NCBI RefSeq assembly: GCF_014647475.1
Contig: NZ_BMPG01000009.1
Location: forward strand, 1 to 36,147
DNA: 36,147 nt
From: Halocalculus aciditolerans
GTDB lineage: Archaea; Halobacteriota; Halobacteria; Halobacteriales; Halobacteriaceae
Direction of reading: 5' to 3'
The notes beneath the pieces were generated by a model. The model searched no databases and was not told the origin of the DNA. It worked only from the letters and a program-made list of their open reading frames with translations. The position numbers and the translations under genes were made by a program. Positions 1 to 36,147 of the stretch are shown piece after piece. Position 1 is the first letter of the stretch. The number at the start of each line of letters is the position of its first letter.

Positions 1-26
1 GCCGAGCCCAGCGTTGCCTGACTCAT
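1..26 (-). CDS. Partial mirrored 5' end of an R-M gene (runs out of window)
   Basis: Reading leftward from 26, the sequence encodes the same first eight residues (MSQATLGS) as the gene that starts at 331, because it lies inside the inverted repeat. Only about 26 bases are visible, so it could be the start of a second full-length paralogue, a silent truncated copy, or a repeat remnant without a gene. The next bases to the left would decide. There is no independent coding evidence beyond the repeat identity. Confidence 0.35.
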
Positions 27-65
27 CGATGATCATCCGTGCACAATGTAGCGTGCCGATTGCCC
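1..65. repeat. Left arm of a perfect inverted repeat (at least 65 bp)
   Basis: Positions 1-65 are the exact reverse complement of 292-356; I matched every base from the window edge inward. The repeat may be longer, because its outer end coincides with the start of the window. It stops at 65/66 on the inner side. It includes the mirror image of the start codon and first codons of the restriction-modification gene at 331. Such repeats are typical crossover sites of invertible DNA; whether this one recombines is inference. Confidence 0.95.
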
Positions 66-291
66 AAGTTGTCATAGCCGACACCAACCGAAAGACTGGG
101 TCCAGCACCGAGGAAATGGAGTTGCATCAGTGGATAGATATTCTCAACCGGAGCGTATATCATCTTTTCTGTATCACTAGTATTCCACGAAATACCTCAC
201 GCGCTTGCTAGAATACGCGTAGATACGAGCAATCAGCACGCTCTCTAGGCCGTCTTCTATCGCCTCTCTGGTTCTCGTAAGACGGGGGCGC
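66..291. promoter_or_regulatory. 226-bp segment between inverted repeats; candidate invertible control region
   Basis: This segment holds no convincing gene. It is visibly more AT-rich in 133-200 than the flanking coding DNA, with TATA-like stretches around 153-162 (gcgtatat) that could act on either strand. Both outer ends abut identical, oppositely oriented gene starts. Inversion would exchange which start faces each upstream element. The best TATA-like hexamer at a leaderless distance from 331 (tacatt, 307-312) is inside the repeat arm itself. Both starts would therefore keep it, and only upstream activating sequence would be switched. That point is inference. Confidence 0.45.
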
Positions 292-356
292 GGGCAATCG
301 GCACGCTACATTGTGCACGGATGATCATCGATGAGTCAGGCAACGCTGGGCTCGGC
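292..356. repeat. Right arm of the inverted repeat, overlapping the R-M gene start
   Basis: Exact reverse complement of 1-65. It spans about 39 nt of upstream sequence plus the first 26 nt of the R-M coding region starting at 331. It includes an internal 10-bp palindrome (gatgatcatc, 320-329) just before the start codon. Recombination between the arms would leave the first codons of the gene unchanged while replacing everything upstream of 292. Confidence 0.95.
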
Positions 357-3300
357 CTACCAGAATTCGAGCCTCTTCTCCGGCTACTATCTCGACGAAC
401 GCGTCTACGATCTCGACGGGTGGGACTGCGACGAGGGCGCACGGAAAGCGCTCGCGGAACTCCGAGAGCTGTGGGACCTCGAACGGGATCTCGTCGCCTC
501 CTACAAGGAGGACGAACTGCTCGACTCGTGGATCGACGAAGTGCTCGATGTTCTGGGGTTCGGAACGCTCTCGGAGACGACGCTTCCCGGCGGTGGCGGG
601 TACAACGACCGCCTCCTCTTCGAATCGGCGGACGTCCGCCGAAAAGCGGCGACGCGGAAACGCGACGGAAATCAAGACGCCGCGTACAACCTCAGTGCCG
701 CGCTCCTCGAAGCCAAGCAGTGGGACGCGGACTTCACGACGCGGTTCAGCGAGCAGCGCTCGTACCGCGATGCGTCCCACCAGATCAAGTACTACCTGGA
801 ACACACGCCGGAAGACGTCGAGTGGGGCGTTCTCACGAACGGCCGGAAGTGGCGGCTCTACGGGACGAAGGACTACGCCACGGAGATCTACTACGAGGTC
901 GATCTGCCCGAACTCCTCGAGTCCGGGACGCTGGAACAGTTCAAGTACTTCTACGCGTTCTTCCGACCAGATGCCTTCCGGAAAACCGGCGGGACGTCGT
1001 TCCTCGATACGGTCTGGAACGAGAGCGAGACCGCCGCACGAGAACTCGGCGAAGACCTCCAAGACAACGTCTTCACGGCGCTCCGCGTCCTCGGCGAGGG
1101 GTTCCTCCGGACGAACGACGGGCTCGAACTCGACCCGGAGGACGAAGCGGGCCTCGCCGAGCTCAAAGAACAGTCGCTCGTCCTCCTCTATCGGTTGATG
1201 TTCGTGCTCTACGCGGAATCCCGGGACCTCATTCATCCCGAGAACCCGGCGATGCGCGACGAGTACGACCAGCACTTCGGGCTCAATCACCTCCGGTCGC
1301 GGATCCACGAGGACGTCCAGTCCGGCGACGACTTCGGGGACTACAGCGAGATATCCACGCAGATGTGGGGGCGACTCGACGAGCTCTTCGCACTCGTCGA
1401 CGAGGGCGAGGAATCGCTCGGCATCCCGCCCTACAACGGCGGGCTGTTCGACGCCGACGACCACGAGTTCCTCGCCGAGCACGCCGTCGCCGACCGCTAC
1501 ATCGCCGAAGTGATCTACCGGATCGGGACCACCGAGACCGAGGACGGCGAGTTCGTCCTCGCGGACTACGCCGACCTCGACACCCGCCACCTCGGCACCA
1601 TCTACGAGGGCCTCCTCGAACACGAGTTCCGGATCGCCCCTGAAGAGTACGCGGCCGTCTCTGAGGACGGCGGACAGGTCTGGAAGCCCGCGACCGAGGT
1701 GAGCGTCGCCGACGCCGTCGAAACCGTTGACGAGGGTGATCTGTATGTCGTAAACGACGACGGGGAACGCAAAGCGACGGGCGCGTACTACACTCCCGAC
1801 TATATCGTCGCGTACATCGTCGAGGAGTCGGTCGGATCTCTCGTCGACGACATCGAAGCCGACCTCAGAGCGGACGGGTTGGATCCCAGCGAGACGGAGT
1901 ACTTCAGGCGGTTCTGGCAGGGCGTCCTCGACCTGAAAATTCTCGACCCCGCCATGGGCAGCGCGCATTTTCTCACCGCTGCCACGGGTTACTTGACCGC
2001 CCGCGTTATGGGAGTGGTCCGCGAGCAGGAGATTCAGGGATACGACGAACAGGATCTCAGACGCGAAATCGCCCGCGAGTGCATTTACGGAGTGGACATC
2101 AACGGGATAGCGGTCGAGCTGGCGAAGCTCTCGATGTGGCTCGAAACGCTCGCCGCCGACCAGCCCCTCGCGTTCCTCGATCACCACCTGAAGACGGGGA
2201 ACTCACTCATCGGGAGTGACATCGAGGACGTTCTCGGCGACGAGAGCGACCAGTCCGGCCAGACGCAACTCACGGACTGGATGGATCAGACCCGTCAGCG
2301 CGCCCTGGAACACGTTCTGGATCGATTCTCGGATCTTCTCAGCATCGACAACGAGACGCTGGGAGGTATTAAGGAGATGGAAGAAGTGTACGCAGAGATT
2401 CGGGAGGACTCCCTCTATCGACACCTCCTGGCGATGGTGAACGTACATACGGCGTCGGATTTCGGTCTCGACGTTCCCGATGACGCCGAAGAGCAGATGG
2501 CTGAAGCACTTCGGGACGACTCGTGGGACGACATCGAGAACGCAGATTGGTTTCGGGAGGCTCAAGCGATGGCCAAGGAAGAGGGCTTCTTCCATTGGCA
2601 GCTAGAGTTCCCCGTCGTGTTCTATGGAGGGGACGGCGAGCGGCTGGAGGACCCCGGGTTCGATGCGGTGATCGGAAATCCGCCATACGTTGAAGTTGGA
2701 GACTCGGTTGAGGGGTACCTTCGCAGCACATTCGAGGTGCCGGAATACTTCGTTGATCTATTCCACGTGTTCATCGAACGGGGCGTTCAACTCCTTTCGG
2801 AGAACAGCGAGTTCGGATATATCGTTCCAGAGCCGTGGCTGACGATGGAGAACACGAGTCGGCTTCGCCAGTTCCTCCTCACGAACACGGCTGTAGAGCA
2901 AGTCGTCCGATTCGAGAGTACAGTATTCGATGAAGCGACAGTTGATACGATAATTCTGACGCTCCGCAAAACGGATGACCTAGATAGAATTCGCGTACTA
3001 CGCGCTGAGAACGAGGGATCTCGGATCCGGGGGATCACAGAGACGAACCAACTGGACCAGGAGTCACTTCTCAGCACTCAACAGAAACGTATCGAGGTTC
3101 GTCAGACCGCGCAAGAGTCAGAGATCCTAGATCGGATCCGATCAGCCAGCGTCCAGCTAGATGAAATCGCGGATGTCTCGATAGGAATCCAGGCGTATAA
3201 TCGTTCGAAGCACACCGAAGAACAGATCGAAAATCGCGTATTTCACGCTGACAACAAGGAATCCGAGGAGTATCTCCCCGAGTTGTCTGGTCAGGACGTC

Positions 3301-4440
3301 TCTCGATACTCGGTGAAGCACGACGGAGAGACCTGGGTGAAGTACGGGGATCATCTCCACGATTATCGACCGATGCGGTACTTTAGCGCGCCCCGCATTC
3401 TCGTCCGCGAGATCACGGACTCCGGCAGACACAAAATTCACGCAGCGTATACCGAGGAGACCTATTGCAACTACAAGACGATCCTGAACATCTTGCCGAC
3501 CGGTGACTACTCTGCCAAGTATCTCTTAGCGGTCCTGAATTCCACTGCTATGTCTTGGATTTTCCTTCGAACATCGAATAAGGTCGTCTCTGACACTTTC
3601 CCTCGTATCTCGGTCACCGATCTGGAGGGCTTGGACATCCCGCGTATCGACTTCTCGAAGTCGCCCCCTCTCTCCGTACAGAAGTTGGAGGAACTGTTCA
3701 GGGATTATCTTAGAACAGGTGACTCGGCCCCATTCAAAAGTGTGATCTCTGACATGGTTGATTTCTCCTCCGGTCATCCGGGAGTACTTCATGACTTCCT
3801 TCGAGCGCGCGTGGACGACCTCAATGATTGGCAAGAGCGGAGATCCCTGATCGATCTCCCCCTCCTGGACTACCTCGGGAACTACACAAAGGGCCCGAAT
3901 CTCCCCGACATCGGGCTCTTTCAGCCAACGTCGTCGAATATCCTCGATGCGACGGCGGAGGACTACGAGAAACTCCGCGTCGGCGACGTCGAGACCGAGC
4001 GGGACGGCTCCAGTGTGACGGTGTCCGCGACGGCGCGGTATAAGCCCGAGGACGAGGACGCCTTCGAGACCGACCAGTGGGGGTACGCGGAGACCGGATA
4101 CGAGGAAGCGTTTACGCTCACTGATCTCACTGAGGTGGAAGCCGCACTCGTCGAAGCGTTCGTCCCCGTCGCCGCAGAGGAGGCCGACGGCTTCGCCGGT
4201 TTCCGGGACAACGCGACGAAGACGAACTCACCTATCGACCGACTGAAAGCCATCACGCTACCGGACCCCGACGACGTCGCGGACGACTTGGAGCGCTACT
4301 TCCAAGCCAAAGAACGGGCTGACGAACTCGACGAGAAGATCGAGAAGACCGACGACCTCATCGACGATATCGTCTACGACCTGTACGGCCTGTCCGAGGA
4401 GGAGATCGAGATCGTCGAGTCGTCGGTTCGTAACGACTGA
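331..4440 (+). CDS. Type IIG-like restriction-modification enzyme (Eco57I/PglX-like adenine methyltransferase)
   Basis: The protein has 1369 residues. An N-terminal endonuclease-like region carries an ExK motif (Glu127-Ala-Lys129 in LLEAKQWD), as in single-chain type IIG enzymes. The central N6-adenine methyltransferase has the SAM-binding motif DPAMGSAHF near residue 539 and the catalytic NPPY near 783. A target-recognition region follows, ending in a helical tail (residues about 1320-1365, DLYGLSEEEIEIVE). It should methylate adenine in a short DNA site and cut unmethylated DNA. Start 331 is the first in-frame ATG; the ATG at 321 is in another frame. The part from about 2780 to 3800 looks less GC-rich than the ends, suggesting an exchanged specificity module. 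A BREX PglX or DISARM methyltransferase is an alternative. No partner genes lie downstream, but upstream is not visible. The start lies inside an inverted repeat. Confidence 0.85.
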   Translation: MSQATLGSAYQNSSLFSGYYLDERVYDLDGWDCDEGARKALAELRELWDLERDLVASYKEDELLDSWIDEVLDVLGFGTLSETTLPGGGGYNDRLLFESADVRRKAATRKRDGNQDAAYNLSAALLEAKQWDADFTTRFSEQRSYRDASHQIKYYLEHTPEDVEWGVLTNGRKWRLYGTKDYATEIYYEVDLPELLESGTLEQFKYFYAFFRPDAFRKTGGTSFLDTVWNESETAARELGEDLQDNVFTALRVLGEGFLRTNDGLELDPEDEAGLAELKEQSLVLLYRLMFVLYAESRDLIHPENPAMRDEYDQHFGLNHLRSRIHEDVQSGDDFGDYSEISTQMWGRLDELFALVDEGEESLGIPPYNGGLFDADDHEFLAEHAVADRYIAEVIYRIGTTETEDGEFVLADYADLDTRHLGTIYEGLLEHEFRIAPEEYAAVSEDGGQVWKPATEVSVADAVETVDEGDLYVVNDDGERKATGAYYTPDYIVAYIVEESVGSLVDDIEADLRADGLDPSETEYFRRFWQGVLDLKILDPAMGSAHFLTAATGYLTARVMGVVREQEIQGYDEQDLRREIARECIYGVDINGIAVELAKLSMWLETLAADQPLAFLDHHLKTGNSLIGSDIEDVLGDESDQSGQTQLTDWMDQTRQRALEHVLDRFSDLLSIDNETLGGIKEMEEVYAEIREDSLYRHLLAMVNVHTASDFGLDVPDDAEEQMAEALRDDSWDDIENADWFREAQAMAKEEGFFHWQLEFPVVFYGGDGERLEDPGFDAVIGNPPYVEVGDSVEGYLRSTFEVPEYFVDLFHVFIERGVQLLSENSEFGYIVPEPWLTMENTSRLRQFLLTNTAVEQVVRFESTVFDEATVDTIILTLRKTDDLDRIRVLRAENEGSRIRGITETNQLDQESLLSTQQKRIEVRQTAQESEILDRIRSASVQLDEIADVSIGIQAYNRSKHTEEQIENRVFHADNKESEEYLPELSGQDVSRYSVKHDGETWVKYGDHLHDYRPMRYFSAPRILVREITDSGRHKIHAAYTEETYCNYKTILNILPTGDYSAKYLLAVLNSTAMSWIFLRTSNKVVSDTFPRISVTDLEGLDIPRIDFSKSPPLSVQKLEELFRDYLRTGDSAPFKSVISDMVDFSSGHPGVLHDFLRARVDDLNDWQERRSLIDLPLLDYLGNYTKGPNLPDIGLFQPTSSNILDATAEDYEKLRVGDVETERDGSSVTVSATARYKPEDEDAFETDQWGYAETGYEEAFTLTDLTEVEAALVEAFVPVAAEEADGFAGFRDNATKTNSPIDRLKAITLPDPDDVADDLERYFQAKERADELDEKIEKTDDLIDDIVYDLYGLSEEEIEIVESSVRND

Positions 4441-4549
4441 GCCGACGTGGGCCCTCTAACGAGGGAGACTCACTCGAACGCGCGGTACTCTACGCAGTGA
4501 TGTAGACGGTCGGGTATGAAGCCGAAACGGCCGGTGCTCGCGTCGTTTC

Positions 4550-4915
4550 TCAGTGACCGCGTCGGCGCTCGACCTCTTCGAGATACGCCTCCCGACCATT
4601 CTCGTTGAGGAAGTCCCACGGGTCGGGGAACGGCGCGGCCTCGGGCGACGTCTCCGCGGCCATCTCGGTGGCTCGCTTCGCCTCTTGAATCGCGCGGTAC
4701 ATCGCGTCGATGTCGTCTTCGGTCAGTTCGTCGCCATCTGAGATCCGCGACGTCGCCTGCCGGAAGGCGTCGCGCACGGTCTCCTCGCGGATACGTTCGA
4801 GGCGCGCGCAGAAGAGTTCGCGTCTGATCCCTTCCCACGTCCCCACTATCGCGTCTGATTGTTCGCTATCGGCGTCGTCTGCTTCTCCGGGAGCCGTGCT
4901 CGCTCGAATTTTCAC
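4550..4915 (-). CDS. Small acidic protein of unknown function
   Basis: I do not recognise a family. From a GTG at 4915 the frame encodes 121 residues, mostly predicted helical and charged. The middle reads DELTEDDIDAMYRAIQEAKRATEM and the end PWDFLNENGREAYLEEVERRRGH. Composition is typical of haloarchaeal soluble proteins. The open frame continues upstream to 5044, but that stretch is Cys/Arg-rich and does not look coding, so I prefer the internal GTG. The size and the neighbouring Doc-like toxin remnant would suit an antitoxin or a small element-borne protein; that is only context. Confidence 0.5.
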   Translation of the reverse strand: MKIRASTAPGEADDADSEQSDAIVGTWEGIRRELFCARLERIREETVRDAFRQATSRISDGDELTEDDIDAMYRAIQEAKRATEMAAETSPEAAPFPDPWDFLNENGREAYLEEVERRRGH

Positions 4916-5136
4916 TCTCGCTCTGCATCGGTGTCTCCGTGGACATACGGGCCGAACGAACGACGCCACGCGTGCGTACTTTCTGGGCCGAGGAACCAGG
5001 CCGACGCGGTCAGCACAGTCGAGATATCGCGTCGGCGGTGTCACGGGTAGCGCAGAAAACTCACGGCTGACGCTCCGGGTCGTCGATACACTCTCTCAAC
5101 GAGAGATCGGTAACGTGCCAGCTGCTGAAGGCGGCC

Positions 5137-5250
5137 TCAGTCGTGCAGTGCGTCGAGGAGGTCTCCGTCCTCCTCGATGAACCGGCGAACCCGCTCGCGG
5201 TGACGCTCTCGGTCGGCGTCGTCTTCGTCTGCCTCTGGCTCCAGACTCAT
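5137..5250 (-). CDS. Very small acidic protein (37 aa), possible antitoxin remnant
   Basis: An ATG at 5250 opens a 37-residue frame (MSLEPEADEDDADRERH...), ending in FIEEDGDLLDALHD. It is highly acidic and helical, like the tails of haloarchaeal antitoxins, and lies 43 nt downstream of the Doc-like toxin remnant on the same strand. Canonical phd-doc order places the antitoxin first, so this is either a relic or an unrelated small protein. Support is composition and position only. Confidence 0.35.
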   Translation of the reverse strand: MSLEPEADEDDADRERHRERVRRFIEEDGDLLDALHD

Positions 5251-5293
5251 GCCGACTACTACTACCACCAGGCGCTTCAGTCTTCCACTCGCG

Positions 5294-5690
5294 TCACGGT
5301 GTGAGACGATCCTCGTCGATCTCGCCCGTTTCCAACCAGTCCGCGAGCTCGGACGGACTGAACCTGCGGATGCGTCGCATCACGCGTTCCGCACGCTCAC
5401 CCCGCTCCGCCGGCTCCAAGCCCTTCCCGTCGAGGTAGGTCTGCATCGTCAGCCACGCCGTCCGTTTGTTCCCGTCCTCGAAGTAGTGCGACGTCGTGAT
5501 GTTCCGCAGGAGGAGGGCCGCGGACTGGTACGCCTCGTCGTCAGTGTTCGCTTCGGGGATGTCTTCGAGGAGGCGTTTGAACTTCAGGCGCGGCGCTGCG
5601 ACGCGAGCTCCGGGATAACCTAACGCACATCCGAGTCCAGTAGCTGACCCACGCGAGAGGGTGTCATCGACTTCTTCCCGAAGGGTTTGT
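5294..5690 (-). pseudogene. 5'-truncated Doc/Fic-family toxin
   Basis: The frame contains the Fic/Doc signature HYFEDGNKRTAW, matching HxFxxGNKRxx. In Doc toxins the His is catalytic and the GNK loop binds the nucleotide used to phosphorylate elongation factor Tu. Downstream residues (MQTYLDGKGLEP... SELADWLETGEIDEDRL) fit a death-on-curing domain. Between about 5550 and 5690 there is no in-frame ATG, GTG or TTG. The frame continues upstream only as a shadow of the membrane gene ending at 5697. The usual N-terminal segment of Doc proteins is not recognisable. I therefore read it as having lost its start, perhaps at the junction with the neighbouring operon. An unrecognised start codon or a sequencing frameshift is possible. 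Confidence 0.6.
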
Positions 5691-5696
5691 TCCGAT

Positions 5697-6011
5697 TCAT
5701 CGGTCGGAAACCAGTGCGTAGAGGATCGTGCAGAGGCCCAAAACCGTGACGAGACCGCGCACGAGCAGTACGAGAGATGTCCCGAACCCGAGTTGGTCGA
5801 GTATTGCGGCCGCAACGAAGACGCCGGTGGTCACGAGGCCGATTCCGACTGCCAGGAAGAGCATTTGTCTCGTATCGTTCCGCCGGTAGCCGCGATAGGC
5901 GAGGAGCGCGACGAAGAGCCCGACGACAGCGGTCACGGCCAGCGCAATCCACGCGACGGTGTCCGGCCGCAGCGCCGTTGCGGCGGTCGAGAGAGCGAGG
6001 GGTATGCTCAC
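5697..6011 (-). CDS. Small membrane protein, DUF7521-like
   Basis: This 104-residue protein has three predicted membrane helices, around residues 18-40, 47-70 and 78-100, with a short basic loop (YRGYRRNDTRQ) between the first two. It is the last gene of a three-gene leftward operon. Its GTG start at 6011 overlaps the stop of the preceding gene by 4 nt (GTGA), so translation is probably coupled. It is a diverged relative of the upstream 109-aa protein with the same length and helix layout. Haloarchaeal genomes often pair such DUF7521-type proteins with a winged-helix regulator. The molecular role is unknown. It may work with its paralogue as a membrane sensor or as a target of the regulator; that is inference. 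Confidence 0.75.
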   Translation of the reverse strand: MSIPLALSTAATALRPDTVAWIALAVTAVVGLFVALLAYRGYRRNDTRQMLFLAVGIGLVTTGVFVAAAILDQLGFGTSLVLLVRGLVTVLGLCTILYALVSDR

Positions 6012-6337
6012 CGGCTCTCACCCCCGTAGATTGCCCAGAGAATCGCGGCGAGTCCGACGAGCTGGCAGCCGCTCACAGCGACCGCGCGAGCGCTCGTTCC
6101 AACCGCGGTGAACGTCGGTAGCCCGATTCGCAGGAGCTCTGGGACGGTCGTGAGCAGGAAGAGGCCGATGGCGAGTACGAGTATTCCCGTGTCCCGCGGG
6201 CTCTGCAGGTAGCCGCGGACGAGTGTCGCGGCGATGATGACCGAGAGCGTAATCGACAGCAGTGACAGGCCGAGTACGCCGAGCGCCACCGCGGAATCGG
6301 CACCAGTGACGCGGAGTTGAAGGAGCATGATGGACAT
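6008..6337 (-). CDS. Small membrane protein, DUF7521-like (paralogue of next gene)
   Basis: From the ATG at 6337 this encodes 109 residues, starting MSIMLLQLRV, with three hydrophobic segments separated by a polar loop (RGYLQSPRDTG). The start lies one base after the stop of the winged-helix gene at 6339, and the stop overlaps the GTG of the following gene. The longer open frame to 6448 runs back into the regulator's coding sequence and is rejected. Helix pattern and length match the downstream protein, indicating a tandem duplication within the operon. Function is unknown beyond membrane location. Confidence 0.75.
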   Translation of the reverse strand: MSIMLLQLRVTGADSAVALGVLGLSLLSITLSVIIAATLVRGYLQSPRDTGILVLAIGLFLLTTVPELLRIGLPTFTAVGTSARAVAVSGCQLVGLAAILWAIYGGESR

Positions 6338-6338
6338 C

Positions 6339-6680
6339 TCAGGACAGCCCCTCGAAGAGATCCGTGAACCGATCGGACGGATCTGTACTGGTCCGGGTGA
6401 CCGATACGACGTACTCGCCGTCCTCGAAGCGGACGGACAGCTCTTCAATTGTGGCCTGATAGCGCTTGTAGTGGTGGCCGTCCGGGTCGAGGACTTGCTC
6501 TTCAGTTACAAGGTTAACCGCCTCCAGTCGGTTGAGGCGCCGGTAGGCTGTGGGGTCGGACATCTCGCAGGCCGTGCAGAGTTCGGAGACGGACATCGGT
6601 TCGGTGGTGAGTTCGGCGAGGATGGCCCGCGCGTACTCGTCGTCGAGCAGCGCGAGGAGTTCGTCCGCATCCTCGTCCAT
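6339..6680 (-). CDS. Winged-helix (ArsR-like) transcription regulator
   Basis: This 113-residue protein begins MDEDADELLALLDDEYARAIL, the usual opening of haloarchaeal winged-helix regulators. A helix-turn-helix follows (SVSELCTACEMSDPTAYRRLNRLEAVNLV, residues about 30-58), then a beta wing with basic residues (GHHYKRYQATIEEL). It would bind DNA as a dimer. It heads an operon with two small membrane proteins. This arrangement recurs in haloarchaea and suggests that the regulator controls its own operon or receives input from the membrane proteins. The ligand is unknown. The two Cys residues in the recognition region (SELCTACEM) could make it thiol- or metal-responsive, but this is speculative. 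Confidence 0.8.
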   Translation of the reverse strand: MDEDADELLALLDDEYARAILAELTTEPMSVSELCTACEMSDPTAYRRLNRLEAVNLVTEEQVLDPDGHHYKRYQATIEELSVRFEDGEYVVSVTRTSTDPSDRFTDLFEGLS

Positions 6681-6909
6681 ACGTCAGGCATGTGGGGTGA
6701 GGGGTATAATACTCACTCCGTGCTTCTCGCTCAGAAGACGGGGCACGTCCGGGATTCTCACGCTGAAATCCCTCTCGAGGTTCACTGACGCAGCGGACGG
6801 CCACAGCCGTCGACGGACTCTCTCCAGTTCCGTCCAGAAGCCCACCGAGTACTCTTATGCGGGTGGAGTCGTGACCCTCCTTCTGGGGCCGACTCAGGCT
6901 CCGGTACAG

Positions 6910-7575
6910 ATGAACACCGAGCAATTCACCAGTGAGCACCAGACGACGCGGAGCGACGAACCGTTCCAGCTGGAGAACAGCTACACGCTCGACGTCGCCG
7001 TCGACGGAACCGTTCTCGCGAAGGCGGGGTCGATGATCGCGTTCACGGGTGACCTTTCCTTCACGGGCCAGGCGTCCGCCGAAGGAGGAATTACGGGGTT
7101 CGTGAAGCAAGCCGCGACGGGCGAGGGAACACCGGTGATGGAAGTCGAAGGCAGCGGACACGTCTACCTCTCGGACCAGAAGAAGAAGGTCCAGCTTCTC
7201 GAACTTGAGGCTGGGGAGTCGATCACGGTCAACGGCGAGGACGTTCTCGCGTTCGACGAGAGCATCTCCTACGAGATATCGTCGATAGACTCTCTCGCCG
7301 GCGCGTTCGCGGGCGGGTTCACGAACGTCTATCTCGAAGGACCGGGCTACGCCGCGATTACGACGCACGCCGACCCAATCGTCCTCGAACCACCGGTCTC
7401 AACGGATCCGAGCGCGACGGTCGCGTGGAGCGACACGACGCCGAACGTGAGCACGAACGCGAGCCTCTCGGACATGATCGGCCAAGAGTCCGGCGAGCGC
7501 TTCCAGATGTCCTTCACCGGAGACACCGGCTACGTCGTCGTCCAACCCTACGAGGAACACGCGAACGAGCCGTGA
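6910..7575 (+). CDS. AIM24 family protein
   Basis: From the ATG at 6910 this encodes 221 residues with the beta-rich pattern of the AIM24/TIGR00266 family. It has a start like NSYTLDVAVDGTVLAKAGSMIAFTGDLSF, the Gly-rich segment EGGITGFVKQAATGEGTPVMEVEG, and HVYLSDQKKKVQLLELEAGESITV. Family members are soluble beta-sandwich proteins; mitochondrial Aim24 affects inner-membrane organisation, and the prokaryotic role is not established. The long open frame upstream to 6550 is antisense to the winged-helix gene and is excluded. A weak TATA-like tcttat near 6852-6857 would give a leader of about 30 nt. It is transcribed alone and converges with the CPBP protease gene. Confidence 0.85.
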   Translation: MNTEQFTSEHQTTRSDEPFQLENSYTLDVAVDGTVLAKAGSMIAFTGDLSFTGQASAEGGITGFVKQAATGEGTPVMEVEGSGHVYLSDQKKKVQLLELEAGESITVNGEDVLAFDESISYEISSIDSLAGAFAGGFTNVYLEGPGYAAITTHADPIVLEPPVSTDPSATVAWSDTTPNVSTNASLSDMIGQESGERFQMSFTGDTGYVVVQPYEEHANEP

Positions 7576-7675
7576 CTGACGCCGGAAGCATCGGCAAGCA
7601 ACTCGAGAGTGAACTCGGTCCCACAATCGCCGTCGCCGACGAGCAGTCCCTTCTACTCACCCTGACAAAATCCAA

Positions 7676-8626
7676 TTATATTGAAATCGGCGTCCACCGG
7701 GTCACGCGTTCGCTCATTTGTAACTCTCCGTCCCGCCAGCGGATATACGCGAGCAGTAAGAGACCGCCAAGGATGGCGAAGACGACATGGACGAGTCCCT
7801 CTTCGCCGACCCATTTATCCGGGCCGGTGAGAGCAAGCGCGACGAGTTCGGGTGTGGTTTGAGAGACTCCAAGCCCGAGGAGGCCCTGTGAGAAATTATA
7901 GAACACGTGAAATCCCATGGGAAGTGCGAGCTCGCCGGTGAGCGCGTACGCCGTTCCGAGCACCAAGCCAGCTGTCACGTAATAGCCGTACTGACTGACG
8001 TGAGTTACCTTCCCGCCGTGTAGTATCGCGAAGACGAGCGTGCTGATGAGGACGGCCAGAAGAATAGCCGGCTTCTCTCCCACGTATCCCGCACCGCCTT
8101 CCGCGAGATTCTTCAACATCGTCGCTCGGAAGATGAACTCTTCCCATATTGCCGCGACAGCGATCAACCCGAACGTGATGACCACTGCCGGAGCGAACGG
8201 GGTGCCACCGGGGGTTTCAGCGAACCCCGTCACGGATGCCCAGCCGGCGTAAACCGACACGACGAGAGCCCCGGCGTTGACTGAGATCGCTATCACGCTC
8301 CCAATAGCGGCGGTCTTGCACCAGTCGCGATCGACCGAGAGACCGTAGTCGGCGGCGGGACGTCGGTCGATGAGCCTCGCCGCGACGAGAAGCCCCCCAG
8401 CGAGAACAACTGCGAAGCCGACCAGCTCGAGGAGCTCGCGAATTGGATGCTCGAACCGCGCTCGAACCGCCGTCTGCATAACCGCAAGAGCCAGAAACGT
8501 CAGAACGAGCGGTAGCAGGGCCCGGAGCGGGGCCCGAAGTCGTTGCTCCTCGTGGTTCCAAACCGGCCAAGTAAGCCAGTAACGAACGGGCCGCGTAGTC
8601 CGGCCTCGGGCCTCTGTGGAAGGCAT
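7676..8626 (-). CDS. CPBP family intramembrane metalloprotease (CAAX protease/Abi-like)
   Basis: This 316-residue integral membrane protein (from the ATG at 8626) has about eight hydrophobic segments. It carries all three signature motifs of the CPBP/Rce1 family: EEFIFR near residues 161-166, FAILHGG near 199-205 and HVFYN near 239-243. The paired glutamates and the histidines form the metal-binding active site in Rce1-like glutamate proteases. Substrates could be membrane-anchored or prenylated peptides; none is indicated here. An upstream GTG at 8650 would add eight residues, but the ATG fits better. An AT-rich TATA-like stretch at about 8694-8704 (minus strand) could serve it with a leader of about 45 nt. 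Confidence 0.85.
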   Translation of the reverse strand: MPSTEARGRTTRPVRYWLTWPVWNHEEQRLRAPLRALLPLVLTFLALAVMQTAVRARFEHPIRELLELVGFAVVLAGGLLVAARLIDRRPAADYGLSVDRDWCKTAAIGSVIAISVNAGALVVSVYAGWASVTGFAETPGGTPFAPAVVITFGLIAVAAIWEEFIFRATMLKNLAEGGAGYVGEKPAILLAVLISTLVFAILHGGKVTHVSQYGYYVTAGLVLGTAYALTGELALPMGFHVFYNFSQGLLGLGVSQTTPELVALALTGPDKWVGEEGLVHVVFAILGGLLLLAYIRWRDGELQMSERVTRWTPISI

Positions 8627-8902
8627 ACTCGACTGGAGACCCCCTACCACAGTAGCACCCCAGCACCGGCTTTCGATCCAGAAGCCGGGACGGATTTATT
8701 TTACAACCGCTCGCGGAGAGCAGCATGGACCAGGGCGGCGGTGATGAAAACGACCGACTCAGATAGGCTGGATAATTGATATAGTGGGACGACCTGAAAG
8801 CCAGCCGGCAACTGCGCAAGCGCGCCTTCTCAGCTATCCGTCACCGGCCACCGAGAGGGGACGTCGACGGTCATCACGAGGCTTGCGACGGCGGTCCTCC
8901 GG

Positions 8903-9688
8903 TCAAGAACCATCGATGACTTCTGAGCCGATTGTTCGATAGAATGCGACCGAGTAAACGGTGAAGAATCCGCCGAACAGCGCACCGAAGATAACGATGA
9001 GGAGTGCGACGCCGACGGTGGCGACCACCGAGAGCTGAGGGAGCGAAAGCACCGTAGTGGACTGGGGGGAGACGAGCATCGATGCGATGGTGAACACGCC
9101 GCCGGCGACGCCGCCGAGGATCCCGACGAACACCGAATACCCGAGCGTACTCACGAGATTGCGGCGGACGACAGCGTAACTGTGTTTGAGTCCGTCGACG
9201 GCACCGAGGTCGTCGATGACGATCGCTTGGCCGTAGAACTGGATGAAGAACGCCACGGAGAGATACACGAGCGCCGAGATGGCCACGAGGCCGATGAACA
9301 CCATCCCGATGGAGCCGTGAGCCAAGAGCGCGCCGAAGCCGGCCGCGACTCCGACCGCACCGATGACACTGTTGACGACGAGCAAGAGTACGTAGGCGAC
9401 GAGTAACTGCAGGTAGTTGGCCCTTCCATCGGTGACGAAACGGGACAGCGAACTGCGAGCGGTGAGCGCCTCATCGGCCATGCCGAACATGCCTCCCTGA
9501 ATGAAGGGCATCACGAGGAGGAAGACCACGGAGAACCCCAGTGAGTAGAGCGTCGAGGCGAGTGGGTACGCCGACTGCAACAGCATCTGGGGGACTAGCA
9601 ACGCGAACACGATCAGTTGTGGGACCAACAGACCCGGAGCACGCTTGAGCGCACCCGGTGTACGTCGGAGAGCTTGGAGGACTCCCAT
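8903..9688 (-). CDS. Polytopic membrane protein, DUF7847-like
   Basis: This 261-residue protein has about six hydrophobic helices and the haloarchaeal opening MGVLQALRRTPGALKRAP, a basic amphipathic lead before the first helix. The middle contains FIQFYGQAIVIDDLGAVDGLKHSYAVVRRNL, a charged cytoplasmic segment typical of DUF7847 and related GlpF-interacting-type membrane proteins in archaea. No catalytic or transport motif is visible. A TATA-like actatacc at about 9709-9716 (minus strand) lies about 25 nt before the ATG, giving a leaderless monocistronic gene. It is not coupled to either neighbour; role unknown. Confidence 0.7.
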   Translation of the reverse strand: MGVLQALRRTPGALKRAPGLLVPQLIVFALLVPQMLLQSAYPLASTLYSLGFSVVFLLVMPFIQGGMFGMADEALTARSSLSRFVTDGRANYLQLLVAYVLLLVVNSVIGAVGVAAGFGALLAHGSIGMVFIGLVAISALVYLSVAFFIQFYGQAIVIDDLGAVDGLKHSYAVVRRNLVSTLGYSVFVGILGGVAGGVFTIASMLVSPQSTTVLSLPQLSVVATVGVALLIVIFGALFGGFFTVYSVAFYRTIGSEVIDGS

Positions 9689-10016
9689 GGGTGAGAGAAA
9701 GAGGCGCGATGGTATAGTCGTCGACGGCGGTTTTCTCGCTCAGAAGATAGATCAGGTGCCATCGTTTCGAGAGAGATAGAACTCCCCCAACGAGGTAGTC
9801 CCCTGGCCATCAGTAGTTTGTCCACATCTACACTCTCTTGATGTGGTGTGATTTGGCTATGTGGTGACTGGGCGTCGTTCCTTGAGTCGACCCGCATCTC
9901 TCGACGAGACACGCTATTCGGTGTCGGAGGAACGGCTACTGGCGTGCTCGGAGCGAGCGCGTTTCGCTGGTGGCCAATTCAGGTTATGTCGCTCGGCGCA
10001 TGCTGACTGAGCAGCC
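9689..10016. other. Gene-poor region with a hairpin and a possible Tat-signal relic
   Basis: I see no intact gene here. A stem-loop with 7-bp arms (ccacatc 9822-9828 / gatgtgg 9840-9846, 11-nt loop) is present. From about 9896 to 10006 the plus strand reads, without a start codon, a twin-arginine-like segment (SRRDTLFGVGGTATGVLGA), then a stop. It precedes two coding-like segments in other frames, so it may be the front of the broken gene that follows. Confidence 0.35.
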
Positions 10017-10473
10017 GTGGTCGGACGGGGCACCATCGGGGACGTCCGTCGCATCTTCCGCGTCTTCTACGACGAGGCCGACCGCGAGAAACCCGATTAC
10101 TTCCCCGCGGACGAGCCTGCGGAGAAGACGTACGACACAGGGCGGTTGCGGCGGGAACGCGACATCCGGGGTGGACGCGTCACGTTCGAGTCCGAACGCG
10201 ATAACCGCGGAGTTCGACTGCGAAGAGTACGAAGTCTCCGACTACGAGAAGCGCCTCCCGAAGCGCTTCATGTCGGATAAGTCCGGAGGAAGCGTCTATA
10301 TCGGCGCACCCGAGGAGTTCGCCGACTGGATCGGCTACTCCGTCGAAGGCCTCTTCGATGACCCGTCGGGGATGGGTCGTTCCGACTCCATGGATGCGAC
10401 CGAGAACGACAGTTCGAGTGAGGGCAGCGCCGACAGTGAGTCCGGAGGGATACTCTCGAAGCTGTTCGGATAA
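10017..10473 (+). pseudogene. Frameshifted hypothetical gene
   Basis: Two consecutive frames look coding by their acidic composition. From a GTG at 10017 to about 10200 the sequence reads GDVRRIFRVFYDEADREKPDYFPADEPAEKTYDTGRL. From about 10205 to the stop at 10473 another frame reads EFDCEEYEVSDYEKRLPKRFMSDKSGG, then a Ser/Asp/Glu-rich tail ending GGILSKLFG. Each frame becomes low-complexity and Arg/Ser-rich where the other looks real, as expected for one gene with a frameshift near 10200-10212. A stop codon lies just upstream of the GTG, and a further frame carries a Tat-like segment, so more than one lesion is likely. I do not recognise the family. Confidence 0.5.
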
Positions 10474-10502
10474 CTCGCACCTCCTCGTTCCGATCCGTTT
10501 CG

Positions 10503-10886
10503 TCACGTGTCGTCGAGGAGCGCACGAGCACGCTCGACGTAGCTATCGTCTTCCCGACTACGGACGTCGCCGATAGCGTCGAGCGTCGAGAGCGCTTCGT
10601 GAGACGATGGAAGGCTGTTGTGGACGACGATGGAGAGCAGTGTCTGCGTTGTCACGAGCCGAGTATCTGCGAGCGATGCGTGGATTAATCCGAGTCGGTC
10701 GAATTCGTCGCAGAGGACTCGTGGCGGCTCCGCGAACCGCTCCGGGCGTTCCGCTGAGAATACCGGCCGCTCTCGGACGGGTCGGTTCTCCCTCAGAAAG
10801 CACTCCCCTGGGGAGAGGAGTGCTGGCTGGTTATGAAGTCGCAGGTCGCGTTCGTGCCTCGACTCGGTCAGCGGGACCCGAGTCAC
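10503..10886 (-). CDS. Hypothetical protein, possibly 5'-degraded
   Basis: The frame encodes 127 residues from a GTG at 10886, with no internal ATG. The C-terminal 80 residues look like a genuine helical protein: DEFDRLGLIHASLADTRLV, then LLSIVVHNSLPSSHEALSTLDAIGDVRS and a final YVERARALLDDT. The first 45 residues are Arg/Pro-rich and less convincing. It may therefore be a gene that lost its start, or a shorter protein with a non-standard start. It lies between a frameshifted relic and a gene-poor tract. No function can be assigned. Confidence 0.4.
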   Translation of the reverse strand: MTRVPLTESRHERDLRLHNQPALLSPGECFLRENRPVRERPVFSAERPERFAEPPRVLCDEFDRLGLIHASLADTRLVTTQTLLSIVVHNSLPSSHEALSTLDAIGDVRSREDDSYVERARALLDDT

Positions 10887-11350
10887 CTCCGCGTACGTCG
10901 CGCTGGTTCTTGAAGGACTGTGGGTGGTTTCAGCGAGTGAGAACGGTGCGCGTCACGGCCCGTCGTCGGAGATTTCGGTCTTTCTCCGCGAGTGTTCGTC
11001 GACGACATTTCGGGTCGACGGCGTCGTCTCGACCCCGCGTAGCCGTGATCGAGCGCGACCGCTGCGGGCTACCAAAGAGTTTAGGCTGAACGCCTATCGG
11101 GTTGTGGCCCATTCGTTCAGATACCTCCGACCCGGTTCCCCGAACCGTGCGGTGGTCCATCCGAGACAGCCCCCTTCCCCCCTTCGACGCCCTTCTTCCC
11201 CCTCGGGCGTCCCCTTCCCCCCAATTGGATGGAGGCGGAATCGGGTCAGAGGCACACTCCACTCGGAGTGTTCCCTTTTGTCGACAGCGGTCGGTCGGTT
11301 CGAGCAGAGTCGTTCGTGAGATTCAGCACTCGATAGCCCTGTCGGAGCGG
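10887..11350. other. Gene-free interval with a C-rich polypyrimidine tract
   Basis: No frame here has haloarchaeal coding character. Positions 11168-11223 on the plus strand are almost purely C and T, with repeated ccccttcccc-type units, so the minus strand is G/A-rich. It lies downstream of the HTH_10 operon, which ends at 11351 and is transcribed leftward into it. The region could include transcription termination signals, but I see no clear hairpin-plus-T-tract. Confidence 0.5.
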
Positions 11351-13474
11351 TCAGGTGCGGAGGACGCCGCCGAAGAGTTTGCGCTGTGCGTTCCGGAGGT
11401 GTTCGGAGAAGGTCGGACCGGAGATGTCGAGCGAGGCGGCGACTTCCTCACCGCTCGATGCGCGCGGCCACTCGAAGAACCCCGCGAAGTACGCGGCTTC
11501 GAGGGCGGCGCGCTGGCGGTCGGTCAGCTCCTCGGACCAGACGCGAGCGAGTCGCTCCGCGGAGTCGTCGGTCTTGGTCACCTGCCGGTGGACGGCGGTG
11601 TGCGGGTAGTCGTCGCGGATTCGGTCGACGACGTCTCGGACCTCGGCGTCCACGGGGAGGTGGACGGTGAGTTCGACGTCGGTCGCGTCGAAGCGGACGC
11701 GTTCGACGGAGCCGCCGAGCGCGGCGACGGTGGAGACGGCGGGGAGGTCGGTGGCGTGCAGTTCGAAGTGGACGGCGTCTTCGGTCTCGCGAATGACGTC
11801 GACGTCGTTCCAGTCGGGAATCGTGTCGGTGAGCGCGACGAGGTCGTCCGGGTCGTCGACGGCGGCTTCGCCGTAGGCGAGGAGCCCGTCGTCGGAGACG
11901 GGGAGGATGCGGGAGACGGTGATGGTGTCCGTAATCCCGGCGTCAGCAGTAGCGGGTTCGTCGAGGCGGAGGTCGAGTTCGACGAGGCTGTCGCCGAGCA
12001 GGGCGCGTTTTCGGTCGGCGGCGGCGATGGCGTGCCCGACCGTCTCGCCGAGGTGGGCGACGACGTCGCGTTCTTCGCGCTCGAAGGCGTCGCCGCGCGC
12101 GGTGTGGACGGAGAGCACCGCGAAGACCGTGTCTTCGTGGACGAGGGGGAGCGCGGCGGCCGACTGGAACGGCGTGGCGTCGGCAGACAAATCGGGTCGC
12201 GGGTCGGCGACCGCACCGTGGGCGGTCTGGATGGCTCCAGTCCGGAACGCTCGCTCGATAGGATGTTCGCCGTCCGAGTGGTCGGCGTCCGAGTGGTCGG
12301 CGTCCGGATGGTCGGTGTCGAGGTCGACGGTGTCGGTGCGGACGGTGTCGTCGGTGGTGGCGCGAACGGTGAGTCCGCCGTCGCGGCTGTCGCGTTCGCA
12401 GACCCAGGCGAAGTCGTAGGAGTCCGCGGCGACGAGCCGGTCGCAGGCGGTCTGCTCGATTTCGTCGCGCGTCGAGCGTTCGACGACGGCCGTGGTGACG
12501 CTGTGGACGACGTCGTTCAGCTCGTTGAGCGCGGCGAGGCGCTGGCGTTGCTGTTCGAGGCGGCGGGTGCGTTCTCGTCGCTCAGTCACGTCGTGCGTGT
12601 AGACGACGAGGCCGTCGATGGCGGGTTCGCCGAGGAGGTTCCGGGCTCGCGACCCCAGGTAGATCCAGGAGCCGTCGGCGTGCCGGAAGCGGAACTCGAA
12701 CTCGGTCTCCCCGCGGTCGGTGTCGGCGAGCGCGCCGAACTCCCCCCTGACCGTCTGGTGGTCGTCGGGGTGGATGTAGTCGAGGGCGTTCTCGCCGACG
12801 AGGGTGTCCGGGCTGTAGCCGAGGACGCGTTCGGCCGACGGCGTGATGTATTTGATTCGGCCGTCGGGAGCGAGGATGGCGTTCGCGTCCGTCGACTCCT
12901 TGATGAGCGTACGGTAGCGGCGCTGTTCGCGCTCGTGCGCTTTCCGCTCGATGGCGTGGGAGACCGAGCGGATGAGGAGGTCGGCGTTGATCTCGTCCTT
13001 GACGAGGTACTCCCCTGCGCCTTCGCGGAGCGCGTCGATGCCGACTTCGCGGTCGCGCAGCCCGGTGAGCACGACGACGGGGACGAGTTCGTCGCGGTCG
13101 GTGACCGCCCGGAGCGTGTCGAGCCCCGTGCTGTCGGGGAGGTCGAGGTCGAGGAGCACCACGTCCGGTGGTTCGGCGTCGAGGCGGTCGAGGCCGTCGT
13201 CGAGGCGGGTCTCGTGGACGAGCGGGAGCTGGTCGCCGCGGCGCTCGCCCTCGACGTACGTCGACGAGTTCGCCGCCGTGGCGTCCGCGTCCGACACCCT
13301 GTCCGACTCCGCTTCCGCGTCCGCTCCCGGGGGCGTGCCGGTCGTGTGTTCGCCCGCGGCGAGGTCGAACGACCGCTCGGTGAACGCCATCGCTTCCCGG
13401 AGGAGTTCGCGGATGTACCGGGCGTCTCCGGGGTTGTCCTCGATGAGCAGCATCCGCGGTCGCTCGCCCGTCAT
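11351..13474 (-). CDS. Response regulator with PAS, GAF and HTH_10 (bacterio-opsin activator-like)
   Basis: This 707-residue protein is the output of a signalling operon. The receiver domain (about 1-165) has Asp109 in LLDLDLP as phospho-acceptor, Thr137 and Lys159. It also contains an unusual acidic insert, roughly residues 42-80, between the first helix and second strand. A PAS domain (about 183-300) ends in the usual VYTHDVTERRER. A GAF-like region (about 320-500) includes a short DH-rich repeat (HPDADHSDADHSDGEHP). A Bat-type domain is followed by a C-terminal HTH_10 (about 650-703; ELTDRQRAALEAAYFAGFFEWPR, then SGPTFSEHLRNAQRKL). HTH_10 proteins such as Bat are DNA-binding activators. 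The GTG/ATG start region overlaps the receiver gene's stop by 4 nt, indicating coupling. Target genes are not visible. Confidence 0.88.
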   Translation of the reverse strand: MTGERPRMLLIEDNPGDARYIRELLREAMAFTERSFDLAAGEHTTGTPPGADAEAESDRVSDADATAANSSTYVEGERRGDQLPLVHETRLDDGLDRLDAEPPDVVLLDLDLPDSTGLDTLRAVTDRDELVPVVVLTGLRDREVGIDALREGAGEYLVKDEINADLLIRSVSHAIERKAHEREQRRYRTLIKESTDANAILAPDGRIKYITPSAERVLGYSPDTLVGENALDYIHPDDHQTVRGEFGALADTDRGETEFEFRFRHADGSWIYLGSRARNLLGEPAIDGLVVYTHDVTERRERTRRLEQQRQRLAALNELNDVVHSVTTAVVERSTRDEIEQTACDRLVAADSYDFAWVCERDSRDGGLTVRATTDDTVRTDTVDLDTDHPDADHSDADHSDGEHPIERAFRTGAIQTAHGAVADPRPDLSADATPFQSAAALPLVHEDTVFAVLSVHTARGDAFEREERDVVAHLGETVGHAIAAADRKRALLGDSLVELDLRLDEPATADAGITDTITVSRILPVSDDGLLAYGEAAVDDPDDLVALTDTIPDWNDVDVIRETEDAVHFELHATDLPAVSTVAALGGSVERVRFDATDVELTVHLPVDAEVRDVVDRIRDDYPHTAVHRQVTKTDDSAERLARVWSEELTDRQRAALEAAYFAGFFEWPRASSGEEVAASLDISGPTFSEHLRNAQRKLFGGVLRT

Positions 13475-13935
13475 GGCTCGTCCGGTTCGGGCGGGAGTTC
13501 GACGAGCGTGAGCCAGAAGTCCTCGAACTTCCGGACGAGCGCGACGAAATCGTCGGGGTCGATCGGCTTCGTCAGGTAGGCGTTCGAGTGGTTCTCGTAG
13601 CTCTCCACGACGTCCTCTTCCGCTTCGGAGCTCGTGAGAATGACGATGGGGATGGAGCGAAGCGACGGGTCCGTCTTCGCTTCTTCGAGGACGTCCATCC
13701 CGCTCACGCGCGGGAGGTTGAGGTCGAGGAGCACGAGGCTCGGCCGCGGAGAGTCCACGTAGTCGTCGCGCTGGTGGAGGAAGTCGAGCGCCGCCTCGCC
13801 GTCGCGGACGACGTGGAGCTCGTTGTTGATGCGGGCTTCCCGGAACGCCTCCTCGGTCAGGCGGACGTCGCCGGGGTTGTCCTCGACGAGGAGGATGTCG
13901 GCCGGCTGGCCGCGCCCGGGCGGCGCGTCACTCAT
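13471..13935 (-). CDS. Single-domain response regulator (CheY-like receiver)
   Basis: This 154-residue protein is one receiver domain. It has an acidic pocket (LLVEDNPGD, Glu18-Asp19), phospho-acceptor Asp71 in VLLDLNLP, switch Thr101 in VILTSS and Lys123 in LTKP. A short C-terminal tail (FWLTLVELPPEPDEP) follows, common in haloarchaeal Rcp1-like receivers paired with phytochrome-like kinases. There is no output domain, so it probably shuttles phosphate or competes for it. Its start overlaps the kinase gene by 8 nt and its stop overlaps the HTH_10 regulator gene by 4 nt. This places it as the middle element of a kinase-receiver-regulator relay. Confidence 0.92.
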   Translation of the reverse strand: MSDAPPGRGQPADILLVEDNPGDVRLTEEAFREARINNELHVVRDGEAALDFLHQRDDYVDSPRPSLVLLDLNLPRVSGMDVLEEAKTDPSLRSIPIVILTSSEAEEDVVESYENHSNAYLTKPIDPDDFVALVRKFEDFWLTLVELPPEPDEP

Positions 13936-16324
13936 CGGCCACCTCCGCGCCCGCGGCGGGCAGCGTGAACTCGAACGTCGAGCCCTCGCCGGGCGTCGAG
14001 TCGACGGTTATCTCACCGCCGTGGCGCTCGACGATTCGCTGGCAGAGCGCGAGCCCGATTCCCGTCCCCTCGTGTTCGTCGCGGGTGTGGAGGCGCTGGA
14101 AGACCTCGAAGACGCTGTCGGCGCGCTCCGGGTCGATGCCGATGCCGTCGTCGCGGACCGCGAGCCGCCACATCTCTCCCTCTCGGCGCGACGAGACGCG
14201 GACGGTCGGCGCGTCGTCGTTGTACTCGAGCGCGTTGTCGAGGAGGTTCTGGAAGACCTGCCGGAGCTGGTCCTCGTCGCCCTCGACGCGCGGGAGCGTC
14301 TCCGCGGTCACGTCGGCGTCCGACTCCTCGATTCGCATCCCGAGGTCGGCGCGCACGTCCGCGAAGACGCCGTCGAGGTCGACGGGTTCGAAGGCGTCGC
14401 CGCGCGTCTCCACCCGCGAGTACCGGAGGAGCGCGTCGATCATCTCCCGCATGCGTTCCGCGCCGTCGACGGCGAACGCGAGGAACTCCTCGCCGTCCTC
14501 GTCGAGCTCGTCCTCGTAGCGGCTCTCGATGAGCGAGAGGTAGCTCGACACCATCCGCAGCGGCTCCTGTAAGTCGTGTGACGCCGCGTACGCGAACTGT
14601 TCGAGGCGGTGGTTCGACTCTTCGAGCTCGTCGACGAGCGTCTCGAGTTCCGCGTTGTATCGCTCGCGCTCGATGGCGTTCGCGAGGACGTTCGCGACGC
14701 TCTGCACGAAGTTCACGTCCTCCTCGGTGAACTCCTGAGCGTCGGTGTCGTGCGTTCCCAGAATCCCCCACGGGTCGTCGACGGAGCCGATAATCGTGCT
14801 GACGCCGCTCGTCACGTCGTGGTCGACGAGCAAGTCGGGGCCGTCGAACCGCGTCTCCGCGTCGAGGTCGTCCACGACGACGGGCTCCTCGGAGAGGAGG
14901 GTGTAGCCGGCCTGCGAGTTCTCGTCCGCGTCGACGGCGGCTTCCTGCACGATGCCGTCGTCCCACCCGACGCCCTGCCGCAGGAGGAGTTCGCGCGACT
15001 CCTCGTCGAGGTCGAGGACCTTGCAGTAGTCGGTGTCGAGGACGTCCGCGACCGCGTGCGCCGCGTCCGCCATCAGGGCGTCGAGGTCGTCGGTTTCCAG
15101 CGCGGTCTGCCCGAGCTCCGCGACGACGGCCTGCTGGCGCGCGCGCCGTTCGAGGTCGCGCTGGTACTCGCGGCGCTCCGTCACGTCCTGCACGACGAGC
15201 ATCCCGCTCGTCACGTTCCCGTCCGCGTCCCGAACGGGGAGCACCTGATCGAACATATCGTGGCCCGCGTACGTGACTTCGAACGTCGACGCCTCGCCGT
15301 TCAGCGCCTTGTAGAAGTGTTCCTCGACCGCCTCGACGACGTCCGGCGGGTAGAGGTCCGTGACGCGCATCCCGACGCGGTCGGCGGGGTCGACGCCCGC
15401 CTCGTCGAGCAGCTGCCCGCCGGCCGCCGTGTATCGGAGGTCCTCGTCGAACATCGCGACCGCGCCGTTCGGGAAGTGCTCGACGAGCGTCCGGTAGCGC
15501 CGCTCGCTCTCCTCGACCTTTCGGCGCTGTTCGAGGCGCTGTGAGATGTCGCGGACGACGCCGACGCGCTCCTCGCCCTCGCCCGTCGAGATCGTCGCGA
15601 ACGTCGCCTCCACGGGGATCTCCTCGCCGTCGGCGACCTCGATGGTCGTCTCCAGCGTCGCGTTCGCCGTTTCGTCGTCCGCCATCGACTCCCGGAGCGC
15701 ACGCCCCTCCTCGATGGTGTCCTCCGTGACGACGCGCGACGCGTGCGACCCGAGCAAGGTCTCGCGGTCGTACCCGGTCATCGACGCGAACGCGTCGTTC
15801 ACCATCGTGTACCGGTCCTCAGCGTCGACGACGTAGATGCCATCGTCGATGGTTTCGGCGATGGTCTCGTACTTCGCCAGCGTCACGTCACGCCCCCGCT
15901 CACCCCCACACTGCGTCGCCGTCGACTCGACCGATTCCCCGACGACGACCGCTCCCGCCGTCTCGCTCGCTTCGCCGCCGGCGACGCCCACGACGCGGAG
16001 GTCGCGCTCGACGTCACCGGACGCCGCCTCCATCGTGACGCGAAGCGTCTCCTCGCCGCGCGATTCATCCGCGAGCGCGTCGCGCAGTCGTCGTCCGTCC
16101 CCGTCTCCGAGGAACGCGGAGAGCTGCTCGCCGACGACCGACGCTTCCCGCCGCCCGAGCGTGTCGAGCGCGCGCTCGTTCACCGCGATGACTCGACCGT
16201 CTCCGTCGAGGTGATAGCTCTCCCCGTCGAGCAGCTCGGTCGCCGCGCGGACGTGACCGAGCGCCGCGTCCCGGGTCACGCCGTCGGGACACGCACCCCC
16301 GACGGAACCCCCCATTTCACTCAT
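13928..16324 (-). CDS. Multi-sensor histidine kinase (PAS-PAS-PAS-GAF-HisKA-HATPase)
   Basis: From the ATG at 16324 this encodes 798 residues with no membrane segment, so it should be cytoplasmic. Three PAS domains (about 25-130, 145-265, 270-390) are followed by a GAF domain (about 400-550) and a HisKA with His583 in ASHDLQEPLRM. The ATPase domain has an N box (NLLDNALEYNDD), G1 (DDGIGID) and G2 (GTGIGLAL). It would sense a soluble or redox/light cue and phosphorylate a receiver. The start choice rests on a TATA-like ggatttatg at 16349-16357, about 29 nt upstream of 16324. The alternative ATG at 16351 falls inside this box. It is first in the operon; the two downstream receiver proteins are the likely partners. 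Its GAF is strikingly similar to that of the regulator at 27243-29999. Confidence 0.9.
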   Translation of the reverse strand: MSEMGGSVGGACPDGVTRDAALGHVRAATELLDGESYHLDGDGRVIAVNERALDTLGRREASVVGEQLSAFLGDGDGRRLRDALADESRGEETLRVTMEAASGDVERDLRVVGVAGGEASETAGAVVVGESVESTATQCGGERGRDVTLAKYETIAETIDDGIYVVDAEDRYTMVNDAFASMTGYDRETLLGSHASRVVTEDTIEEGRALRESMADDETANATLETTIEVADGEEIPVEATFATISTGEGEERVGVVRDISQRLEQRRKVEESERRYRTLVEHFPNGAVAMFDEDLRYTAAGGQLLDEAGVDPADRVGMRVTDLYPPDVVEAVEEHFYKALNGEASTFEVTYAGHDMFDQVLPVRDADGNVTSGMLVVQDVTERREYQRDLERRARQQAVVAELGQTALETDDLDALMADAAHAVADVLDTDYCKVLDLDEESRELLLRQGVGWDDGIVQEAAVDADENSQAGYTLLSEEPVVVDDLDAETRFDGPDLLVDHDVTSGVSTIIGSVDDPWGILGTHDTDAQEFTEEDVNFVQSVANVLANAIERERYNAELETLVDELEESNHRLEQFAYAASHDLQEPLRMVSSYLSLIESRYEDELDEDGEEFLAFAVDGAERMREMIDALLRYSRVETRGDAFEPVDLDGVFADVRADLGMRIEESDADVTAETLPRVEGDEDQLRQVFQNLLDNALEYNDDAPTVRVSSRREGEMWRLAVRDDGIGIDPERADSVFEVFQRLHTRDEHEGTGIGLALCQRIVERHGGEITVDSTPGEGSTFEFTLPAAGAEVADE

Positions 16325-16348
16325 ACGTTTTACACGGTCACGACCCGT

Positions 16349-16357
16349 CATAAATCC
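16349..16357 (-). promoter_or_regulatory. TATA-like box of the kinase-receiver-regulator operon
   Basis: The minus strand reads ggatttatg here, centred about 29 nt before the ATG at 16324. This fits archaeal TBP sites at about -25 and a near-leaderless transcript. It decides the start of the histidine kinase. Confidence 0.55.
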
Positions 16358-16462
16358 GCTGTCTACAGCGAAGAAAACTGATACGGTCGCTCCGGGAACG
16401 AGGGTGTTCGCCCGCTCCCCGGGCTCTCGAAGATGGCCGTTCGCCGCGTACAGCGGCCCCGC

Positions 16463-17104
16463 TTACCGGGGTTCGACGGTCACGGTGAGGTCGTCGACGT
16501 AGTGGGTGGCGTCGGCTTCCCAGATGACGGCGGTGCCGACGGCGACGTGGAGGGTTTCGGTCGAGAGCTCCGGCGTCGTCCACTCGAACGCGTACTCCCG
16601 CCACCCCTCCGCGAGCCAGAGCGGCTCTCGAAGCCCGCCGTACGGCGTCTCGCCGAAGTCGGTGGAGTTGACGCCGACCGCCGGGAAGTCCGCTTCGACC
16701 TCGGCGGGCCGCGGGCCGAGTCGCATCACGGCGTGCCGAATCGTGTTGAACGACTCCGACTCGCTCCAGAACTGGCCGGACACCCGAACGTCGTACGCGC
16801 GGCCGGGTTCGACGGGAACCTCGTGGGTGGCCCACGTCACGCCGTCGTCGTGGTCGCCCTCGTTCCACACCCGAAGCGACTGCTCGCCCTCGGCGGCTCG
16901 TTCGTCCGAGACGCCGACTTCCCACGCGAAGTCCGCGGGGTCGACCTCCGGCCCGATGGCCGCGCGCGACTCCCACTCGCCGAGACCGTCCTCGAACCCC
17001 GCGGCGAAGTCCGCCTCGTCGTTTCGACCCAGACAGCCCGCGAGACCCGTTATCCCTGTGACGCTCACCGCTGTCCCCGTCCGAAGGAACGCTCGACGAT
17101 GCAT
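16463..17104 (-). CDS. Tat-exported lipoprotein with a carbohydrate-binding-like beta domain
   Basis: From the ATG at 17104 this encodes 213 residues. The N-terminus MHRRAFLRTG is a twin-arginine signal, and LAGC with Cys24 is a lipobox, so the protein is probably exported folded and lipid-anchored outside the cell. The rest (FEDGLGEWESRAAIGPE..., then EVPVEPGRAYDVRVSGQFWS, VGTAVIWEADATHYVDDLTVTVEP) has the rhythm of a jelly-roll carbohydrate-binding or discoidin-like fold. The open frame extends to 17698, but that part is antisense to the oxidoreductase gene. A TATA-like cacataac at 17126-17133 supports the start. No enzyme motif is visible. Confidence 0.8.
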   Translation of the reverse strand: MHRRAFLRTGTAVSVTGITGLAGCLGRNDEADFAAGFEDGLGEWESRAAIGPEVDPADFAWEVGVSDERAAEGEQSLRVWNEGDHDDGVTWATHEVPVEPGRAYDVRVSGQFWSESESFNTIRHAVMRLGPRPAEVEADFPAVGVNSTDFGETPYGGLREPLWLAEGWREYAFEWTTPELSTETLHVAVGTAVIWEADATHYVDDLTVTVEPR

Positions 17105-17125
17105 ACGGTCGAACGTCGACGAGAG

Positions 17126-17133
17126 CACATAAC
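17126..17133 (-). promoter_or_regulatory. TATA-like box of the Tat lipoprotein gene
   Basis: The minus strand reads gttatgtg, centred about 26 nt before the ATG at 17104. This supports a leaderless transcript and the short start. Confidence 0.5.
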
Positions 17134-17175
17134 TCCCCGGTGTCACCCGAACCGCCCCCTCGCGTCGCCCGCGGC

Positions 17176-18201
17176 CTACCGCGTGATGCCGACGGCGTCG
17201 GCGATGCGTTCGTGCGAGCGCTTCGCGGTCTCGTGGTCGGGGGCGACGTGTTGAATCATGAGCTCGTCGGCGTCGACGCGGTCGGCGAGCTGGTCGAGGA
17301 GGCCGGCGATGGTGTCGGGGCCGCCGGAGATCGCGCGCGGCCACGCGTCCTCGTCGAGCGTCTCGGGCGTCGGCTCGGGGACGCCGCCGAGTTCCGCGAC
17401 GGCTTCCTCGACCCCGGGGCGGGTGCCGACTCGCCCGCGCGCCATGCGCTGGAAGGAGGCTTCGGCGACCGCGCGGAGGCGCGCGGCGTCTTCGTCGGTC
17501 TCCCCGGCGATGGCGTTCAACGCCACCATCGTCCGTGGTTCGTCGACGCCGCCGGCGAGGGCGGACGGCTCGAAGCGCTCGTGGTAGGTGTCGAGGGAAT
17601 CGGCGGCGAACTGCGGGCGGATGAACGCGGCGAAACAGTAGGGGAGGCCGAGTTCGGCCGCGAGCGCCGCGCTCGACGGACTGGAGCCGAGCACCCACGG
17701 CTCCGCGGGGCCGTCGTCGGAGCGCGGGATTTCGAGGTCGGCGTAGGCGTGGTCGGCGGGGAAGTCGTCGTAGAGGTGGGAGACGACGGCTTCGAGTTTC
17801 TCCCGGTGGTCGGCGTCCGGGTCCTCGACGTACCGCTCAGTGCCGAGCGCGCTGTCGACGGCGGGCGAGCCGTTCGCGCGCCCGAGCCCCGCGTCGATGC
17901 GGCCGGGCGCGAGCCCGTCGAGCGACCCGAATATCTCGGCGACCTTGAACGGCTGGTAGTGGTTGAGGAGGACCGCGCCGGAGCCGAGGCGGATATCGTC
18001 GGTTTCGGCGGCGAGGTGGCCGAGCAAGACCTCGGGCGTCGTGCCGGCGAGAACGCTCGGAATTCCGTGGTGTTCGGCGACCCAGAACCGGTCGTAGCCG
18101 AGTGACTCGGCGTGTTTCGCGCGGTCGACGGTGTTCGCGTACGCCTCGGTCGCGGTGCCGTCGGCGGGCACGGGCGATAAGTCGACGACGGAGAGCTCCA
18201 T
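17176..18201 (-). CDS. LLM class flavin-dependent oxidoreductase (luciferase-like monooxygenase)
   Basis: This 341-residue protein has the bacterial luciferase-like TIM-barrel pattern. It starts MELSVVDLSPVP, with AKHAESLGYDRFWVAEHHG near residues 28-46, RLGSGAVLLNHYQPFKVAE near 71-89 and LAPGRIDAGLGRANGSP near 97-113. These are hallmarks of the MsnO8/LuxA-like group that uses FMNH2 or F420 to oxidise or reduce organic substrates. In haloarchaea F420 is available, so the cofactor is not certain. The substrate is unknown. A TATA-like site (minus gttatccg, about 18223-18230) about 26 nt upstream supports the start. The flavin reductase at 20976-21476 could in principle supply reduced flavin; this is inference. 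Confidence 0.88.
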   Translation of the reverse strand: MELSVVDLSPVPADGTATEAYANTVDRAKHAESLGYDRFWVAEHHGIPSVLAGTTPEVLLGHLAAETDDIRLGSGAVLLNHYQPFKVAEIFGSLDGLAPGRIDAGLGRANGSPAVDSALGTERYVEDPDADHREKLEAVVSHLYDDFPADHAYADLEIPRSDDGPAEPWVLGSSPSSAALAAELGLPYCFAAFIRPQFAADSLDTYHERFEPSALAGGVDEPRTMVALNAIAGETDEDAARLRAVAEASFQRMARGRVGTRPGVEEAVAELGGVPEPTPETLDEDAWPRAISGGPDTIAGLLDQLADRVDADELMIQHVAPDHETAKRSHERIADAVGITR

Positions 18202-18344
18202 AGAAAGATTCCGTCACTGCGCCGGATAACGGTTCGTTTCCCAGCAGTCGACGACTCGAACGCGCACAGAAACGACCGCGAACGCCGCGGCTACTCGGTA
18301 GTGTGGTCGAAGAAAACGAGCGGGTCGAACGGCGAGGACGCGCC

Positions 18345-18908
18345 TTAGAGCTCCGGGACGTCGCTCGGCATGTCGAAGTCGTGGTAGTACTCGCCTTTCT
18401 CCTTCGAGAGGATGTCGAGGACGGCGGCCGCGCCGTCGCCGACCGCGATGGCGGCCTGCCACTTCGTGTCGCGGCACATCGCGCCGGTCGCGTAGACGCC
18501 CTCGACGGACGTCTCCATGTCGAGGTTCACGTCGACGACGTCCTCGTCGGTGAACGCGAGGTCGAGGCCCTCCGCGAGCTCGCGGTTCCCGCCCGTCGCG
18601 AGCACGACGTAGTCCGCCTCGTACTCGCCGTCCTCGGTCGTGAGAGCGAAGCCGTTCTCCGTCTCCTCGACGCTCGTGACCTCCTCGTCCTCGTGGAGGT
18701 CCGCACCGCGCGCGTCGGCCTGGTTCTGCGCGACGCTCACGAAGTCCATCCCGTCGATGGAGCGAACACCGGGGTAGTTGAAGAGGTGCGCCTTGTGCAT
18801 CCACGTCTCGTCGGTGTCGAAGACGACCGTCTCCAGGTCGTTCTTCGCCGCGAACTGTGCCGCGCTCAGGCCGGCGGGACCCCCGCCGACGACTGCAACA
18901 TCAACCAT
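18345..18908 (-). CDS. Single-domain FAD/NAD(P)-dependent oxidoreductase (thioredoxin reductase-like)
   Basis: From the ATG at 18908 this encodes 187 residues. A Rossmann FAD motif (VDVAVVGGGPAGLSAAQFA) opens the protein. ATGG near residue 120 and an FAD-ribityl motif near the end (TSVEGVYATGAMC...AAIAVGDGAAA) follow. The NADPH-binding domain and the CxxC redox pair of thioredoxin reductase are missing, so length is about 60% of a full reductase. Such short forms are common in haloarchaea; the substrate is unknown. A TATA-like ggtatttc on the minus strand (18933-18940) is about 28 nt upstream. The longer open frame to 19016 is rejected because the ATG at 18908 begins directly at the FAD motif. 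Confidence 0.85.
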   Translation of the reverse strand: MVDVAVVGGGPAGLSAAQFAAKNDLETVVFDTDETWMHKAHLFNYPGVRSIDGMDFVSVAQNQADARGADLHEDEEVTSVEETENGFALTTEDGEYEADYVVLATGGNRELAEGLDLAFTDEDVVDVNLDMETSVEGVYATGAMCRDTKWQAAIAVGDGAAAVLDILSKEKGEYYHDFDMPSDVPEL

Positions 18909-19185
18909 ACCCGAACGTTCTCGCGCCGCGCCGAAATACCTTACCATCTGGTTAATAAGCGTGACGTCCCGAAGAGAGCGACTGCCGCGAACACCAGCGA
19001 CCACCGCTGCCACCAATCTGTATCGGCTGTCGGCGTAGGGCCGTCCGGTCCCGGACGCGCCGCCGCTTCTCCGCGGCTTCCCGCCGCCGGGTACAGCGAA
19101 TCGTGGCGTGGGCCGCGAATGCGGGCGTGGCCGGGACTGGGGCGAATCCGTCCGTACCTGAGAACGCGACGAGGAGAAGCCGCAG

Positions 19186-19935
19186 TTAGAGGACGTAGGG
19201 GCCGCGCTGGCGGATGGGCTCGTCGTGGGGTTCGCCGGAGACGGCGACGGCGCGGAAGCCGTCGTCGCTCGCGAGGTCGACGTCGCGCGCTTCGGTCACG
19301 GGGAGCACGTCGCCCTTCTCGAAGGCGTCGCCGTCCACCGTGCCTTCGCCGTCGACGCCGAAGAGGAAGCCCGACCAGCCGTCTTCGACCGTCCACGTCC
19401 ACTCGTCGGCGACTCGGACGTCGAGGTACTCCATGTCCGTGTAGAGGTCGAGCGGCGAGCCGTCGCCGACGACCGTCGTGACGGTCGCGCCGTCGTACTC
19501 CGCCGTCGGGAGGTCCGCCTGCGTCGCGTCGACGTAGTCCGGGTCCGCCTCCTTCTCGTCGCGCGGGAGGTTCACCCAGAGCTGCAGGCCGTTACAGGCC
19601 GCGCCGTCCGCCGGGAACTCCGAGTGCTGGATGCCGCTCCCCGTCGTGATGCGCATCGCCTCGTTCTCGTAGGCCGTGTGGCTCACGCCGAGCGAGTCCT
19701 CGTGCTCCATCCCGCCCTCGATCATGTAGGAGACGATCTCGAACCCCTTGTGCGGGTGCATCGGGAAGCCCTTGTCCGGGTCGATGTAGAACCGCTCGAA
19801 CAGCACGAACGGGTCGAGGTTCGCCGGGTAGTTGTTCGTCGGGAACGCGCGCTTCGAATTCACGCCCGTCCCGTGCTGCACCATCTCCCCGGGAACCGGC
19901 TCGTCCCGACCCCCCAGCGACTCGTTTGACACCAT
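19186..19935 (-). CDS. Pirin family protein
   Basis: From the ATG at 19935 this encodes 249 residues with a bicupin layout. The pirin metal site is present: His60 and His62 in MHPHKGFE, and His104 and Glu106 in GIQHSE. The region EGGMEHEDSLGVSH is also typical. Pirins bind iron, and some have quercetinase activity or redox-sensing roles; the haloarchaeal role is not established. The start is chosen because a TATA-like tgtttatca (minus strand, 19959-19967) sits about 28 nt upstream. The upstream in-frame ATG at 19968 would fall at the TATA box. It is divergent from superoxide dismutase, which fits an oxidative-stress neighbourhood. Confidence 0.9.
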   Translation of the reverse strand: MVSNESLGGRDEPVPGEMVQHGTGVNSKRAFPTNNYPANLDPFVLFERFYIDPDKGFPMHPHKGFEIVSYMIEGGMEHEDSLGVSHTAYENEAMRITTGSGIQHSEFPADGAACNGLQLWVNLPRDEKEADPDYVDATQADLPTAEYDGATVTTVVGDGSPLDLYTDMEYLDVRVADEWTWTVEDGWSGFLFGVDGEGTVDGDAFEKGDVLPVTEARDVDLASDDGFRAVAVSGEPHDEPIRQRGPYVL

Positions 19936-19958
19936 GGTCAAATCGACGCCGTCAGAAC

Positions 19959-19967
19959 TGATAAACA
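19959..19967 (-). promoter_or_regulatory. TATA-like box of the pirin gene
   Basis: Minus strand tgtttatca, centred about 28 nt before the ATG at 19935. This indicates a leaderless transcript and decides that start over the ATG at 19968. Confidence 0.5.
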
Positions 19968-20131
19968 TCCCGTCCGCGGAACCTCACAACACTCCGAACG
20001 GAGACATAACGAAACACGAAAACCCACTCGTGTCCTTCTCAGTGGGTCTTAGTCCGCGAATAGTTCTTATCGGACTCTTTCCTTGAATGCGTTACAGAGA
20101 ACGTTCATACCCTTCACCGTACTACGTGTGA

Positions 20132-20740
20132 ATGCACATGAGCGACTACGAACTCCCGCCGCTGCCGTACGACTACGACGCGCTGGAACCGCACATCTCC
20201 GAGCAGGTGCTGACGTGGCATCACGACACCCACCACCAGGGCTACGTCAACGGCTGGAACTCCGCAGAAGAGACGCTCGCCGCGAACCGCGAGGACGGCG
20301 ACTTCTCCTCCTCCGCGGGCGCTATCCGGGACGTGACGCACAACGGCTCCGGCCACGTGCTCCACACGCTCTTCTGGCAGTCCATGAGCCCCGAGGGCGG
20401 CGACGCCCCCGAGGGCGACCTCGCCGCGCGCATCGAGGAGGACTTCGGCTCCTACGAGGCCTGGAAGGGCGAGTTCGAGGCCGCGGCGTCCGCCGCCGGC
20501 GGCTGGGCGCTCCTCGTCTACGACTCCCACAGCGAGCAGCTCCGCAACGTCGTCGTGGACAAACACGACCAGGGCGCGCTCTGGGGCAGCCACCCCATCC
20601 TCGCCCTCGACGTCTGGGAGCACTCCTACTACTACGATTATGGACCTGCCCGCGGCGACTTCGTCGACGCCTTCTTCGACGTCGTCGACTGGAACGAGCC
20701 GAGCGCGCGCTACGCCCAGGCCGTCGAGCGCTTCGAGTAA
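20132..20740 (+). CDS. sod: Superoxide dismutase (Fe/Mn family)
   Basis: This 202-residue protein converts superoxide to oxygen and hydrogen peroxide in the cytoplasm. All four metal ligands are present: His30 in WHHDTHHQGYVNGWN, His78 in HVLHTLFW, and Asp160 and His164 in LDVWEHSYYYDY. The family signature DVWEHSYY is intact. Length and sequence fit haloarchaeal superoxide dismutases, which normally use manganese; the metal cannot be read from sequence alone. The ATG at 20132 or 20138 could be the start. The 196-nt divergent region shared with pirin contains a 6-bp inverted repeat (agtccg 20051-20056 / cggact 20071-20076), which may be regulatory. Confidence 0.97.
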   Translation: MHMSDYELPPLPYDYDALEPHISEQVLTWHHDTHHQGYVNGWNSAEETLAANREDGDFSSSAGAIRDVTHNGSGHVLHTLFWQSMSPEGGDAPEGDLAARIEEDFGSYEAWKGEFEAAASAAGGWALLVYDSHSEQLRNVVVDKHDQGALWGSHPILALDVWEHSYYYDYGPARGDFVDAFFDVVDWNEPSARYAQAVERFE

Positions 20741-20975
20741 CCGCACCGCCAGCTCACTGAACGGGACCGCTTCTACGGTCGGCCCCCTTTCACGCGTCAG
20801 CGTACGAGACGACCCGCGAGCGACAGCGCCGTGAGTGAGGAACCAGCGTTTGCTCTCACGAGAGAGCCACGGAGATTCGGTCGGCGCGTCTACTCTCTCG
20901 AACGGTCGTTTCCGTCTTTCCTCGAGGACGGGAATCAGACTCCTGCCGCCTCGAAACCCACGTTGTCGTCGGGGG

Positions 20976-21476
20976 TTAGTCGTCGGTGGTGATGGTGCCC
21001 CAGTCGCCGCGGTGGAAGGTGAGCGGGTCGGCGTCGGGGTTGGGGGTGTCGGCGCGTTCGGCGCGGCCGACGTAGAGGGTGTGGTCGCCTTCTTCGATGG
21101 TGTCGTGGATGGTGCAGTCGACGTAGGCGAGGGAGTCCGTGAAGACGGGCGCGCCGGTGGCCTCGGTGGTGGTATGTTCCGTTTCGAAGGGGTCGGCGTC
21201 GCCGTCGGTCATGCCGGCGAAGTGTTCGGCGAGGCCGCGCTGGTCGTGCGCGAGGATGTTCACGGCGTAGCTGTCCGCGTCGCCGTCGGCGAGAATGCGG
21301 TGGGCTTCGGTGCCGTGGTCGAGGGAGACGAGGACGAGCGGCGGGTCGAGGGAGAGGCTGGCGAACGCGTTCACCGTGATACCGTGCGGAGTTCCGTTCT
21401 CGCCGGGGAGCGTCACGACGGTGACGCCGGTCGCGAACTCGCCCATCACGCCGCGGAAGGCGTCGGCGTCGACCAT
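20976..21476 (-). CDS. Flavin reductase family protein (FMN-binding split-barrel)
   Basis: This 166-residue protein starts at the ATG at 21476. It has the flavin reductase domain pattern: FRGVMGEFATGVTVVTLPG near residues 7-25, GITVNAFASLSLDPPLVLVS near 32-51 and AVNILAHDQRGLAEHFAG near 70-87. The C-terminal Asp/His segment (FHRGDWGTI) is also as expected. These enzymes bind FMN and reduce free flavin with NAD(P)H, supplying partner monooxygenases. No monooxygenase is in the same operon. The LLM-type oxidoreductase 3 kb away is a candidate user. A 21-codon ORF ends immediately before its start codon. Confidence 0.88.
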   Translation of the reverse strand: MVDADAFRGVMGEFATGVTVVTLPGENGTPHGITVNAFASLSLDPPLVLVSLDHGTEAHRILADGDADSYAVNILAHDQRGLAEHFAGMTDGDADPFETEHTTTEATGAPVFTDSLAYVDCTIHDTIEEGDHTLYVGRAERADTPNPDADPLTFHRGDWGTITTDD

Positions 21477-21542
21477 CTACGCCACCTCCGCGTCGCTCGG
21501 CGTTCGTCGCGCGGGACGCTCGTGCGTGGAGTGTGTCGCCAT
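21477..21542 (-). CDS. Possible 21-aa leader peptide ORF
   Basis: An ATG at 21542 opens MATHSTHERPARRTPSDAEVA, and its TAG stop directly abuts the ATG of the flavin reductase gene. The exact junction would allow translational coupling in an otherwise leader-bearing transcript. The peptide has no known family, and so short a frame can occur by chance in GC-rich DNA. Confidence 0.22.
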   Translation of the reverse strand: MATHSTHERPARRTPSDAEVA

Positions 21543-21604
21543 CGTATTCTCTAGTGGGAGCGCGAGGCCCATGAGTGCTTGCTGCAACGCGCTACAGGAG
21601 ACCG

Positions 21605-22558
21605 CTAGCGGGTGTGGTGTTCGACGACGGTGGTTTCGACGACGGTGAGGGTGTCGTCGAGGACGACGCGGAGTTCGTCGCCGTCGCAGTCGACGGTGAC
21701 GCGGACGCGGAGCGGGTCGTCGTCGAGGACGTCGGTGTGGGTGTCGCTGACGCACCAGTCGAAGTGCCAGAAGTGCTCGGCGTTCAGGTCGACGTCGCGC
21801 TCGGAGTGGAAGAGGAGGACGTTCGGGTCGTCGAGGAGCGTCACGCCGACGGTCGATTGGAGGGCGTAGCCGCAGCGCTCGCAGACGTGGTCGACGGCGA
21901 CGTCGAGGGCTTCGTCGGCGGGGTCGCGGACGAGCGTGGTGTCGACGGAGCCGGTGCACTCCGGGCAGACGCCGTCGGCGGCGAGACAGTAGTGGTGGCG
22001 GACGTAGTGGTGGAAGGCCTGCAGGAGGTCGTCGGTCGTGCGGTCGTCGAGGCCGCCGGAGGGGAAGGGGTAGCTCACTTGGATGGTGCCGCAGTCGACG
22101 CAGCCGATGGAGAGCTCGTCGTCGACGTACCAGCCGTGGAGGTAGCCGCCGCAGTCGTAGCAGGTGCCGTCGACGGGGAAGAACCCGACCTGTGCGCGCT
22201 CGGTGAGCGTCCCGGTGAAGATGGCGCTCACGACTTTCCGGCCGGGGTGGCGGAACTCGTAGCCCTCGTCGCGCTGCTTGATGAAGTGGCCGGTGAGCCG
22301 GCGGAGGTGGTAGTTGAAGTTCGCGCTGTCGTCGATGTCCACGCGCTCGAAGAGGTCGGTGAAGCGCACGGGCGCGTCGTCCGCGCCGAGTTCGAGGAGC
22401 GCGCGCAGGATGTCGACGCGCGTGTCGTTCCCGAGGATGGAGAACACCTCCGCCGGGAGCAGCCGGGACTCCGTGCGCGCGACGGGTTCGCGGTCCGCCG
22501 ACGCCTCCTCGCGCCGCGGCTCGGACTCCGCGCCCCCGCGCTGGTCGTGTTGGCTCAT
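21605..22558 (-). CDS. Winged-helix regulator with two zinc-ribbon units
   Basis: From the ATG at 22558 this encodes 317 residues. After a charged N-terminal tail of about 30 residues comes an ArsR-like winged helix (LLPAEVFSILGNDTRVDILRAL, then FNYHLRRLTGHFIK, residues about 38-95). Two Cys-rich zinc-binding parts follow: CYDCGG paired with CVDCG, and CPECTGS paired with CERCG. A beta-rich end follows (VLDDDPLRVRVTVDCDGDELRVVLDD). This layout matches a haloarchaeal family of ArsR-type regulators with DUF7351-like C-termini. A palindrome overlapping its own TATA element suggests autoregulation. It diverges from the TetR-type gene, with 107 bp between starts. Confidence 0.82.
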   Translation of the reverse strand: MSQHDQRGGAESEPRREEASADREPVARTESRLLPAEVFSILGNDTRVDILRALLELGADDAPVRFTDLFERVDIDDSANFNYHLRRLTGHFIKQRDEGYEFRHPGRKVVSAIFTGTLTERAQVGFFPVDGTCYDCGGYLHGWYVDDELSIGCVDCGTIQVSYPFPSGGLDDRTTDDLLQAFHHYVRHHYCLAADGVCPECTGSVDTTLVRDPADEALDVAVDHVCERCGYALQSTVGVTLLDDPNVLLFHSERDVDLNAEHFWHFDWCVSDTHTDVLDDDPLRVRVTVDCDGDELRVVLDDTLTVVETTVVEHHTR

Positions 22559-22570
22559 GCATCCGCGTTC

Positions 22571-22590
22571 GTTTACCACGCGGTAAAACC
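22571..22590 (-). promoter_or_regulatory. Palindrome over the TATA element of the zinc-ribbon regulator
   Basis: The arms tttacc (22572-22577) and ggtaaa (22582-22587) are perfect 6-bp inverted copies separated by 4 bp. On the minus strand the downstream half reads ggttttacc, a TATA-like element centred about 29 nt before the ATG at 22558. A regulator bound here would block TBP, so this is a likely operator, possibly for the gene's own product. Confidence 0.5.
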
Positions 22591-22635
22591 TATCGGCGGC
22601 GGGCCGGACGCCGCCGCGCTGCGTCCTCCGTGTCC

Positions 22636-22644
22636 CTCATAAGG
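22636..22644 (+). promoter_or_regulatory. TATA-like box of the TetR-type gene
   Basis: The sequence ctcataagg is centred about 26 nt before the ATG at 22666. It supports a leaderless transcript and excludes the upstream in-frame start at 22630. Confidence 0.45.
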
Positions 22645-22665
22645 CTCTCCGCCCTACTCCCAGCT

Positions 22666-23322
22666 ATGACCGCTACGAGTGACGCCGAGTCCGGCGGGGG
22701 GACTCGCGAGGAGATCATGGAGGCGACGTTCCGCGCGCTCAGCAAGCACGGCTACACCGACCTCCGCGTGCGCGACATCGGCGAGGAGTTCGAGAAGAGC
22801 CGAACGCTCATCCACTACCACTTCGACGGGAAACACGACCTCATCTCCGCCTTCCTCGAATACCTCGTCGACCAGTACGAGGACCGCCCCGACCTCGACG
22901 CCGACGACGACTCCTGGGAGGTCCTCGGCGCGCGCATCGACCAGTGCCTCTTCGGCCCCGACCTCGGCGGGGACTTCGACCACTGGGACCGCATGAAGGT
23001 CTACCACGAACTCTTCTCGCAGGCCCGGCACAACGACCGCCACCGCGAGATATTCAACGAACACTACGCGAAAATCCGCGGGAACATCACGCGCGTCCTC
23101 GAAGCCGGTATCGAACGCGGCGACTTCGCCGACGTCGACCCCGACGACCTCGCTCAGCTCGTCACCGACGTCATCCACGCCTCGCGCGCGCGGAAGATTT
23201 CGCTCGGCCACGACGACGCCCCCGAGCAGGCCCGCCGCGCCATCGACGACTTCGTCCTCCCCGCGCTCGACCCCGAGTGCGCCTCCGAACGCGACGCCGC
23301 GCGCGACGGCGGACCGCGCTAG
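22666..23322 (+). CDS. TetR/AcrR family transcription regulator
   Basis: This 218-residue protein has the N-terminal TetR DNA-binding domain (residues about 12-60). The helix-turn-helix is ALSKHGYTDLRVRDIGEEFE, followed by KSRTLIHYHFDGKHDLISAFLEYL, the highly conserved TetR recognition and core helices. The C-terminal ligand domain (about 70-205) is helical and acidic. TetR proteins usually repress efflux or catabolic genes and release DNA on ligand binding. Its target is not obvious. It diverges from the zinc-ribbon regulator, and its 3' end overlaps by 4 nt the 3' end of the convergent DUF7504-like gene. Confidence 0.9.
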   Translation: MTATSDAESGGGTREEIMEATFRALSKHGYTDLRVRDIGEEFEKSRTLIHYHFDGKHDLISAFLEYLVDQYEDRPDLDADDDSWEVLGARIDQCLFGPDLGGDFDHWDRMKVYHELFSQARHNDRHREIFNEHYAKIRGNITRVLEAGIERGDFADVDPDDLAQLVTDVIHASRARKISLGHDDAPEQARRAIDDFVLPALDPECASERDAARDGGPR

Positions 23323-23960
23323 ACGGAGTCGACGGACCGCCACTCCCGGCCGTGTCCGGTGAGGCTCGCGCGGAGCTCGATACCCGACTCTCCGTCTCTG
23401 ACGGCGACCTGCCCGTTGCAGAGCTGGGCGAGCGTGCTGACGGCGCGCTCGTCGTGGTTCGCGGGGTCGACGAGGAGGACGCCGAGCCCGTCGACGGCGT
23501 CGACGCGGCCGGCGAGCGTGTGGACGAACCGGGAGACGGTTTTCAGGTCGCTGAAGGTGAGGAGCGTCGACACCGAGAAGAGCCCGGTGCGGACGCGCTC
23601 GATGCCGGTCCCCTGGAAGTCGCGGTAGACGTCGGAGAACCGCATCCCGATGCCGGTGAGGTCGGACGGCCCGGAGACGGTCAGGAGGCGCGCGGGGACG
23701 CCGTTGTCGTCGTCGCCGACGCAGTCGATGATGGCGGCCGTCTCCTCGGAGACGCGAATCCCGACGCGCTCTGCGTCCGACGCGATGCGGGACGCCCGCT
23801 GGTTCGTCGTCACCACGATGGTGGCCTCGTCGTCCGCGCCGTTGAGCATCCGGAGGGCGACTTCGCGCGCGCCGCCGTGCGTCGGCCCGGTGACGAGCAC
23901 GGTCGTTCCCGCCCGAATCGCGTCCAGCGGGAGGTCGTCGAACGCGTAGTCCTCAGTCAT
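23319..23960 (-). CDS. DUF7504-like RecA/KaiC-fold protein with degenerate P-loop
   Basis: From the ATG at 23960 this encodes 213 residues. The N-terminus TTVLVTGPTHGGAREVALRML occupies the Walker A position of RecA/KaiC-like ATPases, but GGAR replaces the GK[ST] needed for phosphate binding. ATP hydrolysis is therefore unlikely. Later strands (ATIVVTTNQRASRI, then LGVLLVDPANHDERAVSTLAQLCNGQVAVRD) fit the fold, with DP at the Walker B position. Haloarchaea have families of such proteins beside receiver/GAF genes. The start overlaps the upstream receiver-GAF gene by 8 nt, so the two are probably co-translated and act in one signalling pathway; output unknown. Confidence 0.72.
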   Translation of the reverse strand: MTEDYAFDDLPLDAIRAGTTVLVTGPTHGGAREVALRMLNGADDEATIVVTTNQRASRIASDAERVGIRVSEETAAIIDCVGDDDNGVPARLLTVSGPSDLTGIGMRFSDVYRDFQGTGIERVRTGLFSVSTLLTFSDLKTVSRFVHTLAGRVDAVDGLGVLLVDPANHDERAVSTLAQLCNGQVAVRDGESGIELRASLTGHGREWRSVDSV

Positions 23961-24831
23961 CGCGTTCACCTCGCTCGTCGAGGCGGCGGTGGAGGTCGAG
24001 CTGCGACATCGCTTCGTCGGCGAGCAGGCGGAGGCGCTCGCGGTCCTCGGCCGCGAACTCGCGGGGTATGCTGTCGTGGAGGCAGAAGACGCCGATGGGG
24101 TGGCCGTCGGGCGTCGTGAGCGGCGCGCCGGCGTAGAACCGAATGTTCGCGTCTCTGAGTCCCTGGTTCGCCTCGAACCGCGGGTCGTCGGCGAGGTCCT
24201 CGATGACGGTCACGTCGTCGTCGAGAATCGTGAAGGTGCAGACGGTGTCCTCGCGGTCCATCGCGTCGAACGCCGCGCCGTGACAGGAGAGAAAGCGCTC
24301 GTGGTGGGCGTCGATGAGGCCGACGGCGGCGGAGTCGAGGTCGAAGAGCGCGACGGCGAGCTCGGTGAGGCGGTCGAGCGCCGCGTCGAGCCCTTCGGGG
24401 TCGGCGGTGTAGCGGTCGAGCGCGGCGACGCGCGCGCCCTCGTCCTCGGGGAGCGGGTACGCGGTCTGCGGGAAGACGGTCTGGCTGTGCTCGACGAGCG
24501 AGACGAGTTCGTCGATGGCGTCGTCGTCCTTCCGGAGGTAGTCGGCGACGACGTCTCCGAACGCCGCGGTGTCGATGTCGTCGAGCGGGCGGTCGGTGTA
24601 GAGGATGCAGGTGGCGTCCGGCGTCGCGTCGCGGGCGTCCCGGAAGAGTTCGAGGCCGGTCCCGTCCGAGAGGTCGTACTCGGTGACGAGGCAGTCGACG
24701 GACTCGGGGCCGTCGAGAACCGCGCGAGCGTCGTCGAGGGACGAACACGCCGTCGTCTCGAAGCCGGCGTCGGCGAGGGCTCGGGTCGTCGCCTCGCGCT
24801 CGCCGGGGTCCGGGTCGACGTAGAGGAGCAT
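23953..24831 (-). CDS. Receiver-like plus GAF domain protein
   Basis: From the ATG at 24831 this encodes 292 residues. Residues 1-115 form a receiver fold (MLLYVDPDPG, acidic residues Asp6 and Asp8, Lys101). The phospho-acceptor position in CLVTEYDLSDGTGLEL holds Glu51 rather than the usual Asp, although Asp53 lies nearby. It may be constitutively in the active state or unphosphorylated. A GAF domain follows (about 125-285), with FTILDDDVTVIEDLADDPRFEAN and FYAGAPLTTPDGHPIGVFCLHD, as in haloarchaeal redox or light sensors. A TATA-like site at 24856-24865 supports this start. It is first of a two-gene operon with the DUF7504-like gene. Confidence 0.82.
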   Translation of the reverse strand: MLLYVDPDPGEREATTRALADAGFETTACSSLDDARAVLDGPESVDCLVTEYDLSDGTGLELFRDARDATPDATCILYTDRPLDDIDTAAFGDVVADYLRKDDDAIDELVSLVEHSQTVFPQTAYPLPEDEGARVAALDRYTADPEGLDAALDRLTELAVALFDLDSAAVGLIDAHHERFLSCHGAAFDAMDREDTVCTFTILDDDVTVIEDLADDPRFEANQGLRDANIRFYAGAPLTTPDGHPIGVFCLHDSIPREFAAEDRERLRLLADEAMSQLDLHRRLDERGERDD

Positions 24832-24855
24832 ACACCCGCCACTCACGGCCGCGCC

Positions 24856-24865
24856 GCATATAATT
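24856..24865 (-). promoter_or_regulatory. TATA-like box of the receiver-GAF operon
   Basis: The minus strand reads aattatatgc, a good haloarchaeal TATA match centred about 29 nt before the ATG at 24831. It favours the ATG over the in-frame GTG at 24846. Confidence 0.55.
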
Positions 24866-25054
24866 GTACTTTCCAGACGGGTTAGAGAAACTATCTGTTC
24901 GCGTGGAAATCTCGGGTACCGCGACGACGTGCCGTGGCCGTCGACGGCTATTTCGTGAAGAGTGTTTATGAGTCGCGTGGAAACTTTCGCGGCGTCTCAC
25001 TGTCTCGCTGAGTGATTCGTTCGTCCGGCCGGCGGTCGACGCTCTCCGCTTCGG

Positions 25055-25072
25055 TTTTGGCCGGCCTAAAAA
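25055..25072 (+). promoter_or_regulatory. Distal DtxR-like near-palindrome
   Basis: The sequence ttttggccggcctaaaaa is a near-palindrome with a perfect ggcc-ggcc core and T/A ends. Its right half (ggcctaaa) matches the half-site of the proximal operator at 25091-25106. It lies just upstream of the TATA box of the iron-type binding-protein gene, where a DtxR-family (SirR/Idr-like) regulator could bind cooperatively. Confidence 0.45.
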
Positions 25073-25082
25073 CCACAACGAC

Positions 25083-25088
25083 TATATT
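25083..25088 (+). promoter_or_regulatory. TATA box of the substrate-binding lipoprotein gene
   Basis: tatatt is centred about 25 nt before the ATG at 25111 and is flanked on both sides by DtxR-like palindromes. A leaderless transcript is expected. Confidence 0.55.
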
Positions 25089-25090
25089 GT

Positions 25091-25106
25091 TTTAGGGTGG
25101 CCTAAA
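25091..25106 (+). promoter_or_regulatory. Proximal DtxR-like operator (TTTAGG-N4-CCTAAA)
   Basis: Perfect 6-bp arms tttagg (25091-25096) and cctaaa (25101-25106) flank 4 bp. The core TTAGG-N4-CCTAA is the same as in the classical DtxR consensus, whose first part is TTAGGTTAGCCTAA. It covers the transcription start and sits between TATA and ATG, an ideal place for repression by a metal-loaded DtxR-type protein. Assignment to iron is inference from motif and gene. Confidence 0.6.
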
Positions 25107-25110
25107 TCGT

Positions 25111-26280
25111 ATGGCTCGGGACACAGCTGACGGACGGTTCACCAGGCGTGACTACCTCGCGACCGGCGGTGCGCTCGCCGCCGCCGGCCTCCTCGCCGGC
25201 TGCAGCGGGAGCGGCGACGACACGACCCGGAGCACGACCGACGACACCGCCACGACGGCCGGAACCACCCAGCGCACGACCGAAGACGACGCCTACACCG
25301 TCTCCATGGAGCCCGTCGGCGACGTGACCTTCGACGGCGTCCCCGAGACGTGGTTCTCCTACACCGGCGACTACGCCGACATGGGCGTCGCCCTCGGACA
25401 GGCCGACGGCCTCGCCGCCATCGGCCTCCCCTCGCGCTTCGGCACCCACTACTACGCCGACCTCCCCGGCGTCTCCGTCGACGCAGACTCCCTCACTAAA
25501 CTCTACCAGGACGGCACCGGGAAGGAGATATTCTACGAGGTCGACGCCGACGTCCACGTCATCGACCCGAACTTCATGGTCAACCGCCTCCAGTGGAGCC
25601 AGGACGACGTCGACGAAATCCGCGAGAACGCCGCGCCCTTCTTCGGGAACACGATATTCACGCGGGTCTACGACTGGCACGACTACCGGTACTACTCGCT
25701 CTACGAGGCCTTCGAGAAACTCGCCGACCTCTTCCAGGAGCGCGAACGCTACGAGGCCTTCAAATCCTACCACGACGAAGTCGTCGCCGACGTCCAGCGC
25801 CGCCTCCCCGACACCACGCCCGAGATGGCGCTCCTCTACCCCGCCGGGACGCCGCCGGACTCCTTCTACCCCTACCTCGTCGGCGACGGCACGGCCGCGA
25901 AGCAGTGGCGCGACCTCGGCGTCGACGACGCGCTCGCCGCGGCCGGCGTCACCGACGCACAGGCCGGCGGCGGCACCCTCGACTACGAAGCGCTCCTCGA
26001 CATCGACCCCGACGCCATCGCCGTCCGCATCTCCGGGAACGTCACCGAGCAGTACTTCCAGGAGAACGTCGTCGCGCACATGGAAAACCACGACGTCGCG
26101 AGCCAGCTCACCGCCGTTCAGGACGGCCGCGTCTTCTACGGCGGCCTCACCTACCAGGGCCCCATCATCCACCTCTACCAGCTCGAAATGGCCGCCCGCG
26201 GCCTCTTCCCCGACGTCTTCGGTGACGAGGAACTGTTCGACCGCCAGCGCGTCGCCGACATCGTCGCCGGAGCGACCTAA
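25111..26280 (+). CDS. ABC transporter substrate-binding lipoprotein (iron/siderophore or cobalamin type)
   Basis: This 389-residue protein has a twin-arginine signal (FTRRDYLATGG), a hydrophobic stretch and a lipobox LAGC with Cys31. A Ser/Thr/Asp-rich linker (about 32-65) follows. The rest resembles the periplasmic-binding fold of FepB/BtuF-type proteins. It captures an iron chelate or corrinoid outside the membrane. Aromatic-rich loops (YDWHDYRYYSLYEAFEKLADLF) and an interlobe helix are seen, and the C-terminal part has DPDAIAVRISG and VQDGRVFYGGLTYQGPIIHLYQLEMAARGLFP. No permease or ATPase gene is adjacent, so it must share one encoded elsewhere. Two DtxR-like palindromes around its promoter suggest iron-dependent repression. 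Confidence 0.88.
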   Translation: MARDTADGRFTRRDYLATGGALAAAGLLAGCSGSGDDTTRSTTDDTATTAGTTQRTTEDDAYTVSMEPVGDVTFDGVPETWFSYTGDYADMGVALGQADGLAAIGLPSRFGTHYYADLPGVSVDADSLTKLYQDGTGKEIFYEVDADVHVIDPNFMVNRLQWSQDDVDEIRENAAPFFGNTIFTRVYDWHDYRYYSLYEAFEKLADLFQERERYEAFKSYHDEVVADVQRRLPDTTPEMALLYPAGTPPDSFYPYLVGDGTAAKQWRDLGVDDALAAAGVTDAQAGGGTLDYEALLDIDPDAIAVRISGNVTEQYFQENVVAHMENHDVASQLTAVQDGRVFYGGLTYQGPIIHLYQLEMAARGLFPDVFGDEELFDRQRVADIVAGAT

Positions 26281-26352
26281 CCTCATGACGCGAGCGCCTG
26301 CACCGTCCGCGACTCCGCACGCATCGAGCGACCGCCCCGCGGGTGAGCCGTG

Positions 26353-27159
26353 ATGGTCGTCGACACCTACGTCGACGACGCCGAAGCGCGCGTCGCCGAC
26401 GAACGCGACCACGTCACCGGAGAACGCGCCGCGTTCACCCAGTTCCGGAAGACCGTCGCCGACATGACGCCGCGCACGGGAACCGGGAACGGGCGCACCG
26501 GCGGGAGCGCCGCGAGCGGCGGCGGCGCGGCCGCTACCTCCTTCGTCGGCGACTCCGCGGGAACCACCCAGTGTGCCCGCGTCCGCGAGGCGTTCGCCGA
26601 CACGGTCCGCCCCTACAGCGTCGACGACGTCGACGCCGACGAACCACTCCTCGTCACCGTCCGCGAAGAACTCGGCGAATCCGTCGCGCTCGCGCTCGCC
26701 CCGAACACCTCCCTCGGCTTCACGCCGACCGTCAAGAACGCCCTCCTCTCCACCGTCGGCGACCGCCGGCAGGAACTCGACGCGATGACGCACGCGCTCG
26801 ACCGCGAGACCGACTCGCTCCGCGACGCCGCCGCCGACATCGACGATATCACCGCGTGGCTCGCCGACGTCGACGAGACGCCGCTCACCGCCCTCGACTT
26901 CGACGGCCTCCGCCGCCGCCACGACGCCCTCGCCGACCACCGCGCGACCTGCGACCGCCTCGCCGCCGACAGACAAACCTTCCTCCGCCGCACCACCAGC
27001 CACAACGCCACCGTCGGCCTCACCCACCGCTCGCTCGTCCCCTACCTCTACCAGGAGTTCTCCGTCACCTACCCCGTGCTCGTCACCGTCGCCCGCCTCG
27101 ACGCCGTCCTCGACGACTGCCAGCGCGCCGTCCGCCGCCACCTCACCGCGCGCACCTGA
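26353..27159 (+). CDS. DUF7260-like coiled-coil protein
   Basis: From the ATG at 26353 (a GTG directly precedes it) this encodes 268 residues. It is mostly helical and acidic with a Gly/Ser/Ala-rich linker (TGTGNGRTGGSAASGGGAAATS, about residues 41-63). A central segment (CARVREAFADTVRPY) and a long helical part (DRETDSLRDAAADIDDITAWLADVDETPLTALDFDGL) follow. The pattern matches a haloarchaeal DUF7260 family of unknown function. No signal peptide or membrane helix is visible. It lies 72 nt after the binding-protein gene on the same strand and may share its iron-type control; there is no visible promoter of its own. Confidence 0.7.
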   Translation: MVVDTYVDDAEARVADERDHVTGERAAFTQFRKTVADMTPRTGTGNGRTGGSAASGGGAAATSFVGDSAGTTQCARVREAFADTVRPYSVDDVDADEPLLVTVREELGESVALALAPNTSLGFTPTVKNALLSTVGDRRQELDAMTHALDRETDSLRDAAADIDDITAWLADVDETPLTALDFDGLRRRHDALADHRATCDRLAADRQTFLRRTTSHNATVGLTHRSLVPYLYQEFSVTYPVLVTVARLDAVLDDCQRAVRRHLTART

Positions 27160-27242
27160 CCGAACACCGCCCCACCGTCCGCTTCACCCCGCCATATCGC
27201 ACTCCTCCCGCCCCACCCCGTTCTTCCGGGTGTGGCCTCCCG

Positions 27243-29999
27243 CTAGAGGCCGACGTTCGCGAGGAGCGCGTCGAGGACTTTCCGCTCGGCGTCCCGGAGA
27301 TGCTGGCTGAACGTCGGCTGCGAGATGCCGAGCGAGTCCGCGACGTCCCCGCCCGTCGCGGCCCGCGGCCGCTCGAAGTAGCCCGCGTAGTACGCCGCCT
27401 GGAGCGCGTTCCGCTGGCGCTCCGTCAACTCGACCGGGAGCGACTCGATGGTGACCGCCGGCTGGATGTCCTCCCAGGCGACCTGCCGGCGGCGAATCAT
27501 CTCCGTCGTCGGATACGCGTCCTGAATCGCGTCCGTGACTCGGCGGACGTCCGCGTTGAACGGCACGTGCACCGTCACGTCGAACTCGCCGTTCGCGTCC
27601 ACCACGGCGTGGTCGATGCCGCCGCCGACGGCGAGCAGGGCGGACAAGAGCGGCGGGTCCCGCGCTCGCACTTCCAGCGGCCGCGTCCCGTCCGCCGTCG
27701 ACTCGCCCGCCGACACCGCCTCCCACTGCGGCACCGCCGCCGCGAGGTCGCGCGCCGCCGGGAGCGCCGCCTCGTCCACGGCCCCGTACACCACGAACTC
27801 GTCGTCGCTCACCGGAACCGCGTGGTCGAACCGAATCTCGCCGGACGGCGGCGCGGCGACGCCAGCCGTCTCGTAGAGGTCGTCGATGTGGAACTCTAGC
27901 TCGACGGCTTCGTCGCTCAGGAGCGCGCGCTTTCGCTCCGTCGCCGCGATAGCGTGCCCGACGACGTCGCCCAGCCGGCTGATGACCGCGCGCTCCTGGT
28001 GCTCGAACGCGTTCGGCCGCGCCGCGTACACGTTCAACACCCCGTAGGTCGCGTCGTCGTGCGTGAGCGGAATCGCCGCCGACGACCGGAAGCCGTACTC
28101 GGCGACGTCGCTCCGCCACAGCTGATAGCTCTCGTCCGTCACGATGTCCTGCGTCGTCTGCACCTCCCCCGTCCGGAACGCCCGCCCGGTCGGCCCGTCG
28201 CTGTGCTCGTCGCTCGGGTCGACCGAGATGGTGATGCCGTCGAGGTAGTCGGAGACGCCGGCCTCCGCGCGGGACGTCACGGTCTGCGTCGCCGGGTCCA
28301 CGTCGCCGATCCACGCGAACAGGTAGGAGTCCGCGGCCGCGAGATGCTCGCAGACCGCCGTTTCGATCTCGCGGCGCGTCGACTGCTCGACGACCGCGTC
28401 CGTCACGCCCTGAACGACCTCCGTGACGTTCAGGAGCGCCGTGAGCTGCTCGCGCTGCCGGCGGAGGCGGTCCTCGTCGCGGCGGCGCGCGATGGCGGAC
28501 GCGAGGATGTGCGCGACCGACTGCACGAACGTCACGTCGTGCTCGGAGAACGCCGTGACCGACGTGTCGTGCGTCCCCAGCACGCCCCACGGGTCGTCGG
28601 CCGGACCGATGACCGTGCTGATGCCGCCGCGCACGTCGTGGTCCGTGAGGAGCGACGGCCCGCTGAACCGCGTCTCGGCCGTCAAATCCTCGACGACGAC
28701 CGGGTTCTCGCTCTCCAGCGTGTACGCCGCCTGCGACTCCTCGTCGACCGCCGACACCGACGCCGACCCGACGAGCCCGTCCCGCCAGCCGACGCCCTGC
28801 CGGAGCAGGAGCGACTCGTCTTCCGCGTCGAGGTCTAACACCTTGCAGTAGTCGGTGTCGAGGACGTCCGCGACGAGTTCGACCGCGTCCCCCAAGAGCG
28901 CGTCCACGTCCTGCCCGCGGAGCGCGCGCTGCCCGAGCGTCGCCACGGCCTCCTGCTGGCGGACGCGCTCGCGGAGCTGGCGCTCTCGCTCCACGCGGTC
29001 CGTCACGTCGCGTAAGTAGAGCGAGAGACCGTCGTCCGAAGACGACGGGTACGCGCGGACCTCCACCCACGCGTCCAGCGCGTCCGCGTGGAACTCGAAC
29101 TCCGCGTGCTCGCCCGTCGACACCGCCTCCCGGAGGCTCTCCCGCGGCACCCGCGCCTCGAACTCCGGCACGAGGTCGTCGAGGCGCGAGCCGAGCGCCG
29201 ACGCGACCGACGTTCCCAGTAAGGCCTCCGCGTCGTCGTTCGCGTACTGGATGCGCCACGACGCGTCAACGCCGAGCACGGCCTCGTCCACGCGCTCGAA
29301 GACGTCGTCGAGTTCGCGCTCTGCCTCCGCGCGACGCCGTTCGAGCTCGCGCTCCTTCTCCTGTCGGTCCGTGACGTCCCGGCCGATGCCCGTGAACCCC
29401 GTCACGGTCCCGTTCGCGTCACGTATCGGCGTCGCGCTGAACTCGTAGGGGATTCGCTCGCCCGCCGCGGTCTCCAGCGGGAGGTCCACCGTGACGCTCT
29501 CCCCGTCGAGCGCGCGCACGACGGCGTCCAGCGTCTCGGCCTGCGCGTCGTCCGCCACGAACATCGTCGGAGACATCCCCTCGAGCTCCTCGTTCGCGTA
29601 CCCGGTCACCTCGACGACCGGGTCGTTCCACCGCCGGAGCGTCGCGTCCGCCCCGAAGACGTAGATGAGGTCGCGCTGGTTCTCGAAGATGCTCGCGAGA
29701 TAGGACGCGTCCGCGGACTGTTCGCTCGAGCCCGCACTCGCACCGAAATCGCTCGCCTCGCCCGTGGTCGTTCGCCCTGTCCGCGCGGCGTCGGCGGGCC
29801 GCCACCAGACGCGCGCGCTCGCTCCGACCGCCTTCGTCTCCACGCGCCCCCGGTCGGCGAGGCGCTCCAGTCGGTCGTACGTGCTCCGCCGACCGAGGTC
29901 GAGGCGGTCGGCGACTTCCGTCGTCGTGAGCGGCGTCCCCGACGACTCGTCGAAAGCGGCGAGCGTCTCCCGGAGCGCCTCGGTCAACGATTCCATCAT
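27243..29999 (-). CDS. Large HTH_10 (bat-like) sensor regulator: winged HTH-PAS-PAS-GAF-GAF-Bat-HTH_10
   Basis: From ATG 29999 (or 29996) this encodes 918 residues. An N-terminal winged helix (about 24-68, LTTTEVADRLDLGRRSTYDRLERLADRG) precedes two PAS domains (about 95-215, 230-340). GAF1 (about 355-500) has the DTDYCKVLDLD and DDPWGVLGTHDT motifs, GAF2 spans about 520-680, and a Bat domain follows. The C-terminal HTH_10 (about 850-912) has ELTERQRNALQAAYYAGYFERPR and SQPTFSQHLRDAERKVLDALLA. There is no receiver or kinase domain, so it senses its signal directly through PAS/GAF and controls transcription. The open frame begins with a TTG at 30026, which I reject. DNA-binding domains at both ends are unusual but occur in this family. 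Target genes are not visible; it is monocistronic. Confidence 0.88.
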   Translation of the reverse strand: MMESLTEALRETLAAFDESSGTPLTTTEVADRLDLGRRSTYDRLERLADRGRVETKAVGASARVWWRPADAARTGRTTTGEASDFGASAGSSEQSADASYLASIFENQRDLIYVFGADATLRRWNDPVVEVTGYANEELEGMSPTMFVADDAQAETLDAVVRALDGESVTVDLPLETAAGERIPYEFSATPIRDANGTVTGFTGIGRDVTDRQEKERELERRRAEAERELDDVFERVDEAVLGVDASWRIQYANDDAEALLGTSVASALGSRLDDLVPEFEARVPRESLREAVSTGEHAEFEFHADALDAWVEVRAYPSSSDDGLSLYLRDVTDRVERERQLRERVRQQEAVATLGQRALRGQDVDALLGDAVELVADVLDTDYCKVLDLDAEDESLLLRQGVGWRDGLVGSASVSAVDEESQAAYTLESENPVVVEDLTAETRFSGPSLLTDHDVRGGISTVIGPADDPWGVLGTHDTSVTAFSEHDVTFVQSVAHILASAIARRRDEDRLRRQREQLTALLNVTEVVQGVTDAVVEQSTRREIETAVCEHLAAADSYLFAWIGDVDPATQTVTSRAEAGVSDYLDGITISVDPSDEHSDGPTGRAFRTGEVQTTQDIVTDESYQLWRSDVAEYGFRSSAAIPLTHDDATYGVLNVYAARPNAFEHQERAVISRLGDVVGHAIAATERKRALLSDEAVELEFHIDDLYETAGVAAPPSGEIRFDHAVPVSDDEFVVYGAVDEAALPAARDLAAAVPQWEAVSAGESTADGTRPLEVRARDPPLLSALLAVGGGIDHAVVDANGEFDVTVHVPFNADVRRVTDAIQDAYPTTEMIRRRQVAWEDIQPAVTIESLPVELTERQRNALQAAYYAGYFERPRAATGGDVADSLGISQPTFSQHLRDAERKVLDALLANVGL

Positions 30000-30344
30000 C
30001 CCCCTTTCGCCGCTGCGACTATTCAACCCTCCGCCGGCGGAAGCACTCGGCCGCGCGCTATCGCCCCCGACCGAGCCAAAAACGCCTGCCTCCGCGCCAT
30101 CGCTTCGCCGCCGCCCCGCCGCGGCCGCCCGTCCACCACCCCATCGGCCCGCGGTGCTTTCCGCACGGCGTTGAACGCCGCGGCGACGACGGGCCTGGCG
30201 GAGCGTACACGCGACTCAATATGAATAGGCATAACTCACAACTCCCGAGAGGCCGAATCATCGGGTAGCCTCATCACGAGGCTACGACTCCCCCTTTCCC
30301 CCTTCGCGGGCCGCGGCCACCCCCTCGCCCCGGCCCGCACCCCC
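30000..30344. other. Gene-free interval between helicase operon and HTH_10 regulator
   Basis: I see no convincing gene. A 69-codon minus-strand frame (30023-30232, MPIHIESRVRS...) is Arg/Ala-rich and probably non-coding, though it cannot be excluded. The interval holds the hairpin at 30265-30285, a C/T-rich run at 30287-30303 and the upstream region of the regulator, where gaata near 30024 could be its TATA element. Confidence 0.5.
30265..30285 (-). terminator. Hairpin downstream of the helicase-nuclease operon
   Basis: A perfect 8-bp stem (gtagcctc 30265-30272 / gaggctac 30278-30285) with loop atcac lies about 60 nt beyond the last stop codon of the leftward operon (30345). There is no obvious U-tract, so it may be a 3' end-stabilising or processing element instead of a classical terminator. 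Confidence 0.4.
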
Positions 30345-33300
30345 TTACGTCACCGAGTCGAGGAGCGACGCGAGCCGACGCTCCACGACCCCCGCCGGCA
30401 GCGACGACGTGACCGTCTCCCGCGTCACGCCGAACGTCTCGATCGCCGGTTGTACTTCTGTGTCTCCCTCCCGCTCGAAGAGCGACGCGTACGCGGCGAC
30501 CTGGAGCGCGTACCGGCGTCGCGTCGCCGCCGTCGGCTCCGCGAGCGCGATCTTCACGTCCACGACGCGCCGCGTCCCGTCCGCCGAGCGAATCACGAAA
30601 TCCGCCTGCCCGTGCAGTTCGAACTCCACGCCCGCTACGCGAACGAGTCCATCTACCGGCTGCTCGACCGCCACCGACGCCGCAGCGTCGAGCTGCGCCC
30701 ACAGCGTCGAGTCGAGAAACGCGTCCCGCACCGACGCCTCGAAGAACGCGACGAGCGCGTCCCGCTCCGCGTCGGTCGCGTCGGGGGCGTGTTCTTCGAC
30801 GACCTCGTCGAAGAGCGAGCGCACCTCGCTCGTCATCTCTCGCAGCGAGGCCTCGTCGACGCCGCGCGCCACCACGCCCGTGAGCACCGCGTGCAGGCAG
30901 CGCCCGACCGCGCCCGGCCCCATCGCGTCGAAGGGGAACGGGAGCGACTCCGGGACCGCCTCCGTCTCCGTGTGGAGCGCGTTCCCGAGCAGGTGGTCGA
31001 CCGCGTGCGCCGCCGGGTCTTCCGTCAGCGGATACATCGTGCTCGGGTTCACGAACCGCGGCAGCCACGCCGGGAGCGCGCCCCGCCGCGGCGGCACGCT
31101 CGCGACGTCCGACGGCGGCACCGCCGGACGCGGCGGCGTCGACGCGAGGAAATCCACGTCGTTCACGCCGACGCGGACCGGGCCGCTCGCGGTGTCGAGC
31201 GTGTAGTCGTCCGTCCCGCCCGCGTACCCGAGGCCGTCGCGGACGGCGTCGAGCCAGCGGTCCCGCGGCTGCGGCGACCCCGGCACCGCCTTCGGGAGCG
31301 GGACGACGAGGTGGTCGCGGGCGCGCGTCAGCGCCACGTAGAGGAGTCGCCACGACTCCGCGCGCGCCGCCGCCGCGACCGACTGGAGGCGCGGCGGCCC
31401 GACCAGCGTCCCGCGCTCGGCGTCGCCCGCGACGTCCCGCCAGTGCTCCGTCGCCCATCGTAGCCCCGCGTCCCGCCGCGCCACCCCCTCGCTCCCCCGG
31501 TCCCCGTCCGGCTCGTACACCCCGCCGGCGTACGGCGGAAGCGGCGTTTCTGTGGGGGTGTCGGTGTTCGTCGGCGGCGCGAGCGCCGCGACGCCGTCCC
31601 GCGCGACGAACCGGGCGTCGTACGGCCCGCGCGACCAGACGTCGAACCCGAGGTCCGCGAGCACGACCACGTCGTCCTCGTCGCCCTTCGCGCGGTGGAC
31701 CGTCCGGAACGTCACGTCGTGCGCGTCGCCAGCGTTCGGCTGCTGCGGCCCCTCCCGCGGCGTCTCCCTGTACGGCGCGGCGAGCGAAACGGCCTCCTCG
31801 ACACCTGCGTCTGCTTCGTCGCCGACCCAGTCCGCGAGCACTTCGGCGAGCGCGTCCACGTTCGCGACGCGCTGCTCGCCGCCGACGCCCGCGAACACGC
31901 CGTGCGGGTCCGCGCGGAGCGAGAGCGCTTCCGCCACGTCCTCGACGACCGCGTCCACGGGCTGTGTCTCGAACGCCGCCCGCCGCTCCCGCAGGTCGCA
32001 GAGCCCGTCCAACACGGCCGCCTGTGCCGCCGTGAGCGTCGCGTTCTCTCTGACGGCGTCGACGTCCCACCCGTGCGCGTCGAAGGCCCCGCGAAGGTCG
32101 CCGAGCGGGAGCGGCGAGCCGACGAGCGCCGCCAGCGTTCGCTCCGTCGGGTCCGCGAGCCACGCCAGCGCCGCGCACGCCGCCGCCACCACCGGGCAGT
32201 CGAAGAGAAAGTCGCTCGCCCGCCGCACCCGCAGCCCCTCCGCCGCGAACGCCGCCTCGTAGTCCGCCATCCGCGTGCGCCGCCGGAACAACACCGTGAC
32301 GTCGAGCGGGTCGCCCGCCTCGTCCGTGAACGTCCCGTCCGCCAGCGCGCGCGCGAGGTACGTCGCCAGCACCGTCGCCTCGCCCTGCCCGCGCTCGGGG
32401 TTCACCCACGACTGCGACCCCGGCCGCCCCGTCCCCTCGAACGCCGCGACGTGCACGCCCGCGCCTGCTGGTTCCTCTCGCGCCGCTTCGAGCCGCGGGT
32501 AGTCGACGTCGAGCGGGCCGGCGTTCCCGCGCGCCGCATCCGAGAGCACGGGCTCCATCACGGCGTCGACGGCCGCCGCGACCGCCGGCGCGCACCGGTA
32601 CGTCGTCCGCGCCGTCCGCGTCTCGTGCGTCCCCCACTCCACGCCGAGGTAGACGCCGTCGCGGGCGGCGCGCTCGAAGACCGTCGGGTCCGCGTGCCGC
32701 CAGCCGTAGACGCTCTGGAGCGTGTCCCCACAGGCGAACACCCGCGTCGACGGCGTAACGAGGTGGGAGAGCGCCGCGTGCTGCGCGAGCGAGACGTCCT
32801 GTGCCTCGTCCACGACGAGACTCCCGATGCGCGCCCGATACCGCGCTCGCACCCGGGCGTCCGGGGCGTCGACGCCGTCGAGCGTCCCCGCGAAGTAGCC
32901 GTCGACGAGGTACGCGACGTCCGTGTGCGAGACGACGCCGCGCTCTCGCGTCGCCTCGCGATACGCCGCTCGATACGCCTCGAACACGGCGCAGAAATCC
33001 GCGACGCACGCCGTCCACGAATCGTAGAGCGAGCGGTCCGCGTCTGCGACGCGCTCGCGCGTGGAAGAATCATATCGGTCTCTCGCCGCGCTCGCCGACG
33101 CCTCGCCCGCGAACGCCCCCAGCGCCGCCACGACGTCCGCGAACCCCGCCGGACGCCCGCCCGGATACACCGCCTCCACGGTCGCGTCGAGCTCGTCGCG
33201 GAACGCCGCCGTCGAGAGCCGGCGGTCCCGGCAGTACGCGAGCGAGCTCGCCAGCATCTCCGCCACGCCCTCTTCGTACTCCTCGTCGGGATACGCCGCT

Positions 33301-33830
33301 TCCAAGCGGTCGAGGCGCGCGGCGAGCGCGTCGTCGCCCCGGACCGATTCGTAACACGCCTCGCGGACGCGCGCGAGCCGCGCGTCGTTCCCGACGTCCG
33401 GGCGGCCGTCGAACCCGAGGTCCACGGCGACCTGGCCGAAGACGTCGCGCAGCAGGCTGTCCACGGTGCCGACGAACGGCGCGTCCCGCACGCGCTGTGC
33501 GAGCGCGTCCGCCTCCGCCATCGACACCTCGCGGCCCGCTGGCGTGAGGTCGTACTCGACGATGTCGCGCAGGCGCGCCGTCACGGCCGGAACGATGTCC
33601 GCCGCCTCGTCCCGGTTGAAGGAGACGACTGCGACGCGCGCCGCCGGCGACGACTCCCCCGCGACGTACCGCCGCAGGACGTCCTCCGCCGCGACGTGAT
33701 GGGCGACCAGCGACTTCCCCGACCCCGGCACGCAGTTCAACGTGAACAGCCCCGACTCGTGCGCGACGAACGCGTCCCGAATCGCCGCCTGCGCGCCCCG
33801 CAGCCTGACCGGCCCGCCGTCGTCGCTCAC
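30345..33830 (-). CDS. AddA-like UvrD-family helicase with C-terminal PD-(D/E)XK nuclease
   Basis: This 1161-residue protein has the full superfamily 1 helicase set. Walker A PGSGKS is at 35-40, VGTVDSLLRDVF near 120-131, Walker B DEAQD at 341-345 and GDTLQSVYGWRHAD at 368-381. TYRC is near 410, VHRAKGDE lies around 700-730, and VALTRARDHL is farther on. The C-terminus has a RecB-type nuclease: GQADFVI followed by VVDVKI, giving the DxK near residue 1092. It should unwind and cut DNA ends with ATP, preparing them for recombination as AddA does. GTG 33830 overlaps the preceding gene's stop (GTGA). The two upstream genes look like an AddB-type partner, so all three probably form one complex in repair or in degrading foreign DNA. 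Confidence 0.85.
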   Translation of the reverse strand: MSDDGGPVRLRGAQAAIRDAFVAHESGLFTLNCVPGSGKSLVAHHVAAEDVLRRYVAGESSPAARVAVVSFNRDEAADIVPAVTARLRDIVEYDLTPAGREVSMAEADALAQRVRDAPFVGTVDSLLRDVFGQVAVDLGFDGRPDVGNDARLARVREACYESVRGDDALAARLDRLEAAYPDEEYEEGVAEMLASSLAYCRDRRLSTAAFRDELDATVEAVYPGGRPAGFADVVAALGAFAGEASASAARDRYDSSTRERVADADRSLYDSWTACVADFCAVFEAYRAAYREATRERGVVSHTDVAYLVDGYFAGTLDGVDAPDARVRARYRARIGSLVVDEAQDVSLAQHAALSHLVTPSTRVFACGDTLQSVYGWRHADPTVFERAARDGVYLGVEWGTHETRTARTTYRCAPAVAAAVDAVMEPVLSDAARGNAGPLDVDYPRLEAAREEPAGAGVHVAAFEGTGRPGSQSWVNPERGQGEATVLATYLARALADGTFTDEAGDPLDVTVLFRRRTRMADYEAAFAAEGLRVRRASDFLFDCPVVAAACAALAWLADPTERTLAALVGSPLPLGDLRGAFDAHGWDVDAVRENATLTAAQAAVLDGLCDLRERRAAFETQPVDAVVEDVAEALSLRADPHGVFAGVGGEQRVANVDALAEVLADWVGDEADAGVEEAVSLAAPYRETPREGPQQPNAGDAHDVTFRTVHRAKGDEDDVVVLADLGFDVWSRGPYDARFVARDGVAALAPPTNTDTPTETPLPPYAGGVYEPDGDRGSEGVARRDAGLRWATEHWRDVAGDAERGTLVGPPRLQSVAAAARAESWRLLYVALTRARDHLVVPLPKAVPGSPQPRDRWLDAVRDGLGYAGGTDDYTLDTASGPVRVGVNDVDFLASTPPRPAVPPSDVASVPPRRGALPAWLPRFVNPSTMYPLTEDPAAHAVDHLLGNALHTETEAVPESLPFPFDAMGPGAVGRCLHAVLTGVVARGVDEASLREMTSEVRSLFDEVVEEHAPDATDAERDALVAFFEASVRDAFLDSTLWAQLDAAASVAVEQPVDGLVRVAGVEFELHGQADFVIRSADGTRRVVDVKIALAEPTAATRRRYALQVAAYASLFEREGDTEVQPAIETFGVTRETVTSSLPAGVVERRLASLLDSVT

Positions 33831-35062
33831 GACCCCTCACCCTCGTCTGTCGCCCGTTCGCGTACCCGTTCGAGGGCCGCCGGGAGCACGCGGTCCCGGC
33901 TCACGAGCCGCCGGCGCTCCGACTCCGATAGCGCTTCGCGGTCCACGCCGGCGAGCAGCGGCGACGGATGGCGGGCGTCGCCGTCGACGCTCTCCGCGTG
34001 CCGCGTCACCACCAGCGCCTCGCCCGCCGCCGCGAGCGTGTCCGCGAACTGGTCGCGGTCCCGCCCGTCCGTCCACGCCGTCCGCGGCGCGAGCGACGCC
34101 GTGTCTCCACTCCCGTCCAGAACCGCGTCCCGGAGCTCCAGCGGGAGCGGGCTGTCCGCCCGCCGCGGCCACTCCCCGTCTACTAGCCCTACTGCGACCA
34201 CGTACGGCACGTCGAGCGCCCACACGTCGTTCGCCTCCGACACGTCCACCGCGAGCGCGTGCGAGTGCTCCCGGCGACCCGGGCGCTGCGTCGCGATGAG
34301 CCGCGCCAACTCCGCGACGGCACTCCACGACCGCTCCAGCGTCCCTTCGTCCAGCCGGTCCGCGTACTTGTAGCCGACCTGCTCGACGAGCGTCCGGAGG
34401 CGAACGACCGCCCGCGCGTCCGTCTCCGTTTCTAGTAGTGCTGGTGAATCCGACGCCTTCGTCGCCGGCACGCCCACCGCCTCGTAGGCGTCGACGACCC
34501 CGCCGAGCACGTCCCCCACTCGCTCGGGCGTCGGTGCCGGCTGCCCCGCCAGCCACGCCGCGAACCGCCGCACGCGCGAATCCACCGACGACTCCCCGAT
34601 TTCGTCCGCCCACTCCGCCGGCGTGCGCTCGCCCGCCGGGAGGTCGCGCGCCGCCGCCCGCGTCACCCGCGGCGGCACCGGCCACTCGCCGCTCGCGCGC
34701 TCGGCCGGTGCCCAGCGCCGCTCCAGCGGCCGGAGCAACGTCGCCGCGTCCAGCCTGTCCGCGTCGAGCGCGTCACAGACCGCGACGAGGAGCGCGAACG
34801 GCCGCGTCCGCGTCACCCGCAACTGCGTCCAGAACGCCGGCGCGAGCCCGTACTGGACCGCCGCTCGCGACAGCGCCTCCTCGTAGCCGTCGAGGTCCCG
34901 AGTCACCACCGCGACGTCGCGGACCGGGACGCCGTCCGCACAGAGCGCGTCCACGACCGCCATCGCCGCGCGCGCCTCCGCCCGCCGCGTCCGCGACACG
35001 ACCTCCACCACCGGAACGTCCGGCGCGTCCAGCGGCCCCGCGAGCGCCACCCGGTCCTTCAT
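33827..35062 (-). CDS. AddB-like protein, C-terminal part
   Basis: This 411-residue protein has motifs of the AddB/RecC-like inactive helicase group: VPVRDVAVVTRDLDGYEEALSRA (residues about 49-71), LLRPLERRW, VPYVVAVGLVDGEWPRRADSP and DTLAAAGEALVVTRHAESVDG. No Walker A is present, and no nuclease domain or Cys cluster of bacterial AddB is visible before the end at 33827. Its ATG at 35062 overlaps the stop of the upstream gene (ATGA), and its stop overlaps the GTG of the AddA-like gene. Coupled translation of three subunits is likely. It probably functions as the scaffold or recognition subunit. A programmed or accidental frameshift joining it to the upstream gene is an alternative. Confidence 0.65.
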   Translation of the reverse strand: MKDRVALAGPLDAPDVPVVEVVSRTRRAEARAAMAVVDALCADGVPVRDVAVVTRDLDGYEEALSRAAVQYGLAPAFWTQLRVTRTRPFALLVAVCDALDADRLDAATLLRPLERRWAPAERASGEWPVPPRVTRAAARDLPAGERTPAEWADEIGESSVDSRVRRFAAWLAGQPAPTPERVGDVLGGVVDAYEAVGVPATKASDSPALLETETDARAVVRLRTLVEQVGYKYADRLDEGTLERSWSAVAELARLIATQRPGRREHSHALAVDVSEANDVWALDVPYVVAVGLVDGEWPRRADSPLPLELRDAVLDGSGDTASLAPRTAWTDGRDRDQFADTLAAAGEALVVTRHAESVDGDARHPSPLLAGVDREALSESERRRLVSRDRVLPAALERVRERATDEGEGS

Positions 35063-35853
35063 CGCCGCTCGAACACCTCCGCGCCCGGCTCCGCGACGTC
35101 GAGCAGCGACGGCAGGCGCGCTTCGAGATACGACCCCGTCCCCCGCCGCGCGTAGACCGTCACCGCCGCGTCTGTTTCGTCGGCCAGCACGCCGAGCAGG
35201 TCGGCCTGCGGTGCCGACACGCTACTCACGCCGACGAGCGACACCCGCTCGATGTTCGGATACGCGTCCGTCCACGCCTCGCCCGCTGTCGCTGCGAGCA
35301 AGCGCGTCGCCCGCCGCACGAGCGCCGTGTCCGAGACCGCTTTCGGCGTTCGCTCTCGGAGCGCGCGCTCCGCGTCCAGCGCGACGTCCAGCACGTCCCG
35401 CGCGTCCGCGTCCACCGGCTCGTACAGCCCGTCCGCCGTCGCCTCGAACGCCTCGACGCGCGCCGGATGGAAGTTCGTCACCGACTCCACCTCCCCCCGC
35501 ACCTGCTCGACCACCTGCGGCATGCCTTCGGCGTCCCCCCGGAGTCGCCGCGGCACGTCCACCGCGTCCGCCGCCAGCGCCGACCGACAGAGCGAGAGTC
35601 GGTCGATCCGGTCGATGGGCCGCGACCGCTCCCCCGCCGCGTCGAGAACGGCTTTCGCCACCGCCGGCGCGTCGACGAACGCGAACGCGTCCTTCGGCGC
35701 GCGCGCCTCCCGGAGCCGACGCTGGAGATTCCGCCGGTGCAGCTCCACCGGTGCGACCACGAGCTCCGTCGGCTCCGCCGCCGCCGACGCGCGCCCGAGG
35801 AGCGACGACACCGCCCCCACCCGAACCGCGACAGCCGCCCCACGTTCTCCCAC
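35059..35853 (-). CDS. AddB-like protein, N-terminal part
   Basis: From GTG 35853 this encodes 264 residues. The first strand region (ELVVAPVELHRRNLQRRLRE, about 29-48) sits where AddB/RecC proteins have a Walker-A-like element, here without GKT. DAFAFVDAPAVAKAVLDAAG and NIERVSLVGVSSVSAPQADLLGVL (about 200-223) follow. The latter resembles the degenerate motif II of AddB. With the next frame it gives about 675 residues, roughly the length of an AddB without the C-terminal nuclease. It is the first gene of the operon. A TATA-like ggtttatcg at 35884-35892 (minus strand) would start transcription a few bases before the GTG. Confidence 0.6.
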   Translation of the reverse strand: MGERGAAVAVRVGAVSSLLGRASAAAEPTELVVAPVELHRRNLQRRLREARAPKDAFAFVDAPAVAKAVLDAAGERSRPIDRIDRLSLCRSALAADAVDVPRRLRGDAEGMPQVVEQVRGEVESVTNFHPARVEAFEATADGLYEPVDADARDVLDVALDAERALRERTPKAVSDTALVRRATRLLAATAGEAWTDAYPNIERVSLVGVSSVSAPQADLLGVLADETDAAVTVYARRGTGSYLEARLPSLLDVAEPGAEVFERR

Positions 35854-35857
35854 GAGT

Positions 35858-36142
35858 ATGCACGACTCGCACGACGCCCCGGCCGATAAACCATTCGCTT
35901 ACCCACCCCGCGACGGCGACGAACCACTCCGTGCCACCGCCACCCACTGCGGACGCGAACCGTGCGCCTTAAGTGTGGGCCGGCGAAACGAATGGTTGTA
36001 TCAGACATGCACCAGCCGGCGCAAGTCAGGCTGGGAAGGGTCTACGTACGTCCCCATTTCACACCCGGGGGCGTTCGATGATGACCGTGTGTACGTGCAA
36101 TCCAGGCGCTCACTGGACTCGCCCATCGTGGGTGAGTATTGA
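35858..36142 (+). CDS. Weak 94-aa ORF at the right edge
   Basis: An ATG at 35858 opens a frame ending at 36142, starting MHDSHDAPADKPFAYPPRDG and ending VQSRRSLDSPIVGEY. Composition is less acidic than neighbouring proteins, and no TATA-like box is found at the expected distance. The start overlaps the leader of the divergent operon. I recognise no family. It could be spurious; the lower GC of 35970-36147 may mark the start of another intergenic or element region. Confidence 0.25.
   Translation: MHDSHDAPADKPFAYPPRDGDEPLRATATHCGREPCALSVGRRNEWLYQTCTSRRKSGWEGSTYVPISHPGAFDDDRVYVQSRRSLDSPIVGEY
35884..35892 (-). promoter_or_regulatory. TATA-like box of the AddAB-like operon
   Basis: The minus strand reads ggtttatcg, centred about 35 nt before the GTG at 35853. 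Transcription would start near 35862, giving a leader of about 9 nt. Confidence 0.5.
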
Positions 36143-36147
36143 GCGTA

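Follow-up and report, generated by a model that had tools for sequence, protein, structure and literature searches.

The window, a stretch of 36,147 nucleotides from the haloarchaeon Halocalculus aciditolerans that makes up the entire contig C9 of a draft genome, carries on its minus strand three open reading frames in the order B1-B2-A (Table 1). Consecutive genes overlap by 4 nt (ATGA and GTGA), which confirms the layout given in the original prediction. About 290 bp separate the 5′ end of the operon from the end of the contig, and the exact start of B1 and the promoter are therefore uncertain. B1, B2 and A are real genes, as homologues in the same order are present in many other genomes, and dN/dS values of 0.14–0.44 between near pairs indicate that B1, B2, A and a fused form of B found in relatives are all under purifying selection. 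Downstream of the operon is a separate gene (27243–30026) which Pfam identifies as a bacterio-opsin-activator-like PAS/GAF/HTH_10 regulator and which most relatives lack. The opposite end of the contig encodes a 1369-aa DNA methyltransferase of the Eco57I/TaqI_C type, either type IIG or BREX PglX-like (331–4440, plus strand). An 89-nt tRNA-Ala(CGC) was also predicted at 22453–22541 (plus strand), overlapping a 361-aa ORF without a Pfam match; this is unusual length for a tRNA-Ala and the prediction is possibly spurious.

Table 1. Features of the B1-B2-A operon, in positions of the window.
Feature	Coordinates	Strand	Details
B1, putative N-terminal lobe of AddB-like subunit (AddB 1A/1B region)	35059..35853	-	264 aa, GTG start (uncertain), without Walker A
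B2, putative second lobe of AddB-like subunit (AddB 2A/2B region)	33827..35062	-	411 aa, ATG start, ends before AddB nuclease domain
A, putative AddA-like SF1 helicase with C-terminal RecB-family PD-(D/E)xK nuclease	30345..33830	-	1161 aa, GTG start
ATGA overlap, B1 stop/B2 start	35059..35062	-	SD-like GGAGGTG upstream
GTGA overlap, B2 stop/A start	33827..33830	-	
Walker A of A, PGSGKS, residues 35-40	33711..33728	-	
Nuclease core of A: D1077, D1091-x-K1093, Q1110-xxx-Y1114	30489..30602	-	

Judged by its sequence, A is an AddA-like SF1A helicase with a C-terminal PD-(D/E)xK nuclease whose catalytic motifs are intact. Pfam recognises UvrD-helicase (E = 2e-15) and PDDEXK_1 (2e-10) in the protein. 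The top NCBIfam models are AddA (2e-20 and 2e-16) followed by RecB (3e-10), all far below their cut-offs, with A scoring 73 bits against the 861 needed for the AddA equivalog. When a profile of ten A homologues was compared with the PDB, AddA of Bacillus subtilis was the best match (3u44_A, 1e-25), ahead of UvrD/Rep (about 3e-14) and RecB (1e-6). The Walker A, DEAQD and motif III–VI residues are conserved in the window and 52 relatives, as are the nuclease residues H980, E1071, D1077, D/E1091-x-K1093, Q1110 and Y1114; the exceptions are one motif VI position, where either T or S occurs, and a small number of aberrant or truncated sequences. This bears out the earlier proposal of an AddA-like protein with intact helicase motifs and a DxK nuclease. 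At two loci, in Halarchaeum acidiphilum (L070) and one strain of Halolamina pelagica (L074), the A gene is interrupted by frame changes.

B1 and B2 had been proposed to be the two halves of AddB. They fall in no recognisable Pfam or NCBIfam family and do not match the NCBIfam AddB equivalog; searched singly or as profiles, neither gave a credible AddB match in Pfam, NCBIfam or the PDB sequences. Their kinship to AddB is shown instead by predicted structures and by full-length archaeal proteins that bridge the two families, so that the profile comparison with AddB fails directly and succeeds through these intermediates. The AlphaFold model of the window's B2 (pLDDT 82.9) has B. subtilis AddB as its top five Foldseek matches (E = 1.7e-12). 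For the fused B of a relative (L058; pLDDT 92) AddB again takes the Foldseek top five (1e-19), and VIA placed AddB on top with Z 21.4 over 606 aligned residues (rmsd 5.1), covering AddB 2–716. The model of this fused protein, with whose first ~276 residues B1 aligns, covers AddB from residue 2 onward. In sequence, five of the full-length archaeal AddB-like proteins are matched at residues ~40–290 by the B1 HMM (E to 1e-13), and the B2 HMM matches residues ~300–730 of such proteins (E to 1e-32), so that the two profiles fall consecutively and colinearly on them. A profile of fused B and the full-length proteins aligns with AddB 65–417, which spans the split point. Together these models and the sequence bridge indicate a helicase-like 1A/1B/2A/2B fold in the AddB-like subunit and support the proposed assignment.

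A Walker A of the GK(S/T) form is absent from B1. The AddB-like subunit stops at about AddB residue 716 both as B1+B2 (675 aa) and as fused B (671–709 aa), and the AddB nuclease domain, whose absence had been noted in the window, is missing from split and fused forms alike. No recurrent nuclease was seen among the neighbours of the relatives' loci that could be a separately encoded AddB nuclease. The HMM alignment shows no conservation of the residues with which AddB binds Chi (F68 and those next to it), and for this reason we make no prediction of a Chi sequence. The latch residue E129 of AddB aligns with E121 of the window's B1 and is invariant in 11 aligned sequences; the position differs in homologues L060, L062 and L068, and on this alignment E121 is a lead only as a candidate latch residue.

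The bridging proteins found by the B2 profile are haloarchaeal proteins of 1114–1213 aa encoded directly upstream of AddA-like genes (L083–L092), which match AddB/RexB models (TIGR02773 addB to 4e-12) and PDB AddB (3u44_B, 1e-13). Those of L091 and L092 carry a D..DYK..QLPLY motif, and L091 has a clear PDDEXK_1 domain (2e-28). The proteins of L083–L090 (for example L085:3841-7257:-) keep the nuclease domain region and cysteines matching the AddB Fe-S site, but where the nuclease core aligns they show no (D/E)xK; in those of the L083–L090 proteins that were scanned, Pfam did not recognise a nuclease at a significant level. From these alignments they are possibly inactivated nucleases like RecC, in which a nuclease-like domain has been proposed to be kept but inactivated (PMC1185551). 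The forms can be set in a series, the order of which we infer, from an active-looking nuclease, through loss of the motif with the domain and cysteines kept, to loss of the domain (fused B) and finally a split scaffold, as in the window. Such a series resembles the proposed inactivation of RecC, taken further to the loss of the domain. Outside the haloarchaea, in archaea of the phylum, the full-length AddB-like profile gave only short matches inside frames of ~1020–1090 aa (for example G407:C1:1374194-1374481).

To place the split among homologues we used 53 loci in GTDB genomes, found through B2. In 52 of them the gene order is that of the window, with B immediately ahead of A, and in the remaining one A is past the contig end. 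Thirty-eight of the 53 are split at the same place as the window, and 15 encode a fused B of about 670–710 aa. All but one of the split loci (37/38) have a B1 stop/B2 start overlap of exactly 4 nt, and 27 of 39 have an SD-like motif ahead of B2. The split point corresponds to the linker between the two RecA-like lobes, at about residue 276 of the fused model, where local confidence dips. With full-length AddB-like proteins as the outgroup, the B tree gathers the 29 split sequences, that of the window among them, into one clade (SH-aLRT 99) and leaves the fused sequences outside it. The A tree also places split and fused loci on opposite sides of one branch, with a support of only 45 since the frameshifted L070 is unstable there. 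Given the single clade of split sequences, the simplest reading of the trees is one fission of an ancestral B that was fused and already nuclease-less. As to the predicted three-subunit composition, split B recurs in 38 loci, whereas fused B in 15 indicates that the system is not inherently three-subunit. AddB similarity was found, homologues are not all fused, and the ATGA junction is not a local error.

The operon is patchily distributed, being present in about one sixth of haloarchaea and missing from more than four fifths. B2 was detected in 72 of 391 haloarchaeal genomes, ~10 of these being distant full-length matches, and B1 occurs almost only beside B2. Matches to A are found on 18 plasmid records, 15 of them over most of the length of A and all 15 haloarchaeal, and some genomes hold two operon copies. 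Halohasta litorea (L034) and Halobacterium salinarum (L036), members of different families, have nearly identical B1-B2-A; their B1 genes are identical even at synonymous sites, so the transfer was recent. Integrase domains were found in 7 of 144 neighbour proteins scanned, integrase-like genes lie ~60–155 bp downstream of A at four loci (L029:14754-16199, L035:14964-16403, L054:14837-16276 and L061:12368-13813), and several relatives have serine-recombinase-like genes upstream of the operon; the integrases beside some copies are tyrosine integrases, and an element capable of integration may carry the operon. Copies in Halorubrum and Halolamina show stable chromosomal synteny. PADLOC gave scattered matches only among the 144 neighbour proteins, and defence genes were not clearly enriched. 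On a Natrinema zhouii plasmid (L076), AddAB-like genes adjoin a DUF1156/DUF499 set. On a Deinococcus psychrotolerans plasmid (L081) an AddAB-like pair adjoins a DUF499/DUF1156/DUF3780 set, of which the DUF1156 protein is annotated as anti-phage-associated.

We consider it very probable that the three genes together specify an AddAB-class enzyme, an ATP-dependent helicase-nuclease in which a motor-nuclease (A) works with a catalytically inert, AddB-derived scaffold supplied as B1 and B2. In AddAB, the nuclease of AddB cuts the strand that AddA does not; with this 5′-strand nuclease gone, A would be the only cutter. In Bacillus, AddA is the motor and its nuclease is placed to cut the 3′-terminated strand, and the helicase-like region of AddB is both the Chi scanner and a gate for that strand (PMC4824097). 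On this model, production of B1 (the first RecA-like lobe) and B2 (the second) would be coupled through their 4-nt stop/start overlap, and the two would assemble with A on duplex DNA ends. A would pull one strand in the 3′-5′ direction; B1+B2 would meanwhile part the two strands and lead the 3′-terminated one past the A nuclease, as the helicase-like region of Bacillus AddB does. As sole motor and sole cutter, A would give an enzyme like RecBC without RecD. The reach of the A nuclease would decide whether the enzyme leaves a 3′ overhang for RadA, leaves a 5′ overhang or degrades the DNA completely.

Two other readings concern the split and A itself. That the window is a draft contig and that B2 is in the -1 frame relative to B1 would fit a split that is a pseudogene or sequencing artefact, or B1 and B2 joined by programmed frameshifting. 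Thirty-eight loci of other genomes are nevertheless split alike, 37 of them with B2 starting in the same overlap, B2 is often preceded by an SD-like motif, no -1 slippery heptamer occurs in the 38 split relatives scanned, and both halves are under purifying selection; we rejected this origin, which has next to no chance of being correct. A might otherwise be a stand-alone helicase-nuclease of the UvrD/Cas4 type with B1 and B2 as unrelated accessory proteins, a view that fits the naming by Pfam of just UvrD and PDDEXK_1 in A and of nothing in B1 or B2. This we regard as very unlikely, given that B1-B2 or fused B lies directly upstream in the 52 loci with A in range (in a set found through B2) and that the predicted models give B an AddB fold.

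As to what an AddAB-class enzyme would do in these cells, it could well be a nuclease of defence or inter-element conflict, one that breaks down linear DNA of foreign origin and has plasmids and integrating elements as its carriers, a reading we hold to be quite plausible if somewhat short of probable. The patchy occurrence of the operon, its presence on plasmids and in two copies, its recent transfer between families and its integrase or serine-recombinase neighbours all favour it, as do the one locus beside a DUF1156/DUF499 set and the bacterial AddAB-like pair beside a similar set on the Deinococcus plasmid. Against it stand the scattered nature of the PADLOC matches, the housekeeping genes that share the contig with this genome's own copy, and the many copies in conserved chromosomal contexts. 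That chromosomal synteny, in Halorubrum and Halolamina, would also suit a resectase of recombinational repair, replacing AddAB/RecBC in function and feeding RadA, which is possible, though on balance we doubt it. The AddAB-class architecture, the conserved catalytic sites under purifying selection and the retention of a helicase-like fold that scans for Chi in Bacillus AddB (PMC4824097) speak for such a role. It sits poorly with the more than four fifths of haloarchaea that do without the operon, and with the NurA gene that this genome has 1.5 kb from a HerA-type (DUF87) ATPase domain (G000:C1:487800-490964); cutting of the 3′-terminated strand only would, moreover, leave the wrong overhang, unless the A nuclease also serves the 5′ strand. 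A review of DNA repair in Haloferax gives HerA and NurA as absent from H. volcanii and nowhere mentions AddAB (PMC7776575); contrary to this review, we observed NurA profile matches in H. volcanii. Across these readings, the cellular role of the AddAB-class enzyme is most likely an accessory one, the processing or destruction of plasmid, viral or broken chromosomal DNA ends, rather than core repair. The fullest form of the proposal, which we hold to be unlikely, is a mobile AddAB derivative with a single motor and a single nuclease, through which haloarchaeal mobile elements would degrade DNA ends. Its strand gate, the latch salt bridge of AddB between E129 (1B) and R629 (2A), would then lie across the interface of B1 and B2, and the gate could be put together, swapped or controlled piece by piece.

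The view that AddAB enzymes are only bacterial, from which the original prediction set out, proved too strong: haloarchaea have full-length AddAB-like operons, and other archaea of the phylum have the ~1040-aa frames with matches. Database annotation likewise lists many full-length PD-(D/E)XK family proteins of the AddAB-like kind on haloarchaeal plasmids, and archaeal addAB genes are reportedly mentioned by Cromie in 2009. Archaeal AddAB-like proteins are thus not new and full-length versions are common; the new variant is the AddB that is nuclease-less and split between its lobes, and we found no description in the open-access literature of an AddB that lacks the nuclease or is divided in this way. 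The operon would provide a naturally occurring form of a classic repair enzyme with only one cutting subunit. With the graded series one can test which strand is cut by an AddAB that has one nuclease, whether the scaffold needs to be a single chain, and what AddAB-like machines do where HerA-NurA is present as well.

Several known systems resemble the operon in part. A matches GajB profiles of Gabija (GajAB) through the shared UvrD core, and its partner is AddB-like rather than the OLD-type nuclease GajA. HerA-NurA is, like the proposed enzyme, an archaeal machine for DNA-end resection, yet it consists of unrelated proteins and is separately present in the same genome. Mycobacterial AdnAB is a heterodimer of UvrD-like proteins of similar fold. 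Both of its subunits have helicase and nuclease domains, whereas the operon's B has neither a Walker A nor a nuclease. RecBCD is similar in plan, with motor and nuclease in a single subunit and an inert scaffold of helicase fold as its partner, and RecC also matches B structurally. RecC retains its inactivated nuclease-like domain, however, while B has no such C-terminal domain, and the operon contains no RecD-like gene. The full-length haloarchaeal AddAB-like pairs (L083–L092) share the gene order and the consecutive B1 and B2 profile matches, and differ in that their AddB is unsplit, at 1114–1213 aa, and has a C-terminal cysteine cluster. With AddAB of B. subtilis (PDB 3u44/4cej) the differences are that A is far under the NCBIfam equivalog cut-offs and B1 and B2 match none, that B is without the AddB nuclease and four-Cys Fe-S site and B1 without a Walker A, and that the AddB counterpart is two proteins in the window and 38 of the 53 loci, which depart from the two-subunit composition. 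The likenesses are that A is nearer to AddA than to RecB or UvrD, that B matches AddB over its entire helicase-like part, and that the genes are adjacent with B ahead of A.
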